NCBI GenBank assembly: GCA_002694685.1
Contig: NZMW01000010.1
Coordinates: 186,001 to 250,000 of the forward strand
Reading direction: 5' to 3'
Length of the DNA stretch: 64,000 bases
Origin: Balneola sp.
GTDB taxonomy: Bacteria; Bacteroidota; Rhodothermia; Balneolales; Balneolaceae
Part shown: positions 1 through 64,000 of the stretch, in pieces
Layout: every line of letters starts with the position of its first letter
Numbering within the stretch: position 1 is the first letter of the stretch
The notes under the pieces: model-generated
What the model was told of the DNA's origin: nothing
Seen by the model: the letters and a program-made list of their open reading frames with translations, nothing else
Databases searched by the model: none
Made by a program: the position numbers and the translations under genes

Positions 1-72
1 GAGTTCGAAGACTGCCTGCGCATTGACAGCGTGCTTAAAGAAATTCAACTGGTTACTGAAATAAAAGGATAA
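1..72 (+). CDS. 3' end of an unidentified protein-coding gene (partial)
   Basis: Frame 1 is open from the first base and stops at TAA (70-72), giving 23 residues that end in LVTEIKG. It stops four bases before the purQ ATG, so it is probably the upstream partner of purQ in the same transcript. In many genomes that partner is PurS or another purine gene, but the visible tail does not match a PurS C-terminus that I recognise, so no function is assigned. It could also be a chance open frame, although the tight spacing favours a real gene end. Confidence 0.5.
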   Translation, partial: EFEDCLRIDSVLKEIQLVTEIKG

Positions 73-76
73 AGAA

Positions 77-775
77 ATGCCCACATTTGGCGTAATAGTA
101 TTCCCCGGCTCCAACTGCGATCATGACGCATATCATGCCATGAAACACGTAATGAACTGCGATGTGAAATTCCTCTGGCACAAAGAAACCGACCTTTCTA
201 ATATTGATTTTCTGATTGTCCCAGGCGGATTTTCCTATGGTGACTATCTTCGTTCCGGCGCCATTGCCCGCTTCTCTCCTATTATGCAGGAAGTGGTGAA
301 GTTCGCTGAAAAAGGCGGACCTGTAATGGGCATCTGTAACGGATTCCAGATTTTGCTGGAAGCGGGGTTGATTCCGGGTGCAATGATGCACAATCAGAAG
401 CTCAAGTTTGTATGTAAAGATGTTTTTATCCGATGTGAGACAACAAATTCGTTATTCACGAATTCACTAGAAAAAGGACAGGTTTTTGATATTCCTGTTT
501 CTCACGGAGAAGGAAATTATTTTATTGACCAAAATGGATTGAAATCTCTTCAGGATAATGACCAGGTTCTTTTCAGATACTCTAACGCCAACGGTGAACT
601 GACAGAAGAAGCCAACTTTAATGGATCGATCGACAGCATAGCTGGTATTTGTAACACCGGGCGCAATGTTTTGGGTATGATGCCTCACCCCGAAAGAGCA
701 ATGGAGAAAATTCTTGGCTCAGAAGACGGAAAGCCAATTTTCGAGTCTATTTTGAACGCCCTTTCAGTAGCTTAA
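77..775 (+). CDS. purQ: Phosphoribosylformylglycinamidine synthase, glutaminase subunit PurQ
   Basis: This is the class I glutamine amidotransferase subunit of FGAM synthase (de novo purine synthesis, step 4). It hydrolyses glutamine and channels ammonia to PurL in the cytoplasm. The 232-aa product has the family's usual length. It opens with a VFPGSNCD motif, carries the nucleophile elbow GICNGFQ with catalytic Cys87, and ends with the PHPER motif giving His204 and Glu206, so the Cys-His-Glu triad is complete. The ATG start follows the preceding stop by four bases. The lptB ATG comes nine bases after its stop, suggesting co-transcription. PurL is not in the window. Confidence 0.97.
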   Translation: MPTFGVIVFPGSNCDHDAYHAMKHVMNCDVKFLWHKETDLSNIDFLIVPGGFSYGDYLRSGAIARFSPIMQEVVKFAEKGGPVMGICNGFQILLEAGLIPGAMMHNQKLKFVCKDVFIRCETTNSLFTNSLEKGQVFDIPVSHGEGNYFIDQNGLKSLQDNDQVLFRYSNANGELTEEANFNGSIDSIAGICNTGRNVLGMMPHPERAMEKILGSEDGKPIFESILNALSVA

Positions 776-784
776 CTGATATCT

Positions 785-1546
785 ATGAGCACAGAGACCC
801 AACCGGAATTAATCTTGCATAGCGAAGGGCTGGTAAAGCGCTATCGCAAGCGAACGGTTGTGGAAGATGTCTCCATCAATGTAAAACAAGGCGAAGTTGT
901 GGGTCTTTTAGGGCCGAATGGTGCTGGTAAAACCACGACCTTTTATATGATGGTTGGTTTAGTGACCCCCAATGCCGGGAAAATCTTCCTAAACGATAAA
1001 AACCTGACCGGAGAGCCCATGTACAAACGCGCTCGAATGGGAATTGGATATCTTGCTCAGGAAGCCAGCGTTTTTCGAAACCTGACGGTTCGTGAAAACC
1101 TTGAATCGGTTCTTCAATTTCTTTCCGTTCCTAAAAAAGAAATGGACCTAAAAGTCGATAAGCTAATCGATGAGTTTGGACTTCACAAAGTTGTGGATAG
1201 CAAGGGCTACAGCCTTTCGGGCGGTGAGCGAAGGCGATGCGAGATTGCCAGAGCCCTAGTCACAGATCCTAAGTTCATTTTACTGGACGAACCCTTTGCC
1301 GGGGTCGATCCTATCGCTGTAGAGGACATTCAACAAATAGTTTCGGGTCTGCGGCATCAAAATATTGGCATTCTGATCACAGACCATAATGTGCATGAAA
1401 CGCTTGCTATAACAGACCGGGCCTACCTCATGTTTGAAGGAAATATATTAATGGAGGGCTCTGCAGATGTGCTTGCTGAAGATGAAAAAGCGAAGAGACT
1501 CTATCTTGGTAAACAATTTAAATTAGATCGATACACCCCAGATTAA
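785..1546 (+). CDS. lptB: LPS export ABC transporter ATP-binding protein LptB
   Basis: This is the cytoplasmic ATPase of the LptBFGC complex, which extracts lipopolysaccharide from the inner membrane and pushes it along the Lpt bridge. The 253-aa product is a single ABC domain: Walker A GPNGAGKT (43-50), signature LSGGE (144-148), Walker B ILLDEP (165-170) and switch His201. The [11 protein letters not shown] stretch after the signature and the C-terminal YLGKQF element are typical of LptB rather than of amino-acid importers. The permease genes lptF/G are not nearby. It sits between purQ and a rhodanese gene with gaps of 9 and 11 bases. Confidence 0.93.
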
Positions 1547-1557
1547 ATAGTAGCATA

Positions 1558-1878
1558 ATGAAAGAAGTAACAGTACAAGAGCTCAAAGAAAAACGAGAAG
1601 CTAACGAAGAGTTTTTCCTGCTGGATGTTCGTGAGGATGTTGAATACCTGGTTTCTAATCTTGATGGAGAGCACATCCCCTTAGGGCAGTTGCAAAACAG
1701 AATGAAAGAGCTTGAAGAAAAAAAGAACGAAGAAGTTATTGTGATGTGCCGAAGTGGAAACCGCAGCTCAAGAGCCGTTTCTTATTTGGAAAGTCAGGGC
1801 TTTGAGAATGCCAGCAACCTGAAAGGTGGAATGAAAGCCTGGGCGTCAGAGATCGACCCATCAGTTCCGGTTGCGTAG
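1558..1878 (+). CDS. Rhodanese-like domain protein
   Basis: A single small rhodanese domain (106 aa), the GlpE/PspE size class, which typically carries sulfur as a cysteine persulfide. The active-site loop CRSGNRS begins at Cys64, and the N-terminal LLDVRE motif (21-26) is the conserved structural Asp/Arg element. There is no signal peptide, so it should be cytoplasmic. It is the last gene of the apparent purQ-lptB-rhodanese run and is followed by a strong stem-loop. The physiological sulfur donor and acceptor cannot be told from sequence. Confidence 0.9.
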   Translation: MKEVTVQELKEKREANEEFFLLDVREDVEYLVSNLDGEHIPLGQLQNRMKELEEKKNEEVIVMCRSGNRSSRAVSYLESQGFENASNLKGGMKAWASEIDPSVPVA

Positions 1879-1881
1879 TTT

Positions 1882-1909
1882 TTGTTCCGACGCAGAGCGG
1901 TCGGAACAA
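1882..1909 (+). terminator. Stem-loop after the rhodanese gene
   Basis: A perfect 10-bp inverted repeat, TTGTTCCGAC / GTCGGAACAA, with an 8-base loop lies four bases after the rhodanese stop codon. No long T-run follows on the plus strand, so it may be an imperfect intrinsic terminator or an RNA 3'-end stabiliser rather than a classic terminator. Confidence 0.45.
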
Positions 1910-1954
1910 GAGTAGAGTATGGTGACTCAGTTCCACCGGTTGTAATACAAAAAA

Positions 1955-2046
1955 GTCATTCCTGTGCAGACAGGAATCTGGATATCGTATAAGATAAAGT
2001 TAGTCTTTTCAACCAACCAGATCTCGGGCATTCGTCGCGAGATGAC
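1955..2046. repeat. Paired palindromic dispersed repeat, copy 1
   Basis: The segment starts GTCATTCCTGTGCAGACAGG, which contains the hairpin ATTCCTGT/ACAGGAAT. It ends with a related inverted arm reading ...CGTCGCGAGATGAC, so the outer ends GTCAT..CTGG and CCAG..ATGAC face each other. A similar arrangement occurs at 26337-26412 and a weaker one at 17314-17367. It lies in the convergent gap between the rhodanese gene and rho and contains no ORF. It is likely a small non-autonomous repeat family. Confidence 0.55.
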
Positions 2047-2055
2047 AAATTAATC

Positions 2056-3276
2056 TTATGCCAGCGTTGCAATCTGATTCAGAAGCTCTTGGTTGCTGTC
2101 TGTGTTTTTAAGCACTTTCAACAAGCCAAGCATGGATTCTTTTGGTGATTTCTTCAAAAGATATCTTCTTACCATATTGCGCTCTTCAAGAGAATCGGTA
2201 ATAAACTTATGCTCATTTCGAGTTCCCGAAGATGAGATGTTGATGGCCGGATAGATTCGATCGTTAGCCAACTCTCGATCCAGAACCAGCTCCATATTAC
2301 CCGTTCCTTTGAATTCTTCAAAAATCAGGTCATCCATTCTGGAATTGGTTTCGATCAAGCAAGTCGCGATGATAGTAAGTGAGCCACCGCCTTCAATTTT
2401 TCGGGCTGAACCAAAAATCTTCTTAGGGATTTCAAGGGCACGGATGTCTAAACCACCTGAAAGTGTTCTTCCGCTGTTAGATTGTACGGCGTTGTAGGCA
2501 CGTCCTAAGCGGGTAATAGAATCAATTAAAAGAACGGAATCCTCTCCCATTTCGGCTTTACGCTTAGCATAACCAAGAGCCATCTCCGTAATGCGAATAT
2601 GGCTTTGAGTGTTTTTATCATTAGAAGAAGCAAAAACTTCTGCTTGAGTAGAGCGAATGAAGTCCGTTACCTCTTCCGGTCGTTCATCAACAAGTAATAC
2701 ACTTACATGAATATCATCCGAGTGATTGTCATTAAGTGACTTGGCAATTTTCTTTAGCAGGACTGTTTTACCTGTTCGAGGAGGGGCTACAATCAATGAG
2801 CGCTGCCCTTTACCGATGGGTGCAACTAAATCAACGACCCGCATTTCAACATCATCCGCGTTGAACCCAAGTTTAATCCACTCTACAGGCATAATAGGAG
2901 TTTGTCTTTCAAAGCGACTGGATTTGGTCCAGGCTTCAACAGGCCTTCCATTTACAACATCTACTGAAGCGACGTGTTTATGACCTTTATTATCTTCTTC
3001 AAACTCACCTTCCAAGACAAGTCCAGGGCGCAGGTCTAATTCTTTAACCTCATCCGGCTTCAAAAAAGGGTCCTGTGGCTGATAGGTAAACTCATAATCC
3101 AGCTTTCGGATAAAGCCCCAACCTTTGGAGTTAATTTCTAAAACACCGGCATATCTCCCTGCAATTCCCTGGTTATTTTTCCAGTAAAATTTAGGGATGA
3201 ACACGTTCCCGCTTTTATTATTGTTTCGGTTACGGTTGTTCTTATTACGGTTCTTGTTGTTTTTTCTACGTGCCAT
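2056..3276 (-). CDS. rho: Transcription termination factor Rho
   Basis: Hexameric RNA-dependent ATPase that terminates transcription. The 406-aa product has a very basic, Asn-rich N-terminus (residues 4-21 almost only K, N and R) instead of the helical N-domain of E. coli Rho. An OB-fold RNA-binding region follows at about 35-110. The RecA-like core has Walker A APPRTGKT (164-171), Walker B VLLIDS (248-253), Q-loop LSGGLD (272-277) and the R-loop region near [14 protein letters not shown] (321-334). It appears monocistronic, with its own upstream gap of about 165 bp. N-terminal low-complexity extensions are common in Bacteroidota-related Rho proteins. Confidence 0.97.
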
Positions 3277-3357
3277 TGATTAGTGCGTGTTGTTATCCTT
3301 CTCCTGAGATTGAAAAGTAAAATTCAAATATGTTTGTGTATTTAAAAAGGAGGGGAG

Positions 3358-3392
3358 GAAAAAAGAGGTGCGGATGTTTTTAAATCCGCACC
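3358..3392 (-). terminator. Intrinsic terminator of the TPR-gene transcript
   Basis: Read on the minus strand, the 9-bp perfect stem GGTGCGGAT/ATCCGCACC (arms 3384-3392 and 3367-3375, 8-base loop) is followed by TCTTTTTTCC. It lies about 50 bases past the stop of the TPR gene and before the rho start, so it should end the long leftward transcript and insulate rho. Confidence 0.8.
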
Positions 3393-3442
3393 ATTGAATT
3401 TAGTAGATGAGAAAAGATACAAATGTTTTTATTGATAGCAAA

Positions 3443-4774
3443 TTACCGAACGGTAACGGTCTCATTTATCCAGCTATAGCATGGTAAAAGAGAGCCATCA
3501 ATGGTTAATTTTTGTCCGTTCTCGAGATTAAGTGTGAAAAATTTGTCTTCCGTGGTTGGTGTTACTGCCTCATAACTAGGCATCTGTCGGTTTACTGTAC
3601 TTGAAACAGAAGGATCTTGTTGTTTAGCCTTATTCAAATAATCAATAACTAACCAGTAAACAACTCTATCTTCAGCACCTAATTTACGATCTTCTGTACA
3701 ACTAGTAATTCCTGCGGAATAAATAGTTGCCATTTTAATGTAAGCAGATCCGTTATTTGGATTTATTTTGATGGCGTCCTGCACATATTTTTTAGCAGTT
3801 GTTAACTTTTCAAGGTTAATGTTTACATCTGCAAGGTCTAATAATGCTTGGGTCTTCTGATTATCTGCTGAAGCTCGATTTAAAGCTTGGTTGAAAAACT
3901 TATCAGCCTCAGAGTAGTTAGCATTACCTTTAGCTAACTCGGCAAGCTGAAGTGCAGAGTTATAACTAGGGTCCAGCTCATTAATTTTGATAAGAGTTTC
4001 TTTACGCTTTTCACGATTTCCAGTCTCTTCATATGCTTTTTCTAAAGCCTTCCAAGCTGCTAAATCTTGTGGATTCTCTTCAACTATCGGCACGAAATAA
4101 CCGATTTGCTCTTCAGGAGATCCAAGAAGCTCCTGTTGCTGCTCCTCGATAAACTCAAGATTGTCTCCAGTGGCTAGTGGCTTCACTTTATCTATGAAAG
4201 CCTGAGCTTCTGCCTTGTCACCTTTACTTACAAGGTTGTCAAGAGCTAGACGTAGGTAATACCCATTTGCCATTCCAATGGCTCTCTCGGTGTCAATTTC
4301 AAAAAGCTCAATATAATCGTCATATGCCTTTTGAAGACCGTCTTCTACATAATCATAATTCTGCTGGTAAAACCGGCCACGATCAAAAATGATGTCGTAT
4401 CTGCTTTCAGGATTTGTACCGAACAACTCAAGGCTTTCATTTAAAAGCGTTAAGGCGGTATCTACGTGAGCAGATCTTAAAGCAGGGTCTTCTTTGGTTC
4501 TGCCGATTTCATCATAAATCTTAACCAAACGGCTGTATTGCTTCTCTAGGCTAAATTGTGGGTTGCCTTGTAGCTGTTCTGGTTTTGCACAAGCCATCCA
4601 TTTACCGTATCTGAGGGCAAATTCATATTCTCCATTCCGAAAATTCTCATAGAAAAGTGAATATGCAGCTAAAGGAGAAAGCCCATCAGGCGGAGCATCT
4701 TGGCAATTTGCCTGAGCTTGAGTGAGGGAAGAGCTAAGTAAAAGGAACCCTAAAAGTGTAATTAGTTGCTTCAT
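3443..4774 (-). CDS. Secreted tetratricopeptide-repeat protein
   Basis: A 443-aa protein with a clear signal peptide (about 1-21, cleavage near AQA-N), so it is probably periplasmic or outer-membrane associated. Residues about 225-350 show TPR-like helix pairs with regularly spaced Ala/Gly/Tyr and the phrases INELDPSYNSALQLAEL and INPNNGSAYIKMA, typical of repeat boundaries. TPR proteins scaffold other proteins; no enzyme motif is visible. It is the last gene of a leftward run, about 75 bases downstream of an outer-membrane protein gene, and is followed by an intrinsic terminator. A role with that neighbour is an inference from position only. Confidence 0.8.
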   Translation of the reverse strand: MKQLITLLGFLLLSSSLTQAQANCQDAPPDGLSPLAAYSLFYENFRNGEYEFALRYGKWMACAKPEQLQGNPQFSLEKQYSRLVKIYDEIGRTKEDPALRSAHVDTALTLLNESLELFGTNPESRYDIIFDRGRFYQQNYDYVEDGLQKAYDDYIELFEIDTERAIGMANGYYLRLALDNLVSKGDKAEAQAFIDKVKPLATGDNLEFIEEQQQELLGSPEEQIGYFVPIVEENPQDLAAWKALEKAYEETGNREKRKETLIKINELDPSYNSALQLAELAKGNANYSEADKFFNQALNRASADNQKTQALLDLADVNINLEKLTTAKKYVQDAIKINPNNGSAYIKMATIYSAGITSCTEDRKLGAEDRVVYWLVIDYLNKAKQQDPSVSSTVNRQMPSYEAVTPTTEDKFFTLNLENGQKLTIDGSLLPCYSWINETVTVR

Positions 4775-4849
4775 CGATCTAGTAGTTGTTTATACTATTA
4801 ACATGTAAACTAATCAGATAGTTTAAATATTATAAAATAGATTATTGTC

Positions 4850-6151
4850 TTAGTTCAATTTTTGACGGAAAAACATTAATTCTGATAAATTAACGGACAA
4901 ATTAAATGCCCAAATCTTTTCTCTTATCAAGTCGTTATTTGTTGTTCCTCTCAATCCATAGCGTATACTCAGATCTACAGAAGAGTTTGACCGTGGTGAA
5001 ATTATTCCTAAACCAGCAGAAAACCAAAGGGTGTTTATATCCTGGTTCTCAATGGTAAGGTGGCCTGAATCATAGGAAACACCGCCACTGTACCTAAAGT
5101 TAGAAAGAAACTTGGATGAATTTGTTCTATATGGGTGATACTCTCCCCCAATACCAGCCTTAATACGGTCACTCATCATAGACATTTCTTCGTTTGAGCT
5201 GAATGTGGACTCAAAATCGCCCCACTGCTCATAAAGACCTTCTACAGAGAAATTTACCAAAGTGCTTGGATAATAAGTCAATCCGGCGTTTAATTCTACA
5301 GGTAAAGAAATTTTCCCATTATCTGTTTCTCGAAGAAGCACCTCTTCATTCTGCCCACCAATTTGCTTACTAACTGTGACTTTCTCTTCGGCATCTATAG
5401 TAAAGGGTAGGTTGGCGGTTGCGCCAAAGCTCAGCCTGTCTTTATCTGAGAAGAGTTTTTGGAACGTAAACAGAGCGCCAAAACGATGCGAGAGGGCTGC
5501 GCCGGTGATTTTAGAGTCAAGGTTGCTTGTCGTGTAAGAGGTGTTTGAGAAAAAGACATCCTGCGAATTGTTTTCAGATACAAAAGCCAGTGCAGGTGCG
5601 TAACCAACAGAAAGATATTTATTGATATTCCATCCAAATCCGATTTCAAGTTTGCTGATACCTCCTGCCCCGCGAATATCAGAGGCATAACCGAGAGTAT
5701 TATCGGTTGAAATGCTTGAAGAGTCTGAGGTAACGAATCGATAATTTGAGCGGGTTACTGAGTACATGGAAGCAGACATGCCCAGCTTTTGACGAATAAT
5801 TGGAAACGTAAATTGAAAGTATCCAGCCTCAAGTAGTGTGTTAACGTTCGTTGAAGTAGAATTAGAGGTATTGTACTTAGAGAAGTTAAAGCCGGATGAT
5901 GCAGTAGTATATGCATTTTTACCCCACATCGCCGGGTTCTGCAGTGAATTGGAATCCATATTATCTAACGAAACACCGGATATTCCCAATCCATATTCTC
6001 TGGGGTTGTTGTTGTCAGTTGGGAAGCCTACCCCAAATAATGAGTAGAAAGACCCACTTCTCTTCTCGCTAGCTCCTTCAATTTGGGCAGCTAAGTTGGT
6101 GGCTGTGAAAAGAAGGGCTGTCAGTAATGTGAGTTTTTTAATCGTTTTCAT
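4850..6151 (-). CDS. Outer-membrane beta-barrel protein, family unassigned
   Basis: A 433-aa exported protein with signal peptide 1-22 (ending LAAQ) and long stretches of alternating hydrophobic/polar residues, aromatic-rich strands and Gly/Ser/Asn-rich turns, as in a transmembrane beta-barrel. The N-terminal FGVGFPTDNNNPREYGLGISG segment and the SLQNPAMWGKNAY phrase recall FadL/PorV-type barrels that carry an NPA motif. It starts four bases after the stop of the DUF4270-like lipoprotein gene, so the two are almost certainly translated from one message and may form a barrel-lipoprotein pair. The substrate is unknown. Confidence 0.75.
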   Translation of the reverse strand: MKTIKKLTLLTALLFTATNLAAQIEGASEKRSGSFYSLFGVGFPTDNNNPREYGLGISGVSLDNMDSNSLQNPAMWGKNAYTTASSGFNFSKYNTSNSTSTNVNTLLEAGYFQFTFPIIRQKLGMSASMYSVTRSNYRFVTSDSSSISTDNTLGYASDIRGAGGISKLEIGFGWNINKYLSVGYAPALAFVSENNSQDVFFSNTSYTTSNLDSKITGAALSHRFGALFTFQKLFSDKDRLSFGATANLPFTIDAEEKVTVSKQIGGQNEEVLLRETDNGKISLPVELNAGLTYYPSTLVNFSVEGLYEQWGDFESTFSSNEEMSMMSDRIKAGIGGEYHPYRTNSSKFLSNFRYSGGVSYDSGHLTIENQDINTLWFSAGLGIISPRSNSSVDLSIRYGLRGTTNNDLIREKIWAFNLSVNLSELMFFRQKLN

Positions 6152-6155
6152 GCCG

Positions 6156-7367
6156 TTAATCCACTATGGATGTAATGATCAATTTAGGTCGAACGTCTTC
6201 TGGCGCTGTAGCCCCATAAATAAGAGTTGAGCGCAAGGTTCCGGCAATAGAGCCAATACCCAGAGCTAATTCCTCGATTTCCTGACTGCCAAAGATGATA
6301 TTATTTACAATGTTAGTAACTCTAACAGTATAATAGTCAGTGTCAGTAACTTTGGACCCACTTCTGAGAGGCGGAGTAAACTGATATTCATAAGATGGTT
6401 CAAAGCTGGTTACCGGGTGAAGCTGTATAGTTTGAACCGGCAGGCGCAAGTGATTCGGGGGTAAGCCTGAGGCTAATTCGTTGGCAGCTTCGTAAAAGAC
6501 CATTTCGGCCTTCACAATATTGCTTGTTGAAAAGTCTGCTTTAAGTACAGAATCAGGAAAAGAAACCGTACTCATTCCTTCAAGTGTTGAGTGGAGCGGG
6601 AATGCGGTGGGAGGATTTGTTGCACCTGTTCTGTTCAGGGTAAAACCATAATCATTTAGCCCAACAGAAACGGTATCCGGATCATCAGCTGCTGGCCTGT
6701 TGATAAGCAAGAAACGCAAGCCTGAAGCGGTTGGGAAGGAAATTTTGGAATTGTTTTGGTCTGATACTATTGCTAAACCTTGAAACTCGGAAACATATAA
6801 TGAGTCGAGGCTTGAATCATTACTGTTAAAGTAACTTTTATAAGTATCTACCCACTGCTCGTCCAAATCGACAATAATTTCACTATTGCTGCCAGTGGTA
6901 AAACTACCAATTTGATTGCCATACTGAATGTCATCATCGATTCTTAAAGAATTTCCCCGCCATTTTGAAGTGACTTCATGGACGGTGAATTGGGACTGCG
7001 AAAGGGTATCTCCATAGGGTGTTTCCAAACTATCAATTGAAATACCCAACTTTAGCTGGAAAGAACTAGATATTGCTACCGAATCCGGGATTTCAGGGGA
7101 AACAGTTGGCCGCAAGTACCCATTGGCAGTAATATCACCAAATAACTGGTCGGAATATTTACCGATTGGCATAACAAACAAACGGCCTGAATATCCATTA
7201 TAAGCCATTTCTTGGGTGCTTGATAGTGTAAGAGTATCGACCCTTAAAGCAGGTCGGTCAACAAAGTCACTGCCTACGCTTCCGGGGTCTTCACAGCCAT
7301 TGAAAATTATAAGTAAAGTTAACAGGGAGATACATAAGGAAAAGAAGCCCTTATTAGATCTGTTCAT
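6156..7367 (-). CDS. DUF4270-like lipoprotein
   Basis: A 403-aa lipoprotein: the signal sequence ends in a lipobox with Cys25 (LIIFNGC), followed by an EDPGSVGSDFVD segment. That opening, then a beta-rich domain of about 370 residues, resembles the DUF4270 family of Bacteroidota surface lipoproteins. Such genes are known to me beside a short glycogen/starch-synthase gene in flavobacteria, and here the upstream gene is exactly that, 30 bases away. The function of the family is unknown. The close coupling to the downstream barrel gene suggests an outer-membrane role. Confidence 0.7.
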   Translation of the reverse strand: MNRSNKGFFSLCISLLTLLIIFNGCEDPGSVGSDFVDRPALRVDTLTLSSTQEMAYNGYSGRLFVMPIGKYSDQLFGDITANGYLRPTVSPEIPDSVAISSSFQLKLGISIDSLETPYGDTLSQSQFTVHEVTSKWRGNSLRIDDDIQYGNQIGSFTTGSNSEIIVDLDEQWVDTYKSYFNSNDSSLDSLYVSEFQGLAIVSDQNNSKISFPTASGLRFLLINRPAADDPDTVSVGLNDYGFTLNRTGATNPPTAFPLHSTLEGMSTVSFPDSVLKADFSTSNIVKAEMVFYEAANELASGLPPNHLRLPVQTIQLHPVTSFEPSYEYQFTPPLRSGSKVTDTDYYTVRVTNIVNNIIFGSQEIEELALGIGSIAGTLRSTLIYGATAPEDVRPKLIITSIVD

Positions 7368-7397
7368 TAAATAAGTATTTAAATTGTTCTCTATCTA

Positions 7398-8201
7398 TTA
7401 TTCAGCATCAGAAATTGACCGATAGTATTCGGCAAACTTGTCAGATACATCTTCAGGAGAACCCTGGATTTTTTCTGGCTTGATACCTAACTCTTTGAAT
7501 ACGTCATCAAATTCGTCTTTCAGGTAGTTACCCGTCACAACATGATCACTGTATTTGAGGCCAAGCTTTAAAAGATCCACGCGTCCTTCTTCTGTAAGGT
7601 TGTCGATGTCGGTATCAGCTGGAAGTCCGAGAAGTTCTAACACACGCGCAGAATCAGAATCACCTTCGTTAATTGGGTGATGCAGGTTATACACGATTTG
7701 TGTGTTTTTGAAAATTTTCTCTTCCTTGTATTTAGTTCGCACTAAAAGAGGGATCAAACCAGCAGGCCAATCATGGCAGTGGATGATGTCCGGCTCCCAG
7801 CCGAGCTTAATAACTGTTTCCAGGACTCCTTTATTGTAGAAGGCAAGACGTTCGTCATTATCTTCGTAAAACTCGTCGGTATCTGGTTTTTTGAATAGGC
7901 CTTTTCTCTTGAAATAAGTGTCGTTATCGAGGAAATAAACCTGCAGCTTAGCATTGGGAATGCTGGCTACTTTAATTTTCATAGTCTCAACTTTATCTCC
8001 CACTTCAACTTCAATTCCTGAAAGGCGAATTACCTCATGAAGGCGATTTCGGCGATCATTGATTGAGCCATACTTGGGAAGCAGAATCCGAATTTCGAAT
8101 CCTTTGTCTTGAAGTGATGCAGGCAAGAACCGAAGTAGGTCGGCTGTATAAGTCATGCGTGCGAAGGGGGAAATTTCTGCTGCAACGTAAAGAATTTTCA
8201 T
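7398..8201 (-). CDS. Single-domain GT5 glycogen/starch synthase-like protein
   Basis: 267 aa that align by eye with only the N-terminal (acceptor-side) Rossmann domain of GT5 glycogen synthases: MKILYVAAEISPFAR at the start and WEPDIIHCHDWPAGLIPLL in the middle. The KVGGL motif that binds ADP-glucose in GlgA is replaced here by an ARMTYTADLLR stretch, and the whole C-terminal GT-B domain is absent. The frame is intact with no sign of a frameshift, and half-size versions are widespread in Bacteroidota. It is thus probably a stable family variant rather than a broken glgA. It lies 19 bases after the ComA-like gene. True glycogen synthase activity is doubtful. Confidence 0.85.
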   Translation of the reverse strand: MKILYVAAEISPFARMTYTADLLRFLPASLQDKGFEIRILLPKYGSINDRRNRLHEVIRLSGIEVEVGDKVETMKIKVASIPNAKLQVYFLDNDTYFKRKGLFKKPDTDEFYEDNDERLAFYNKGVLETVIKLGWEPDIIHCHDWPAGLIPLLVRTKYKEEKIFKNTQIVYNLHHPINEGDSDSARVLELLGLPADTDIDNLTEEGRVDLLKLGLKYSDHVVTGNYLKDEFDDVFKELGIKPEKIQGSPEDVSDKFAEYYRSISDAE

Positions 8202-8220
8202 AAATATATGCTCTCAGTGA

Positions 8221-9042
8221 TTACTCTTCGTTAGAGATTGTATTGTTGTCTTTCATGACTTTGTTTAAATCCTCATCGTCATCTAATGAGTAAAAATCTA
8301 GTAATGTGTCTCCTCTTAAGCCAAGCCGCAATGTTTCAACAGAAATTACATCTGCTGGTTGGATGTTACCCAGGTTTACATTGCTCCCAAACTTTCTGAT
8401 GAACCAAACTTGTTGCTCTTTTTGCGGGGCTTCAAAAATCAATTTTCCTTGGGGAATTTGATCCGTTATTTCTTCAATGAGCCCAGAGCGCACTTCGCCA
8501 TTTGGCCTGAACACTCCGACGGTTCCGCTTTCGCGGGCTTCACAAATCACCTTAACAGCGCCGGCGGTCAATTCCTTTTCAATGATGCGAACCCATTTGT
8601 AAGGAGGAATAATATCGTTAGGGTTTTTACTCCCTACTTCTGAGTAAACAGTAAAGTCTTGACTCAGCTCTTTGATAATAGCCTGCTTTCTGTCATCAGA
8701 CAGCCAGATCGTTCCGTTTGAAACTTCTACATGCTTAATGCCATAATTATTCATCAACTCCACGTAAGCATCAAGCTGATCGCGAAGTACGTAAGCCTCA
8801 AAGAGCGTTCCTCCAAAATAAACCGGGATACCTGCGTCGTGGTAAACGGCAATTTTTTCTTCCAGCTTCTGGGTTACATATGAAGTTCCCCAGCCAAGCT
8901 TAACAACGTCAACATATTTTGAACTGGATTCTACAAAGTCTTCTGCTTGACGAACGCTGTACCCTTTGTCAAGAGCCATAGTAAGGCCTTCGTTTCGGGG
9001 TTTTTCTGTTCTTTTAGGTAAGTGATTAAGTGAAAACGCCAT
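8221..9042 (-). CDS. Phosphosulfolactate synthase (ComA family)
   Basis: A 273-aa cytoplasmic TIM-barrel protein of the ComA family. In archaea and some bacteria these join phosphoenolpyruvate and sulfite to (2R)-phosphosulfolactate, the first step toward coenzyme M or sulfolactate. Family-like segments are KPRNEGLTMALDKG near the N-terminus, VDVVKLGWGTSYV (about 44-56), PVYFGGTLFEAYV (about 74-86), HVEVSNGTIWLS, and VICEARESGTVGVF. Length matches the family. It lies 73 bases after malQ and 19 before the GT5-like gene. ComB and ComC partners are not in the window, so the end product here is unknown. Confidence 0.88.
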   Translation of the reverse strand: MAFSLNHLPKRTEKPRNEGLTMALDKGYSVRQAEDFVESSSKYVDVVKLGWGTSYVTQKLEEKIAVYHDAGIPVYFGGTLFEAYVLRDQLDAYVELMNNYGIKHVEVSNGTIWLSDDRKQAIIKELSQDFTVYSEVGSKNPNDIIPPYKWVRIIEKELTAGAVKVICEARESGTVGVFRPNGEVRSGLIEEITDQIPQGKLIFEAPQKEQQVWFIRKFGSNVNLGNIQPADVISVETLRLGLRGDTLLDFYSLDDDEDLNKVMKDNNTISNEE

Positions 9043-9115
9043 ATAAGTATCTAATAAATAACTAAGCCTTAAATATACAAAAACACCGTCTGTATATGAA
9101 ATCAGGCATTATAGA

Positions 9116-10621
9116 TTAAGTATTGCTATTAATTTGTCGGTTACTCAGGTCTGCAAGGTGCTTAATTTGCTCTTCATCAACCTGCTCTAACATCTCAGTT
9201 GTGTATCTCCAAAGCCAATTGCCGGATGAGGTGCCCGGGACGTTCATTCGATGAGTGCCATCTAGTCCCATATAGTCTTGAAGTGGGAATATAGCCTGAT
9301 CTGAAACCGAAATCATCCCTAAGCGGATAAACTCCCAATGCATTTTTTCGCCTGATGAACGGGTATATGTGCGAGCCCGATGTTGCTCGGTTTGGCCGGC
9401 TGTATTGTACCACCCAATAGTGGTGTCATTATCGTGAGTGCCGGAATAAACAACGCTGTTTTGAGAATAATTGTGCGGTAAAAAACTGTTTGTTGAGTCT
9501 GAGTCAAAGGCAAACTGTATGATTTTCATACCAGGAAAATTATAGTTATCCCGGAGCTTTTGAACTCCTTCAGTCATAAAGCCGAGGTCTTCAGCTATTA
9601 TAGGTAGCTCGCCACATTTCTCTAAAATGGCATCAAAGAGTTTTTCGCCGGGGCCGTCTACCCACTTTCCTACTTCGGCTGTTTTTTGGTTTGCCTCCAC
9701 TTCCCAGTAAGCATCAAAACCGCGGAAGTGATCAACCCGGATAGCATCACAAGCATTAAACATATGCTTAAAACGATCTACCCACCAAGAAAAGCCATCT
9801 TTTTCGAGCTCATCCCATTTGTATAAAGGGTTTCCCCAAAGCTGTCCGGTTTTACTAAAATAATCAGGTGGAACGCCGGCAACCAGTTGTCGATTTCCTT
9901 GCTCATCAACTTCGAAATATTTTGGGTTTGCCCAAACGTCAGCGCTGTTGTGATCTACAAAAATGGGAATGTCACCAACCACTCGAATGTTGCGATCGTT
10001 GGCATAATTTTTCAGGTCATTCCATTGATTATCAAACTCAAACTGCAACCAGTACTGCAGCTTTATTTCTTCACTGAATTTTTTGCGGTAGCTTTTAAGA
10101 GCTTTAGGCTTTCTTTGTGCCAGATCCGGATCCCAGGTATTCCAAGGTTGTTTATTATAGTGAAGGGAGCATGCCATGAATAGGACATAGTCATCTAGCC
10201 AATGCTCATTGCGTTTTTTAAAAGCTTCAAACGCCTTCTCTTCTTCTTTTGAAATGTTTTCATAAAAGCGATCTGCTGCAAGCTGATAAACGCGGTCCTT
10301 ATTTTGAAAAGAGGAATCGTAATCAGCGGTGACTTTCGAAGGTAATTCTATGCTCTGAATTTCCTTTTCGGTAAGTAACCCTTTTTCATGAAGGATATCG
10401 GGGCTGATTAGGTATACGTTGCCCGCAAAAGCAGAATAACTTGCATAAGGGGAATTCCCGTATCCGGTCGGGGTAAGGGGCAATACTTGCCAAATAGTTT
10501 GATGTGTTCGTTGTAAAAAGTCGATGAATGTGCGGGCTTCATATCCAAAATCTCCCATTCCATATTTTCCGGGAAACGAGGTTGGATGAACTAAACAACC
10601 GCAAGAGCGTGGAAACCTCAT
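9116..10621 (-). CDS. malQ: 4-alpha-glucanotransferase (amylomaltase, GH77)
   Basis: Transfers 1,4-alpha-glucan segments between malto-oligosaccharides, recycling short glucans in glycogen metabolism; cytoplasmic. The 501-aa product has the standard amylomaltase length. It opens with a LVHPTSFPGKYGMGDFG motif and TPTGYGNSPYAS (51-62). The catalytic set is complete: nucleophile Asp297 in RVDHFRG, acid/base Glu344 in IIAEDLG and transition-state Asp397 in SGTHDNDT. Its start codon is seven bases past the glgB stop, so the two are one operon. The glgB-malQ pairing points to glycogen building and remodelling. Confidence 0.96.
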   Translation of the reverse strand: MRFPRSCGCLVHPTSFPGKYGMGDFGYEARTFIDFLQRTHQTIWQVLPLTPTGYGNSPYASYSAFAGNVYLISPDILHEKGLLTEKEIQSIELPSKVTADYDSSFQNKDRVYQLAADRFYENISKEEEKAFEAFKKRNEHWLDDYVLFMACSLHYNKQPWNTWDPDLAQRKPKALKSYRKKFSEEIKLQYWLQFEFDNQWNDLKNYANDRNIRVVGDIPIFVDHNSADVWANPKYFEVDEQGNRQLVAGVPPDYFSKTGQLWGNPLYKWDELEKDGFSWWVDRFKHMFNACDAIRVDHFRGFDAYWEVEANQKTAEVGKWVDGPGEKLFDAILEKCGELPIIAEDLGFMTEGVQKLRDNYNFPGMKIIQFAFDSDSTNSFLPHNYSQNSVVYSGTHDNDTTIGWYNTAGQTEQHRARTYTRSSGEKMHWEFIRLGMISVSDQAIFPLQDYMGLDGTHRMNVPGTSSGNWLWRYTTEMLEQVDEEQIKHLADLSNRQINSNT

Positions 10622-10628
10622 GTATGTA

Positions 10629-12830
10629 TTAACTCTTTGGTTTTAAAATTACGCCAGCCAAAGGCGGTATTGTTATTGAGATATGAGCATCTTGATTATG
10701 CCAATCTCCCCATTCGGCATGAATTTGAGTATCTCCGGCATTGCTGCCACCATAAAATTCAGAGTCACTGTTAACTAAAATTTCATATTCGCCAGCAGCC
10801 GGTACGCCTACCTTATATCCATAATGAACAGTAGGTGTAAAGTTAAGGATCACAACAACAAAATTTTCGGGATCTTTAGCTCTGCGAACAAATGAAATAA
10901 TACAATTGTCGGCATCGCTGATATCAATCCATTCAAAACCGCGCCAGTCAAAATCAGCTTCATGTAAAGCCTTTTCTTTGGCGTTGATGCCATTCAGGTC
11001 TTTGACTAATAGCTTAAGTCCCTGATGCTTTTCCCATTCCAGGAGATGCCAATCTAAGGATCGGTCTTCACTCCACTCTGACCACTGCCCAAATTCACAC
11101 CCCATAAAAAGCAGGTTTTTGCCTGGATGCGTGTACATATATAGGTATAAAAGCCGCAGGTTGGCAAACTTCTGCCAATCGTCGCCGGGCATTTTGGAAA
11201 GCATAGACTGCTTCATGTGCACCACTTCATCGTGAGAAAAAGGGAGCGTAAAGTGTTCAGAAAAAGCGTAAATCAAAGAAAAAGTAAGCTGGTCCTGATG
11301 ATATTTTCTAAAAAGAGGATCTTTCTCAATATAGGTCAGGCTGTCATTCATCCAACCCATATTCCATTTAAAGTCAAAGCCAAGTCCGCCGGTTTCTGTT
11401 GGGCGAGATACTCCGCCCCAGGATGTAGATTCTTCAGCGAAGGTAATTACGCCTGGAAAATGGTGATGAACCGAGTCGTTAAATTTCCGAAGAAAGTCGA
11501 TGGCTTCAATATTTTCCCGGCCACCATATTGATTCGGTACCCACTCTCCTTCTTCCCTTGAGTAATCCAGATAGAGCATAGAGGCAACAGCGTCTACACG
11601 AAGGCCGTCGATGTGAAACTTATCACACCAAAAAATAGCGTTTGAAATGAGGAAGTTCTGAACTTCAGTGCGGCCATAGTTAAAAATGCAGGTTCCCCAA
11701 TCTTTGTGTTCGCCTTTGCGCGGGTCGGCATGTTCGAAAAGGCCGGTGCCATCAAAGCGGCGGAGGCCATGTTCATCTTTTGCAAAATGAGCAGGAACCC
11801 AGTCAACAAGTACTCCGATATCGGCCTGGTGGCATTTATCCACGAAGTACATAAAATCTTCAGGGGTGCCGAAGCGACTTGTGGGCGCATAATAGCCGGT
11901 AATTTGATAGCCCCAAGAAGGGTCATAAGGGTGCTCGGCAATAGGCAGTAACTCAACATGGGTGTAGCCAAGATCTTTGAGGTATGGCACCAACTGATCG
12001 GCTGTTTCGCGGTAATTTAAAAAGCCAGGGTCTTTGTCGGGGTTTCTTTTCCAAGAGCCTAAGTGCATCTCATAAATAGAAATGGGCTGATCGTAGGCTT
12101 GTTTATCCTGTCGTTTTTTCAACCATTCATCATCATTCCATGAATAGTTTTCGATATCAGTAACGATGGAGGCTGTACCCGGGCGCAATTCAGAATAGAA
12201 AGCAAAGGGGTCAGATTTTTTTAGAGGAGGATCTTGTACAGGAGATTTAATTTCAAACTTGTAGTAATCACCTTCTGTTACATGCGGAATGAAAATCTCC
12301 CAAATTCCCTGGTCATGAAATTTACGCATGCGATGTACGCGTCCGTCCCAGCTGTTGAATTCACCAATTACACTTACTCGTGTGGCGCAAGGAGCGGTTA
12401 CTGCAAAATGAGTTCCATCGACACCATCAATGGTGCGCTGGTGGGCGCCCATAAATTCGTAAGCCTGATGATGGTTTCCTTCGCCCCAAAGCTGTAGGTC
12501 AAAATCACTAATCAGGGAATCAAATTGGTAGGCGTCGGACACGGTGAAAAGCTTCCCGTCGTGTGAAGTTACTTCCAGCTCATAGCTAAAGCGATTTTTT
12601 CTGCGTGCAAATACCCGTTCGAAAAGACCATCTTTAGATAGGCGGTCGAGTTCATATTTTTTCTTATCAATGATAACTGATACAGACTTAGCTTCAGGGC
12701 GGAAGGCGCGGAGGACTAATTTTGTCTTCCCATCAATTTCAACGTCATGAAGACCAAGTACAGAAAAGGGATCGCCATGCGAACCGTCTGATATGGCACC
12801 AATAATTTCTTTATTAAGCGTAGAACTCAT
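10629..12830 (-). CDS. glgB: 1,4-alpha-glucan branching enzyme GlgB
   Basis: Makes the alpha-1,6 branches of glycogen (GH13, subfamily 9 type). The 733-aa product is the full two-N-domain form: an extra N1 domain (about 15-115), a CBM48 domain (about 125-225), the catalytic barrel and a C-terminal beta domain. Catalytic residues are Asp413 (GLRVDAVAS), Glu466 (TFAEEST) and Asp534 (PFSHDEVVHMK). It is the promoter-proximal gene of the leftward run and diverges from the LolC/E-like gene across about 100 bp. No glgC or full-length glgA is in the window. Confidence 0.97.
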   Translation of the reverse strand: MSSTLNKEIIGAISDGSHGDPFSVLGLHDVEIDGKTKLVLRAFRPEAKSVSVIIDKKKYELDRLSKDGLFERVFARRKNRFSYELEVTSHDGKLFTVSDAYQFDSLISDFDLQLWGEGNHHQAYEFMGAHQRTIDGVDGTHFAVTAPCATRVSVIGEFNSWDGRVHRMRKFHDQGIWEIFIPHVTEGDYYKFEIKSPVQDPPLKKSDPFAFYSELRPGTASIVTDIENYSWNDDEWLKKRQDKQAYDQPISIYEMHLGSWKRNPDKDPGFLNYRETADQLVPYLKDLGYTHVELLPIAEHPYDPSWGYQITGYYAPTSRFGTPEDFMYFVDKCHQADIGVLVDWVPAHFAKDEHGLRRFDGTGLFEHADPRKGEHKDWGTCIFNYGRTEVQNFLISNAIFWCDKFHIDGLRVDAVASMLYLDYSREEGEWVPNQYGGRENIEAIDFLRKFNDSVHHHFPGVITFAEESTSWGGVSRPTETGGLGFDFKWNMGWMNDSLTYIEKDPLFRKYHQDQLTFSLIYAFSEHFTLPFSHDEVVHMKQSMLSKMPGDDWQKFANLRLLYLYMYTHPGKNLLFMGCEFGQWSEWSEDRSLDWHLLEWEKHQGLKLLVKDLNGINAKEKALHEADFDWRGFEWIDISDADNCIISFVRRAKDPENFVVVILNFTPTVHYGYKVGVPAAGEYEILVNSDSEFYGGSNAGDTQIHAEWGDWHNQDAHISITIPPLAGVILKPKS

Positions 12831-12932
12831 TCCCGTTATTGAATTAGAAAGGGCGCTAAAGATACTAAAACTTTAACAAATCTCCGTCTTCATTTAAAGT
12901 GCTTTCAATTGCTTGATTCTATATTTTGGGGC

Positions 12933-14159
12933 ATGAAGAATTCCGGATTTATTGCACGTCGCTACCTGTTTTCCCGAAAGCACATCTCGCTGATCTCTAC
13001 GTTAACCTTTATTAGTATTACGGGTATAACCATTGGCACAGCTTTGTTAATCGTGGTTTTGTCTGTTTTTAATGGATTCTTTGATGTGATAAAAAGCTTC
13101 CTGCTTTCCTATGATCCGGATGTCAGAATTGAGGCCTCAGGTCAGGCAACCTTCGCACAAAATGAGGCGATTATGGAGCAAATCCGTTCGCTGCCGGAAG
13201 TCAAAGTTATTTCACCTTATGTAGAAGGAAAGGCTCTTTTGGCTATGGAAGGCGTTCAGAATGAGGTGGTTGATGTGAAAGGAATAGAGCGGAATTCTTT
13301 TTTCCAGCTGGTAGATATTGAAGAGAGCATAACAAGCGGAGTCTTTGATATCTCAGTACGCAACCGCACCCCGGGTATCATTGTGCATGACGAACTGAAA
13401 AACAGGCTGCGTTTGAATATTGACGATGACATTGCCTTATTAAGTGCGGCGGGAATGAAAAATGCGCTTACCCAAATTACCGTCCCTCAAACCTTCCGGT
13501 TTGATTTAAGGGGTTCTTATTTCTTACAGCAGGTAGCGGGCGGTCCAAAAGTATTCGTGGATATTGAAGCGGCAAAGAGGTTGTTCAAATCCAGGAATCA
13601 GATTTCTGGAATCGACCTTAAACTGTATGATAATGAAGATGCTGAGAACGTGAAGAAAGAGCTTTCTGGAATATTGGGAGGCGAGTTTAAAATTTCCAGC
13701 TGGTACGATTTACAAAAACCACTGTATGATGTGATGTACCTTGAAAAGTGGGGTTCTTTTGTGATACTGATATTAATAGTGATTGTAGCCGTGCTGAATA
13801 TCATCGGTTCATTAACGATGATTGTGATCCAAAAGCAGCGGGATATTGGAATCCTGATGTCGATGGGATATAGTCAGGCCGGTATTAAATCAATATTCAG
13901 GAAGCAGGGACTTTATATTGGGTTAATTGGGTGTGGAATTGGAGGCGCTTTAGGATTGCTCTTAAGCTGGGCACAAATGAATTTTGGGCTGGTTAAACTC
14001 TCTTCTGCTTTTATAATTGATGCCTATCCGGTAATGATAAGTCCGGTTGATGTGATTATTATTCTGTCAGCGAGCTTAATGCTTTGTTTACTGGCAAGCT
14101 GGTATCCGGCACATCGCGCCTCTCAGGTTCAACCAGCTGATGCAGTTCGGTATGAGTAG
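12933..14159 (+). CDS. LolC/LolE-family ABC transporter permease
   Basis: A 408-aa inner-membrane permease of the FtsX/MacB superfamily. The N-terminal phrase FIARRYLFSRKHISLIS and the first membrane helix (GITIGTALLIVVLSVFNGF) are the LolC/E hallmark. A periplasmic domain of about 220 residues follows, then three helices in the last third. LolCDE releases lipoproteins from the inner membrane to LolA. The ATG at 12933 gives the usual MKNSGFIARR start; a TTG 24 bases upstream is in frame but less likely. LolD is not adjacent. The C-terminus DAVRYE is typical. Confidence 0.9.
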   Translation: MKNSGFIARRYLFSRKHISLISTLTFISITGITIGTALLIVVLSVFNGFFDVIKSFLLSYDPDVRIEASGQATFAQNEAIMEQIRSLPEVKVISPYVEGKALLAMEGVQNEVVDVKGIERNSFFQLVDIEESITSGVFDISVRNRTPGIIVHDELKNRLRLNIDDDIALLSAAGMKNALTQITVPQTFRFDLRGSYFLQQVAGGPKVFVDIEAAKRLFKSRNQISGIDLKLYDNEDAENVKKELSGILGGEFKISSWYDLQKPLYDVMYLEKWGSFVILILIVIVAVLNIIGSLTMIVIQKQRDIGILMSMGYSQAGIKSIFRKQGLYIGLIGCGIGGALGLLLSWAQMNFGLVKLSSAFIIDAYPVMISPVDVIIILSASLMLCLLASWYPAHRASQVQPADAVRYE

Positions 14160-14162
14160 GGG

Positions 14163-14251
14163 ATTAGAAATGTTGAATTATAAATTATAAATTGGAGGGC
14201 AGGGTCTTTTCTTAAAGAGTTATCCCACATTCATAATTCAACATTTCTAAT
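14163..14251. repeat. 19-bp perfect inverted repeat between convergent genes
   Basis: ATTAGAAATGTTGAATTAT (14163-14181) is exactly complementary to 14233-14251, with a 51-base spacer. It fills the gap between two converging genes, four bases after the LolC/E-like stop. It could fold into a long stem in either transcript and act as a bidirectional 3'-end signal, or be a remnant of a small repeat element. No U-run follows directly. Confidence 0.6.
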
Positions 14252-14261
14252 TTAAAATTTC

Positions 14262-15950
14262 CTACTCATTATATACATCAGGGAGGTCGTTTTCGTAGAG
14301 GATGATGTCTCCGCCACGGGCGTGTTTGCGCACCAGCTCGTTAGCTTCGAACAGGGTGTTTACGACTCTGACATTCATGGCGGTGCTGTCAAAGTTTTTG
14401 ATGCCTTCTAAAATTGGCTTGGCTCTCTCCTCTCCCACTAAAACGACTAAGTCCAAATTTGCTTTGCCGATGGCCTCGCCAAATTTTTGATTTTCTTCTT
14501 CCTCAATTTCACCAAGCTCTACCATTCCCGGCGTTATTATAATTCGTTGCCCGGAGTTGAACTGACTCAGGATTTCCACCGCATTCTTTGCTCCCACCGG
14601 ATTCGAATTGAAAGCGTCATCAATCACAAAAAGATCGCCCTGCTTTCTAAGCTCCAGCCGATGCTCGACCGGCTCGATCTTAGCTGCGGCAATCGCCATC
14701 GTTTTTAAACGGATGCCAAAGTGATGCGCCACGCCAACAGCCAGCAAAAGGTTTTGAGCATTATGAGCACCCAGCAATTGGGTGTTAAAACGCTCAGAAT
14801 CTTGATCAACGGAAACATCAAATTCCATTCCTGATGTATCATAAGAGATATTTGATCCTATAATACTTCCATGATTTAATCCAACCAAAATTCGGGTGAT
14901 CTCCTCTCGACCGGCGCCCATCTTTGCCACCCGCTCATCGTCCCCATTTAAAATAGCGACATCGCCGGCAGTCAAATTATCAACGAGCCTGCCTTTTTCG
15001 CGGGCAATGACATCTTGTGAGCCAAACGTCTCCAAATGAGCCACTCCTACATTTGTAACCACAGAAATATCCGGCTTTGCAATATCACAAAGTTCCTGAA
15101 TGTTACCCTCGTATCGAGCGCCCATTTCAAGAATAAGGATTTGGTGGTGTGATTGGAGGTCGTTGTTAATAACTTTGCAAATACCCATTGGCGTATTGTA
15201 GCTGCCCGGAGTTGAACACACATTAAAGCGCTCTTTCAGCAAGTCACGAATCATAAACTTAGTGCTGGTTTTTCCATAGCTGCCGGTAATGGCAATCACT
15301 TTAAGATCCGGCATAGAAGCCAATTTTTTACGGGCCTGCTGCTTGAAACCATACTGGATGTAGAGTTCAATGGGTTTGGTGAGAAGTCCTGAAAGGAGCA
15401 CAAAAAATGGGACAATCATGGTGCCGAACGCCCAGCCAAAAACCAGGATGGTTAGGTCATAATTTTGAAGTCCGGCAAAAAAGTTAGGCAAAGGAAGCTG
15501 AATAAAAGGAATCATTCCAGTAAAACCCAGATAAGTAAACAGTGCCGGAAAGAAAGCACTAAAAAGGACGAAAGGAATCATTAGCCGCATAACCCGAGCC
15601 GTATAAACGAGAGGCTTCTTCACCTTAGCCGGTTTATAGTTTGAGACAGAGCCAAACCAAAAATAACTGAACACAAAAAAGAAAATTGAAAGGGAAGAGT
15701 AAGTGAAGGTTTCTAAAAACCAATCACTGAAAAGAATAAAAATGAAGATAAAGACATTGAGGATGGCAATGTTTGCCGGGATAACTTTCTCATCCCAATG
15801 GCCTTTCATCCACTGCCAGAACTCATTGTTCTTATAGCCTACCTGCTGATAGGTGTGCACAAAAAAACGCATGCGATACCAGGTATGGCGCAACATAATG
15901 AGGCAAAAAAGGATAGCTCCAACATCGAGGAGAAGATGATACCAGTTCAA
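14262..15950 (-). CDS. MurF-like Mur ligase fused to an N-terminal multi-pass membrane domain
   Basis: A 562-aa protein. Residues 1-200 hold about five to six hydrophobic helices (5-22, 60-80, 85-102, 122-142, 165-190). From about 215 there is a Mur-ligase ATPase with P-loop ITGSYGKTSTK (GSYGKT 223-228), VCSTPGSYNTPMG, the ILILEMGARYEGNI metal/nucleotide segment, a middle domain with LLGAHNAQN, and a C-terminal domain with RLELRK and DDAFNSNPVGAK. Those are MurF (UDP-MurNAc-tripeptide:D-Ala-D-Ala ligase) signatures. Ordinary MurF lacks a membrane domain and has an N-terminal UDP-binding domain not seen here. The start is TTG (no in-frame ATG before residue 19). Confidence 0.85.
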   Translation of the reverse strand: MNWYHLLLDVGAILFCLIMLRHTWYRMRFFVHTYQQVGYKNNEFWQWMKGHWDEKVIPANIAILNVFIFIFILFSDWFLETFTYSSLSIFFFVFSYFWFGSVSNYKPAKVKKPLVYTARVMRLMIPFVLFSAFFPALFTYLGFTGMIPFIQLPLPNFFAGLQNYDLTILVFGWAFGTMIVPFFVLLSGLLTKPIELYIQYGFKQQARKKLASMPDLKVIAITGSYGKTSTKFMIRDLLKERFNVCSTPGSYNTPMGICKVINNDLQSHHQILILEMGARYEGNIQELCDIAKPDISVVTNVGVAHLETFGSQDVIAREKGRLVDNLTAGDVAILNGDDERVAKMGAGREEITRILVGLNHGSIIGSNISYDTSGMEFDVSVDQDSERFNTQLLGAHNAQNLLLAVGVAHHFGIRLKTMAIAAAKIEPVEHRLELRKQGDLFVIDDAFNSNPVGAKNAVEILSQFNSGQRIIITPGMVELGEIEEEENQKFGEAIGKANLDLVVLVGEERAKPILEGIKNFDSTAMNVRVVNTLFEANELVRKHARGGDIILYENDLPDVYNE

Positions 15951-16099
15951 TATATTTGGTTTAGTTTAATCTTACAGATGATATGTATTCACAAGGTTAA
16001 AAGGAGGTTAACAAAAGAAACCCTGCTCGAATTTGGTTGATAACCCTCCTATATTCACCGCCACTTAATAAAATTGTTTCAATCAACGCAGCCAAATAT

Positions 16100-17104
16100 A
16101 TGAAATTAATTATCCCAATGGCCGGACGAGGAACACGAGTTCGTCCACATTCGCACACCGTACCTAAACCCCTTTTACCCGTAGCGGGAACCATGATTGT
16201 AGAGCGCATTGTGGAGACCTTTAACCGCACGCTCGATCGTGATATCAGTGAAATTGTGTATATCCTCGGTCCTGATTTTGGGGAAGACATCAAGCAGCCA
16301 TTGCGTGAAATGAGTAAGCGACATAATGCAGAAGCCATTTTTGAAGTGCAGGCCGAAGCGTTAGGGACGGCACATGCAGTAGCTTGTGCGAGTGATCACC
16401 TAGACGGTGAGGTCATTATTGCTTTTGCGGACACCATTTTTGACAGTGAAGAACCTTTTGAATTAGGCGATGCCGATAGCGTTATCTGGTTGAAGAAAGT
16501 GGAAGATCCATCCCGCTTTGGAGTGGCTGTTTATGAAGGTGACACCATCACCGGTTTTGTAGAGAAGCCAAAAGAATTTATTTCAGACTTAGCCATTATC
16601 GGGGTGTACTACTTCAAGAGCGGTAATGCCCTGAAGGAGAAAATTGAGAAAGTTATTAATGATGATATGAGAGGTCCGGGTGGAGAATACTTCCTGACTG
16701 CGGCTTTAGATATGATGATTAAAGAAGGCAAAGTTTTCAAAACGGCAACCGTTGACGAATGGCTGGATTGCGGAACCCTTCTCGCGTGGCTGGAAACTAC
16801 CGGACTCATCACCGAGAAAGAATTTGATGGAGTTGACGAGAGCAAATATCCGGGATCAACTATTATTCCGCCCGTATTTATTGGCGAAGGTGTAGTAATT
16901 GAGAACAGTACAGTAGGCCCTAAAGTCAGCATTGAGGCCAAAACAGTGATCAAGAACTCAAAAGTTGAAAACACTATCATTCGTGACAATGCTACTTTAG
17001 AGGATGTGGAAACTGAAGGATCAACTATTGGAGCGCACACCCATCTTAAAAGCGTGAAAGGTAAAGTGGATGTAGGAGATCATAGTGTGTTGGATATGGG
17101 GTGA
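16100..17104 (+). CDS. Sugar-phosphate nucleotidyltransferase with hexapeptide repeat tail
   Basis: A 334-aa cytoplasmic NDP-sugar pyrophosphorylase. The N-terminus IIPMAGRGTRVRPHSHT..KPLLPVAG is the nucleotide-binding signature of the RmlA/GlmU/GalU fold. GVAVYEGD, GFVEKPKE and the GGEYFLTAALD segment are later active-site landmarks, and VDEWLDCGT is typical of dTDP-/UDP-glucose-type family members. The last 90 residues have Ile/Val hexapeptide periodicity (VVIENS, VSIEAK, TVIKNS) of a left-handed beta-helix. The ATG at 16100 puts the motif at the N-terminus; an in-frame ATG at 16037 would add 21 non-homologous residues. The exact sugar cannot be told. Confidence 0.88.
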   Translation: MKLIIPMAGRGTRVRPHSHTVPKPLLPVAGTMIVERIVETFNRTLDRDISEIVYILGPDFGEDIKQPLREMSKRHNAEAIFEVQAEALGTAHAVACASDHLDGEVIIAFADTIFDSEEPFELGDADSVIWLKKVEDPSRFGVAVYEGDTITGFVEKPKEFISDLAIIGVYYFKSGNALKEKIEKVINDDMRGPGGEYFLTAALDMMIKEGKVFKTATVDEWLDCGTLLAWLETTGLITEKEFDGVDESKYPGSTIIPPVFIGEGVVIENSTVGPKVSIEAKTVIKNSKVENTIIRDNATLEDVETEGSTIGAHTHLKSVKGKVDVGDHSVLDMG

Positions 17105-17526
17105 GGGTGTAAGTGCTAAATCCCATATTTCAATGACCAATGACCAATGACCATGGTATACATACCATTCATTCATTATTCGAGCATTGGTTGACCCGGT
17201 GCTCATTGCTTTAATAATCATACTTAGGTTTCTCATTCCATTCGAAATGACAACGAGGTTGTTCATTAGAGGTCAGTTCTATAACTACCACTAAGGATTA
17301 TTCTATTTTATTTGTCATCCCGACAGTAAAATGAACGGAAGGTTTAGCTGTTTTCTTCGAGGGATCTGTAGATCTTACATCAATTTAGGAAGGTAGTCTC
17401 AGGTTTAGTCTATATCCTCGTCCCGTAGCTCAGCTGTGGAGTGCCAAGTGGAGGCTCTGCCTCAACCAAGGCCACCTTCCCATAGATCTTTTCAACTTAA
17501 TCGGGTTTTGGTAACAGAAAAAATGT
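17105..17526. other. Non-coding stretch upstream of the cassette-like array
   Basis: No credible ORF. It holds three tandem CAATGAC units (17131-17151), a 7-bp palindrome ATGGTAT-ac-ATACCAT (17153-17168), and a repeat-like segment at 17314-17367. If the array reading is right, this may be a decayed cassette or the left junction. Confidence 0.5.
17314..17367. repeat. Possible degenerate dispersed palindromic repeat
   Basis: Begins GTCATCCCGACAG and ends CGAGGGATCT, resembling the outer arms of the paired palindromes at 26337-26412 (GTCATCCCCGCG..GGGATCT). The match is partial, so family membership is tentative. Confidence 0.35.
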
Positions 17527-17649
17527 GCCTAACAAAGTATTTCAAATCGAACACGGACGGGGTTGGATGAAACTTGATTGCCAGGAATTAATTTTGCTAC
17601 TTCAAGAAAATCATAATTCGCGCGCCGATTAAACACTGGGCCGTTATAA
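17527..17649 (+). repeat. attC-like recombination site A
   Basis: 123 bp, from GCCTAAC (fits the attC R'' consensus RYYYAAC) to GTTATAA (GTT conserved, flank off-consensus). The arms are imperfectly complementary: the 5' arm AGTATTTCAAATCG matches the reverse complement of the 3' arm, AGTGTTTAATCG, with unpaired extra bases as in attC extrahelical bases. Shared core blocks with copies B and C include CACTGGG/CGCTGGG near the 3' end and TTGCCAG, ATTAATT and GCTACTTCAA in the middle (the middle blocks strongest in B). The ExbB-like gene stop lies three bases beyond it on the other strand. Confidence 0.7.
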
Positions 17650-17652
17650 AAT

Positions 17653-18015
17653 TTAATCCGTAGTTACCTTTCTTTTGTGATAGAGCCATCCTGCCAACGA
17701 GATAAAAAACCAGAATAGCCCGTAAAACATAGGTACTAAAAGAATATAAAATCCTCCCATCACAATTGAAGGCTGCTTATCGCCAGCTGATTTTATAGTA
17801 TCAAGCATTTGAAAAGTTTCGATTGGAAATACAAGAAGTCCAACAATAAGAGCAAAAAGTCCGGTCCCTAAAATGTAACTTCTATCTTTTCGAGTCTGTT
17901 GAGTTGAAGTACTTTTGATTGTCTTATAAAGGCCTAAGAAGCCAGAAAAAGTTATTACGACCATGAAGATTGGAAATTTTTCAACAAACGCATCTATAAA
18001 ATATTCAAACCACAT
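17653..18015 (-). CDS. Small membrane protein resembling the MotA/TolQ/ExbB family
   Basis: 120 aa with three hydrophobic helices (about 14-30, 47-64, 83-110). The phrases DRSYILGTGLFALIVGLLVFP, SAGDKQPSIVMGGFY and PMFYGLFWFFISL resemble a group of short Bacteroidota proteins related to MotA/TolQ/ExbB proton-channel subunits; this is family recognition by eye. It is shorter than a full ExbB and has no ExbD partner. It reads against the neighbouring genes, and its stop lies three bases from attC-like site A, so in a cassette model it is an antisense-oriented cassette gene. Function is not assigned. Confidence 0.6.
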   Translation of the reverse strand: MWFEYFIDAFVEKFPIFMVVITFSGFLGLYKTIKSTSTQQTRKDRSYILGTGLFALIVGLLVFPIETFQMLDTIKSAGDKQPSIVMGGFYILLVPMFYGLFWFFISLAGWLYHKRKVTTD

Positions 18016-18197
18016 AGCTCATTTTTTAACTTCGATTTTCAGCTCTGGCAATATTATAATGGTTTCTAGCTGCATTGGAATAGGTTTTCGATGAATAACA
18101 GCTAAAATGCGATAAACAGTTGCTGTTTGTTCGCCATCACATTTGAAAAACAATAGTAGTACGACGTACTTTGTTAAAAACTAAGAAATGATAGCTT

Positions 18198-18956
18198 TTG
18201 AAACGACGACAATTTCTAATTCATAGCGCCTATTGGGTGACAGCTTTCCTCTCTTTCACCCTACTGTACTCTTACATTGGTTCAATGAAACAAGGGGTTG
18301 TTTATGCCAGTTTTAGTCTGCCGATGATTATTGGAGTAACCTATTTCTTAATTTACTGGGCGGTTCCTAACCTGCTTTTTGAAGAAAAGTATCTATTATT
18401 TTTTCTGTTAACTGTTACCGTCTTTCTGGGAGTTTTAAATATTCAGATAGTTTGTGTCTTAATGCAACGCATTTTCTTAGCCTTGAATGCTGTAGCAGGA
18501 GTAGACTTTGTACTCTGGGATACGTTCTATTTAATGATTACCACAATTCTATTTTCTCTTCCTGCAATTACTTATGAAACGTTGCGTAATTGGTCGATGA
18601 AACAAAAAGAAGTAATCCAACTTCGGCAAGATGAAACAGAAGAACTACTTGAGGTGAAAAGTGATGGCAAAACTCACCGAATCGCATGCAACAAGATTTA
18701 TTTCATCGAAAGTTTTGGAGACTATGTCCACATTCATTTGGCAAATAAAAAAATAGTTACCCGCATGACGCTCAAAAAGTTAAATAAAGAATTAACCAAT
18801 TTTGTGCGAGTCCATCGTTCCTATATCGTAAATCCTGTTTTTTGCAGAGCGTTTAATTTGGATGAGATCATTGTAAAAGAAAAGGAGATCCCCGTTGGTA
18901 GAACTTATAAAAAGGATGTTTCAGAAGCCTTTGATCTAAATAGGATGGCCACCTAA
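18198..18956 (+). CDS. Membrane-bound LytTR-type transcriptional regulator
   Basis: 252 aa. The first 130 residues contain four hydrophobic helices (about 10-28, 36-57, 64-92, 103-125). Residues about 150-245 form a LytTR DNA-binding domain with YFIESFGDYVHIHL, RMTLKKL, FVRVHRSYIVNP and PVGRTYKKDV. A regulator with its DNA-binding domain tethered to the membrane can sense envelope or lipid signals without a kinase; the signal is unknown. The start is TTG (no in-frame ATG until residue 29). The TAA stop lies inside the first seven bases of attC-like site B, as is usual for integron cassettes. Confidence 0.85.
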   Translation: MKRRQFLIHSAYWVTAFLSFTLLYSYIGSMKQGVVYASFSLPMIIGVTYFLIYWAVPNLLFEEKYLLFFLLTVTVFLGVLNIQIVCVLMQRIFLALNAVAGVDFVLWDTFYLMITTILFSLPAITYETLRNWSMKQKEVIQLRQDETEELLEVKSDGKTHRIACNKIYFIESFGDYVHIHLANKKIVTRMTLKKLNKELTNFVRVHRSYIVNPVFCRAFNLDEIIVKEKEIPVGRTYKKDVSEAFDLNRMAT

Positions 18957-19073
18957 CAAGGTGTTTTAAATCTGGCGCGGACGAGCTGCGATGGAAACTT
19001 GTTTGCCAGAAATTAATTCGCTACTTCAACCAAATCATAATCCATGCACCAGTTATACGCTGGGTCGTCAGCC
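18951..19073 (+). repeat. attC-like recombination site B
   Basis: 123 bp, from ACCTAAC (fits RYYYAAC) to GTCAGCC, where the usual GTT is GTC. The arms pair imperfectly: 5' GGTGTTTTAAATCTGGCGC against the 3' arm's reverse complement AGCGTATAACTGGTGC. It overlaps the stop codon of the LytTR gene. Blocks shared with site A in register include GCTACTTCAA and AAATCATAAT, and with site C GGCGCGGACGA and ATGGAAACTTGTTT. The changed GTT triplet may mean this site no longer recombines efficiently. Confidence 0.7.
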
Positions 19074-19119
19074 AACCCAGTCCTCCATTGGTTCTCAAAA
19101 CACATTCCAGTATATTATA

Positions 19120-19146
19120 AGTACTTTAAAAAACTTTTAATGTACT
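19120..19146 (+). promoter_or_regulatory. Palindromic operator in front of the toxin-antitoxin genes
   Basis: AGTACTTTAAAA-aac-TTTTAATGTACT is a 12-bp inverted repeat with one mismatch, ending three bases before the antitoxin ATG. Phd/YefM antitoxins typically repress their own promoter by binding such palindromes, so this is the likely autoregulatory site. A TATATTATAA stretch just upstream could be part of the promoter. Confidence 0.65.
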
Positions 19147-19149
19147 GAT

Positions 19150-19434
19150 ATGAATATTTCTATTACCAACGATATCGAACCCCTCTCTGAGTTTAGAAAG
19201 AACTCTGCTGATTTTGTGAAACGCTTAAAAAGGGAAAAGCAACCTATCGTACTTACTCAACATGGGAAGAGTGCTGCGGTTTTAATGGATGTATCAGAAT
19301 ATGAACGGGTCACTAAAAAAATGGAAATGCTGGAAGATTTACTGGAAGCCAAGCAACAGGTGGAACAAGGCAAGACCTATTCTGTAGATGAAGCAAAAAA
19401 TAGAATCGAAAGTCATCTTTCTAAATGGAAGTAA
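19150..19434 (+). CDS. Phd/YefM-family antitoxin
   Basis: 94 aa. The N-terminal half is a Phd/YefM fold: ISITNDIEPLSEFRKNSADF, then IVLTQHGKSAAVLMDVSEYE, the conserved strand-turn that supports dimerisation and DNA binding. The C-terminal half (about 55-94) is charged and helical, the part that wraps the toxin. It should neutralise the adjacent RelE-like toxin and repress the operon through the palindrome just upstream. It overlaps the toxin gene by ten bases, the usual coupling. The pair lies between attC-like sites B and C, and toxin-antitoxin pairs are common stabilising cargo of cassette arrays. Confidence 0.92.
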   Translation: MNISITNDIEPLSEFRKNSADFVKRLKREKQPIVLTQHGKSAAVLMDVSEYERVTKKMEMLEDLLEAKQQVEQGKTYSVDEAKNRIESHLSKWK

Positions 19435-19715
19435 TTTTAACCGATCGATTTTTAACAAGGATTGAAGGGTGTACAGATTATATTGCTTTAGATCATATCC
19501 CTACGGCTATCCAATGGGCCGAAGGTATTTTTGAGTATTGTGAGCAACTGAGAACACAGCCCGATAGTGGAAGAATGGTTCCGGAGTTTAATCGACCAGA
19601 GATAAAGGAACTAATCCATGGTAATTATCGCCTGGTGTACGAGTTAAAACCAAATCGGGTAGACATGCTCACCATCTGGCATACAAGTCAAGTATTACCT
19701 AAAAAAGCATATTAA
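19425..19715 (+). CDS. RelE/ParE-superfamily toxin
   Basis: 96 aa, the standard size for RelE/ParE toxins. Visible features are the N-terminal strand VILTDRFLTRIE, a helical hairpin, and the C-terminal sheet with GRMVPEF, IKELIHGNYRLVYEL and ltiWHTSQVLP. The RxxYRLVYE-like strand and the final His-containing strand resemble ribosome-dependent RelE and gyrase-targeting ParE alike, so the target is uncertain. The toxin frame starts inside the antitoxin gene. Its TAA stop falls within attC-like site C. Confidence 0.9.
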   Translation: MEVILTDRFLTRIEGCTDYIALDHIPTAIQWAEGIFEYCEQLRTQPDSGRMVPEFNRPEIKELIHGNYRLVYELKPNRVDMLTIWHTSQVLPKKAY

Positions 19716-19832
19716 CAAGCTTTTTAGATTGGGCGCGGACGAACTGTGATGGAAACTTGTTTCTAAGAATTTAATTTCGCTACATGTAAGAAGTCATTAT
19801 CCCCGCGTCGAATAAACGCTGGGTTGTTAGCT
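19710..19832 (+). repeat. attC-like recombination site C
   Basis: 123 bp, from TATTAAC to GTTAGCT. The outermost stem TAACAA/TTGTTA is perfect, giving the clearest R''/R' pairing of the three copies. Inner arms pair as 5' GATTGGGCGCGG with the reverse complement of the 3' arm, ATTCGACGCGGGG. It overlaps the toxin stop codon. The 3' block AAACGCTGGG is the best preserved and recalls the 3' ends of large-array attC sites. Confidence 0.72.
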
Positions 19833-19859
19833 CGCAACTATAACCAACTAATATAACCC

Positions 19860-20261
19860 ATGGACAAAACGAAAAAGTATTCTATTGGTCTCGCTATTAG
19901 TTTAATTTTCTTTTTTACACTTGGAAATGTCCTTAGTAGTGTGCCAAATACATTAAGTACTTTTCCAGATCTCCTTTCCATGGTGCCTATTCCAGTTCTG
20001 CTTTATTTCTTTTTAAAGAATTCAGGTAAATCAGTCGAAAGAATAAGCGTCAAAGATGGGATTTTTTTAGGAAAGGAGGTTGTCAAAAATGCAGCATTTA
20101 TATTTGCCATTTTCACCTTCATATATAGTTTATTCTATTATAATGGTTCTCCATTGGTAATGGCCACAGTTTCTTTCGTAATGGCATTAGTCGGCACTTG
20201 GGTTGTCAGTATTATATCTATTGCAATCTGTTCGTGGCTTATCCGAACAGGCTACGCATAA
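19860..20261 (+). CDS. Small four-helix membrane protein, unknown function
   Basis: 133 aa, almost all membrane: helices at about 8-28, 38-53, 75-93 and 103-128, joined by short loops, with one polar stretch (KNSGKSVERISVKDGIFLGKE). No motif that I recognise; a distant relation to DUF4199-type proteins is possible but unproven. It begins 28 bases after attC-like site C and reads in the same direction as the other cassette genes, so it would be the last cassette gene of the array. Base composition is AT-rich like its cassette neighbours. Confidence 0.7.
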   Translation: MDKTKKYSIGLAISLIFFFTLGNVLSSVPNTLSTFPDLLSMVPIPVLLYFFLKNSGKSVERISVKDGIFLGKEVVKNAAFIFAIFTFIYSLFYYNGSPLVMATVSFVMALVGTWVVSIISIAICSWLIRTGYA

Positions 20262-20321
20262 ATTAAAGCATGCCCCTCTAGTTAATGATAATAGATAAAG
20301 AAACTCCCATGGAGTTCGTTA

Positions 20322-20365
20322 CATTAGTTCGGTTGCCAGAATTGCTTGCTTCAAAATATCACCGC
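20322..20365 (+). repeat. Possible degenerate attC-like remnant D
   Basis: The segment around TTGCCAGAATTGCTTGCTTC is similar to the centre of sites A and B (TTGCCAGAAATTAATTCGCT, then ACTTCAA..AAATCA). Neither a matching R'' nor an R' end is found, and the rluA-family gene begins straight after. Tentative. Confidence 0.3.
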
Positions 20366-21073
20366 TCAACTAACTAAAGAAGTGAAGTATTCAGGGATCT
20401 CGGTTTCGAAAGTCATTCTCTCTTTTGTAACCGGGTGGTTTATTGAAAGTGTTGCGGCATGAAGGCAGAGTCGCTTAATCCCTTTTTCTTTCTTTCCGTA
20501 CATTTTATCGCCCACAACGGGATGTCCGGTTTCGGCAAAATGGACACGAATTTGGTTTTTACGACCTGTTAAAAGGTTCACCTCTATCAAACTGTACTCA
20601 TCTGATTCCTTTAAAACGTTGTATTCCGTTTTTGAAAGTTTTCCGTCTTCTGAATCTTTTCCCACGGAATATACCCGATGAATCGAATTCTGAGCAAGGT
20701 AGGAGCTTAATATCCCTTCCTTTTTTCTAAGGTGGCCATTTATAACCGTGTAATAGGTCTTGGTGGCTTTCTTCCAATTATCCTGAAGGAATTTTCTGGA
20801 TTGCTCGCTTTTAGCCAGAACCAGAATCCCCGAGGTGTCTTTGTCGAGTCGGTGTACTATAAAGACTCTCTTTCTGGATTTTGGATTCCCTTTTCGAACA
20901 TAGTCGCCAAGCAAAAATTCAACGGTATTATCCTTTTCTTTGTCGTTGGGAACAGTAAGCAAGCCATGTGTTTTTTCTATGACTATGATGTCATAATCTT
21001 CATACAAAATGGTAATGCCTTTGGGGTGATACCTTTTCGGGGATCCTTTAAATTTTTTTCTCTTTTCTTTCAT
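20366..21073 (-). CDS. RluA-family pseudouridine synthase
   Basis: 235 aa. It isomerises uridine to pseudouridine in rRNA or tRNA. The signature HRLDKDTSG (74-82) gives catalytic Asp77; GLLTVPNDK near the N-terminus and LLTGRKNQIRVH later are the other family motifs. There is no S4 domain at the N-terminus, only a short basic tail (KEKRKKFKGSPKRYHPKG), so it is the short RluA form. ATG at 21073 is preferred over a TTG 15 bases upstream. The RNA target cannot be told from sequence. Confidence 0.93.
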   Translation of the reverse strand: MKEKRKKFKGSPKRYHPKGITILYEDYDIIVIEKTHGLLTVPNDKEKDNTVEFLLGDYVRKGNPKSRKRVFIVHRLDKDTSGILVLAKSEQSRKFLQDNWKKATKTYYTVINGHLRKKEGILSSYLAQNSIHRVYSVGKDSEDGKLSKTEYNVLKESDEYSLIEVNLLTGRKNQIRVHFAETGHPVVGDKMYGKKEKGIKRLCLHAATLSINHPVTKERMTFETEIPEYFTSLVS

Positions 21074-21345
21074 GTTTAAGGGTAGCAAATTTTGAGATGG
21101 GAAAAAGTTCTAACCACTGAATAATTTACTACTAAACAGCTTGCCGGTTAAAGGCGGTGTGTTTAGGTTGTTGAGGTAGCAAAGTTTTCACAACCAGGTG
21201 ACGGAAGCCACTCATAGTATCTTTGCAGTAGGAGCCTCCCCTAACAAGCGTTTACATCCTTTTTTGAACGCTGATCACTGCTTACAAGTTGATGTTATCA
21301 AGTTATTAAACGATAACAACAAGTTTATATCAGCCTTTTAGAAAT

Positions 21346-22521
21346 ATGGGATGGAAAAAGACATTAATTATTTCTGTAGGAATATTGATTGGAGCAGCAG
21401 CTCTAATTGCACTAATTTTTTCTACAGAACCTGAAGCTTCGCGATCCGGAGCGACTAAACAAACAGCCATGCTGGTGAATGTGGTAGAAGTGGAACAGGG
21501 TGACTTCATACCTTCTATTACAGCTACCGGCACCGTAATTCCGTCGCAAGATATCGTTCTGGGTTCGCGGGTGAGCGGGGAAATATTAAGCTTATCAGAA
21601 AAGTTCTCGCCCGGAAGCTATGTTAGAAAGGGTGAAGTCCTGCTAAGCATTGATCCTTCTGATTATGAGAATAATCTTCAGCAAGCTAAAAGTGAATTAA
21701 GTCAGGCTCAGGCAGATTTAAAGCTGGAGATGGGTCTTCAGCAGGCAGCCAAAAGAGAATATGAGCTTTTAGATGATACCCTCGCTCCCGAAAATAAAGC
21801 ATTGGTTTTACGAGAGCCTCAGCTTGAAACTGCAAAAGCTCAGGTAGAAGCAGCTGAATCATCCTACAAACAAGCTGAATTGGACTTGCAGCGAACTACA
21901 ATTAAAGCTCCTTTCGATGCCTACATATTAAATCGGAATGTAAATATCGGTTCTTTGGTAAGTCCGGGACAAGATTTAGGAAGGTTGGTTGGGGTCGATC
22001 ATTATTGGGTTGAAACAACGGTTCCCATATCAAAGCTACGGTGGCTATCATTTGATGAGAACAGCACCGGATCGGATGTAATAATCAGAAACCGAACTGC
22101 TTGGGATGAAGATGAATCCAGAACCGGAACGCTTTATCGGCAATTAGGCTCCTTAGAAAATCAAACCCGGATGGCTCGAGTTTTAGTTGAAGTTGCTGAT
22201 CCAATTTCAATTCAGAATCAAAATGCTGATAAGCCGAAGCTGATTATTGGCTCATTTGTAGAAACGAATATTCAAACCAAGCCACTGGAGAATGTGGTTA
22301 GGCTAAATCGAGACTACCTCAGGTCTGATGAAACCGCGTGGGTAAAACAGGGAGATTCATTAAGCATCAGAAATCTGGAAATTGAATTTCAGGATGCGGT
22401 ATATGCTTATATCACCGCTGGACTCGAAGGTGGCGAAGAAGTTATCACCACAAACTTGAGTTCGGTGACAGAAGGAGCTGCTTTACGACTGGAGAACTCA
22501 TCAAATAGTGGTAGTGAATAA
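21346..22521 (+). CDS. RND efflux periplasmic adaptor (membrane fusion protein)
   Basis: 391 aa. An N-terminal membrane anchor (about 5-26) is followed by a barrel-sandwich half-motif ([21 protein letters not shown]), a coiled-coil hairpin (about 105-190, rich in Q, A, E, L), the returning lipoyl half ([26 protein letters not shown]) and beta-barrel/membrane-proximal domains. Such adaptors link an RND pump to an outer-membrane channel. Its TAA shares its last base with the pump ATG. No TolC-like channel gene is in this operon. Confidence 0.93.
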
Positions 22522-25500
22522 TGAGTGATTCAAGCCAAAATACAGAGGGATTATTTTCGGGTATAATCGAATATATGGCGAAAAAGCCTATCGCCGCCAA
22601 TTTGCTGATGATCATTTTATTGGGAGGCGGAATTTGGACAATGTTCAATATTCAGAAGGAAGTCTTTCCCCAGTATGCGCTGGATATTGTGGAAGTCAGT
22701 GTGGTTTATCCCGGAGCAGCTCCCGCTGAAGTTGAGCAGGGTATTTTGCGTCCTGTTGAAGAAGCAATCCGTGGCGTGCAGGGGATTAAAGAAATTACCT
22801 CTACAGCTGAGGAAGGTTCAGGAAATATCTCTATAGAATTGGTTACTGGTGCTGAGCGGATGAAAACGTTTCAGGATATTGATCAGGCTGTAAACCGAAT
22901 TAACACCTTCCCTGACGACATTGAGGAACCCCAAGTTCGCCTTCAATCTAATCAGCGAGAAGTGATAGAAATAGGGCTTTATGGAGAAGCCGACATCTGG
23001 ACCTTGCGTAAACTGGCAGAACAGCTGCGGGACCAACTATTGAGTACAGAGGGAATTACACAGGTAGAACTCGGCAACGTCCCTGATTATGTAACGCACA
23101 TTGAGATTCCCCGCCAAAAATTGCTAGAGTATAACCTGACGCTGGGACAAATAGCAGATATTGTGGCTCAGTCAAGTATTGATGTTCCGGCCGGCGCAGT
23201 AGAAACGACGGGCGGTGAAATTCTGCTTCGCATGCAAGACCGTAAGCAATGGGCAGATGAATTTAGCCAGATTGAAATCATTTCATCAGCTGAAGGTGGC
23301 ACGGTAACGCTGGGGGAACTTGCACAAATCCGAGATGGATTTGAGGAAATTGGCTTACCTTCTCAATTCAATAGAAATACGTCGATTGAAATACAGGTTT
23401 ATAGAATTGGAAATCAGTCGCCACTGGATATAGAAGAAAAAGTATTGGGTGTTATCGAAGAAGCCAAAGCCGGATTTCCTCCGGGAGTTGACTACAGAAT
23501 AGATGGAAATACCGCCCAGGATTATAGAGAGCGACTGGGGCTTTTAACAGAAAATGGCTTGCTCGCGATAGTGATTGTACTGGTAATTTTGGCACTGTTT
23601 CTGGAATATCGCCTGGCTTTTTGGGTGATGATGGGGATGACCATTTCTTTTGTAGGGGCCATTCTATTCCTTCCGCTCATCGGCCTGAGTATTAATATGA
23701 TTTCAATGTTTGGATTCCTTGTTGTTCTCGGGATTGTCGTGGATGACGCCATCGTAGTTGGTGAAAACGTGTATGAGTATCGTCAAAGGGGAATGAGTAA
23801 CATCGAGGCAGCCATTGCCGGTGCAAAAGATGTGAGTAAACCTGTTACCTTCAGCATAATAACGAATGTTATAGCCTTTGTGCCGCTGCTTTTCATTCCG
23901 GGGGTAACAGGTAAGTATTGGTGGCCTCTGCCCGCTGTAGTGATTGTGGTTTTACTTGTTTCACTATTCGAAGCGTTGTTCATTCTTCCTGCGCATCTGG
24001 GTCACAGTCCAAAGAAGAATCCATTTCAGATGACTAAAAAGCTGGAAGGCTGGCAACAGGCATTTTCCAAGAAATTTCAGCATTTCATTGATGCCTACTA
24101 TCGTCAATTTTTAGACAGCTGCCTTCGAAACCGGTATATTTCATTAAGCACAGCTATTGCATTGCTACTCGTGATTGGCGGCTATGGATATAGTGATCAC
24201 ATGGGGATGGTGCTGATGCCGGAACAGCCCGCTGATGAGATTGAAGCAGGTGTTGGTCTTCCGGTAGGAACGACAAATGAACAAGCCGCTTTGGTAGCCG
24301 AGGATGTGACGAATGCCACTTACAGGATGTTCGAGGAGTATAATCTTTTTGAAGAAGCTGAGGGAATTAAAACCAATGTTCGGGGGCAGAGTTTCATTGA
24401 CGTTGAAATTGTGATGAAACCTCCGGCAGAAAGAAGTATGAGTACGCAGGAAGTTATCGAGCTTTGGCGAGATAACATCGGGGATATTCCGGGTGTCGAT
24501 CAAATTAACTTTGAGGCTGAAGCAGGTCCGGGTGGATATCTTCCGGATATCAGCGTTGATTTGAGTCATTCGGATATCGATGTACTGGAAGCTGCAAGCC
24601 AGGCTTTTGTTGAGCGGGTTGAGTCATTTGATGCTACCCGAGACGTAGGGGATAACTATAATCGAGGCAAAAAGCAGTATGACTTTAAGTTGTTGCCTGA
24701 GGGTCGAAAGCTTGGTCTAACTTCCGCTGAAGTCGGTGAGCAGGTTCGGAATGCATTTTTCGGGGCTTTGGCGAAGAGACAGCTTCGCGGAACCAATGAA
24801 GTTGAGGTTCGGGTTAAACTTCCTCTCGAAGAACGAAGAGATATTTATAATCTGGAAGAGCTGGTAATTCAGACAGACGACGGTACAGAAGTACCCCTTA
24901 TGGATGTGGTTGAGCTTAAGAAGGGAGAAGCCTTTACCAGCATCAACCGCCGAGATGGCCGGCGCGTAGTGTCGGTAAGCATGGATGCGGAACCCTCTAA
25001 TGCTGTGGGCCGGGTTTTAGAATCCATTCAGGCCGAAGTACTGCCAGAGCTTAGGCAGGAATTTCCGGGAATCACCTGGAGTTTTGAAGGAAGTCAGGCA
25101 GAAATGCGGGAATCTACTCAAGCACTATGGGGTGGATTTGCTTTGGCTTTAATGATTATTTACGCTCTGCTTGCTATTGCTTTTAACAGCTATGCACAGC
25201 CTCTCATTGTAATGGGTGCCATCCCATTTGGGATTGTAGGAGCCGTAATTGGCCATATTTTATTGGGATATGACTTGTCGCTGGTAAGCTTAATGGGAGT
25301 GATTGCACTTTCGGGAGTAGTACTGAACGACTCTCTGATTATGATTGATTTTGCCAATAAAAAACGCAAAGATCACTCAGCCTTTGATGCTATTCATGAG
25401 GCGGGGCTAAGAAGGTTTCGACCCATTCTCCTAACCACATTAACGACCTTTGGGGGATTGACACCCATCATTCTTGAGACCTCGATTCAGGCAACTCAAC

Positions 25501-25658
25501 TCATTCCGATGGCTATTTCTTTAGGATTCGGAATTGTTTTTGCCACAGCAATCATCCTTGTTCTAGTGCCCTGCCTCTATATGATATTGGAGGATGTAAT
25601 TCTAGTATTTAAGAAGGAAATACTGGTTAGTAGTGAGCCACAGGTTGCGGGAGAGTAA
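22521..25658 (+). CDS. RND-family efflux transporter permease
   Basis: A 1045-aa AcrB/MdtB-type inner-membrane proton antiporter of usual length. TM1 (about 22-42) is followed by the first porter loop, TM2-6 near 340-490, a second loop, and TM8-12 near 870-1030. The proton-relay pair is present as Asp408-Asp409 in [13 protein letters not shown], and [24 protein letters not shown] is the conserved start of the porter domain. The adaptor is encoded directly upstream with a one-base overlap. The substrate (drug, lipid or metal) is unknown; the lack of Met/His clusters argues against a metal pump. Confidence 0.95.
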
Positions 25659-25710
25659 TAAACTTAAAGTCTTTCTCAGATACTAAATCAAGTTCAGCAT
25701 GGCGATAAGA

Positions 25711-26307
25711 TCATTTATTCAAGCTAGCTAGCGCCTTCTTAATGATAACGGAAGAGTCATCACTTCCTGAATCTCTCATGGCTTTCATTACTGCCTGCTC
25801 GGATTCTTTCTTCTTGAACCCCAGTGATTCCAGAGCAGAAATAGCTTCCCCGGAAACGCTTGCTTCCTGAGAACCGGTTGGCGTAACACCTACAGATGCA
25901 GCATATTCAGCAAGCTTATCTTTCAGCTCTACGATAATACGTTCAGCTGTTTTCTTCCCAATGCCCGGCACTTTAGATAAGGTAGCCGTATCAGAGCCGG
26001 TGATGGCGCCAATCAACTGATCAGCAGGAAGGCCGGATAAAATAGTAAGTCCTAATTTTGGCCCCACTCCTTTTACAGTTATGAGTTTTTCAAACAACGC
26101 CTTTTCATCAGAGGAGAAAAAGCCAAACAGGCGCTCGTCACTATCGGTAATGTGGTGATAAGTAAGCAACTTTACTTCTGAACCGGCGCTTTCGAGTTGC
26201 TCTTGTGTGATAGAAGAAATCTCAACCCGATATCCTACACCTTGCACATCCAGAATCACAATCCCTTCCTTTTTTTCTTCGATGTAGCCTTTTAAAAATG
26301 CGATCAT
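25711..26307 (-). CDS. ruvA: Holliday junction DNA helicase subunit RuvA
   Basis: 198 aa, normal length. RuvA tetramers bind four-way junctions and load RuvB. Domain I is the OB-fold (MIAFLKGYIEEKKEG..VQGVGYRVEIS); domain II has two helix-hairpin-helix motifs, KGVGPKLGL (79-87) and VPGIGKKTAERI (113-124); domain III (about 150-198) has ALESLGFKKKESEQAV for RuvB contact. ruvC lies 142 bp upstream on the same strand, separated by a palindromic repeat; ruvB is not here. Confidence 0.97.
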   Translation of the reverse strand: MIAFLKGYIEEKKEGIVILDVQGVGYRVEISSITQEQLESAGSEVKLLTYHHITDSDERLFGFFSSDEKALFEKLITVKGVGPKLGLTILSGLPADQLIGAITGSDTATLSKVPGIGKKTAERIIVELKDKLAEYAASVGVTPTGSQEASVSGEAISALESLGFKKKESEQAVMKAMRDSGSDDSSVIIKKALASLNK

Positions 26308-26336
26308 AATCTACAATGTCTCTTAAGCCTTCAATT

Positions 26337-26412
26337 AGATTCCCGCTTTCGCGGGAATGACAGTTAAAAAAAGTTTAGTTGTTCAAAGTCATCCCCGCGA
26401 AGGCAGGGATCT
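26337..26412. repeat. Paired palindromic dispersed repeat, copy 2
   Basis: Two 25-base arms, 26337-26361 and 26388-26412, are inverted copies of each other with four mismatches (AGATTCCCGC..GGGAATGAC facing GTCATCCCCG..GGGATCT). The first arm contains the hairpin ATTCCCGC-tttc-GCGGGAAT. It lies between ruvC and ruvA. The pattern resembles non-autonomous ATTCCC...GGGAAT repeats known in many bacteria. Confidence 0.7.
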
Positions 26413-26449
26413 GGATGTATTACTAAGCTGAATATATGTGTACTGCCAG

Positions 26450-27028
26450 CTAAATTCCCTTAATGCGGTCAGGATTATCTGCCACAAAACTAGCCCAGTC
26501 ACCCTTCTTGTTATTCTGGTGCGTTTTCTTTGTTGGAGATGAACCGGGAATCCCCTGCCCTTTCATCAGGTGACACCAGGCAACAGCCAATGCATCTGTG
26601 GCATCATTCGATAACTTTTCATCAGGAAGCTTCACCATTTTATTTAGCATAAAAGCGACTTGTTCTTTGCTGGCATTCCCGTTTCCAGTGATAGACTTCT
26701 TCACAACCTTAGGAAAATACTCGGTCACATCCCGGCCGGAGTTTTTTATAGCCAGCATGGCAGCGGCCTGTGCCCGCCCAAGCTTTAGCATGGCCATCGG
26801 ATCGACTCCATAAATAGGCGTCTCAACAGCACAAGATGTAGGCTGATTAGATTTAATGATACCCGAAATCCGATCAAAAATAACCTGTAACCGCTCAGCA
26901 TGGTCATCGATATCGGCAAGGCGGATAACATCACACCGTAATGCGATTAGCTTTCCGCCTTTTTCCGTCAACAGGGCATAGCCGGTGTTTCGGGAGCCAG
27001 GATCGATACCGAGAATGATGTCAGGCAT
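26450..27028 (-). CDS. ruvC: Crossover junction endodeoxyribonuclease RuvC
   Basis: 192 aa. It resolves Holliday junctions by paired nicks. The RNase H-like active site is complete: Asp9 (GIDPGSRNTG), Glu69 (AVETP), Asp142 and Asp145 (NDATDALAVAWCH), matching E. coli Asp7, Glu66, Asp138 and Asp141. The VKKSITGNGNASKEQV loop is typical. The tail (about 163-192) is basic and variable. It follows fabI by three bases and probably shares its transcript. Confidence 0.97.
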   Translation of the reverse strand: MPDIILGIDPGSRNTGYALLTEKGGKLIALRCDVIRLADIDDHAERLQVIFDRISGIIKSNQPTSCAVETPIYGVDPMAMLKLGRAQAAAMLAIKNSGRDVTEYFPKVVKKSITGNGNASKEQVAFMLNKMVKLPDEKLSNDATDALAVAWCHLMKGQGIPGSSPTKKTHQNNKKGDWASFVADNPDRIKGI

Positions 27029-27031
27029 ATA

Positions 27032-27868
27032 TTATTCTTCGTTTTTATCGCCGTAAACTTTCGCTAAGTCGTTAATCATTTCTTCAGAGATTCCGGAGTT
27101 CACAAACCCACCATCATGGAAGAGATTCTGCATAGTCACTTTTCGGGTAAGGTCAGAGAATAATGTAACGCAGTAGTCGGCACATTCATCTGCAGACGGA
27201 TTTCCCATCGGAGCAATCATATCGGCAAAAGTATACATGCCATCAAACCCTTTGATTCCCGTTCCGGCAGAAGTTTTCGTTGGAGCCTGAGAAACCGTGT
27301 TTACACGAATGCCACGATCTGCTAATCGGCTGCCATAGTTACGAGCAATACTTTCAAGCAGCGCCTTTGCGTCATTCATGTCTGAATATTTAGAGAAAAT
27401 ACGCTGAGCTCCGATATAGGAAAGAGCCACAACACTTCCGCCGTCATTCAGGATTTCTGCTTTTTCAGCATGGTGAAGAACACGGTGCAACGAAATCGCT
27501 GAAATATCCAGTGTTTGCTGCAGCCAGTGGTAGTTGAGGTCGGTATATTCTTGCTTCTTGCGGACATTCGGCGACATCCCAATGGCGTGAAGGATAAAGT
27601 CGACTCCACCTAAATGCTCTTTTGTCTGAGCCATTAAGTCCTCAATCTCGTCATCCTTTGTTACATCACAAGGAATGATGGGGGCGCCTGTTTCTTCACC
27701 AAGGGCGTCGAGTGCACCAAGGCGGAGGGCAACAGGAGCGTTAGAAAGCACAAAGTCAGCTCCTTCCCTTTTACAAGCCAGTGCTATTCTCCAGGCGATA
27801 CTGCGATCGTCGAGCGCACCAAAAATGATTCCTTTTTTTCCTTTTAGTAATCCGTAACCGTCACTCAT
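27032..27868 (-). CDS. fabI: Enoyl-[acyl-carrier-protein] reductase FabI
   Basis: 278 aa, an SDR-type reductase that performs the last step of each fatty-acid elongation round with NAD(P)H. The N-terminal GIIFGALDDRSIAWRIA is the FabI cofactor loop. Catalytic residues fit the FabI pattern: Tyr151 (ALSYIGA), Tyr161 and Lys168 (YSDMNDAKA, Tyr-x6-Lys). RVNTVSQAPTKTSAGTGI precedes the substrate loop. It is first in a fabI-ruvC pair. FabI is the known target of triclosan-type inhibitors in other bacteria. Confidence 0.96.
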   Translation of the reverse strand: MSDGYGLLKGKKGIIFGALDDRSIAWRIALACKREGADFVLSNAPVALRLGALDALGEETGAPIIPCDVTKDDEIEDLMAQTKEHLGGVDFILHAIGMSPNVRKKQEYTDLNYHWLQQTLDISAISLHRVLHHAEKAEILNDGGSVVALSYIGAQRIFSKYSDMNDAKALLESIARNYGSRLADRGIRVNTVSQAPTKTSAGTGIKGFDGMYTFADMIAPMGNPSADECADYCVTLFSDLTRKVTMQNLFHDGGFVNSGISEEMINDLAKVYGDKNEE

Positions 27869-27949
27869 TTTCTGTCAATTTCTTTAAGTTGATTGTGATC
27901 ATGGGAAATTCACGATTATCTGGGTAAAATGATAGTTGTGAGTTGATAA

Positions 27950-28478
27950 AGTGATGAAGTAACGGGTGATAAGTGAGTTATTTATAGATTATTTGTAAGG
28001 AATACCTCTGAAGTTGCTCTTACAGAAATAAAAAAGATGCAATGAACTATAGCGAATGGGAGAAATCTGTACATCCTGATATCAAAAATGATGTGGTTTG
28101 GAAAATGGAAGGCTACAAGTTGGCGCTATACTTGTCAGATGTAAGCTGGTTCGACTCACAAAAGATAATAGCTGAAAGGTATTATTCTTTAGCAGATCAG
28201 CTATACAGATCCTCAGGTTCTGTTAGTGCGAATATAGTAGAAGGGTATTCAAGAATTTCTAATAAGGAGAAGGCTCGCTTTTATGAAATTGCATTGGGTT
28301 CAGCAAGAGAAACAAGGGACTGGTACTTCAAAAGCAGACATCTTTTATCCGATGAGACAGCCTCTAAAAGAATTCGGCTGATGACGAAGATAATCAAGCT
28401 TTTATTGAGCATGATCAACGACAGAAGAAAAGCTCATAAGCTCTAACAAACTACTTTATCATTCCTCACTTCATCACT
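27950..28478. repeat. Inverted repeat flanking the S23-family gene
   Basis: AGTGATGAAGT (27950-27960) is exactly complementary to 28468-28478. Weaker complementarity continues inward: GATAA follows eight bases later on the left, matched by TTATC on the right. The arms bracket the whole four-helix-bundle gene, as if it had inserted as a unit. Confidence 0.55.
28042..28446 (+). CDS. Four-helix-bundle protein (S23 / 23S rRNA intervening-sequence family)
   Basis: 134 aa. The S23 family pattern is clear: VWKMEGYKLALYLSDV near the start, AERYYSLADQLYRSSGSVSANIVEGYSR with the conserved SVxANIVEGY core (about 71-80), and ARFYEIALGSARETRDW. These small helical proteins occur inside rRNA intervening sequences and as scattered free-standing genes; their biochemical role is not established. 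Here the gene sits alone between fabI and a secreted-protein gene, flanked by an 11-bp inverted repeat. Confidence 0.9.
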   Translation: MNYSEWEKSVHPDIKNDVVWKMEGYKLALYLSDVSWFDSQKIIAERYYSLADQLYRSSGSVSANIVEGYSRISNKEKARFYEIALGSARETRDWYFKSRHLLSDETASKRIRLMTKIIKLLLSMINDRRKAHKL

Positions 28479-28484
28479 AAAAAC

Positions 28485-29273
28485 TTACTCTACAGTATCA
28501 ACGGGCTGTATACGGCCGTTTTTAATTTGGAATACGGTCCACTCCGTTCCAAAACGTTCGTCGTTAATTCGGTAGGTCCCTAGCAGCTGGTTGTCGCCAT
28601 AAATGCGAATGGTAGCTCTCGATGCGTTCGCGAGGGCCATTGAATTTTCATTTCTGCGGTCACTGTAATTCAGAACTTTGTAGGTATATATATCCCCTTG
28701 GTCAACCTGCTTAACGGTGATCGTTTCCGGTCCATTACCATTACGGTCATCGCGATCCAGTTTAGCCTTTCCGTCATCACTGGACTTTTTGTTGCGATAC
28801 GAGATATGATATCCCCCCTCTTTAATAAGGTGGGCATCGAGATCACGAGGACTATCTGACCAGTCCAATACTATTCGAATTGATCCGGGTTGTAAATCTG
28901 GAGAAACAGAAATTCGGTTCTGAAATATAGTGCCAACCATCAATTCAATGTCAAACCTTGCGGTGATAAACCCTTCCTTCTCAAAAACTACCGGAACCTG
29001 ACCGTTTTCTATCGAAGGTTTAAAAAGCACTTTCCCTTCATAATCAGAAAACTTCTCTTCTCCGTTTATTAAAACACTTGCTCCCGGCACATACTCACCA
29101 GTAAGTGCGTTGACAAACCGAAGAGTGAGCTCTCCGGTATTCATTTCCTGAAACATGTCTTTCGACCTATCCTGAATGTCTGAGGTCTTGTCTTGTGCAC
29201 TCGCAATAGAAACGAGGAATAAAAGCTGAATTACTAGTAGAGTGGTTACTCTCAACTTGATTTTATAAGCCAT
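28485..29273 (-). CDS. Secreted protein with carboxypeptidase-regulatory-like and YfaP/DUF2135-like domains
   Basis: 262 aa with a signal peptide (about 1-26). Residues about 48-125 (LRFVNALTGEYVPGASVLINGEEKFSDYEGK) form a CarboxypepD_reg-like beta-sandwich with the usual variable-to-fixed turn pattern. Residues about 130-240 contain RIVLDWSDSPRDLDAHLI and GPETITVKQVDQGDIYTYKV, resembling the YfaP/DUF2135 domain. Both are non-catalytic folds found on cell-surface proteins. Its neighbour upstream is a CotH/T9SS-tail protein. Function unknown. Confidence 0.7.
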   Translation of the reverse strand: MAYKIKLRVTTLLVIQLLFLVSIASAQDKTSDIQDRSKDMFQEMNTGELTLRFVNALTGEYVPGASVLINGEEKFSDYEGKVLFKPSIENGQVPVVFEKEGFITARFDIELMVGTIFQNRISVSPDLQPGSIRIVLDWSDSPRDLDAHLIKEGGYHISYRNKKSSDDGKAKLDRDDRNGNGPETITVKQVDQGDIYTYKVLNYSDRRNENSMALANASRATIRIYGDNQLLGTYRINDERFGTEWTVFQIKNGRIQPVDTVE

Positions 29274-29352
29274 ATGTTTGTTTTGTTATTTGTACCCAAC
29301 GGAAAAATAGTAAACATCTTGCTTTAAGCAAGCTTTATTTATCAAGAGCGAG

Positions 29353-31674
29353 TTACTTTAAAAGAACGAGTTTTCGTGTAATCGTTAGATTCGGAGTTGT
29401 GAGCCTATATAAATAAGTTCCGCTTGCCAGAGAAACGCCGTTTAATTCAATGGTATGAAGGCCGGCCGGCTTTTGTTCATTTACCAGTGTTTGAACCAGC
29501 TTTCCGTCGATAGAAAAAATGGTTATTTGAACATTTGAAGTTGTATTTAACTGGTATGAAATGGTGGTGACGGGGTTAAACGGGTTCGGGTAGTTCTGAT
29601 ATAAAACTACATTTTCAGGATGATTGATTTCGGTTTCCTTTGAAGTAGAAACAAGATTTGCTGAGCCGGGCGTTGGGATTTCAAAAGTAACCCACTCATC
29701 ATCGCCATCTGTTTTGCGGCCATAAGAAATATCATCGGCAAGGGCTCCGAAGCTGAGGCTATCCACCACAAAGAATTCTGCATCCTCCTGAAAATACAGG
29801 CCAAGCTGTTCACCCTCATTATCCAAGCCAAAGTTAGTGTGAAGCAGTCCTTCTTCCTCATCATTATCAGCCCAGATTAACAAATGTCCACCGGCAGGAA
29901 TCGAAGTATCCGGAAAGGCCCATTTGGTTGGATCGTCAAAATCATCCGTCAAAAAATAATCCGAAAGTGAAATGCTGTTTTCAGTCGGGTTATACAGCTC
30001 AACCCAATCCTCAAAAGAATCGCTCTCGTCTTGAATGCCGGTTTCATTATCGGTTAGAAACTCGTTGATCAGCAGGCTGTTTTTAGAGGCAAGAAATTCA
30101 TAGTTCAAAAATCGATCGCTGTTGTTTGGGTATCGTGAGGAGAGCGCTTGTTCATCTTCAGCCATCATATAGAAAGAGAAATCTCCAATATTCTCATCCA
30201 GAATTATAGAGCCGCTGTACGTTTTTAATGAAGAAGAGCTCGTTCCTGCGGACAGCGTGAATGATTGATCTGATTCTTCAATAAAAACTTCAATTTCAGG
30301 AACATCCTCATCCACTACTTCTGCTGAGACGCTTAACCGAAAGCCACCTGTAGCAGTGCTTACTTCAAAATTAACATCCTTAATTACAGGCTCAATATTG
30401 CTTACAGAAAGCTGCTGCATAGCGGAATTGATCCGAGTCGTGATATACGGTTTGATGCCATAGGTTACATGATTACCCAGCGCTTCCTCAAAAGAATTGT
30501 GATAGTCTTCGGTGGTGTAGCCATAGTCAAGCGTGCGGTAGTGGTCTTCTTCTGCAGCGTCCTCAGTGAGAGCTTTAATTCGGTCGATTTCAGAGAACAT
30601 TTCAGTCTCATTGAAAGTGCCCTCGATTAATTCGTTGATGTAAAACTGTAGCCGATTGCTGTACTTATCAACAGAAAGAATACGTTCGGAAAGAGGTCGC
30701 GACTGATCCGGATGTCCCCAATTCAAAACATTTCTGGTTCCCCAATCTATACCGGGATAAATACCATCCCACCAAATACCGAAGCTGTTGTCATAATCGT
30801 AGGGAATAAATTCAAAGCGGTTGGTTTCCGGGTTATTATAGAGGTAGAAATTGTTCTTATTAAATAGATAGTCGTCCCAGCTTCCGGTTAAAATGTCGAC
30901 AGCCATCCACCTCAGCACACCATCAACATTAATGTGATCTTCTACTTCTTTTTCGAATTTGCTATCGGAAGCATTTTCAAAAAAGCTGATCAAAGAGGCG
31001 AGGTCGGAGTAGTCATCTTCCTCCGTATTAGTTTTGAGTTCATAAGCTCGGCGGCCATCTGCCTCAAATTTATAGTCGTCTCCATTGGGTCCGCGATATG
31101 TAAGATCGGCGGGATAGAGGCATTTGTAGAGGTTGCCTTCTTCACCCCCAAATCGATCCTGTACAAACTCATCGTCAATATGCTCTATGTTGATGTATAG
31201 CCCGTAATATTCACCATTGATATACACCTTGAAATGATTTGATCGGGAAGCCGGGATGCCGACCTCATCAAAAAGATCCCAGCTAAGTTTACTTCGGATA
31301 ATGGAAGGATCATTATGTTCGCCATTCAAATTCATTTTATCCAGGCCGTGATATTCCCTTCCGTCAACAAAAGTGTTAAAAGATACCTTGAAGGATTTTT
31401 TCTGTGATGCTCTGGAGGTATTACCTCTAATCCTGAATCCGATGTTATCAACGGTATCAATTTCAGCATCTCTCTTAAAAATAAAAGTAGCGGGATATTC
31501 GTGGTCACTGTACCAGCCTTCCGGCTCAAAAAGCTGATCTAGTGAATCTTGGTCAATCACTATATAAATTTCCGGCAGCGAGGAGTCGTCAAAAACCCAG
31601 TCGATATCGTTCTGAGCAAAACCCTGTAGGACAAAGAAAAAACTAAATAAAAAAAGCAGATTGAACTTTTTCAT
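29353..31674 (-). CDS. Secreted CotH-kinase-like protein with lamin-tail domain and type IX sorting tail
   Basis: 773 aa. Signal peptide 1-20; a CotH domain at about 35-420, with FRIRGNTSRASQKKSFKVSF (80-99), LNGEHNDPSIIRSKLSWDL and the metal-binding IPYDYDNSFG (290-299, Asp293 and Asp295). Ig-like region; a lamin-tail domain (about 530-655: LINEFLTDNE, DWVELYNPTENSISLSDYFL); and a C-terminal sorting domain with YQNYPNPFNP and a final VLLK. CotH proteins in other systems are protein kinases or spore-coat factors. Here it is probably exported by type IX secretion and bound to the surface. Transcribed alone. Confidence 0.9.
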   Translation of the reverse strand: MKKFNLLFLFSFFFVLQGFAQNDIDWVFDDSSLPEIYIVIDQDSLDQLFEPEGWYSDHEYPATFIFKRDAEIDTVDNIGFRIRGNTSRASQKKSFKVSFNTFVDGREYHGLDKMNLNGEHNDPSIIRSKLSWDLFDEVGIPASRSNHFKVYINGEYYGLYINIEHIDDEFVQDRFGGEEGNLYKCLYPADLTYRGPNGDDYKFEADGRRAYELKTNTEEDDYSDLASLISFFENASDSKFEKEVEDHINVDGVLRWMAVDILTGSWDDYLFNKNNFYLYNNPETNRFEFIPYDYDNSFGIWWDGIYPGIDWGTRNVLNWGHPDQSRPLSERILSVDKYSNRLQFYINELIEGTFNETEMFSEIDRIKALTEDAAEEDHYRTLDYGYTTEDYHNSFEEALGNHVTYGIKPYITTRINSAMQQLSVSNIEPVIKDVNFEVSTATGGFRLSVSAEVVDEDVPEIEVFIEESDQSFTLSAGTSSSSLKTYSGSIILDENIGDFSFYMMAEDEQALSSRYPNNSDRFLNYEFLASKNSLLINEFLTDNETGIQDESDSFEDWVELYNPTENSISLSDYFLTDDFDDPTKWAFPDTSIPAGGHLLIWADNDEEEGLLHTNFGLDNEGEQLGLYFQEDAEFFVVDSLSFGALADDISYGRKTDGDDEWVTFEIPTPGSANLVSTSKETEINHPENVVLYQNYPNPFNPVTTISYQLNTTSNVQITIFSIDGKLVQTLVNEQKPAGLHTIELNGVSLASGTYLYRLTTPNLTITRKLVLLK

Positions 31675-31727
31675 GTATCAAATGGATGTGTGGTTGCTGC
31701 CAGAAACAGGTATTAAAATAGACTTTA

Positions 31728-32813
31728 TTAAAGTGGAAGTTCTAACTGCTCAAAGACCGTGTTTTCGTTCAGGTTCAAATTCGATAAGGTGATACCTAAA
31801 AGGCGAACCGGCCGGCTCCCCACTTCAGTTTCTTCCATCAATTTACGGGTTACTTCCATAATATCCCGATATCGATTTGTATAGTGAGGCAGAGAATAGC
31901 TGCGGGTGATGGTGTCAAAATTTTTGTAGCGAACTTTCAGGGTGATGGTTTTTCCAGCAGCGTTAATTTTCTTCATTCCTTCTGAAATGGTTTGAGCTAA
32001 TTCATCCAAAAAGTTATTAATCCATTCCAGGCTATCGATGTCATCAGAAAAGGTCCGCTCTTTCCCATATGATTTTCGAACGCGATGCGGCCTCACTTCC
32101 CGATTATCAATTCCCCGCACAATACGATAGTAGAACCGCCCCGATTTCCCGAAGGCTTTCACCAGGTCAATTTCACTCCATTCTTTTAAATCAGCTCCGG
32201 TTTTAATGCCAACCGCATGCATCTTTTTCTGAGTAGCTTTCCCGACACCAAAAAACTGTTTGATGTTGAGCTCTTCCAAAAAGGCCTCGGCTTTCTCCGG
32301 AGTGATAAGCGCCATTCCATTCGGTTTGTTGATGTCGGAAGCCACCTTTGCTAAAAACTTGTTGTGAGCAATACCGGCCGAGGCAGTAAGCTGCGTTTCC
32401 TCAAATATTTTTTCTCTGATTTCTTTCGCAATAAGCGTGGCCGAGGGAATATCTTTATGATTGTCTGTGACATCCAGAAAGGCCTCATCCATAGAAAGAG
32501 GTTCCACCAAATCAGTGTAATCAAAAAATATTTCCCGGATTTGCTGGGAGGCTTTTTTGTAAGCATCAAAATTCGCTTTTACAAAAATACCGTGCGGACA
32601 TAAGCGGATAGCTTGTGAAGCAGGCATGGCTGAATGGACACCAAATTTTCGTGCCTCATAACTTGCAGTAGCTACAACACCCCGCCCGCTGGGAGAGCCG
32701 CCAACGATAACAGGTTTTCCTCGCAAATCAGGATTATCCCGCTGCTCTACCGCTGCGTAAAACGCATCCATATCAACATGGATAATTTTGCGAATGGGAA
32801 ATTTTGATTCCAT
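31728..32813 (-). CDS. dinB: DNA polymerase IV (Y-family)
   Basis: 361 aa, normal for DinB, an error-prone translesion polymerase. The catalytic acidic residues are Asp14 (HVDMDAFYAAVE), Asp109 and Glu110 (SMDEAFLDV). GVHSAMPASQAIRLCP is the fingers region, and the helix-hairpin-helix (about 180-215) and little-finger domain follow. The last residues QLELPL match a beta-clamp-binding motif, so it should be recruited by the sliding clamp. No LexA box was looked for beyond the immediate upstream gap, where none was obvious. Confidence 0.96.
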   Translation of the reverse strand: MESKFPIRKIIHVDMDAFYAAVEQRDNPDLRGKPVIVGGSPSGRGVVATASYEARKFGVHSAMPASQAIRLCPHGIFVKANFDAYKKASQQIREIFFDYTDLVEPLSMDEAFLDVTDNHKDIPSATLIAKEIREKIFEETQLTASAGIAHNKFLAKVASDINKPNGMALITPEKAEAFLEELNIKQFFGVGKATQKKMHAVGIKTGADLKEWSEIDLVKAFGKSGRFYYRIVRGIDNREVRPHRVRKSYGKERTFSDDIDSLEWINNFLDELAQTISEGMKKINAAGKTITLKVRYKNFDTITRSYSLPHYTNRYRDIMEVTRKLMEETEVGSRPVRLLGITLSNLNLNENTVFEQLELPL

Positions 32814-32948
32814 AACATAAATTACACATATGCATTCATTTTAAAAAGCGGGAATATAGAGGGCAAGCCCAAACGATTGAGATTTTATGGAACAATAACT
32901 CCATGCTAGCCATTTAATTAGGTGAATTTGAAGCAAACAAAAATCAAA

Positions 32949-33737
32949 ATGATATTTCGATCAAAGTTTTTAGTACTCAGTTTAATAATCTTGACCACGG
33001 CCTTTTTGGGAGTGAGTTGTTCAGATAATTCAACAGGATCTGACGGGGATGACCAAATTCTATATTCACATGTAGAAAACCCCGGCGCCTCAGCGAATGA
33101 CTTTCTCTCTAATGAAACCTTTACAAGCCTCGAAGTAGAGATTGATTACATGCAGGGCTATGAACCAAATGCCGAGGCACTCGATAGCCTGAAAGCCTTT
33201 TTTGAACAAAGGCTAAACAAGCAGTCCGTAACCATTAATACGCCGACCGAGATTCCTGCTGTTGGTCAGTCATCTTACACTGCCGACGAAGTAAGAGATC
33301 TTGAGGAGGAACACCGTGACGAATACACAGAAGGAACCACACTTAAAGCTTATATGATTATTGTAGACGGTGAGTATGAACAGAGCAACGTGCTTGGGAT
33401 TGCATACTTCAATACCTCAAATGCATTTTTTGGTGCAACGTATGACGAGGTAAGCGGCGGACTCAATCAGCCTTCCAGGCGGTTAACAGAGTCTATTTCT
33501 TTCCGGCATGAATTTGGTCACTTATTCGGGCTGGTAAATATTCCCGGATCAGGAACTGAAATGCAGACGAACCATCAGGATACCGAAAACGGAAGACACT
33601 GTGATAACGACAGCTGCTTGATGTACTACGCCATGGAAAATGCTGGCGTATTTGGTGATTTCTTTGGTGGAGAGATTGCTCCGCTGGATGCAAACTGCAT
33701 TGCTGACCTTCAAGCTAATGGAGGAAAATCGCAGTAA
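32949..33737 (+). CDS. Lipoprotein zinc metalloprotease (HEFGH)
   Basis: 262 aa from the ATG at 32949, which yields a clean lipoprotein signal with lipobox LGVSC; a GTG 27 bases upstream is in frame. The active site is HEFGHLFGLVN, an HExxH zinc motif extended as in metzincin-like proteases but with Asn where a third His or Asp would be. A conserved tail MQTNHQDTENGRHCDNDSCLMYY adds more His/Cys residues that may supply the third ligand. I recall similar membrane metalloproteases in Flavobacteriia. It is probably anchored on the outside or in the periplasm. A strong terminator follows. Confidence 0.82.
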   Translation: MIFRSKFLVLSLIILTTAFLGVSCSDNSTGSDGDDQILYSHVENPGASANDFLSNETFTSLEVEIDYMQGYEPNAEALDSLKAFFEQRLNKQSVTINTPTEIPAVGQSSYTADEVRDLEEEHRDEYTEGTTLKAYMIIVDGEYEQSNVLGIAYFNTSNAFFGATYDEVSGGLNQPSRRLTESISFRHEFGHLFGLVNIPGSGTEMQTNHQDTENGRHCDNDSCLMYYAMENAGVFGDFFGGEIAPLDANCIADLQANGGKSQ

Positions 33738-33765
33738 GAAGATCCAACAAGGAACAAAAGACTTT

Positions 33766-33801
33766 GAACGCTTGCCCTTCTGTGGTGGGCGTTCTTTTTT
33801 T
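33766..33801 (+). terminator. Intrinsic terminator after the metalloprotease gene
   Basis: GAACGC-ttg-CCC pairs with GGGCGTTC across a short loop and is followed by seven T residues. It is 28 bases past the stop codon. The geometry is that of a Rho-independent terminator. Confidence 0.8.
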
Positions 33802-33818
33802 ATGAAGTCTTTTTAAGG

Positions 33819-34457
33819 CTATGGAGTAATAACCACAGGTTTGGTTGTACTCTCAAAGTAGTCGAGGTCAATTCCATCCTGGTAGTATTGAATCGTAAAA
33901 GTAATGGGTTGGGTAGTTTCCGGGGTAGATGATGGAATCAAAAACAACTCATCCGGAACGGAAGGGTTGGAGGAGATAAATTCATTCAGGCTGTAAGCTT
34001 CGTAGCCCTCGCCCCGATAAAAGACCATTACGTCAAATAATTCGGATAAATCATCTCCCGCGCTGAAGTTGGAGTTGTAGTCTCGGTTACTGGATATCTT
34101 AATATTAGTGATAATTTCTTCCGAAACAGGAATGGGAGGAGAGCAAGCATAGGCTTTTGAAAAGAACGAAAACGAACGGCGAGGCGAAGTGTTAAGTGAA
34201 TAGTACTCGGAAACAGGAAAGAGGCTTATGCCAAATTCAGCTACTTTAACGGTATCTGTTTGCAAAGCGGAATGGGCGATTTGTAACTCGCCAAGTGAAG
34301 AAGAGATTGAAACATTTTCTAATTCAACATCGAAATTGACAACCTTAAACTTGTCCTTAAAAGGACCACAATCATCCCCCGTTAAATTGCAGGAAATTGA
34401 AAGCAATGCGAGCAAAGCTACTGAAATAATATAGATTAAGAGCGTTTTCCGAAGCAT
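33819..34457 (-). CDS. Lipoprotein of unknown function
   Basis: 212 aa with a lipoprotein signal ending in LLSISC (Cys23), followed by NLTGDDCGPFKDKFKVV. The mature part is beta-rich with no catalytic motif that I recognise; it contains two further cysteines (DDCGPF and YACSPP), which could form a disulfide in the periplasm. The PPIPVSEEIITNIKISSNRDYN segment suggests an Ig-like fold. It sits alone between a metalloprotease gene on the other strand and prfC on its own strand. Confidence 0.7.
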   Translation of the reverse strand: MLRKTLLIYIISVALLALLSISCNLTGDDCGPFKDKFKVVNFDVELENVSISSSLGELQIAHSALQTDTVKVAEFGISLFPVSEYYSLNTSPRRSFSFFSKAYACSPPIPVSEEIITNIKISSNRDYNSNFSAGDDLSELFDVMVFYRGEGYEAYSLNEFISSNPSVPDELFLIPSSTPETTQPITFTIQYYQDGIDLDYFESTTKPVVITP

Positions 34458-34524
34458 ATTTTTCAGGATAAAAAAAACATAGAAAGTTCAACCTTCGAAA
34501 TTCAGTGTTCCTTGTTCGAAGTTC

Positions 34525-36132
34525 TTACCCTTGCTTGAACTTAAACAGATTCTCTGTCCCGACTTTCTCTTCCCCCTGGCTTAGCGCATACTGGGAATCA
34601 AAAAGTACAATCGGGTTTTCCTCCATATCCTTAGTGACGTGGGTGGAATAACTGGCATCAAGCTTTTCAATAACTTCATCATTATTGTTGGGCAGCCAGC
34701 GGGCACAGTGATAAGAAACCGGAGTTTTAATTAACTCCACTCCATATTCTGACTGCATGCGGTGTTCCACAACTTCAAACTGCAACACCCCAACTGTACC
34801 AAGGAGAAGCTCATTTCCAACACCATTTGGCACTTCAAATACATGAACCACACCTTCCTCTGAAAGCTGTCGTAATCCTTCGCGTAACTGTTTTCTTTTG
34901 AATGGATCTTTAGTCGCTACTTTCTGAAAATGCTCAGGCGTAAAAAGAGGGATTACATCGAATTTGACTTCATTCTTCTCAAAAATCGTAGTTCCAATTC
35001 GGAATGAACCGGGATTGAAAATCGAGACGATATCACCGGGGTAAGCATCTTCCATAAGCTGGCGGTCATCTCCCATTAAAGTATGGGGAGTAGACATTTT
35101 GATTTTTTTACCCAATCCAGCGATGGTTACCTGTTGACCTCGTTCAAACTTCCCTGAAGCCACACGGATGAAAGCTGCACAATCTCTATGATCAGGATTC
35201 ATGTTGGCCTGCATCTTAAAGATGAAGCCGGAAAATCCATCATTTAAATCCCGAGCCAATCCTTCCGGTGTTTTGTACTGTTGAGGATGCGGAGCCAACT
35301 GGTGGAAATAGGTTAGAAAAACATCCAGCCCAAAATTATGCAGCGCCGAGCCAAAAAATACCGGAGTTACTTTTCCGGAAGCATAAGCTTCACGATCCAT
35401 GTTTTCGTACATGTCTTCAATCAGCATTACCTCTTCCTGGAAGGCTTCTTTTTCGACCGGGGAAAGAGAAGAGGCTTCGATGGCTTCTTCAACACTCATT
35501 ACGGCAGTAACGGCCTTTTTAGCACCATGATCCGTTTTTTGGTACATGTGAACTTCATTGTTGATCACATCATAGATACCCTGAAATTTTTGGCCATAGC
35601 CCATCGGCCAGCTTGCCGGTACGGCTTCAATGCCTAGCTTATTCTCAATGTTACTTAGAATCTCGAGTGGCTCCATGCCGGGGCGGTCACATTTATTCAC
35701 AAAGGTGATAACCGGAACTTCACGGAGCTTACATACTTCAAATAGTTTTTCGGTCTGTTCCTCTACGCCTTTGGCAACGTCAATAACCATAAGGCCGGAG
35801 TCAGCCGCTACCAGAGTTCGGAGCGTATCTTCAGAAAAGTCTTTGTGACCCGGAGTATCCAATAGGTTGTATTTGATGCCATCTTTTTCAAAACGAAGTA
35901 CGGAAGAAGTCACAGAAATACCACGCTCCTGCTCTATAGACATCCAGTCAGATGCGGCATGACGTGTTGCTTTTCGAGCACGAATAGATCCAGCCTCATG
36001 CAAAGCTCCGCCATATAAAAGAAGCTTTTCAGTGAGGGTTGTTTTCCCGGCATCCGGGTGAGAAATAATTGCGAAGGTACGTCTCTTCTTCGCCTCTTTG
36101 GTAATTTGTGATTCGGCTGTGGCCGTGCTCAT
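34525..36132 (-). CDS. prfC: Peptide chain release factor 3
   Basis: 535 aa, standard RF3 length. This translational GTPase removes RF1/RF2 from the ribosome after termination. GTPase motifs are G1 SHPDAGKTT (24-32), the switch RGISVTSS, G3 DTPGH (92-96) and G4 NKCD (146-149). A domain II (GQQVTIAGLGKKIKMSTPHTLMG) and the RF3-specific C-terminal region with RWLPNN follow. The arrangement distinguishes it from EF-G and LepA. Its promoter region abuts the mobile mystery module. Confidence 0.96.
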   Translation of the reverse strand: MSTATAESQITKEAKKRRTFAIISHPDAGKTTLTEKLLLYGGALHEAGSIRARKATRHAASDWMSIEQERGISVTSSVLRFEKDGIKYNLLDTPGHKDFSEDTLRTLVAADSGLMVIDVAKGVEEQTEKLFEVCKLREVPVITFVNKCDRPGMEPLEILSNIENKLGIEAVPASWPMGYGQKFQGIYDVINNEVHMYQKTDHGAKKAVTAVMSVEEAIEASSLSPVEKEAFQEEVMLIEDMYENMDREAYASGKVTPVFFGSALHNFGLDVFLTYFHQLAPHPQQYKTPEGLARDLNDGFSGFIFKMQANMNPDHRDCAAFIRVASGKFERGQQVTIAGLGKKIKMSTPHTLMGDDRQLMEDAYPGDIVSIFNPGSFRIGTTIFEKNEVKFDVIPLFTPEHFQKVATKDPFKRKQLREGLRQLSEEGVVHVFEVPNGVGNELLLGTVGVLQFEVVEHRMQSEYGVELIKTPVSYHCARWLPNNNDEVIEKLDASYSTHVTKDMEENPIVLFDSQYALSQGEEKVGTENLFKFKQG

Positions 36133-36211
36133 AGTGTTTTCTGACTGCTTGATTAAGCCTTAAAGATACGGCCTTTTAAGTGAAGTTTGTAGTGCTGAAG
36201 GCCAGGAATAA

Positions 36212-36808
36212 CTAAGACCGGGCAAATTCAATTAACAACGAGAAGTCACCATGACCTGCCTCTTGTTGAGCTTGAGCGTATTTCTCTCTAATTATTTTAT
36301 TATCGGCGGTTAAGTTGCGCCCCCAGCTGAAGACAGGCTTCTTAAATATGTGAGTTATAATGATATCCGCTATCAACCGGGAGTGACGGCTATTTCCACT
36401 TGGGAAACAATGAATGGAAACCAGTCTGCTTTGAAACCGAAGTGCTATTTCATCCGGATCATACGTTTTGTTGATGATCCAATGAAGAGTGTCTTCTATA
36501 AGTGACCGAAGTTCTGTGTGGATTTCAAGTTTATCAACCCCGCTGCCTGTATTCGTGGTGCGAAATGTTCCAGCCCATTTCCATACATCACTGAACATTT
36601 TTTTGTGAAGGGTTTTAATGAAGTCTTCAGAGAAAACGGTCTTTAGATTAAATCGTCTTTTCAAAGACCATTCCACTGCCTTTTCGATATTCAGGTGCTC
36701 AAACTCTTTGAGTTCTTCAAGAGTTGAGATGGATGGAATGAGTAACCCATCCTGATCCTCTTCAGTAAGAATGTCTTGGTTCGTTATATAGTCAAAGGTT
36801 AATCCCAT
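36212..36808 (-). CDS. Mobile mystery protein B (Fic-related)
   Basis: 198 aa, matching the Fic-domain family known as mobile mystery protein B. The Fic-like core reads HCFPSGNSRHSRL (about 139-151) against HxFx[D/E]GNGRxxR; the acidic residue that binds Mg in AMPylating Fic enzymes is Ser, and the second Gly of GNG is Ser. WKWAGTFRTTNTGSGV upstream is the usual helix-turn before the core. Its start overlaps mobile mystery protein A by ten bases. The A/B pair is a recurrent module on mobile DNA and behaves in layout like a toxin-antitoxin operon; biochemical role not established. Confidence 0.9.
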   Translation of the reverse strand: MGLTFDYITNQDILTEEDQDGLLIPSISTLEELKEFEHLNIEKAVEWSLKRRFNLKTVFSEDFIKTLHKKMFSDVWKWAGTFRTTNTGSGVDKLEIHTELRSLIEDTLHWIINKTYDPDEIALRFQSRLVSIHCFPSGNSRHSRLIADIIITHIFKKPVFSWGRNLTADNKIIREKYAQAQQEAGHGDFSLLIEFARS

Positions 36809-37263
36809 AGGTAGCGCGGCATTTCATTTTTAATGGATTGTGCTCTTTCCTTAATCGCTTGCTCCTGTTGTTCCTCAGATCTTTCCTGATCTTCTAATCT
36901 CATGGAGTGAGAGGTACGCTGTACAATTTCTTTAGCCTTTGCCATTGCCCGCTCTTCAATCATGGCTTCAATATTCTTATCGATGGGGACAAAACCGTAA
37001 ACAAATTTTAATTCAAGAGCACGCCCAAAATCTTCCATGGTCTTTAAAGTGACGGAGCCGTTAGCTTCCCGGGTCTCTAAGTCTTTGGTACTCTGTGGGG
37101 TAATTCCCAGCCGATCACCCAATTGCCTTAAAGACATGTTCAACGCCTTTCGGATTTGATGCACCCATCCACTTTTTGAAGCCTCAAGTGTGTTAAGAGG
37201 ATCAATTTGAGCAAATTTACGATCTAACTGTTTGGCGAGGATGTGGTTTTTCGATTTATTCAT
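36799..37263 (-). CDS. Mobile mystery protein A (helix-turn-helix)
   Basis: 154 aa. The helix-turn-helix lies at about 38-70 (HQIRKALNMSLRQLGDRLGITPQSTKDLETREANGSVT is split here over the HTH and its linker), followed by LKTMEDFGRALELKFVYGFVP, the family hallmark. The C-terminal third is a charged helical tail rich in Glu, Gln and Arg. It should be the DNA-binding, self-regulating partner of protein B, with which it overlaps. Two CTATAG-centred repeats directly upstream are plausible operators. Confidence 0.88.
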   Translation of the reverse strand: MNKSKNHILAKQLDRKFAQIDPLNTLEASKSGWVHQIRKALNMSLRQLGDRLGITPQSTKDLETREANGSVTLKTMEDFGRALELKFVYGFVPIDKNIEAMIEERAMAKAKEIVQRTSHSMRLEDQERSEEQQEQAIKERAQSIKNEMPRYLWD

Positions 37264-37264
37264 A

Positions 37265-37343
37265 AGTCTATAGCCTTATTTAGAATAATATATTTAATAT
37301 AGTAATATTAAAATTAAAACTTAATATCAGTCTATAGGCTTAT
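37265..37343 (-). promoter_or_regulatory. Two operator-like boxes upstream of mobile mystery protein A
   Basis: AGTCTATAGCCTTAT (37265-37279) and AGTCTATAGGCTTAT (37329-37343) are 15-bp direct copies with one difference, 64 bases apart. Both are centred on the palindrome CTATAG, and the first begins right next to the start codon. The AT-rich stretch between them (TATTTAATATAG..) can hold the promoter. This layout suits autoregulation by the HTH protein. Confidence 0.6.
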
Positions 37344-37364
37344 ATTAGGAATGAGATTAATTTG

Positions 37365-38150
37365 TTAATTCAGATAAGAACTTAAATCAAGAGTGAAGGT
37401 TCGGCCATAAATTCTCCCACCAGCCTGAACTTCCACATAGCCATGATAGATTTCACGCAGCGAGTCGTCGGGCACAAAGTAATGCTTGTTATCTGATCCG
37501 CCGTGGTCTCTGAGGTTATAGGTAAACTTACTTTCAGGAATGATTTCAGGATCAAGGCTTGGGGTTAAGGTCCAGAAGGCATTAAAATCTCTGTAACTAT
37601 TGATCTCAACTTCAGGTGAATATGAAGCCATAAGTTGGACCCGAGGGAACTTTGTATCTACATTCAAAATTTGAACGCCATCAATTCTGCCCGTTGGCGG
37701 GAAAACCACCCGTTGCCGGCCTCTTTCTATAGGTTCCGAAATCACGCTAATATTAATGGGAAGGAAAACTGAATAGGAGTCCATGTTCGTATTTCTTGTC
37801 ATGTAAGCACTACCAACGATGGTGGCGGTAAAATCTCCAGGCCTTTGACCAATCATAAAAACGTGATTTTCCTGTCTGTAAAACTCGACATTTTCAGAAT
37901 TGGTTATGAAGGTTGTTAAATGAGGTTCGGTACCATACTCTTCTTCACACTCATAACCGTAGCTCCAGTATGCATCGACATCAAAAAAGACGGTATCACC
38001 CACCGAAATGGTTTGGACAGGCACAGGCGTGGTTGAGAAATATCCCGCCCTTTCATACCCGGAAAAGGGAAGGGCACATTCAAAACTATTGGTGATTAAA
38101 CACCCCGAAAAAAAAAGTAAAATAGGAAGTAAATAGATAGCTCTCGACAT
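37365..38150 (-). CDS. Lipoprotein of unknown function
   Basis: 261 aa with a lipobox ending FFSGC (Cys17). The mature protein is beta-rich. Cysteines at ECALPF and GYECEEEYG may be oxidised in the periplasm. The segments ISVGDTVFFDVDAYW and VFMIGQRPGDFTATIVGSAYM look like Ig-type strands. No enzyme motif seen and no family recognised. It stands alone, about 100 bases before the mobile mystery operon in the same direction, so it may be older resident DNA beside the inserted module. Confidence 0.65.
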   Translation of the reverse strand: MSRAIYLLPILLFFSGCLITNSFECALPFSGYERAGYFSTTPVPVQTISVGDTVFFDVDAYWSYGYECEEEYGTEPHLTTFITNSENVEFYRQENHVFMIGQRPGDFTATIVGSAYMTRNTNMDSYSVFLPINISVISEPIERGRQRVVFPPTGRIDGVQILNVDTKFPRVQLMASYSPEVEINSYRDFNAFWTLTPSLDPEIIPESKFTYNLRDHGGSDNKHYFVPDDSLREIYHGYVEVQAGGRIYGRTFTLDLSSYLN

Positions 38151-38312
38151 CTTGAACCTCTCTGGTTTTCAAGAATGTAACTAAAAAGAGTTAAATAGGA
38201 AATTTAGGTTGTATTGAAGAGGTATGGAAACAGAACCGTAACTTCCAGTATTCAAGTATTGTTTTGATTTAAAATTAACCCCACCACTGTTTTCATGATG
38301 AGGTTAGCTAAT

Positions 38313-40175
38313 TCACCTTAACTCAAAAACGGCAGTCGTCTTACCACTAACGCTAAAGTCGTTAGTTACATCAACATCATTACCAGAAATCATATCCATT
38401 CCCGTGGAGAAATTCTTAAGCACTTCCTGATAACGATCGGCATCCATAGTAACAGAACCCTCATTGGAATTCATCACAATCATCAGAGTTTGTTCTTCGT
38501 GAATCCGGAAATAGACGTAAACTCCATCATAAGGGACGAAGTGCAACAGTTCTCCATATTGAGCAGCCGGAGAACCCAATCGCCACTTCCCCCAATCACT
38601 GACCCACTCCATAATTTCATTTTCCTTTTCCGTGCGACCTTCTTCAGTGAACACGCTTCGGCTATCATCAGGCCAGCCACCGGGCATTGTTTGCCTCCAG
38701 GCTTCATCATCCCCTCCGCGATTTTGGTGGCCCATCATAAGCTCGGTTCCATAATACACAACCGGAATGCCACGGGCAGTCAATAAAAACGGATAAAGCA
38801 TTTTAAAGTGAGCTTCATTCTTTCCAAGATGTTCATAGATACGACTCATATCATGGTTATCTAAAAAGATCACATTCTTCATAGGGTCAGCATAAACCAT
38901 ATCCTGATTGAATACATAGAAAAGTTTGGTGAGCCCGTTATTCCATCCAAAACCTTCGTTAAGTGCATCACGAGCGGCAAAAGAAAAAGGAAAGTCGGTA
39001 ACGCTTGGAAGGTGTGAATCATAGCCGTCTTCAACACCCGGTTCATCATATTGCCAGAAGGATTCTGCAATTACATTCTCTACCCAGGATTCTCCTACAA
39101 TATTGAAATCAGGATAAGCTTCCAGCACCTCTTTCGCCCAACGAGCCATGTAATCTTTATAAGGAAATACATAGGTATCCATGCGAATTCCATCAATGCC
39201 AGAATACTCAATCCACCAAATGGTATTTTGAATGAGATAGTCAGCAAGCAGATCGTTGCGCTGATCCAGATCAGGCATTTCTTTCACAAACCAGCCTTTT
39301 ACTAAGCGGTCCATATCCGATTCGGAAGCATACGGGTCACCCACAATCACTCCGCGATAATTGGTTTGCCCATATTCCTCAAAATCATGAACCCAATCTT
39401 TTGTTGGTAAGTCTTTCATCCACCAATGCTGGTCGCCAATGTGGTTGTGTATCATATCCATGATGACTTTCATTCCCCGATCGTGTACGGCATCAACCAA
39501 CTCTTTGTAAAGTTCATTAGATCCAAACCGGCGATCAACTTTATACAAATCCGTAGCAGCATATCCATGATAAGCACCATATTCTGCGGTCATATCATTT
39601 TCGAAGGTAGGAGTAAACCAGATGGCGGTCATTCCGAGATCCTGAATGTAATCAAGATGATCGATCACTCCCTGTATATCCCCTCCCTGACGGCGTTCTG
39701 GATTGGACCGGTCAGCTGACTCAAGCATTCCTTCAATGGTATCGTTTGAGGGGTCTCCGTTAGCAAAGCGGTCCGGCATCATCAGGTAAACTAAGTCAGA
39801 GGAATCGAATCCAAGATTGCGCCCTTCTTCAGACTCCCGGGTTCTTAATTCATAATTCAGGGTGATAGTTTTATTGCCCTTTTTGAGCTTGATGGGCATG
39901 GAGCCGGCCTTGGCAGACTCGTCAATATCAAAATAGAGAAAAAGATAATTGGGAGAATCTACGGCGTATTGACTTGTGATCTGAACTCCCGGATAATCTA
40001 TAGAAGCTCGATACTGACCTAAGTCTTCTCCATAGAGTTGAATCTGAAGTTCGTTGACAGGCATTTCAACCCACCAAAAGGGAGGGTCAACAATTTCAAT
40101 TTCATCAGGTATCTGAGCGAGAGAAATAGAAGTTAAAATGAATACCGATACAAAAAGGCTAAGTAATTTCTTCAT
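38313..40175 (-). CDS. Secreted GH13 alpha-amylase / neopullulanase-like enzyme
   Basis: 620 aa from the ATG at 40175, which gives a signal peptide (1-21, cleavage after SLAQ). An N-terminal Ig-like domain (about 22-112) precedes the GH13 barrel. Catalytic residues are Asp333 (GIRMDTYVF), Glu362 (NIVGESWV) and Asp442 (FLDNHDMSR). The domain order resembles cyclomaltodextrinase/SusA-type enzymes of Bacteroidota, which cut maltodextrins in the periplasm. It would feed oligosaccharides to the cytoplasmic malQ/glgB system. It stands alone; no SusC/D pair is near. A longer frame starting 51 bases upstream lacks a good signal. Confidence 0.92.
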   Translation of the reverse strand: MKKLLSLFVSVFILTSISLAQIPDEIEIVDPPFWWVEMPVNELQIQLYGEDLGQYRASIDYPGVQITSQYAVDSPNYLFLYFDIDESAKAGSMPIKLKKGNKTITLNYELRTRESEEGRNLGFDSSDLVYLMMPDRFANGDPSNDTIEGMLESADRSNPERRQGGDIQGVIDHLDYIQDLGMTAIWFTPTFENDMTAEYGAYHGYAATDLYKVDRRFGSNELYKELVDAVHDRGMKVIMDMIHNHIGDQHWWMKDLPTKDWVHDFEEYGQTNYRGVIVGDPYASESDMDRLVKGWFVKEMPDLDQRNDLLADYLIQNTIWWIEYSGIDGIRMDTYVFPYKDYMARWAKEVLEAYPDFNIVGESWVENVIAESFWQYDEPGVEDGYDSHLPSVTDFPFSFAARDALNEGFGWNNGLTKLFYVFNQDMVYADPMKNVIFLDNHDMSRIYEHLGKNEAHFKMLYPFLLTARGIPVVYYGTELMMGHQNRGGDDEAWRQTMPGGWPDDSRSVFTEEGRTEKENEIMEWVSDWGKWRLGSPAAQYGELLHFVPYDGVYVYFRIHEEQTLMIVMNSNEGSVTMDADRYQEVLKNFSTGMDMISGNDVDVTNDFSVSGKTTAVFELR

Positions 40176-40255
40176 GAATGTCTTTATTAGGTTCCAACGG
40201 CTCACATAATAAAGATCACTCCACACATTTTCTCATGTAAATGCTTACATAGAGT

Positions 40256-42883
40256 TTATTCGCTTTTAAGACTATTTACCGGATTTGCCAGCGCAGTTTT
40301 AATGGATTTAAAACTGATTGTGATCAGAGCAATACCAAAAGCAAGCAATGCACTTAAAATTAGAGTCGCAGGACCAATCTCGATTCTATAAGCGAAATCC
40401 TTTAACCAGCTGGCAGATAAAAACCAGCCGGCTGGCGCTGCAATTAGGAAGCTGATTAAGATTAATTTCATAAAGTCTTTATTAAGCAGAGTTAAAATCT
40501 GCGGAACACTTGCCCCAAGAACTTTCCGAATGCCAATCTCTTTTGTTCGTTGCTCAATCACAAAAGTAGCCAAACCAAAAAGGCCAAGGCTTGCAATGAT
40601 GAAGGCGAGCAAGGTAAAGTAATTGAAGATAGTGCTTAACTGGCGCTCCTCTTCATATAAGTTATTGTAAGAGTCATCCAGAAATGTATAGGAAAATGGA
40701 AGGTCTGGAGAGAAAGAGGCAAAAAAGTTTTGTAGATCAGCGAGTGTTTGCTGAACCTGATCCCCATTAACCTTGATAAGAACATATCGGTGATAATTGT
40801 AATCAGGTGCAAGCATTATGGTGAGCGGAGAAATCTCCTGACGAAGAGATAGAAAGTTGAAGTTTCTAACTACTCCAACAATGGTTCCCGAGTTACCCCA
40901 CGCCTCAAAGCTTTTGCCAATTGCTTGGGATGGCGTCCAGCCAAGTTCCGCCAGAGCGGCTTCATTAATGAGGAAGTCTGCTTTTGCGGGTGAATACTGT
41001 TCCTGATTGAAGGACCTTCCAGCAATAACTTGTATATCGAACATTTCTATAAAATCGAAACCAACCGGAGAGATGTAAATACTCAGTTCATCTCCTTCCT
41101 GATTTCCCTCCCAATTGGTTACAGTAGTTCTGCTGCTCATATAAACAGGGTCAAACTGAGAAGAGCTTACTGCTTGAACAGAAGGATTCTTGTTTAGTTC
41201 TTCTTTAACCGTATCAAAGCGATCCCAAATTTCTGAATCGTTCGTAGCTACTGTAATAACCTGATCCCGGTTAAGGCCGGTATCTGTAGTTTGGATAAAA
41301 TTTAACTGCTGAAACACCACAATGGAGCCTATCAAAAGTACGATAGTGACGGTAAATTGAGCTATCACTAAAATATTTCTCAGTAATGAGGTTTTCTTGC
41401 CGCTTTTAGTATGGCGTTTAAGGATGAAAGCAGGTTTTAATTTTGATGTGAATAAAGCAGGATAACTTCCTGAAATAATGCCTACTCCAAGACTGGCGGC
41501 CAAAGTTAAAGCCCAAAAATCCCATCGAAGAAATATTTGTGTAGTCAACTCACGGCCAATCAGATTACTGAAGATTGGTAAAGTGAGGGCAATGAACAAA
41601 ACCGCGGCTATAATACTAAGCAAAGAAATAACTACGGCTTCTGAAAGAAACTGAACCACGATATTGGAACGCACAGCTCCCACGACTTTTCGAACGCCAA
41701 TCTCCTTTGAGCGGGTTAATGAGCGAGCCGTAGATAAATTCATATAATTGACGCACGCAATCAGCAAAATGATAATCGCTATCGCAGAGAACATATATAC
41801 CGTATTGATACTTCCGGAAGTGGATGGGTTGAAGTTCAAGCCGGCAGAATAAAGGTGAATATCTTCGAGAGGCTGAAGCGAGTGAACAGGGAGCTTTTCC
41901 GGGCTATTCTTATAGTAATTTGAACTACCGATATAGGTTTTGACAAATCCTGGGAGCTTATCGGCGAAAGCTTCCTCAGAAGTGCCTTTCTTTAAGGTGA
42001 TGAATGAATAATAATTGGTGTTACTCCACTCATTCAAATTATAGGTGTAATACGGAGTTGCCTGATCATTGATAACATAATTAAAGGTGAAATGAGAGTT
42101 TTTAGGCGGATCGGCAATCACTCCGGTTACTGTTTTGGTTACCTTTTTTCCGGTTCCATAGGTTTGGTCTATACGTTTGCCTATAGCTTTTTCGCTACCA
42201 AAAAGTTTATTAGCAAGCGAGTTTGTAAGGATGATGGAATTTGGGTCTTGTAGTGCTGTTTCAGGATTTCCCTCATACCATTGGTAGCTAAAAATCTGGA
42301 AGAAATCTCCATCTGACAAAACTCCAGCTTCACTAAAAGTCTCATCCTCAATGGAAAGCAAAGTTCTTGTCATCCCGAAATAGGTAGCGGCTTCAACTTC
42401 CGGGAAGTCGCTTTTCATAGTAGCAGACAGAGCTGTTGGGGTAAGGGTGTACATGTCTGACCCCATGTATTCATTGCCGGGCTGCTGAGCTAAAACGCGA
42501 TAAGTACGATCACTTGTTTCGTGAAATTTGTCATAGCTCAATTCATATTGCACAAACAAACCGATCAAAACAAAGCATACCAATCCTACAGAAAGGCCAA
42601 ATATGTTTATAAAAGAATAGCTTTTATGCTTCTTTAGGTTCCGAAAAGAAATCTTGATGTAATTAAGAAACATAGCGGCAGACCAGTAAAATTTATGAGT
42701 GATTTTTGAAGGGGCATACCGAAGTATTTGCTGCCAGTACCAGCGTTTAGCTTTTTTAGGTCCCTCTTTTTTTGCCAGATAATGAAAGTATTCGTCAAAG
42801 TCGCCAACGGTGGTTTTCCAGACATCATCGTACTGGAGTTTCTCTAGAATTTTCTGGGCTAGTTTAGGAGGGCGGGAAGACAT
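40256..42883 (-). CDS. FtsX/MacB-type ABC permease with N-terminal prefix domain
   Basis: 875 aa from the ATG at 42883, one base after the PadR gene stop; an in-frame upstream ATG would overlap PadR. A cytoplasmic prefix (about 1-80: PPKLAQKILEKLQYDDVWKTTVGDFDEYFHYL) resembles the permease prefix domain found on PadR-linked permeases. Two FtsX-like units follow, each with an N-terminal helix, a periplasmic MacB-type domain, and conserved SKEIGVRKVVGA / TKEIGIRKVLGA coupling helices. No ATPase gene is adjacent. PadR-permease pairs are common in Bacteroidota; the cargo is unknown. Confidence 0.9.
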   Translation of the reverse strand: MSSRPPKLAQKILEKLQYDDVWKTTVGDFDEYFHYLAKKEGPKKAKRWYWQQILRYAPSKITHKFYWSAAMFLNYIKISFRNLKKHKSYSFINIFGLSVGLVCFVLIGLFVQYELSYDKFHETSDRTYRVLAQQPGNEYMGSDMYTLTPTALSATMKSDFPEVEAATYFGMTRTLLSIEDETFSEAGVLSDGDFFQIFSYQWYEGNPETALQDPNSIILTNSLANKLFGSEKAIGKRIDQTYGTGKKVTKTVTGVIADPPKNSHFTFNYVINDQATPYYTYNLNEWSNTNYYSFITLKKGTSEEAFADKLPGFVKTYIGSSNYYKNSPEKLPVHSLQPLEDIHLYSAGLNFNPSTSGSINTVYMFSAIAIIILLIACVNYMNLSTARSLTRSKEIGVRKVVGAVRSNIVVQFLSEAVVISLLSIIAAVLFIALTLPIFSNLIGRELTTQIFLRWDFWALTLAASLGVGIISGSYPALFTSKLKPAFILKRHTKSGKKTSLLRNILVIAQFTVTIVLLIGSIVVFQQLNFIQTTDTGLNRDQVITVATNDSEIWDRFDTVKEELNKNPSVQAVSSSQFDPVYMSSRTTVTNWEGNQEGDELSIYISPVGFDFIEMFDIQVIAGRSFNQEQYSPAKADFLINEAALAELGWTPSQAIGKSFEAWGNSGTIVGVVRNFNFLSLRQEISPLTIMLAPDYNYHRYVLIKVNGDQVQQTLADLQNFFASFSPDLPFSYTFLDDSYNNLYEEERQLSTIFNYFTLLAFIIASLGLFGLATFVIEQRTKEIGIRKVLGASVPQILTLLNKDFMKLILISFLIAAPAGWFLSASWLKDFAYRIEIGPATLILSALLAFGIALITISFKSIKTALANPVNSLKSE

Positions 42884-42884
42884 G

Positions 42885-43211
42885 CTAATTGCCCCCGAAT
42901 AGTAGTTGAGGGACTCCTTGCCAAATGGCTTGCTGTACTTCGTAAGCATGATGAAGTGCTTCTTTTCCTGAGGGAGTCAGGGAATAGATTCTCTTTTGAC
43001 GACCACCGCGTTCGGGGGTAGAGTCAGAGAGTTGAGATTTAAGGAAACCTCGTTTTTCAAGACGCTCAAGTGGCATATAAATTCCACCGAGCGACCAGTC
43101 TTTATCGGTTATTTCATTCAGCTTTTCCTGGATGGGGATGCTATAGGCATCATCTCTAAGCTTCCATACAGCCAGTAAAATAAACTCTTCAGTTCGGGTA
43201 AGTAGTTTCAT
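42885..43211 (-). CDS. PadR-family transcriptional regulator
   Basis: 108 aa, the short PadR form: a winged helix with RTEEFILLAVWKLRDDAYSIPIQEKL, then SLGGIYMPLERLEKRGFLKSQL and the wing RQKRIYSLTPSGKEAL. It has little of the C-terminal dimerisation helix. It probably represses its own operon, which includes the FtsX-type permease that starts one base later, and releases DNA on binding an unknown small molecule. Confidence 0.93.
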   Translation of the reverse strand: MKLLTRTEEFILLAVWKLRDDAYSIPIQEKLNEITDKDWSLGGIYMPLERLEKRGFLKSQLSDSTPERGGRQKRIYSLTPSGKEALHHAYEVQQAIWQGVPQLLFGGN

Positions 43212-43313
43212 AAGTAATCAATTCTAAAATCTTGAAACATATTAGCAAAAAATTCATTTGTTTCAAATTTTTAGAATTGAGGAATTTGTTTTTTTGAAAG
43301 GGCGGTTTTGGAG

Positions 43314-44429
43314 CTATCTGAGAAGCTGAAATATTTCCATATCGATTTTTTCCATTTTGAAAAGCAGCGAATCACCTTCAGAGATTTCAGTTAGGTGGAG
43401 CTTATTGCCGTTTGTCATATAAGTAAAGAATCGCTCAGAACCGGTTCCTTGAGGCTTAAGCGTCAACGTTTGTTGTTCGGTATCCAGAGTTCTGAAATAT
43501 GGTTTTGAATTATTTTTATAACGAATGTAAGTTTGGTTGTAGCGATCGATAACGAAATATTCCCAGGCGTTTTCGCGGAAGGAAGCTTCCTGTGAAGTAA
43601 CCATGTATATGCCAAAAAGCTCAGGCTCAGGTTTATTTTTACTGGAGTAGGAAGTTAAAGGCAAAGCCGCGCTTACAATAAAGCCAAGAGCTACAGCTCC
43701 AATCATAGCTTTTCTAATCCACTTGGTTGCTTTAGTAAACCATTCGGCTTGAAATGGGGATTCAAATGCACGCGCGTTAACGTCCTTATTCAGAATAAAA
43801 ACATTTAGAATTCGCTTGTAATCAAAAGCGGCAAGAACCAAAGAAAAGACAAATAAATGAGTAGCAAGGTTTTTGACCGGAACATCAAACATGAAATTCA
43901 TAAGAGCTACATTCGACATTACCCCGGCAATAAGTAAGGCGCCAAGGGTTGTTGTTCTTCGATATAGCAAGAGAAATCCTCCGGCAACCTCCAAGAGACC
44001 GGTGAAAATCTGGTAAACCGAAGAATACCCCATATAAATCCAAAGCAGACGCATTGGGCTAAGTTCACCTACAGGAGTAACTAGTTGAATAAGGCTTGCC
44101 TCAGAAAACTGTATTAAAGCAACTTTTGCGAAGCCATAGGTCATCATAGTGAGAAAAAGAAAAGAACGGAGGGCGAGCGTCAAAATATATATGTGGGAAG
44201 GATGTGGTTCAGCGTTTTTGTAATGAAAACTCCAGATTGTTGCGCCTGCGATACTCAAACCAACCCTGATAGCTACAAGAATAAGGACACTACTTTGGTA
44301 TTCTGCGGGTTCAGTATAGCCAAGTAACATGGACAGCCAAACAATGGGTAAAATGTATAAAAGGACATAAATGACAACAAAACGAAAAAGCCACTTCTGA
44401 AAAGGTCCCCAGTCAAGATTGGAAGTCAT
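43314..44429 (-). CDS. DoxX-like multi-pass membrane protein
   Basis: 371 aa from the ATG at 44429; an in-frame ATG 60 bases upstream adds an Asn/Ser-rich stretch that looks non-homologous. It has about eight hydrophobic helices through residue 285, including GLLEVAGGFLLLYRRTTTLGALLIAGVMSNVALMNFMFDVPVK, which resembles the DoxX fold. The last 85 residues form a soluble beta-rich tail (ENAWEYFVIDRYNQTYIRY, TEQQTLTLKPQG). Function unknown; assigned only by likeness to DoxX membrane proteins. Confidence 0.7.
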   Translation of the reverse strand: MTSNLDWGPFQKWLFRFVVIYVLLYILPIVWLSMLLGYTEPAEYQSSVLILVAIRVGLSIAGATIWSFHYKNAEPHPSHIYILTLALRSFLFLTMMTYGFAKVALIQFSEASLIQLVTPVGELSPMRLLWIYMGYSSVYQIFTGLLEVAGGFLLLYRRTTTLGALLIAGVMSNVALMNFMFDVPVKNLATHLFVFSLVLAAFDYKRILNVFILNKDVNARAFESPFQAEWFTKATKWIRKAMIGAVALGFIVSAALPLTSYSSKNKPEPELFGIYMVTSQEASFRENAWEYFVIDRYNQTYIRYKNNSKPYFRTLDTEQQTLTLKPQGTGSERFFTYMTNGNKLHLTEISEGDSLLFKMEKIDMEIFQLLR

Positions 44430-44610
44430 AAAAGATCGATAAAAATTATTTGAACACTTAGACGAGGAAGAGTAATAAATGTTCAACACACAAGCCGAAC
44501 TAATAAAGGTAGAGGTAGAATTCTTTACTTATTAGCTTATAAAATCTGCGAAAAAATAGGCATATTTAATCAACACGAATTTTAAGAAAATCATCAAAAA
44601 AGATCCCTTT

Positions 44611-45375
44611 ATGGCGGATTCCATCTGGAAAACATATAAGCTCAATTCTGAAGAAGATCTGCATATTACTGTTGGGGAACTGCACGTTTGGATCAGTAAG
44701 CAAGATGAAGAAATCTGGATAGCTCATCAATATTCAGATAAAGTATATGAAGAAAAGCCCGAGGATTTAGAATGGGCTCGCTGGGCACCAAAGTCGATAG
44801 AAGAGATACGAATTGCTCCGGTATTTCAGGACCTCCCCGTTATTATTAATTCTGAATATCCATTGAAAGTAGCGAAAGGCTCCACGATTCAAATCTTCAG
44901 TCGTATACCTGTTTGGCTTCAGATTAGTCTGGCTAAATCGAAATATGTGCTGACGGAAATACCGAGCATCAAGCTTTCAAGAACCTGGTTTGGGAGCCCA
45001 CAGGAAGGTGAGCTTTGCTATTGGTTGAGTACAAAGGCGCGGAGAAGTCTGGCCGGAGTGGAGAACAAGCCAAATGTGATTAACTGTCCGATTCAGATTT
45101 CAAACAAAACACATGAAGATCTGGACTTCGAGAAATTCTGCTTTCGGGTCGAACGGCTCAGTGTTTATGGGGTGAAAGAAGAATTGTGGGCCGACGAAAC
45201 TAAAATTGAATACAACGGCGAAGAACAGCACAGCGATATCAACATGACCGGGAAGTTACCTGTTGCTATTGGCAAAGGAGAATTAATGAGTAAGCCTCGA
45301 AACCCAGCCTCAAAAAGCTTTGCGACCCGCACCTTTAAAATGTTCTTTGACGATACCTTTATATCTGCCCGATAA
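44611..45375 (+). CDS. DUF432-family protein
   Basis: 254 aa with no signal peptide. A DUF432-type beta-rich protein: FQDLPVIINSEYPLKVAKGSTIQIFSRIPVWLQI and TRTWFGSPQEGELCYWLSTKARRSL are the family-like core. DUF432 genes are often found beside MscS channels, and here the MscS gene begins 22 bases later on the same strand. That neighbourhood supports the call and suggests a role tied to osmotic response. The molecular function is not known. Confidence 0.8.
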   Translation: MADSIWKTYKLNSEEDLHITVGELHVWISKQDEEIWIAHQYSDKVYEEKPEDLEWARWAPKSIEEIRIAPVFQDLPVIINSEYPLKVAKGSTIQIFSRIPVWLQISLAKSKYVLTEIPSIKLSRTWFGSPQEGELCYWLSTKARRSLAGVENKPNVINCPIQISNKTHEDLDFEKFCFRVERLSVYGVKEELWADETKIEYNGEEQHSDINMTGKLPVAIGKGELMSKPRNPASKSFATRTFKMFFDDTFISAR

Positions 45376-45397
45376 CCTAACTTTTTGACCATCAATT

Positions 45398-46321
45398 ATG
45401 GATTCAACGTCTGTTGCAGCCGATACAACCCTTTTTAACTTAAGTGAAAATGCGTTTTTCTCTGATGAATTTTTAGCCTTATCACTAAAAGTAGCAGTGA
45501 TTGTTGCTATTGGTCTTCCTGTCATTATTATTTTGAGAGGCTGGGCACGCTCATTTATCTCTAAGAAATATGCCACGCATTATGGGATGCTGGCAGGTAA
45601 AGTGGTTTTCTACACAGGGTTGGTGATTTTAGTAGTTACGGTGATGGGGCAGTTGGGGATAAGCCTTGCGCCATTATTAGGGGCGGCAGGTATTTTAGGG
45701 GTGGCTCTTGGTTTTGCTTCTCAAACGAGCGTTTCAAACATTATAAGCGGATTGTTTTTAATTGCCGAACAGCCTTTTAAGGTTGATGATATCATTACTG
45801 TGGGAACTCATTCAGGGTTTGTTCTTTCTATCGACATGTTATCTGTAAAGATGCGAACCTTTGATAACCGCTTTGTTCGAATCCCCAACGAAATGATTAT
45901 TAAAACGGAAGTCATCAACAATACTAAGTTCCCTATCCGGCGCTTTAATGCCAGTATTTCTGTGGCTTATAAAGAGGATGTTGCCAGAGTTAGGGAGGTG
46001 CTTCTTGATGTAGCAGAGAAAAACCAATATGCTCTTTCCGAACCGGAGCCGATCATTGTTTTTGATATGTTCGGTGCTTCCTCCATTGATCTGCTTCTCT
46101 TGGTGTGGGCACCAAAGGATGAATACATTTTGCTAAAAAACAGCATAAACGAAGAAGTAAAAGCCCGCTTCGATAAGGAGGGTATTGAGATTCCATTTCC
46201 ACATGTATCTCTGTACAGCGGTTCTGAAAGTAAATCTATTCCGATTGAGATATCTGACAGGAACCAGCTGCTTTCCGAAAAGAAAGACTCTGGTGAAACT
46301 AAAGGCGAAGACAAAGCCTAA
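45398..46321 (+). CDS. Small-conductance mechanosensitive channel, MscS family
   Basis: 307 aa. Releases solutes during hypo-osmotic shock. Three N-terminal helices end with the pore-lining TM3, LLGAAGILGVALGFASQTSVSNIISG, whose Ala/Gly pattern is diagnostic; it runs on into FLIAEQPFKVDDII, the start of the cytoplasmic beta domain. The C-terminal alpha/beta cage follows (FDKEGIEIPFPHVSLY), with a charged tail. It is transcribed with the DUF432 gene upstream. The length is near that of E. coli MscS (286 aa). Confidence 0.95.
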   Translation: MDSTSVAADTTLFNLSENAFFSDEFLALSLKVAVIVAIGLPVIIILRGWARSFISKKYATHYGMLAGKVVFYTGLVILVVTVMGQLGISLAPLLGAAGILGVALGFASQTSVSNIISGLFLIAEQPFKVDDIITVGTHSGFVLSIDMLSVKMRTFDNRFVRIPNEMIIKTEVINNTKFPIRRFNASISVAYKEDVARVREVLLDVAEKNQYALSEPEPIIVFDMFGASSIDLLLLVWAPKDEYILLKNSINEEVKARFDKEGIEIPFPHVSLYSGSESKSIPIEISDRNQLLSEKKDSGETKGEDKA

Positions 46322-46325
46322 TTAA

Positions 46326-47402
46326 TCACTCGATAAAGATTTTAGCCAGCTCATTTCTTAGATCATTCATCGGGGCATTCGAGCGGTTTATGGCAAAAGC
46401 TATGATCACTTCATTTTCGAGATGCATCAAAAACATGGTGCTTCCGCCTACCGAGCCGCCACTGTGGCCTTTCCAGATATTGCCTTCCGTATCGGTGATG
46501 GTCTGCCAGCCGACACCATAATTCGTGGTTTCGCCGTCATCGGTAGTAAGCGGCTCCATAAGTTTGTCCAGTGTTTGCTGATCCAAAAAATTTGTAGAAA
46601 GATGAGCTTTCCCAAATTTAATCATGTCTTCAGTAGTAGAAAGGAATCCGCCTCCGGCCCATTTGTAACTGTTATCTACATAAGGAGCCTCTTCGTTTTC
46701 GCCATCCACATACGTGTAAAATTTAGTTCGGCTGGGAATGTCACGATAGGCATAATCGGGCATAGTGTTATTCATCTCCAAAGCCTGAAATACTTCAGTC
46801 TCCATAAAAGGAATGAACTCTTCTCCAGAAGCACCTTCAATGGCGGCGCTCACCAGATTCCAGCCATAGCTGGAGTAGGAATAAGAAGTGCCTGGTTCAA
46901 AAAGGAGCGTATCCTCCTTAAAAATCTCAAGACCAGCAGTAACCGTGTTGTAACGAACCGTGCTCATAAATTCATTATCTCTATAATGACGAAAACCGGC
47001 CAAGTGACCTGCAACTTCTTCAACCGTAAAGTCATATTTCTTTTCGGGGAAGTTGGGGACATAGGTGTGAATAGACTGATTGAGTTCCATTTCACCTTGC
47101 AGAACTAAAAGTCCAACAGCCGCCGCTGTATATGTTTTGGAAACACTTCCAACCCGAAAAAGAGTCTCATCAGGACTGACTGGGGTTCTTGTGGAGAGAT
47201 CTGAAAACCCGAATCCTCGCGACCAAATGATTTCATCATCCCGATAAACGGTTACACTCATTCCGGGAATTTCATTTTCATAAAAGTAGGATTCGACTAC
47301 TCGCTCGGCTTCGGCGATGTCGTCCTGAATGGCGACTTCCTGCCCGAAAACAGGAATCGAGACTAGAGTAAACAGAAGTAATAGATGCTTGAATCTTTGC
47401 AT
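46326..47402 (-). CDS. Secreted serine hydrolase, class C beta-lactamase-like
   Basis: 358 aa from the ATG at 47402, giving a signal peptide (about 1-20, VFGQ). The beta-lactamase/transpeptidase fold has the nucleophile motif SVSK (in VGSVSKTYTAAAV), the YxN motif as YGWN, and a third motif as HSGG in WKGHSGGSVGG. These match the peptidase S12 / esterase EstB group rather than true AmpC. It is probably a periplasmic peptidase or esterase; the substrate is unknown. It converges on the MscS gene four bases away. Confidence 0.9.
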   Translation of the reverse strand: MQRFKHLLLLFTLVSIPVFGQEVAIQDDIAEAERVVESYFYENEIPGMSVTVYRDDEIIWSRGFGFSDLSTRTPVSPDETLFRVGSVSKTYTAAAVGLLVLQGEMELNQSIHTYVPNFPEKKYDFTVEEVAGHLAGFRHYRDNEFMSTVRYNTVTAGLEIFKEDTLLFEPGTSYSYSSYGWNLVSAAIEGASGEEFIPFMETEVFQALEMNNTMPDYAYRDIPSRTKFYTYVDGENEEAPYVDNSYKWAGGGFLSTTEDMIKFGKAHLSTNFLDQQTLDKLMEPLTTDDGETTNYGVGWQTITDTEGNIWKGHSGGSVGGSTMFLMHLENEVIIAFAINRSNAPMNDLRNELAKIFIE

Positions 47403-47514
47403 GGCTAAAAGGTAATTTTTGATAAATTTCACTCTTATAACAGAGTGAATACAGCTATTGTTCAGTGAATGGATTTCGGGACTCTATTTTAAAAGGATAA
47501 TATCGCCAAAAATT

Positions 47515-47610
47515 CGTCCGACCACTAAACCGAGCTTGAACGTTAAACGCTACATCGAAGTGGTCTGACGATTGGACCGGGCACGAAAAGTTGATAAAGA
47601 GATCGTGCCC
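47515..47610. other. Two adjacent stem-loops in the 47433-47759 gap
   Basis: First stem: CGTCCGACCACT (47515-47526) against AGTGGTCTGACG (47559-47570), 11 of 12 pairs. Second stem: GGGCACGA (47579-47586) against TCGTGCCC (47603-47610), perfect. No ORF spans them and no U-run follows. The rest of this gap shows nothing that I can assign apart from the upstream region of the lipoprotein gene. Confidence 0.45.
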
Positions 47611-47759
47611 TACACCATTCATCAGACGAGCTGGAAGTCGTCGGATGAAGTAAGATGCTTGTTATATAAATAAAAAATGGTACTGGCTTTGAATAATAAT
47701 ATCTCACGTATTAAGTTGAAGTGATGGTAAGTTTATTGATCACTTTAAGTAAAAGTATT

Positions 47760-48269
47760 ATGAAAGTACGGGGAATTTTTCTTTTTGCTCTTTTGATTTC
47801 TGCAACCGCAGGATGTAGCCTATTGAATTCAAACGATGGGCTGAGTGATAAGCTGGTAGGAACCTGGGAACAAAAAGCATTTGAAAATACAGAAGGCAAT
47901 ATAAAAGGGGTTTTTGAACACGATTTTGAAGACATAGATACCTATGAGCTCGCCCTGGCACACTATGATCTGGAAGATAACTTTCTTGGATACCGGTACT
48001 TTGAAACAGGAAGCTATAGCCTAAAAGGAAATAAATTAGTTAGGAAACCAGCGGAGGTTTTTTCCTCAGAGAACCAGGAATTGTATTCTACTATTGACGA
48101 GCTTAAAGCTTCAGGTGTAAATCGCGGAAATCCCGATAAAATGGAATACCGAACTGAATTCTCTAATGCCAACACAACCGTAACGCTATATTTTGAATGC
48201 CCGCCAAATGCACTTTGCACTGAGCCGCCTGTTCTTAAGAAAGTGCTTAGTGGTCCGGATATATTTTAG
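47760..48269 (+). CDS. Small lipoprotein, unknown function
   Basis: 169 aa from the ATG at 47760. The signal ends ISATAGC with Cys19, then SLLNSNDGLSDKLVGTWEQKAF. The WEQ.. opening and barrel-like pattern with a final KVLSGPDIF recall lipocalin-like proteins that begin with a G-x-W motif, but this is only likeness. An in-frame ATG 39 bases upstream would destroy the lipoprotein signal. Two cysteines near the C-terminus (ECPPNALCTEPP) can pair. Monocistronic. Confidence 0.7.
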   Translation: MKVRGIFLFALLISATAGCSLLNSNDGLSDKLVGTWEQKAFENTEGNIKGVFEHDFEDIDTYELALAHYDLEDNFLGYRYFETGSYSLKGNKLVRKPAEVFSSENQELYSTIDELKASGVNRGNPDKMEYRTEFSNANTTVTLYFECPPNALCTEPPVLKKVLSGPDIF

Positions 48270-48284
48270 TAATTGAAAACGAGT

Positions 48285-49580
48285 TTACATTCCCGCTGAG
48301 TTCATATAGTCAACCACTAAGTTACTCATGGCTCTGACACCCAGCTTCATCCCGCTTTCATCAATATAGAAGTCTGGCGTATGATGGCCGGCTGCTTCTC
48401 TGCCCGGAGCTTTTCCTCCCACAAAAAAGTATAACCCGGGGATTTCTTTTTGAAAGAAGGAAAAATCTTCGGCTCCGGTGATAGCATCAATAATTACCGC
48501 ATTATCTTTACCGGCTACTTCTTCAAGTGTAGGAACCATCATGGCTGTAAGTTCAGGGTCGTTGAATGTAATGGGATAGCCTTTATGTATTGTAAGTGTA
48601 GCTGTTGCACCGTTACTTTCTGCAGTATTTTGGACAATTGTTTCGAGACGTTTGAAGATGAGCTGACGCATGTCTTCATCAAGGGCTCGAATGGTTCCTT
48701 CAAGCTGGACCCTTTCAGGAATAATGTTATGGCGAACGCCACCCTCAATCACACCGAAAGTAACAACAGCGGCTTGTTTGGTAAGTGGCATACTACGGCT
48801 AACTATTGTTTGAGCATTATTGATAATTTGGGCTGCCGTTACAATGGGATCAATGCCATTCCAGGGAGCTGATCCATGAGCCTGTTTCCCATTAATTTCA
48901 AGGCTGAAACTATTAACACTAGCCATTATGCCTTCTGAGCGATATTCAATAATGCCGACCGGTGTATCATCAGAAATATGCAGTCCAAAAATCACATCCA
49001 CATCCGGGTTTGACAGAACGCCTTCTTTAACCATTAACTCGGCGCCTCCTTCCTCGCCTAAAGGAGCTCCTTCTTCAGCGGGTTGGAAGATGAATTTGAT
49101 GGTTCCCTTAATTTCGCTTTTCATCTCCGTCAGGATTTTGGCAACACCCATCAGCATGGCGATGTGAGTGTCATGTCCACAGGCGTGCATAACTCCAACT
49201 TCATTTCCGTTATACATTCCAGTTGCTACGGACTTGAAAGGAACATCTGTTCTTTCCGTAACGGGAAGAGCATCAATGTCAGCGCGAAGACCAATGACCG
49301 GCCCGGGCTTTCCTCCTTTTAACAAGGCAACAACTCCTGTTTTGGCAACACCGGTTTCAACTTCAAGGCCCAACTCATTCAGATAGTCTGCAATGTATTC
49401 TGCAGTTTCAAACTCACGATTAGAAAGCTCCGGATTCTCATGAAAGTGCCGGCGCCATTCAATGACTTGTTGTTCAATTTCATCAGCGCGCTCATCAATT
49501 ATTTTTTTTAGTTCTGAAGTTTGAGCAAGGGCTGTAGTTGAAATAAGTGCGGCGAGGAAAAGCAGTATCAGGTTTTTCAT
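48285..49580 (-). CDS. Secreted M20-family metallo-amidohydrolase
   Basis: 431 aa with a signal peptide (about 1-19). It belongs to the M20D group of amidohydrolases that hydrolyse N-acyl amino acids and related amides. Metal-site motifs are HACGHDTHIAMLMG and FQPAEEGAP, plus a late catalytic region with GAEDFSFF and GHHTPDF. Length is typical. A dimerisation domain lies around 200-310 (QAHGSAPWNGIDPI is a landmark). The signal peptide places it in the periplasm, unlike the cytoplasmic relatives. The amide substrate is not predictable. Confidence 0.93.
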   Translation of the reverse strand: MKNLILLFLAALISTTALAQTSELKKIIDERADEIEQQVIEWRRHFHENPELSNREFETAEYIADYLNELGLEVETGVAKTGVVALLKGGKPGPVIGLRADIDALPVTERTDVPFKSVATGMYNGNEVGVMHACGHDTHIAMLMGVAKILTEMKSEIKGTIKFIFQPAEEGAPLGEEGGAELMVKEGVLSNPDVDVIFGLHISDDTPVGIIEYRSEGIMASVNSFSLEINGKQAHGSAPWNGIDPIVTAAQIINNAQTIVSRSMPLTKQAAVVTFGVIEGGVRHNIIPERVQLEGTIRALDEDMRQLIFKRLETIVQNTAESNGATATLTIHKGYPITFNDPELTAMMVPTLEEVAGKDNAVIIDAITGAEDFSFFQKEIPGLYFFVGGKAPGREAAGHHTPDFYIDESGMKLGVRAMSNLVVDYMNSAGM

Positions 49581-49628
49581 GAGAGGCTATCTGGAGTTAG
49601 TAATTAGCCAGATATTAACTAAACCATC

Positions 49629-50276
49629 CTACAAATAAAAAACCTCATCCAGCTCGAAAATGTGGTAACCCGGAGTGCATTTATGAAGGGAGTTAATCAT
49701 TCCCTGAGCAACAGTTTTACCCGGAATAGGTCGGTACTTTTTAAGACCGGGGATTTTGGTGAAGATCTTCATAAAGAACATCCCAATGGATTCTCCCAGC
49801 CGACTTTCATCTCGTTCTCCTGCTAAAATAGAAGGGCGCATAATGGTGATGACCTCAAAAGGAAGCTTCTTCACAGCATCATCCAGCTCACCCTTTAACC
49901 GAGAGTAAAATACTTTAGAGGAAGAATCAGCTCCGGTTGAAGAGCAAAGGGAATATTTGTTCACGCCATTTTCAGCAGCGGCTTTAGCGGTTTCATACTG
50001 ATATGTGTAGTCGATGGTGTACTGCGCTTCCTGACTTCCTGCCTTTTTGATGGTGGTGCCGAGAGCAGAATACAACTCATCGCCGGTAAGCCGGCTTTTC
50101 CAGGAATCGATGTCATCAAAGTTGATGATATGCTCTTCCAGTTTTTCATGTTCAATTCCCGTCGACCTTCGATGAAAGACTTTCACTTTTTGGTAGCGGT
50201 CATCCTCCAAAAGTTGATTTAGAAGATGTGAACCAACCAAACCGGTAGCACCAATAACGATGGCGGTTTTATTCAT
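49629..50276 (-). CDS. NAD(P)-binding oxidoreductase, HTATIP2/TIP30-like atypical SDR
   Basis: 215 aa. A Rossmann fold with GATGLVGSHLLNQLL (9-23) at the N-terminus, DELYSALGTTIKKAGS and a catalytic-like YSRLKGELDDAV (Tyr-x3-Lys, about 124-135). This is the short TIP30-like atypical SDR group, whose substrates in bacteria are unknown. It has no signal peptide and stands about 50 bases before the amidohydrolase gene in the same direction. Confidence 0.87.
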   Translation of the reverse strand: MNKTAIVIGATGLVGSHLLNQLLEDDRYQKVKVFHRRSTGIEHEKLEEHIINFDDIDSWKSRLTGDELYSALGTTIKKAGSQEAQYTIDYTYQYETAKAAAENGVNKYSLCSSTGADSSSKVFYSRLKGELDDAVKKLPFEVITIMRPSILAGERDESRLGESIGMFFMKIFTKIPGLKKYRPIPGKTVAQGMINSLHKCTPGYHIFELDEVFYL

Positions 50277-50357
50277 GATGACAAATTGAAAATTGACAAG
50301 TGAAAATTGATGTAGCTAATAAATTACTCTATCAACTTTCAACTCACATTAAATAAT

Positions 50358-51584
50358 TTATTCGATAGCCTCTAAAACCCGGCTTACAACACCGTCCATT
50401 GCGCTACTCTTAATCCACCGGGCTACAATAACCAAGTCATTTTCCTGATCTACATATACCATATTGGTGCCGGCGCCAAGGTGATAAAAAGAAGAAGTTG
50501 GTGCGCTGGGAAGCCGGTCTTTATTCACATTCAAAAACCAGTTCATGAAGCCATAATTGGTATTGGCTTCGGTAGGGGTTTGAGCCATCTTGTTCCACTC
50601 TTCAGAAATAATCTGTTCACCGTTCCAGTTTCCGTTGTGAAGAGTAAGCAACCCAAACCGAGCTTGATCTCGGGCACTGATAAACATGCCTCCGCCCCAG
50701 TGACCGCCACCGCTTACAGCCTGCATTTGCTGTCCGTCAATAACCACCCATGAGTTCTCATAACCCATCCAGCGCCAGGTTGGGGAAACACCGATTTTGT
50801 CCATTACATGCTCGCGTAGCACTTTTGGAAGAGGTTCCCGAAGAACATTCATTGCGGCTAACGCCAGCAAGTTTACGCGGGTGTCGTTGTATTCCCACTC
50901 GGTACCGGGCTCAAATCGATCACGATCAATCCAGTCGGCACGGTCGCCAGAAGGTCGGTCAGCCCAATCAGGTTTTCCCCAAAGACTTCCTTCCCAGTCT
51001 GATGTTTGGCGAAGCAGATGATTCCAGGTAATCTTCGAATTATGATCACCCTTGAAAGGCTGCATCACTTTTGCTTCTCCAATCTCATCGGCTTTGTTAT
51101 CATTTTCATCAAATTCCATTACCATAATAGGAGCCATGTAAGAATCTACTTTATCATTCACATCCCGGATGAGTCCCTGATCATAGGCAATACCAACAGT
51201 GGTTGTGAGAAAACTCTTGGTCACACTGTGGGTCATGTCAACCCGAAAAGGCTCACCCCACTCAGCAATTATATATCCGTCTTTGATGATGATTCCGGTT
51301 TGCTCTCCGCGGTCTTTAAATGGGCCAATGCCATCCCCAAAAGGTTCTCGGCCAAAAGTTTGATAATGGTTGAGCTCCATGCTTCGCGGGTTATCTGTTT
51401 CTTCAGCTTGGGCAAACTGAATGGCTTCCTGAATCTTATCTGCATTCAGCCCGACTTCCTCCGGTGACTTCTTTTCCCAATCCCCCCAGCTTCCTGGAAA
51501 GTAAGATTGCGCTTGAGCTGTGAGGGTGAACGTTAGGGCAAATAAAAGTAAAAACGATCGTTTTAGCATTATGCTGGTATTCAT
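50358..51584 (-). CDS. Secreted serine hydrolase, class C beta-lactamase-like
   Basis: 408 aa with a signal peptide (about 1-25, AQAQS). The active-site set is SVTK (in THSVTKSFLTTTVG), YND (WEYNDTRVN) and a late HLGAG region. These are S12-type hallmarks, close to 6-aminohexanoate-dimer hydrolase/esterase-like proteins. It is the second such enzyme in this window (the other ends at 47402), but the two are not close paralogues by eye. A second ATG 15 bases downstream is an equally good start. Periplasmic; substrate unknown. Confidence 0.9.
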   Translation of the reverse strand: MNTSIMLKRSFLLLFALTFTLTAQAQSYFPGSWGDWEKKSPEEVGLNADKIQEAIQFAQAEETDNPRSMELNHYQTFGREPFGDGIGPFKDRGEQTGIIIKDGYIIAEWGEPFRVDMTHSVTKSFLTTTVGIAYDQGLIRDVNDKVDSYMAPIMVMEFDENDNKADEIGEAKVMQPFKGDHNSKITWNHLLRQTSDWEGSLWGKPDWADRPSGDRADWIDRDRFEPGTEWEYNDTRVNLLALAAMNVLREPLPKVLREHVMDKIGVSPTWRWMGYENSWVVIDGQQMQAVSGGGHWGGGMFISARDQARFGLLTLHNGNWNGEQIISEEWNKMAQTPTEANTNYGFMNWFLNVNKDRLPSAPTSSFYHLGAGTNMVYVDQENDLVIVARWIKSSAMDGVVSRVLEAIE

Positions 51585-51602
51585 GTTTGATAGAAATAAG
51601 AG

Positions 51603-51974
51603 TTAATCAAGGTCTTGTACAAAGATAATAGCATTATGAGCTGGAGAATAGAACCCAAACTCGTGGGTTCCCCAAGGGGTGTTGTCTCTTCGATTAATAG
51701 CAAAGCCGAGTTCTTTAAATTCGGATTCCAGAATATCTAAATCCGATACCCAGATTTTAATCTGTTGCGCGGCATTTTTAGAAGGCATGTCTTTTTCGAA
51801 CTGAAATTGAATATGAATACTCTGCCCATCCCGATGTAGAACGGCATAGTCTAACTTATCTGTGTAGCGCAGGGAATCATATATATTCTTGAATCCCAGC
51901 TTCTCAAAAAATTCGATTTCGGCTGTCAGATCATTGGCCGGCAAAACAGGTGAAATGTTTTGAAAGTTGTTCAT
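51603..51974 (-). CDS. VOC-family (glyoxalase/bleomycin-resistance fold) protein
   Basis: 123 aa, a single vicinal-oxygen-chelate unit: ISPVLPANDLTAEIEFFEKLGFKNIYD at the start and GTHEFGFYSPAHNAIIFVQDLD at the end, the usual beta-alpha-beta-beta-beta pattern. The sequence HIQFQFEKD and the final GxxEFGFYSPxxNAIIF are typical of bleomycin-resistance-like proteins. Its ATG overlaps the TGA of the upstream MBL-fold gene (ATGA), so translation is coupled. It is cytoplasmic; ligand unknown. Confidence 0.88.
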   Translation of the reverse strand: MNNFQNISPVLPANDLTAEIEFFEKLGFKNIYDSLRYTDKLDYAVLHRDGQSIHIQFQFEKDMPSKNAAQQIKIWVSDLDILESEFKELGFAINRRDNTPWGTHEFGFYSPAHNAIIFVQDLD

Positions 51975-52903
51975 AGGTCAATCTCCATTCCTTCCCGGGC
52001 AACATTAAAACCAAGGGCTTCAACTTCCTTGCGTTCGGGGCTGTCCAGGATTAGCGGATTAGTATGGTTGAAGTGAATAAAAGTGACTTTAGCTTTTTCT
52101 GAATCGGAAAGGTCTTTAAAAAGCTCGATGCTTTCCTCCACATAAGGATGCGGAATATCACTCATGTTTCGGCCGGGAAGTTCGTCTGAATCATAAAATG
52201 TAGCGTCCAGCAGAGCCAGGTCAACTTTTGCAATTTCTTCAATGATATCTCTTTCCCAGACATGCCATTTATTAATGTCAGGAATGAAGAGTACTTTTTT
52301 GTTGGGAGATTCAATACGATAACCCACTGTTTCAGAGAACTCATCCCGATGAGGAACCAAAAAAGGAGTTACACTAAGATTTGGAGAAAGCTGAATGGTA
52401 TTATTATCACTCATCTCACTGATGGCAATGTTATCAAGACTAACAAGCTGACTCCACGGCCCGTTGGATTCCAGATAGGATTTCATTCTGGGCATGGCAT
52501 AAACCGGGACTTCAGAAGCCCCCATTGACTCATGACCAACATACATCAATCCGGTATAATGACCGATATGCGCATGAGTTAGAAAGATGCCGGAGAGGTC
52601 ATCATATCCCGATGCTTTTTTAAGGTGATGAAGTTGTTCCGGAAAATCAGGAGTAGCTTCGAACAGCCAGTTTTGGCCGGTTTCCAAATCACTTAACCCT
52701 AAGCTGACCACATGCCGTTTTTCTACTTTGTCATCCCAAACCAACTGGCAGTTTTCCTTCTCACAGCCGGCTTGAGGGAATCCTGCATCCTGGGCAATGC
52801 CTAGTATGGTTATGAACTGATCAGAGCGCTCAGAGGTAAGGGGTGAAGGCGGTTTTTCACAAGCAGCAAATAATATGGCGGCAATTAAAAGAAGTCGTGT
52901 CAT
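51971..52903 (-). CDS. PqqB-like metallo-beta-lactamase-fold lipoprotein
   Basis: 310 aa from the ATG at 52903, which yields a lipoprotein signal ending LFAAC. The mature protein is an MBL fold with the metal motif LTHAHIGHYTGL, where HxHxxH replaces the common HxHxDH. ILGIAQDAGFPQAGC near the N-terminus is a PqqB landmark. PqqB itself is cytoplasmic and part of a pqq cluster; here there are no pqq genes and it is a predicted lipoprotein, so a different hydrolase role is likely. It overlaps the VOC gene by four bases. Confidence 0.87.
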   Translation of the reverse strand: MTRLLLIAAILFAACEKPPSPLTSERSDQFITILGIAQDAGFPQAGCEKENCQLVWDDKVEKRHVVSLGLSDLETGQNWLFEATPDFPEQLHHLKKASGYDDLSGIFLTHAHIGHYTGLMYVGHESMGASEVPVYAMPRMKSYLESNGPWSQLVSLDNIAISEMSDNNTIQLSPNLSVTPFLVPHRDEFSETVGYRIESPNKKVLFIPDINKWHVWERDIIEEIAKVDLALLDATFYDSDELPGRNMSDIPHPYVEESIELFKDLSDSEKAKVTFIHFNHTNPLILDSPERKEVEALGFNVAREGMEIDL

Positions 52904-53011
52904 GATTGAAAGAAGTAAAAAGACAGATGAATTCAAAGCTGTGATAATGCTGAAAGTTTTAAAAAAAAATTACTACACTCAGAGCACGTTTTATTACCTA
53001 ACCCCATTTTC

Positions 53012-53359
53012 ATGTTGCTTACAATTTTAGTTCTGATTTCTGCCTTTATCCTAAACCTGCTTTTACCCTGGTGGGGCATTGTAATTCCGGGCTTGGTTTT
53101 TGGGTACTACTTCAATGAAAAAGGACTGACTTCCTTTGGGTTAGGGTTTTTAGCTCTCTTTCTGCTTTGGGGCGGACAAGCACTCTACATCCATATAGCA
53201 AATGATGGAATTCTCTCTACCCGAATTGCAGAAATGCTGCAGGTTGGCTCGCCGCTTTTGGTAGTATTGATTACTGGTGTTTTGGGTGGACTGCTAAGCG
53301 GATTAGCTACACTGACGGGCTCCCTCATAAAAGAAACACCTCGGAAATTTGGATCCTAG
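53012..53359 (+). CDS. Small membrane protein, unknown function
   Basis: 115 aa with about four hydrophobic helices (1-17, 19-33, 38-57, 78-102) and short polar loops, e.g. YYFNEKGL and HIANDGILSTR. It resembles no family that I can name. It diverges from the MBL-fold gene and lies 55 bases upstream of the MFS gene on the same strand, so they may share a promoter. Confidence 0.65.
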   Translation: MLLTILVLISAFILNLLLPWWGIVIPGLVFGYYFNEKGLTSFGLGFLALFLLWGGQALYIHIANDGILSTRIAEMLQVGSPLLVVLITGVLGGLLSGLATLTGSLIKETPRKFGS

Positions 53360-53413
53360 AAAGATGCCGATAATCATTTTGGCAATGGGTTTTGGGTTTC
53401 GTTTCTTTGCGTG

Positions 53414-54595
53414 ATGGCGGATAAAGCACCCAAACATATTTTACCGATCATTGTGTTGGCTCAGTTTACCGGAACCTCGCTATGGTTTGCCGGAAATGCC
53501 GTTGTGAGCGACATTATTCTCGAGCTAGATCTTCTGGAGATGTTTATTGGCTATATCACTATGGCCGTACAGGCGGGCTTTATTGTTGGAACGTTGATAT
53601 TTGCCTTCCTGAATGTTGCGGATCGCTTTTCTCCGGTTAAAGTATTTTTGTGGTGCGCCGTTGGAGGCTCTTTGGCCAATCTTATGACGATTTGGAGCGG
53701 CAGCTTTACGGAAGTGATGATTGCTCGTTTTGCTACAGGAATTTTTCTGGCCGGGATCTATCCTGTAGGAATGAAGATAGCTGCGGACTGGCATAAGGAA
53801 GGGTTAGGAAAAGCCCTTGGTTATCTTGTTGGGGCCTTGGTTGTAGGGACAGCCTTCCCACACTTACTAAAGTTTTTGGGAGGGGATTTACCCTGGCGCT
53901 TTGTATTAGTCAGTACTTCCATACTGGCTACAGCCGGAGGGGTTTTACTTTATGCCACCGTTGATGATGGTCCTTACCGCAAGCCTTCCGCCGGATTCAA
54001 GTTCAAGGTTAATGCGATTTCAAACCTCTTTAAGAATAAGAACTTCAGATCGGCGGCCTTTGGCTATTTTGGACATATGTGGGAGCTCTATACCTTTTGG
54101 GCCTTCGTTCCGGTGATGTTAGCCTGGTATGTACATTCAAATAGTCAGATAGAAATATCAGTTTCTTTCTGGAGTTTCGTCATAATCGGGATCGGAGGAA
54201 TTAGCTGCGTTATTGGCGGATACTGGTCTATCAAGAAAAGCAGTAAATGGGTCTCAAAAATTTCTTTGGCCGTTTCAGGATTATGCTGCCTTTTAATCCC
54301 CTTTGGATTCAATATTCCCTTAGCTCTATTCCTGCTATTACTTCTTATTTGGGGAATTTTTGTTATTCCTGACAGCCCTCAGTTTTCAACAATGGTTGCG
54401 CAGTCATCGGAATCCTCTTATGTGGCAACAGGACTTACCATTGTAAATAGCCTGGGTTTTGCGATAACCATTGTTAGTATTCAGTTGGTGAACTGGATTT
54501 GGGCAGACTCCGAAAGCGTATTTGTGTTTTGGGTGATGGCATTAGGGCCTTTGGTAGGCTTTTGGGCAATAAATAGGTATAAAGCTGAAGTTTAA
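53414..54595 (+). CDS. Major facilitator superfamily transporter
   Basis: 393 aa with about twelve hydrophobic helices. The MFS loop 2-3 motif is weak, but GNAVVSDIILELDL, GIYPVGMKIAADWHKEGLGKALGYLVGALVVGTAFPHLL and the N/C symmetry are typical. A GTG lies one codon upstream of the ATG at 53414. Substrate unknown. A decayed copy of its last 16 codons occurs 1.2 kb downstream (55782-55832), so a second copy once existed there. Confidence 0.9.
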   Translation: MADKAPKHILPIIVLAQFTGTSLWFAGNAVVSDIILELDLLEMFIGYITMAVQAGFIVGTLIFAFLNVADRFSPVKVFLWCAVGGSLANLMTIWSGSFTEVMIARFATGIFLAGIYPVGMKIAADWHKEGLGKALGYLVGALVVGTAFPHLLKFLGGDLPWRFVLVSTSILATAGGVLLYATVDDGPYRKPSAGFKFKVNAISNLFKNKNFRSAAFGYFGHMWELYTFWAFVPVMLAWYVHSNSQIEISVSFWSFVIIGIGGISCVIGGYWSIKKSSKWVSKISLAVSGLCCLLIPFGFNIPLALFLLLLLIWGIFVIPDSPQFSTMVAQSSESSYVATGLTIVNSLGFAITIVSIQLVNWIWADSESVFVFWVMALGPLVGFWAINRYKAEV

Positions 54596-54698
54596 GTTTT
54601 AATACTTATAGCTCTTTCATTCTTTTAATAAAGTTTGGAGCGCCTTCTAACAAGATTAGGGTAGGTTTTTAATCAGTTTTAAAGGGGTGCAGTTACAC

Positions 54699-55571
54699 TC
54701 ATAAAACCTGAATACGAACCCCTAATGCGATCATAGTCTTGGTTTGCAGAACATTTCCATAATCGTCATCATAAAGCAGATCTACATCCAAAGTGGCTTC
54801 AAAATAGTCGTTAATCTTCCCGGAAAAGCTGTTGTACATGAACATATCCGTACTTTTAATAGGTAATAACAAGTTCGAGAAGGCATTAAACTCAGACTCC
54901 AGCCTGATACCTGATAAGATTTCTTTGTCAAACTCATAAGAAAAGGTGATCCCTCCCTCACCACGCACATCCTCATCTTCCCCCAGCCCATAGAATCGAT
55001 CCAGGCCGTCGCTTTCAACTACCGTTTGCTTAAGACCCACACCCAGATAGGTGCTAAAGTAATCAGCCGGTTTATAGGATAGTCCAATATTCTCAATGTA
55101 ATATCCTGGGGACAAGAAGGCTGAAGTACGCTCATTGGTTACAGGATCAAAACCCTCTGCAAACTGGGTTCGAAAAGCTAATTCTAAAAATGCACTGAAG
55201 GTTTCTCCCTTCAGTTTATACTCAGTGCGGTTACTTAGCCGGATGAGGTCTTCGATCTTCTCTAGCTCGCCTTCTTTTAACCTGCTTTGTCCGAATCGCA
55301 TACGGACACGAAAAATGTTGGTATATGTAAGCCCATCGAAATTTAGCTCAAAAAGTGTTCTGGCTGTAAATGCAAAGGCATTATTTCCGCCATAGCTCCA
55401 GTCTTTGTAATTATATTGATTTGCTTGTAGTCCAATCACCCATGAACGGGTCCAGGACTTTTGATCCGTTGAATCCGCCTCGGCCTGCTGAGCTATCAAT
55501 GGGTGGAAGGCCCCAGCGCAGAGTAATAGAAGGAAAACAAGGGAAAAACGGCAGGAGGTAAGAGAATTCAT
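54699..55571 (-). CDS. DUF3078-family outer-membrane protein
   Basis: 290 aa with a signal peptide (about 1-27). The mature part opens with RSWVIGLQANQYNYKDWSYGGNNAFAFTA, a DUF3078-like start, and continues with long amphipathic beta-strands of a barrel (SYKPADYFSTYLGVGLKQTVV, FDKEILSGIRLESEFNAF), ending in an aromatic-poor strand IALGVRIQVL. DUF3078 proteins of Bacteroidota are predicted outer-membrane barrels of unknown function. It converges with the MFS gene. Confidence 0.82.
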   Translation of the reverse strand: MNSLTSCRFSLVFLLLLCAGAFHPLIAQQAEADSTDQKSWTRSWVIGLQANQYNYKDWSYGGNNAFAFTARTLFELNFDGLTYTNIFRVRMRFGQSRLKEGELEKIEDLIRLSNRTEYKLKGETFSAFLELAFRTQFAEGFDPVTNERTSAFLSPGYYIENIGLSYKPADYFSTYLGVGLKQTVVESDGLDRFYGLGEDEDVRGEGGITFSYEFDKEILSGIRLESEFNAFSNLLLPIKSTDMFMYNSFSGKINDYFEATLDVDLLYDDDYGNVLQTKTMIALGVRIQVL

Positions 55572-55891
55572 AGCACAGCTGTATTATTGGAATAATAGAT
55601 TCCAGAGAATAATATAATCTGGGCACATAAAAACTTTAATTTTCTCCTCCTTGCACTAGCCTTTGGATCTGAGCTAATCTATTAAGTCGGCTCTCATTTC
55701 ATGTAGTTACAGTGTACTCTTACAATTATTCTTGAAAGAAGGTTTGTCTCAACTGAAAACACCCTTTAGTTGAAGACTTTGAGACCTTTGGTGGGCTTTT
55801 GGGCAATAAATAAGTATAAGGAAGAGCAATAGATCACTGTCTAGAACTAAATATGTCACTTAGTTCAAAGAGGTGTTTATTTTTTTGCCGC
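55572..55891. other. Intergenic stretch with a decayed gene end
   Basis: No full ORF. The only structured content seen is the MFS-like remnant at 55782-55832. The rest is AT-rich and without a clear hairpin. Confidence 0.5.
55782..55832 (+). pseudogene. Remnant of a second MFS-transporter gene (last 16 codons)
   Basis: Translates as RPLVGFWAINKYKEEQ-stop. The end of the intact MFS gene reads GPLVGFWAINRYKAEV-stop (54545-54595). The DNA is also nearly the same through CTTTTGGGCAATAAATA. Upstream of 55782 no further similarity is seen, so most of the duplicate has been lost. This suggests a tandem duplication that bracketed the DUF3078 gene, followed by deletion. Confidence 0.75.
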
Positions 55892-56185
55892 TCAATCCAA
55901 ATAATGGTTATAGATTTTCAGAGCGAGTATTGAGAAAGCTTTTTCTTGCGTGCTAGCTAATGAAGTAAACTGGTCTCCGCTAACATTTATACTGCAACGA
56001 TATTTTTTTACGCTATAATCTATTCGCGTACTAAAAGAAAAGTCATCAATTAAATATCCGTTATTCTTTTTAAGCAAGATAAAGACATTGCTCAATGTCT
56101 TAAAAGCATCAGAGAAACTCTCCAGCGGTTCCGCATCATCTGATACAATGTTTTTTTCTTTAAGCTTTGATACTAAATCTTCCAT
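55892..56185 (-). CDS. Hypothetical small protein
   Basis: 97 aa, no signal peptide or membrane helix. Polar and helical at the start (MEDLVSKLKEKNIVSDDAEPLESFSDAFKTL), then beta-like (IDYSVKKYRCSINVSGDQFTSL). I do not recognise a family. Support is only an open frame of fair length with ordinary codon use for the region. Confidence 0.5.
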   Translation of the reverse strand: MEDLVSKLKEKNIVSDDAEPLESFSDAFKTLSNVFILLKKNNGYLIDDFSFSTRIDYSVKKYRCSINVSGDQFTSLASTQEKAFSILALKIYNHYLD

Positions 56186-56296
56186 GTCATTGTGAGACTT
56201 ATGATTAAAGAACTATCAGGCTTATAATAATAGTTTAAGACAAAGTATCATTTTAACTATAGGTAAAACCTTTTAAATAATCTGAATAGAGATACT

Positions 56297-56722
56297 CTAT
56301 TTGTTCCATTCTCTGAAATGCATTTTTAAAGCATACAGGCCTATGAGAAAACAAATGATGGCTCCAGAGCCAAATACTATTCGAGCTAATGAAATGTTGG
56401 AGCTGTGACTTAGCGAAGAAACTCCGCCCGAGAAATTTGCTCCGTCTCCAAACAGAGCCACCCACCCTCCAATGCTTGCCATCGCGAAAATTAGAATTGC
56501 TGCAAACAGATTATTCCATTTCTTGTTGTCTCCCATAAAGATCATAACTCCGGTTAATGCGAATACAAATCCACACAATCCCAATACCCACCTTGGCGCA
56601 TTTAACCCGGCTTCATCCATTGGAATAATTTCAGCGGAAGCAAGAATGATTGCCAGTCCTGTCCCACAGAATAACAGGCTCGCTAACGCTTTTTGTTTTG
56701 GGGTCGGTTGTTTTGAAGACAT
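56297..56722 (-). CDS. Small four-helix membrane protein, unknown function
   Basis: 141 aa with helices at about 10-28, 42-60, 68-88 and 112-131. The stretch GLNAPRWVLGLCGFVFALTGVMIFMGDNKKWNNLFAAILIFAMASIGGWVALFG recalls short inner-membrane proteins of unknown role in Bacteroidota. No motif or partner gene is visible. Transcribed toward the hypothetical gene on its left. Confidence 0.65.
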   Translation of the reverse strand: MSSKQPTPKQKALASLLFCGTGLAIILASAEIIPMDEAGLNAPRWVLGLCGFVFALTGVMIFMGDNKKWNNLFAAILIFAMASIGGWVALFGDGANFSGGVSSLSHSSNISLARIVFGSGAIICFLIGLYALKMHFREWNK

Positions 56723-56799
56723 GTGGGTTTCTGTTTGTAATGTAAGTTAAAGGTATTGAATACAGTTCTAACTCATTATCAATCACCCGGATCATTTCA

Positions 56800-59298
56800 T
56801 CATTTCATCATTTCATTTAATCTTGCCCGTGCTTCATCAAATCGGGCTTGCATGCGAGGAGTTTCTGTATCTCCGTAAGCTCTGCGTGCTTGCATCTCAG
56901 CTGCATCAATGGCACGAATGAGATCTGCTGCTGCCGCAACTCGAGCGGAGTCATCCGTAGATCCGATTTCACCGATCCAAATGGGTGAAGAATGAGCAAA
57001 TGGACGCGCATGCATACTTGGCCATGAATCTTCACTTTGTGATGCAGCAAAGGCTCTGGCAGCAATCCAACCTCCTTCGGGCAGATCAACTTCCCCAGAA
57101 AAAGATTTGGATTCACCGGCGCTTACCCCTTCAAGTTGCCGGACCACGGTTCCATTTACCAAAATTTCTAAAGTCTGAATATCAGTGGTACTAGCTAAAG
57201 TGACATTCCAGGTCTGTATGCCTGTTGTGGTAACATCCCCCGGGCGGGTACCATCACCCAGCTCAAGCATCAATGCAGGACCGGTGGTCAGGAAACTTTT
57301 GCCTGCGGCAGCAGCTTCAACAACCTCTGAGGCCGTTGGGTTATTATTTGATGTACGCACATAGTTTCGTCCCGTTCCCATTGCCGGTGTGCGATGAAAG
57401 TCTACCCATCCATCCGTACCCGACATGGCTGCAATTGGTTTTCCGATGTTGAGCAGCCGATACCAGACCTCGGCATTTCCCAGCGGACTGGTCCAGGCAC
57501 AAACCAGTTCAATACCCATACGCTCAGCAAGTACACCATCAGAAATGAGTTCAAGAGGAATAGGACCGTCTTCCAGATGTGTAAATGGGTCTGTGTCTGA
57601 TCCTATTGGGTGTACATAGGTAGGAAAAGCGCCGTTTTTCTCTGCAAATTCAAAAACGTCTCCGTTAGTCAGGTCCGGATCACCTAGCGTTGGATTATAA
57701 GGGCCAAAAAACCAGGGTGAAAAGGGGCTTTTAACATTGAGTAAACCAATATGCCCATGAAAGTGAGAACGCACTTCTTGTCCCTGCTGAACCGTATACC
57801 CATCATTTGAGGTCTCTTCCCCAATCAGGCTTCGATCTATACGACGTTCCCAACGGTTCCAGGACATTGGCGCTAATTGATCCAGGGATTCTCCGGCCAT
57901 TAGTCTTAATGCATCTTTATGAGTAGCTCTGTGATGTCCATCACCATTTAAGTGAACATGGTGGTCTGCTGATGTATAACCAGCTGCGTCAGCGTCCCAG
58001 ATTTTCGAAATAGTCTGTGTGACCTGTTCGGTATTATTCTTTTTAATCCGTACTTCCGTTTCAACTAGAGGGGCCATTGGGCCACGAGCAGTTAGTATGT
58101 TGTAGCGTCCTTCCGGCAGTGAAAATTCTGCACTGTTTTCCACATAAAAATAGTAGCGCCCGGTTTGTGGGTCGAAATAGGTGGCGTCTTCTGAAAAGGT
58201 AACCGGATGGCCATTGGCATGTGTGATCGAAACGCGAGCAGTTATGGGTTCTCCGGAATCATTATTCAACGCAAGTGAAAGGGTGCCGTTTGGGGCCCCG
58301 TAATTCCATTCGGTGACTTCAACCCTTTGAGGTGTGCCTCCATATGTTGAGATGCGCATCATCTGAAACTGACGGTTCTCATCCAGTTCTACATAAAATA
58401 TATCGTCCCCATCGGCGCTGAAAGCTGGCGTTAAAGCAAAGGGATTGCCATCCGTCAGGCGATGTTTTACCCGAGGGTCATCCAGATCCATGGTCCAGAG
58501 GTGATAGTCGTTATCAATAGGAGCGCTATACACAATCAGGCGCTCTTTTGGATGGGTATCGGCGGTAAGATGATACGTTAGTGTTTCAGAGTGGGCGATC
58601 TTATCAACGCCCGTTATAAAATTCCGCTCGCGTAGCACACGATGGGAGCCGCTGCCATGTAAATACAAAATGCCATTACCATCCGGAAGCATACGTACAT
58701 TACGAACTACTTGTCTTAACCGGGTCAGAGTATCTTCGGTAGCAGCCTCTAGATGCCGGCGGCGAAGTTCCAGACTTCCGCTTTCGCCAGTGGTGTAGTA
58801 TAAATACCGTCCATCCTTCGAGAATTCGGGATCAAGTTCTATGGCAGGGGTATCGATAAGTTGCTCCTTCCCACTTTGAACATCAATTATCACTACGGAA
58901 GTATTATCACCCGTATCTCGAATAAAAGTAATGTGAGAGCCGTTCGGTGACCACCTGGGGCGGCTATCCACCCCTGAACCATTGGTAAGCCTGTTTGCAA
59001 CCCCGGTTTTGAGGTCCATAAGCCAGAGCCACCCCTGAGCTGCAAAGGCCAGTGTTTCTCCATCAGGAGCCGGGGCAGGGTCAACAGTCCCATGCGAGAG
59101 AATAGGAAGCTCGTGTTGTTCCAGATACACATGGTGCCCAAAATCATCCAGCTTTTGGTAGTGGTTTGTCCATTGGCCATGAGCCAATGAAGAGGTCATT
59201 ACAATAGCTATAATGATTAGGAGAGAACTTTGAAGGGCACTTTTTTTATAGATTGTTTTCATAGTGGTTTTCATATTTTTTTGGAAGAGGCTGCGCAT
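56800..59298 (-). CDS. Secreted CehA/McbA-family metallohydrolase with TolB/WD40-like propeller
   Basis: 832 aa. A signal anchor lies at about 22-42 (QSSLLIIIAIVMTSSLAHGQ). Residues about 60-330 hold TolB-type propeller repeats (PAPDGETLAFAAQGWLWLMDL, WSPNGSHITFIRD, FSKDGRYLYYTT, FSADGDDIFYVEL). From about 440 is a PHP-like metal centre, ADHHVHLNGDGHHRATHKD, with further His at FPTYVHPIG and a SGTDGWVDFHR segment, the CehA/McbA pattern. It probably hydrolyses an ester or amide outside the cytoplasm. The gene begins directly after the VOC lipoprotein stop. Confidence 0.85.
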   Translation of the reverse strand: MRSLFQKNMKTTMKTIYKKSALQSSLLIIIAIVMTSSLAHGQWTNHYQKLDDFGHHVYLEQHELPILSHGTVDPAPAPDGETLAFAAQGWLWLMDLKTGVANRLTNGSGVDSRPRWSPNGSHITFIRDTGDNTSVVIIDVQSGKEQLIDTPAIELDPEFSKDGRYLYYTTGESGSLELRRRHLEAATEDTLTRLRQVVRNVRMLPDGNGILYLHGSGSHRVLRERNFITGVDKIAHSETLTYHLTADTHPKERLIVYSAPIDNDYHLWTMDLDDPRVKHRLTDGNPFALTPAFSADGDDIFYVELDENRQFQMMRISTYGGTPQRVEVTEWNYGAPNGTLSLALNNDSGEPITARVSITHANGHPVTFSEDATYFDPQTGRYYFYVENSAEFSLPEGRYNILTARGPMAPLVETEVRIKKNNTEQVTQTISKIWDADAAGYTSADHHVHLNGDGHHRATHKDALRLMAGESLDQLAPMSWNRWERRIDRSLIGEETSNDGYTVQQGQEVRSHFHGHIGLLNVKSPFSPWFFGPYNPTLGDPDLTNGDVFEFAEKNGAFPTYVHPIGSDTDPFTHLEDGPIPLELISDGVLAERMGIELVCAWTSPLGNAEVWYRLLNIGKPIAAMSGTDGWVDFHRTPAMGTGRNYVRTSNNNPTASEVVEAAAAGKSFLTTGPALMLELGDGTRPGDVTTTGIQTWNVTLASTTDIQTLEILVNGTVVRQLEGVSAGESKSFSGEVDLPEGGWIAARAFAASQSEDSWPSMHARPFAHSSPIWIGEIGSTDDSARVAAAADLIRAIDAAEMQARRAYGDTETPRMQARFDEARARLNEMMK

Positions 59299-59805
59299 TT
59301 AGAAATCTCCTTTTACCATCTCCATCAGCTCAATCGATTCCCCATCGGGACCAAAGAAGAAAACGGTTTTTGCTTCTACATCTCCGGCTTTCAGATGACG
59401 TTTTTCTACCGCTAGTTGGGCTCCTGCATTTAAAGCTCTTTCAATGGATGCCTCAATATCATCTACCTCAATTCCTACATGTTGATAATGGGGTGATTGT
59501 AAGGTGGAGTCACCGGCAACAGGGGATTGGGCAAATTCATAGTTAAACCGATAACCGGGCATGCGCATCAATGTAATATTGATAGCAAGCGTATCATTAT
59601 CTGATCCTTCATTAAGAACTACCATCTCTGTAAGGTGCTTGTGGAACTCCATGCCAAACGCTTCTTCATAAAAAGCCCTTGATGCTCCCGCATCAGTCAC
59701 ATACAGCATGGCATGATTAAAGCGCGGATTTGATGATGTTTGTGTATCAATATCACTGCAAGATAAGATCAGGCAAAGCCCCAAAAACCCTAATACTTTA
59801 TACAT
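59299..59805 (-). CDS. VOC-fold lipoprotein
   Basis: 168 aa with a lipoprotein signal ending LILSC (Cys16), followed by a short linker and a single vicinal-oxygen-chelate module: FNHAMLYVTDAGASRAFYEEAFGMEF, QHVGIEVDDIEASIERAL, and KTVFFFGPDGESIELMEM. Metal-binding residues fit: His in FNHAM, His in YQHVGI and Glu in ESIELME. An envelope-located VOC protein is unusual, since most are cytoplasmic. The stop codon (TAA) touches the ATG of the CehA-like gene, so the two should act together. Confidence 0.85.
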   Translation of the reverse strand: MYKVLGFLGLCLILSCSDIDTQTSSNPRFNHAMLYVTDAGASRAFYEEAFGMEFHKHLTEMVVLNEGSDNDTLAINITLMRMPGYRFNYEFAQSPVAGDSTLQSPHYQHVGIEVDDIEASIERALNAGAQLAVEKRHLKAGDVEAKTVFFFGPDGESIELMEMVKGDF

Positions 59806-60125
59806 AGTAACCTACATTTTGTTAAGTAAACGCAGTGCATATAATTAATAAGCTCCCGAAAATCTGCGCAAATTGATAGACTAAAATACTTTTAATTAGG
59901 GTATTTGCAACTTTTCGGATTTAATTATTCTATAGAAAAAGTTCCTGGCCGTTCAAAACCAGATACTTTAAGCTTGGCTAAAAATATATTTGGTTTTATA
60001 GTGTGCTAACTAAGGATGAAAAACACCAATATCTTGACGTAAGGGGAGCATTTTAGCCTGCACCACATGTTGGGTGACTACTAAAAAGGAAGATCTTTTT
60101 GGGCTGAAAGTTGATCAGACTAAAA
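59806..60125. other. Intergenic stretch without visible features
   Basis: About 320 bases with no ORF, no clear hairpin and no repeat match that I can find. It must contain the promoter of the VOC-CehA pair. Confidence 0.5.
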
Positions 60126-61013
60126 TTACTCAGCTCCGGCTACCTTCATGTCTAAAGTATAAACGGCGGTTGAAGCGGTGATAAAAAGCGTTTGGTTTTC
60201 AGGACCGCCAAAAGTGACGTTAGCTGTCCACGGTTGAGGAACTTTGATATGCTCGATTTGCTCACCTTCAGGATTAAAAACAATAACCCCGTCTCCGGTA
60301 AGGTAGATATTGCCCTCTTCATCCAGAGTCATGCCGTCCGATCCAAATTCAGTTATCAGTGTTTGGTTACTGAGGTTTCCGTCACTACTGATTGTATAAG
60401 AGTAGGTTTTTCCATCGCCGATGTCTGCAACGTATAAGGTTTTGCCATCGGGAGTGCCAATAATGCCATTGGGTTTAACGACATCCTCTGCAGCTATCGT
60501 TAAATTGTTTTCAGGGCTCAGATAATAGACCCTTTGCTCCGTGATTTCGGGTTCCGTACGTGTCCAGTACTCTCGCTGGTAGTAAGGATCGGTGAAATAT
60601 ATGCCGCCTTTGGAATCTACCCAGATATCATTGGGACCATTGAGCTTTTTGTCTTCAAAATCGGCAACCAACACGGTAACTTCTTTATCAGGGCTGATAC
60701 TCCACAATTCATTATTCCCATCAGCTGCCGCAAGGAGGTTCCCATCATGATCGAAATAAAGCCCATTAGCCCGTCCGGACTCATCCATAAAAACAGAAAT
60801 GGGTTCTCCCTTAGTCCAGACATGAATTTTATTGTTAGGCTGATCTGTGAAGTAGACATTTCCTTTGGAGTCAGCGATAGGGCCTTCAGTAAATGAAAAA
60901 TTGTCTGAGATCAAAGTGAGTTCTGCTCCATCAGCAACTACAGGGCTTTGCTGAGCAAAAGCAGAAATATTAAAAACAGCGGAAAGTAGAAGTAAAGTAA
61001 AAAAGCTTTTCAT
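60126..61013 (-). CDS. Secreted SMP-30/gluconolactonase-like protein
   Basis: 295 aa from the ATG at 61013, giving a signal peptide (about 1-20, AFAQ). A six-bladed propeller of the SMP-30/gluconolactonase family: FTEGPIADSKGNVYFTDQPN (metal Glu in TEGP), LNGPNDIWVDSKGGIYFTDPYY (Asn of GPND), KPNGIIGTPDGKTLYVADIG, and FGSDGMTLDEEGNIYLTGDG with the final Asp ligand. These match the divalent-metal site of lactonases, so it may hydrolyse a sugar lactone in the periplasm. A longer frame beginning 90 bases upstream has no signal and is unlikely. Confidence 0.92.
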   Translation of the reverse strand: MKSFFTLLLLSAVFNISAFAQQSPVVADGAELTLISDNFSFTEGPIADSKGNVYFTDQPNNKIHVWTKGEPISVFMDESGRANGLYFDHDGNLLAAADGNNELWSISPDKEVTVLVADFEDKKLNGPNDIWVDSKGGIYFTDPYYQREYWTRTEPEITEQRVYYLSPENNLTIAAEDVVKPNGIIGTPDGKTLYVADIGDGKTYSYTISSDGNLSNQTLITEFGSDGMTLDEEGNIYLTGDGVIVFNPEGEQIEHIKVPQPWTANVTFGGPENQTLFITASTAVYTLDMKVAGAE

Positions 61014-61131
61014 AACGGTTGTTCGGTGATTATAAGAATGCCCAAAATTAATTTGTAGCCGAGTATAGCTAAAAAAATCCGGGGTTACTCCTTTAGAGTA
61101 CATTAATCAATCAAAAAGTTAGATAAACGGG

Positions 61132-62181
61132 TTAATTAGTAATTATATCCCGAAACCCGATGGAGTACACATAATCAGAGTTAGGGTTTTGTCCTTCATA
61201 AAGCTCAACAAGTTGGCCATTATGAAAGGCAATAGTTTTCCCAGTGGAGGGAATTTCTTTTATGAAATCACCGCGATGCGTAAAAAACTTAAGTATTCGC
61301 GTGGCTTCCTCTTCCTCACTGGCTGCCTGATGAACGACCTGTATTCCCACCCATTGGTCTGAAATGAAATAGCGATCCATAAACTCAAAGTCAGTCTGAA
61401 TAATTTCAATAATCTTGTTGAAATCCTCTCCTGCTGCTTCAATTTCATCCCTCTGAATATCTATGTCTAGGGGGATTGAGTTTACTGAATAGTCATCAAG
61501 ATTAATAGAGTAGAGGCTGTCGGTCATGGGATAATATCCATACAGGCTATTATCATGTTTTTCAAAATTCATTCCGGATGAGCGCAACATCACCATGCTA
61601 CTTATTGCATTCACTCTGCCTAAAGTAAAATCCAGAGCTTCTGAAGTCTTGTCGTCATAAAAGCGGTAGGCTAATGGAAGGGAGTCATTGGAAAAGCCAG
61701 TGTAGGAAGTCCTTCCAAGAATAAATGAAGGGCTATTTTCTTCTCTGCGTAAAAGAAGAACACCTCCGAAATCCTCATGAGTTACTTCTTCTATGCATTC
61801 CTGTGTTTCAATATCAAAATAGATAAGCTTGGTGAGAGACTGATCCAGCACATACAAGGTGTTTTCAAAAGTGTCGAAGGCAGACACCTGCTCAAATTCA
61901 CAAGGACCCTTTCCGATACCTCCATAGCTGGCAACCATCTCATAGTCTTCGAAAAGATATACGCCCGGAGAATTGTCAGAAATGATCAGTCTATTCTCAT
62001 CCAGAAAATCAATACCGGCAATAGAGCCGAGAAAAGTCATATCATCTTTAAGCACATGGGTTGTAGCTGAATCAGCAAGAGAAATTGAGATGCTGGAACT
62101 CGGTGTTTTGTTTTCATCTTCAGAAGAACAACCTATAAAAGCTAAAAGAACTGACAGAAATAGAATTAGATTAAAGCGCAT
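61132..62181 (-). CDS. Lipoprotein with predicted six-bladed beta-propeller
   Basis: 349 aa with a lipobox ending AFIGC (Cys18). Repeating strands such as IAGIDFLDENRLIISDN, GVYLFEDYEMVASYGGIGKGPCEF and FDTFENTLYVLDQSLTKLIYFDIET are typical of the 6-bladed-propeller lipoproteins that are abundant in Bacteroidota. The GKGPCEF segment matches the common GxGPGEF-like turn, with Cys in place of Gly. No catalytic residues are assigned. Confidence 0.8.
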   Translation of the reverse strand: MRFNLILFLSVLLAFIGCSSEDENKTPSSSISISLADSATTHVLKDDMTFLGSIAGIDFLDENRLIISDNSPGVYLFEDYEMVASYGGIGKGPCEFEQVSAFDTFENTLYVLDQSLTKLIYFDIETQECIEEVTHEDFGGVLLLRREENSPSFILGRTSYTGFSNDSLPLAYRFYDDKTSEALDFTLGRVNAISSMVMLRSSGMNFEKHDNSLYGYYPMTDSLYSINLDDYSVNSIPLDIDIQRDEIEAAGEDFNKIIEIIQTDFEFMDRYFISDQWVGIQVVHQAASEEEEATRILKFFTHRGDFIKEIPSTGKTIAFHNGQLVELYEGQNPNSDYVYSIGFRDIITN

Positions 62182-62296
62182 AGCGAAAATGTAATATTAT
62201 GAGTGAGGGATTTACGTAATATTAATGACCTTATAAACTTTATAATATGCAAGTTAAGCTTGGCGAAGCTGTAGGTAGTTTCATTAGTCAAAGAAT

Positions 62297-62818
62297 ATGA
62301 AGCGGCAAACTTTACTTCTCGTTTTTTCAATAACTCTATTTATATACAGTCACGGGGTTTCACAGACTCCTATGCAGAAAGAGTTGCCTGACATGTCTGC
62401 TTTTGTTGGGGCATGGATTGGGGTGTCAGGTGTTGATACGCTAATAGTGGACCTTCAATTAAAGAGTTACTTTCTTAAACCGTTAGGAAAAAATATCTGT
62501 GTTCTATACGGAGACTATGAGTACAAATCTGATAGTACATTCAAAACAGACTCAAAACCCAATGAAGTTGAGTTTCCACTCAATGTCGGAATTACCCAAG
62601 AAAGAGATGAAAGAGAATTCATTGGCTTTGCCTTTAGAGATAAAGAGTTGGGTAAAACAGGAAGATTAAGGCTATATGTGGATGAAAAAAACGCGGATAA
62701 ACTTGAATGGCGTTTGTCTTATGGTGAGGGGATTTATATAAATGCTACCAGAGCAGAAATCGAAGAGCGAAAAAGGTTTTCTGTTCCCACCGAAATGACG
62801 TTGTACAGAAGAGAATAA
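62297..62818 (+). CDS. Secreted small protein, unknown function
   Basis: 173 aa with a signal peptide (about 1-22, GVSQ). The mature part starts with DMSAFVGAWIGVSGVDTLIVDLQL, a G-x-W-type opening followed by barrel-like strands, similar in style to Bacteroidota DUF6705-type proteins, but I am not sure of the family. It stands alone between a propeller lipoprotein and carA. Confidence 0.65.
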   Translation: MKRQTLLLVFSITLFIYSHGVSQTPMQKELPDMSAFVGAWIGVSGVDTLIVDLQLKSYFLKPLGKNICVLYGDYEYKSDSTFKTDSKPNEVEFPLNVGITQERDEREFIGFAFRDKELGKTGRLRLYVDEKNADKLEWRLSYGEGIYINATRAEIEERKRFSVPTEMTLYRRE

Positions 62819-63296
62819 ATTGAGAAGCAATATCCGTAAATGAAAAGAAATGCAATTTGTTCTGAATCCTAATTGAATCCAATCATCCTGCTCCTTATCT
62901 TAGGAAAACTTCAAATAAGCGTTCACTCACAATTACCGATTTAGCAATCCATAACTTTGAAGCACTGCCGTCGCGTACCCAAAAATGGAGGTCGCGAGAT
63001 TGATGGCATTATCTTTTCTCAATATCATTATTCAAATCCGGCGCGTTATTCGCAGTCGGATTTTTTTTGATCTAAAAATCCAGACACCTCTTCAAGCCAG
63101 TACTCCAATAAATAATTTTTTCCCAGGTTATGAAGCTCTGCGTCGTAACCTATTTGCTCCTACGCAAAGTATCGGGGGCAAGAGTGTTGTTAGAGTCAGT
63201 AAGCAGACCACAAACTATCTGGGTTCAAATCTTTTTGTTAACGAATCCAATTTTCCACAAAACCATATTTCACCAAACCCGAAACACAGTTAATCA
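62819..63296. other. Intergenic stretch upstream of carA
   Basis: About 480 bases. It contains an open frame (62985-63293) that I do not accept as a gene, and no clear hairpin or repeat. It should contain the carA promoter; no pyrimidine-attenuation hairpin is evident. Confidence 0.5.
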
Positions 63297-64000
63297 ATGT
63301 CACTCAACCAAAGAAAAAAAGCCATACTTGCACTAAGCGACGGTACCATTGTTCACGGCCAGGCTGTTGGACATGAAGGAATAACTGGTGGCGAGCTATG
63401 CTTCAACACCAGCATGACCGGTTACCAGGAAATTTTCACCGACCCGAGTTATTACGGTCAGCTGATGATGATGACCTACCCTCACATTGGAAATTATGGA
63501 ACCATGCCCCGGGATGATGAAGCCCGAAAGGTGATGGTCGCTGGAATTATCACCCGAGCCTTTTCATGGGAATTCAGTAATCCTATGGCCGATCGAAGTC
63601 TACAGGAATATTTGGTAGATAACGAAATTACGGGGATTTCAGGAGTTGATACCCGAATGCTTGTTCGCCATGTTCGAGAAAAGGGCGTGATGAACGCGGT
63701 TATCTCCAGCACTGAGATGGATGAAGAAAAGCTGGTTCAAATGGCCAAAGACTGGGACGATATGGAAGGTCTTGAACTAGCCTCCAAAGTAACCCGATCA
63801 GAGGCCCAAACCGTAAACGGAGCTGATGACTTTAGAGTAGCTGCTTTCGATTACGGAATAAAGCAAAACATCATCAACAATCTGAACCAAAGAGGATGTA
63901 CACTGAGAATTTTTCCGGCAAAAACATCAGTTGAAGAAATCAAGGAATGGGAAGCAGACGGATACTTCTTTTCAAATGGTCCCGGAGATCCAACGGCTAC
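63297..64000 (+). CDS. carA: Carbamoyl-phosphate synthase small (glutaminase) subunit, 5' part
   Basis: The frame begins with ATG at 63297 and runs off the window end after about 234 codons. The N-terminal domain shows ILALSDGTIVHGQAVG, GELCFNTSMTGYQEIFTDPSYYGQ and MTYPHIGNYG, hallmarks of CarA. ITGISGVDTRMLVRHVREKG follows, then the start of the amidotransferase domain (VAAFDYGIKQNIINNLNQRG and SNGPGDP). The catalytic Cys lies beyond the window. CarA releases ammonia from glutamine for CarB in arginine and pyrimidine synthesis. Confidence 0.96.
   Translation, partial: MSLNQRKKAILALSDGTIVHGQAVGHEGITGGELCFNTSMTGYQEIFTDPSYYGQLMMMTYPHIGNYGTMPRDDEARKVMVAGIITRAFSWEFSNPMADRSLQEYLVDNEITGISGVDTRMLVRHVREKGVMNAVISSTEMDEEKLVQMAKDWDDMEGLELASKVTRSEAQTVNGADDFRVAAFDYGIKQNIINNLNQRGCTLRIFPAKTSVEEIKEWEADGYFFSNGPGDPTA

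Follow-up and report, generated by a model that had tools for sequence, protein, structure and literature searches.

Members of Balneola, Gracilimonas, Rhodothermus and their relatives appear to have exchanged the usual MurF for a membrane-embedded form that lacks the UDP-binding part. Here, we examine one such protein, encoded in a 64,000-nucleotide stretch of a Balneola sp. genome (contig NZMW01000010.1 of assembly GCA_002694685.1; hereafter the window), with whole-genome searches covering the window's phylum. We lean towards the view that this protein is the sole D-Ala-D-Ala adder in its own lineage of the Balneolaceae and across much of the class, that a five-helix membrane domain has taken the place of its UDP domain, and that, by analogy with a known ligase, its substrate would be a lipid-linked tripeptide met after MraY. 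The features on which this view rests, together with the genes around them, are collected in Table 1.

Table 1. Features of the membrane-fused ligase and of its surroundings (positions are those of the window; residues are those of the fused protein)
Feature	Position	Strand	Residues	Remarks
Membrane-fused MurF-like ligase	14262..15950	-	562 aa	Whole ORF; TTG start, stop included
Membrane domain	15336..15950	-	1-205	Five predicted helices, N-out/C-in; no Pfam, NCBIfam or PDB match
Cytoplasmic loop 1	15777..15875	-	26-58	Near-invariant R26, Q35, Y39, W47; RFFLHxFQQxGYK motif
Cytoplasmic loop 2	15579..15653	-	100-124	K111, K112, P113, T117, R119, R122; KKPLxxTxRxxRL motif
Mur ligase middle (ATPase) domain	14727..15305	-	216-408	From Pfam and fold
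P-loop TGSYGKTS	15264..15287	-	222-229	In 82/82 family members
Mur ligase C-terminal domain	14265..14663	-	430-562	Includes DDAFNSNP
Family-specific ENDLPD motif	14277..14294	-	553-558	K(G/A)S at this place in canonical MurF
Divergent sugar-1-phosphate nucleotidyltransferase	16037..17104	+		Probable true start ATG 16100; possibly the lineage's GlmU-type enzyme
LolC/E-like lipoprotein-release permease	12909-14159	+		Beside the glycogen genes
Glycogen genes: glgB and 4-alpha-glucanotransferase	9116-12830	-
Rho termination factor	2056-3276	-		406 aa
Type II toxin-antitoxin pair	19150-19715	+		Phd/YefM antitoxin, then ParE-family toxin

The ORF encodes a single protein: an N-terminal part of about 205 residues, predicted to cross the membrane with five helices, precedes the middle and C-terminal domains of a MurF. 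Pfam recognizes Mur_ligase_M at residues 221-408 (5e-40) and Mur_ligase_C at 430-551 (3e-12), and the UDP-binding Mur N-terminal domain (PF01225) was not found in the protein by the same search. The top NCBIfam model is murF (TIGR01143), with an alignment that begins only at model position 65 and a score of 247.9 bits, below the cut-off of 288.6. AlphaFold2 gave a confident model of the whole protein (mean pLDDT 91.4, pTM 0.81), largely helical over residues 3-211, and a fold search of the PDB returned MurF for all top ten matches (1gg4 at an rmsd of 2.6 Å). A preliminary description, made from the DNA letters alone, had read the first 200 or so residues as membrane helices standing in place of the UDP-binding domain, ahead of a MurF-type ATPase with intact P-loop and DDAFNSNP motifs; hydropathy, charge pattern and structure prediction agree with the membrane part, the Pfam result with the replacement, and both motifs are present. 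The ‘NNP’ motif that it also listed is not seen, the conserved motif at that place being YNTPMG.

That an unrelated membrane gene was joined to murF by an assembly or annotation error might be suspected from the unusual architecture and the TTG start. Of 38 genomes related at the level of genus, family or order, however, 35 carry the fused form, its identity being 48-87% with the membrane part included, and the TTG start is kept in all 14 relatives checked; since architecture and start are shared in this way, the ORF is not a mis-called gene pair. The same open-frame fusion recurs in dozens of independent genomes from many families, ruling out read-through as well, and it is carried by cultured strains (Gracilimonas amylolytica, Fodinibius roseus and Salinivenus lutea), leaving the error practically no chance and disposing of the mis-called upstream gene that the preliminary description had raised against itself. 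A promoter and terminator scan performed no better than chance, and an Rfam search gave no match.

The topology of the membrane domain was read from several signals. In a plain hydropathy scan, four hydrophobic stretches are prominent, and positive charge is concentrated in the loops at residues 26-58, 100-124 and 191-215, with charge-poor segments between them. Together with the structural model, these patterns fit five membrane passes, which would place the N-terminus outside and the ligase inside the cell. Modelled alone, the domain folds with high confidence (pLDDT 95.4, pTM 0.88), and Foldseek found nothing like it in the PDB (best E-value 2.1); no family in Pfam, NCBIfam or the PDB sequences matched convincingly either. 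Mpo1-like, BacA and other families were set aside, their E-values ranging from 1e-4 to 0.1 in only one to seven of 72 members. A search for a stand-alone copy in 12 relative genomes yielded none that was convincing and otherwise only chance-level matches, the domain occurring only in the fusion.

Conservation within this domain is uneven. Across 82 fused proteins, the near-invariant residues are those of the two cytoplasmic loops (Table 1) together with P181, P193 and E195, with Y4 and A206 conserved at the 95% level. Near-invariant positions lie mostly on the cytoplasmic side, and the helices and the outer loop vary freely; judged from the alignment, such a distribution points to a functional site rather than a mere anchor. 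In the ligase part, DDAFN(S/A)NP is found in 81 of the 82 proteins, and ENDLPD in every one of them, in a place where canonical MurF carries K(G/A)S (20 of 20, versus none of the 82).

No other protein in the genome presents itself for the MurF role. The assembly (3.95 Mb, 99.7% complete) encodes five proteins with a Mur_ligase_M domain: MurE, the fused protein, MurC, MurD and FolC, the last a 417-aa protein assigned by its sequence and its position beside a pabC-like gene. Its dcw cluster, with gene names assigned from sequence reading and search results, runs rsmH, ftsI, murE, mraY, murD, ftsW, murG, murC, ftsQ, ftsA, ftsZ, and the check for a standard murF in this cluster, which the preliminary description had proposed, found none between murE and mraY. 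The inventory, the cluster and an order-wide search together rule out a hidden canonical murF. A UDP-binding domain split off to another gene was likewise rejected, PF01225 exceeding its cut-off in this genome only in MurC and MurE. MraY and MurG are both present, and MraY looks ordinary by eye.

At the level of the order, canonical MurF above its curated cut-off is found in none of the 38 genomes, and 37 of them encode Ddl, the enzyme that makes D-Ala-D-Ala. Three genomes (G017, G033 and G036) have neither form of MurF, even at a loose threshold; their assemblies are split into 290-380 contigs, and the absence is likely an assembly gap. Two of them, G033 and G036, belong to one genus (g16), and the fused form is present in sister genomes. 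Of 297 genomes sampled across the phylum, 61 encode the fusion, every one in the same class, and class members outside the order divide into 20 with the fused form only and 12 with the canonical form only, none having both. Because no other Mur ligase is available for the step, Ddl is present and the two forms replace each other in this either/or manner, the fused protein is very probably the housekeeping D-Ala-D-Ala-adding enzyme rather than an extra ligase. From gene content, we infer that it fills the single slot for this activity in each genome. The preliminary description had counted a genome with no other murF as a refutation, because the protein would then be the housekeeping enzyme; such is the genome, though the protein's odd architecture gains in interest thereby.

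The lineages that carry the fusion are labelled Balneolota or Rhodothermota, or are metagenome-assembled genomes labelled Bacteroidetes or simply bacterium, and the named genera among them are Gracilimonas, Balneola, Fodinibius, Rhodohalobacter, Salinivenus and Rhodothermus; by these relatives, the window comes from a Gracilimonas-like member of the Balneolaceae. A maximum-likelihood tree built from the ligase domains places the 25 fused proteins included in a single group (support 100). This group joins canonical MurFs from its own class with a support of 92 that is not conclusive, a branching consistent with one replacement of the domain inside the class. Canonical MurF was found in seven genomes from other classes of the phylum, and five of these have the gene between murE and mraY. 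The 12 class members with canonical MurF (L080-L091; families f7, f13, f15 and f16) showed neither murE nor mraY beside it. The gene may have left the dcw cluster before the fusion arose. Plasmid and viral contigs searched for relatives gave canonical or other Mur ligases only, or nothing, and a Staphylococcus simulans ‘Mur ligase family protein’ was set aside for its ordinary Mur-like N-terminus.

Among known enzymes, canonical MurF (TIGR01143, COG0770; PDB 1gg4, 4qf5, 4cvk) is the closest, sharing the middle and C-terminal domains, the P-loop, the DDxxN motif, the fold and, apparently, the metabolic slot. The fused protein differs from it in having five membrane helices where the UDP-binding N-domain would be and ENDLPD in place of K(G/A)S, in scoring below the NCBIfam cut-off, and in having its gene away from the dcw cluster. 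MurT, of the MurT/GatD lipid II amidotransferase, is likewise a Mur ligase without a UDP-binding N-domain, and its substrate is lipid-linked. MurT, however, starts with a short flexible segment, contains a zinc ribbon, pairs with GatD and amidates D-Glu, whereas the fused protein combines a membrane domain with an ordinary Mur C-domain and is of MurF type in sequence; no GatD gene adjoins the fused gene, its immediate neighbours being the LolC/E-like permease and the nucleotidyltransferase. Cyanophycin synthetase (TIGR02068, PRK14016) shares the Mur ligase-like ATPase domain as a weak match, but Pfam detects no ATP-grasp domain in the fused protein and the architectures differ. Both comparisons had been suggested in the preliminary description, and both fall far short of the model cut-offs (30.3 bits against 800 for the MurT model NF045635, and 30 bits against 850 for cyanophycin synthetase). 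MurF-like proteins with N-terminal membrane segments may also occur in candidate phyla bacteria and in some Bacillota, with a similar ‘QLKEY...RF’ membrane motif and an ‘NDLPDNY’ C-terminus. In the open-licence literature searched, no paper on a membrane-embedded MurF was found.

The N-domain of canonical MurF binds UDP. At the boundary between N-domain and middle domain, where MurE and MurF hold the pyrophosphate of the UDP substrate, the fused protein has a membrane domain that carries conserved basic residues; in lipid II, the pyrophosphate position may mark the point at which the molecule exits the membrane (PMC6113224). MurT, which lacks the same N-domain and whose structure is described in two papers, amidates lipid I and lipid II and not UDP precursors (PMC6085368); it has been argued that MurT has no need of a UDP-binding domain, which would probably collide with the membrane (PMC6113224). 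Because the UDP domain is lost, the membrane domain in its place has conserved basic residues and MurT offers a parallel, we infer a lipid-linked substrate, the first of the two alternatives (a membrane-bound substrate or a non-peptidoglycan ligase) that the preliminary description had left standing.

In the mechanism that we propose, the cytoplasmic face of the membrane domain, with its invariant Arg, Lys, Gln and Tyr residues, would bind a lipid-linked precursor by its pyrophosphate and sugar; this precursor would be lipid I or lipid II carrying MurNAc-L-Ala-D-Glu-mDAP. The membrane domain would offer the stem-peptide end to the Mur ATPase domain for activation with ATP and ligation to the D-Ala-D-Ala made by Ddl. 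MraY would thus load the tripeptide first and MurF act after it, the reverse of the textbook order. We give an even chance to the proposition that this reversal holds in a large part of the class, with UDP-MurNAc-tripeptide as the last soluble precursor, MraY converting it to lipid I-tripeptide, and the membrane-embedded MurF then adding D-Ala-D-Ala.

The main competing explanation keeps the pathway order unchanged: the protein would be a housekeeping MurF still using soluble UDP-MurNAc-tripeptide, and its membrane domain a tether or docking platform channelling product to MraY and MurG. It draws on the same evidence for a sole MurF (inventory, dcw cluster and distribution) and on an ordinary-looking MraY, and much of the muramyl-tripeptide can be held by the middle domain. 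Against it stand the missing UDP-binding domain, with no Mur N-domain elsewhere in the genome except in MurC and MurE, and the invariant polar residues, which a plain tether would be unlikely to keep across a whole class; in MurT, moreover, the same domain loss goes with lipid-linked substrates. We regard this soluble-substrate explanation as unlikely, if deserving of serious attention. It is far less probable that a lipid-linked stem peptide receives something other than plain D-Ala-D-Ala, such as another dipeptide or a depsipeptide. The exchange of K(G/A)S for ENDLPD, uniform on both sides of the comparison, means that the second substrate could differ, but Ddl in nearly all genomes of the order and an FtsI-type transpeptidase in the dcw cluster lead one to expect ordinary D-Ala-D-Ala stems.

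Slighter still is the prospect that the protein is the ligase of another envelope polymer, with MurF activity supplied by something unrecognized, for example a promiscuous MurE. The altered architecture, the distance from the dcw cluster and the sugar nucleotidyltransferase next door all speak for it. The strict either/or distribution with canonical MurF speaks against it, as does the fact that model, fold and tree all give MurF as the best match in a genome with no further Mur ligase, and the neighbour itself may be a substitute for GlmU, that is, peptidoglycan-related. The non-peptidoglycan ligase of the preliminary description consequently finds no support where Ddl, MraY, MurG and a dcw cluster are present and another MurF is absent from both genome and order, and the lipid-linked tripeptide ligase remains the reading we favour.

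The neighbourhood of the gene, far from the dcw cluster, adds some context. Nearly every Balneolales locus has the nucleotidyltransferase divergent from the fused gene, and its orthologues adjoin the fused murF in five genomes in particular (G004, G022, G023, G024 and G025). In ten genomes of the order, a search gave no GlmU above the model cut-off, and in each of the ten the neighbouring nucleotidyltransferase is the best or near-best GlmU-like match; it may be a UDP-GlcNAc pyrophosphorylase, which would tie the locus to peptidoglycan precursor supply. The hint of a cell-envelope pathway that the preliminary description took from this gene is thus plausible. The order of permease, glycogen genes and fused MurF is preserved in many Balneolales loci. 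In Rhodothermales the neighbourhood differs, and in most loci of that order, too, the fused murF has a rho homologue within a few kilobases.

To our knowledge, the addition of D-Ala-D-Ala to a soluble UDP precursor ahead of MraY is treated as universal. Should the membrane MurFs of candidate phyla prove homologous to the fused protein, the architecture would be less novel, and the substrate question would remain. If our proposal is true, these bacteria would offer a MurF target whose substrate pocket differs, another Mur-type ligase besides MurT that acts on lipid-linked precursors, and a membrane fold not described before, which may be one that binds lipid I. With a sole MurF that lacks the UDP domain and carries a conserved membrane domain across much of the class, the order of precursor assembly becomes directly testable in cultured bacteria, among them Gracilimonas, Fodinibius, Salinivenus and their relatives.

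Follow-up and report, generated by a model that had tools for sequence, protein, structure and literature searches.

The window that we analysed is a 64,000-nucleotide stretch of Balneola sp. DNA that corresponds to positions 186001-250000 of contig C10 (618516 bases) in a 17-contig draft genome (G000; 3.95 Mb, 99.7% complete). We infer that the host genus is the GTDB genus built around Gracilimonas, which includes G. mengyeensis and G. amylolytica. The locus is bordered on the left by a nucleotidyltransferase gene (16109-17104, plus strand), which is found in 54 of 57 family genomes and lies outside the block described here, and on the right by the gene for an RND periplasmic adaptor (21346-22521, plus strand). 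Between these chromosomal flanks, we found the three repeats of 123 bp that had been predicted, with their coordinates borne out in the sequence: A (17527-17649), B (18951-19073) and C (19710-19832), all on the plus strand. Within the genome, the block is placed at G000:C10:203528-205830.

The genes that accompany the repeats fall into units bounded by them. A 120-residue membrane protein, encoded antisense to the array (17653-18015, minus strand; weak DUF4271 likeness, Pfam E 7e-4, below cut-off), shares one cassette with a membrane-anchored LytTR regulator (18198-18956, plus strand; LytTR domain, 72 bits). Downstream of B lie genes for a Phd/YefM-type antitoxin (19150-19434, plus strand; PF02604, 65.7 bits) and a ParE-type toxin (19425-19715, plus strand; PF05016, 50.4 bits). 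Repeat C is followed by a gene for a 133-residue membrane protein (19860-20261, plus strand; weak DUF4199 likeness, Pfam E 0.0045, below cut-off), which has one weak relative only among 89 family genomes and probably belongs to a cassette that has lost a recognisable attC of its own. The last unit (20358-21162) is antisense and carries a pseudouridine synthase gene (20366-21088, minus strand; PF00849, 102 bits); its own attC is unrecognisable here. The claim that the repeats swallow the stop codons of cassette genes holds, with the LytTR stop (18954-18956) inside B and the ParE stop (19713-19715) inside C.

The three repeats are clearly related to one another, with gapped identities of 92/124 (A-B), 86/126 (A-C) and 91/124 (B-C) and pairwise alignment scores of 40-58, where 500 shuffles reached at most 8.5. 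The AAC and GTT (GTC in B) that had been described at their ends are present, but each core lies four bases inside the start or end of the repeat rather than at it: GCCTAAC...GTTATAA in A, ACCTAAC...GTCAGCC in B and TATTAAC...GTTAGCT in C. To score the repeats as attC sites, we used two covariance models built here rather than the one supplied with IntegronFinder. Model R1 was built from 12 copies of the repeat, and model R2, which was built to avoid circularity, from 16 attCs that adjoin intI, all of them in other Balneolaceae genomes. Both models matched all three repeats (A: R1 119.9 bits, R2 102.8 bits, E 4.9e-23; B: R1 114.1 bits, R2 91.6 bits, E 3.2e-20; C: R1 111.6 bits, R2 95.0 bits, E 4.7e-21; the R2 E-values are rough, as their calibration was short), and these were the sole significant matches of the attC models in the 64 kb window. 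An Rfam scan of the window gave zero matches. As R2 was trained only on intI-adjacent sites of other species and still matches A, B and C, we conclude that the repeats are attC sites.

The original prediction also held that the arms of the repeats stay complementary and read from this a selection for the fold. This part of the prediction did not stand. By the marks of the model alignment, 14 of the 19 modelled pairs survive in each of A and B and 17 in C, so that five, five and two pairs are lost, and the DNA folds of the bottom strands are no better than those of shuffled sequence (z: A +0.9, B -0.3, C -0.6). None of the three shows the bottom-strand R/L stem of a functional attC, pairing of the R box is low, and the exchange core of B is GTC instead of GTT. 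These shuffle-level folds, lost pairs and altered core indicate that A and B are decayed and C partly so, and we consider the window copies to be old sites on which selection is weak or absent; they are probably poor recombination substrates. We therefore rejected selection for the fold as something that can be read from A, B and C alone, and compensatory changes were not clear in the attC set that includes the window copies. In the family-wide set of intI-adjacent sites, compensatory changes occupied 14 cells, and 0 of 500 shuffles reached either this count or the covariation score.

A BLAST search of the genome with repeat B, which had been proposed as a check, returned about 23 good copies, and R1 finds 30 attCs at E at most 1e-4, distributed over contigs C9, C15, C11, C4, C10, C3 and C1. 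The repeats elsewhere in the genome are also found in cassette contexts, consistent with the original prediction. The 5.8 kb contig C9 contains nine attCs, each separated from the next by a gene, has all main genes in the direction of the array and reads as a textbook cassette array. On the bottom strand, its sites fold into a long R/L stem that includes unpaired bases, with energies just mildly below those of shuffles. We observed two attC length classes in this array, of about 120 and about 85 bp. The shorter sites (841-924, 4934-5021 and 5293-5380 of locus L040) have outer arms like those of the longer class and a different loop, and the two classes occur together in one array and also in other genera. 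A second cluster without intI (C11:106128-108784, L042) has five attCs in mid-contig, again with the main genes in the direction of the array. Dispersed attCs were found as a pair (C4:753054-753768) and as singles (C4:809143-809260, C1:80769, C1:427724 and C1:686864), and this pair and these singles are candidates for secondary-site insertions or relics.

The original prediction placed the block in a CALIN or in a part of a larger integron far from its integrase, and the genome contains both an integrase and an attI, on a contig other than that of the block. A search with TIGR02249 (curated cut-off, 265 bits; none of n=14 control genomes over cut-off) for the IntI-type recombinase that had been suggested as a test found one gene over cut-off, at 448.7 bits (C1:314-1255). 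The intI gene (C1:299-1261) encodes an intact-looking protein of 320 residues, for which the closest solved structure is 2a3v (IntI4 of Vibrio cholerae; E 8e-83, aligned end to end). The alignment with 2a3v covers the insert VALPKALRRKYPNAEIELGWQYIFPS and the motifs HTFRHSF and YTHV; we take this insert to set IntI apart from Xer recombinases.

By eye, the sequence upstream of intI hardly differs between this genome, G026 and G023 outward to ATTATATGTTA, AATTATATGTTA, and is unrelated beyond that point. Other Balneolaceae have a different conserved stretch at this position, which likewise ends in ...ATGTTA before unrelated sequence. By this comparison, the conserved stretch ending in ATGTTA upstream of intI reads as a clear attI, followed by different first cassettes. 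Upstream of intI, contig C1 continues for 298 bp and breaks off within the first cassette. As intI lies at the edge of its contig, the adjoining array is truncated and cannot be followed from attI. The part of the first cassette that is present (C1:1-298, L039) appears to start an ORF, MEKTIFKISEMDCPSEENLIRMKL, that is of heavy-metal-associated type by eye and is cut by the contig end.

It had been expected that gene content between the repeats would vary among related strains, and it does. The ParE toxin has copies that are 95% identical in G026 and 92% identical in G023, where the toxin-antitoxin cassette sits between two attCs (the second of which is weak in G023). The two genomes have this locus in common, its flanks are without similarity to the window, and in G026 it lies about 580 kb from intI. 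The pseudouridine synthase gene is present in two of ten genomes of the genus. Its unit matches contig C20 of G024 at 88% DNA identity, with homology from 20358 to 21162, and in G024 it is flanked by two attCs (83.6 and 76.3 bits). The unit of LytTR and membrane genes is kept in G012 at 73% DNA identity, with homology from 17669 to 18955, limits that lie close to the attC borders; no attC was detectable beside it in G012, even with search filters off. In G029, which is without the block, 184 bp separate the nucleotidyltransferase gene from that of the RND adaptor. Gene content downstream of the nucleotidyltransferase differs among other members of the genus, so that the region varies in other ways too.

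These comparisons also bear on the extent of the block, for which 17527-20365 had been proposed. The start was kept, and the end proved too short: because the pseudouridine synthase unit is flanked by attCs in G024, we regard it as an antisense cassette, and the block thus runs to at least about 21162. Searches for attC remnants at 20262-20365, at 21089-21345 (TAACAAGCGTTT at 21241) and to the left of A gave scores no better than those of shuffles. The left end of the block shows no clear junction. The intergenic stretch to its left (17105-17526) is without a cassette-like ORF, and a DNA search against 89 family genomes gave short dispersed matches only. Short repeats within it (for example 17413-17465 and CCAATGACCAATGACC) recur intergenically throughout the genus. 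We considered these 422 bp as a possible cassette and rejected this, as they contain only short dispersed intergenic repeats.

The same attC family is found elsewhere in the Balneolaceae in direct association with integrases. In G029 (C8), G002 (C19), G035 (C5), G. amylolytica LA399 (G021, C10) and G025 (C4), it forms arrays that are no more than a few kb from intI and oriented divergently to it, and intI with adjacent attC arrays was also observed in G. mengyeensis (DSM 21985, G022) as in G. amylolytica (loci L116, L118-L122, L123 and L128). An intI over the TIGR02249 cut-off is present in 50 of 92 Balneolaceae genomes; in a sample of the phylum it is present in 86 of 297, a figure that is not an estimate of prevalence since the sample leans to relatives. 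In an IntI tree that includes other phyla, the Balneolaceae sequences form one clade (support 100/100), inside which the genera are mixed.

From these sequence comparisons, we are highly confident that the block from 17527 to about 21162 is a CALIN of about four cassettes with three recognisable attCs, derived from a Gracilimonas-like IntI-attI-attC system and lying far from intI. A CALIN, as IntegronFinder defines it, has at least two attCs within 4 kb with cassette genes between them, and intI elsewhere only. In the window, three attCs lie within 2.3 kb (E at most 3e-20 with the independent model R2), and the single intI over cut-off sits on contig C1. The block differs from this definition in that its sites are decayed and its host lineage is apparently without an integron paper. 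This reading is supported by an attC family shared with the intI-adjacent arrays of relatives and by the presence of the genome's own intI and attI, as well as by gene units whose starts and ends fall at or near attC borders, two of which recur in other attC contexts, and by the G029 locus without the block. As both ends of the contig are at least 203 kb away from the block, the block is not in the array directly beside intI.

Following established integron biology, each attC would have been recombined by IntI as a folded bottom strand, with exchange at G|TT, and each cassette would have entered as a circle with one attC. Either a piece of an array may have been relocated here or the block may have been inserted at a secondary (attG-like) site, after which the attCs would have decayed by mutation and left the cassettes mostly fixed. 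The ParE/Phd cassette may have been kept by its own addictiveness. Such a mechanism would be ordinary; it is the lineage that is apparently unreported.

Regarding the route of arrival, we think it somewhat probable that the block is a relocated or inverted piece of the main array, or what remains of a former integron that has lost its intI. That several cassettes are present, with attCs that all point the same way and show a similar stage of decay, is consistent with this origin, as is a rearranged region in which relatives differ in the genes following the nucleotidyltransferase, although the TIGR02249 search of the genome found no intI remnant at the locus. A second route, which we regard as possible but would not favour, is that IntI inserted cassettes successively at a secondary (attG-like) chromosomal site and that the dispersed clusters arose likewise. 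The roughly 30 attCs of the genome are spread over several distinct locations, with singles and pairs in the interior of contigs C1, C4, C10 and C11, and attG integration has been described in other bacteria (Loot et al. 2024, as cited in PMC12901181). However, we were unable to define a clean G|TT junction against an empty site, and simple attG insertion predicts a cassette gene to the left of attC A, where none is recognisable. It is extremely improbable that the repeats are an unrelated dispersed palindromic family (REP or MITE-like) that merely resembles attC, since, despite the scatter of copies in the genome, this reading is refuted by the tandem arrays of the same family directly beside, and divergent from, intI in five relatives, and is further opposed by attI junctions that diverge at GTTA and by gene units between the copies that recur elsewhere in relatives.

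Assignment of the block to a CALIN places a well-studied gene-capture system in the Balneolaceae, where it is apparently undescribed; the family has its own IntI clade and its own type of attC, and an attI that can be read from the sequence. It would also provide a natural system for how cassettes get stranded from their integrase and how attCs decay. We tentatively raise the broader proposal, which we consider rather doubtful, that an old integron lineage runs through the whole family Balneolaceae and that its integrase regularly inserts cassettes at many secondary chromosomal sites. If this is true, stranded cassettes would be a major route of gene gain across the chromosome, instead of within one array.

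Our literature searches, which covered sources other than subscription papers and supplementary tables, found no publication on integrons in Balneolaceae or Gracilimonas, and nothing on integrons in the literature on Balneola or Rhodothermaeota. A complete integron is described in Salinibacter ruber M1 (PMC9024848), which is alike in being an integron in the wider Bacteroidetes/Chlorobi group; it is a single case in that paper, whereas in the Balneolaceae, a single family, 50 of 92 genomes have intI. With the sedentary chromosomal integrons, such as the V. cholerae superintegron and those of Xanthomonas and Treponema, the Balneolaceae system shares an intI divergent from the array, an attI, homogeneous lineage-typical attCs, and cassettes that mostly carry small orphan genes and toxin-antitoxin pairs. 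In contrast to those integrons, the attCs of this draft are scattered over several clusters and fall into two length classes (about 120 and 85 bp). In the family, we also observed that G024 and G016 have three intI genes each over the cut-off.
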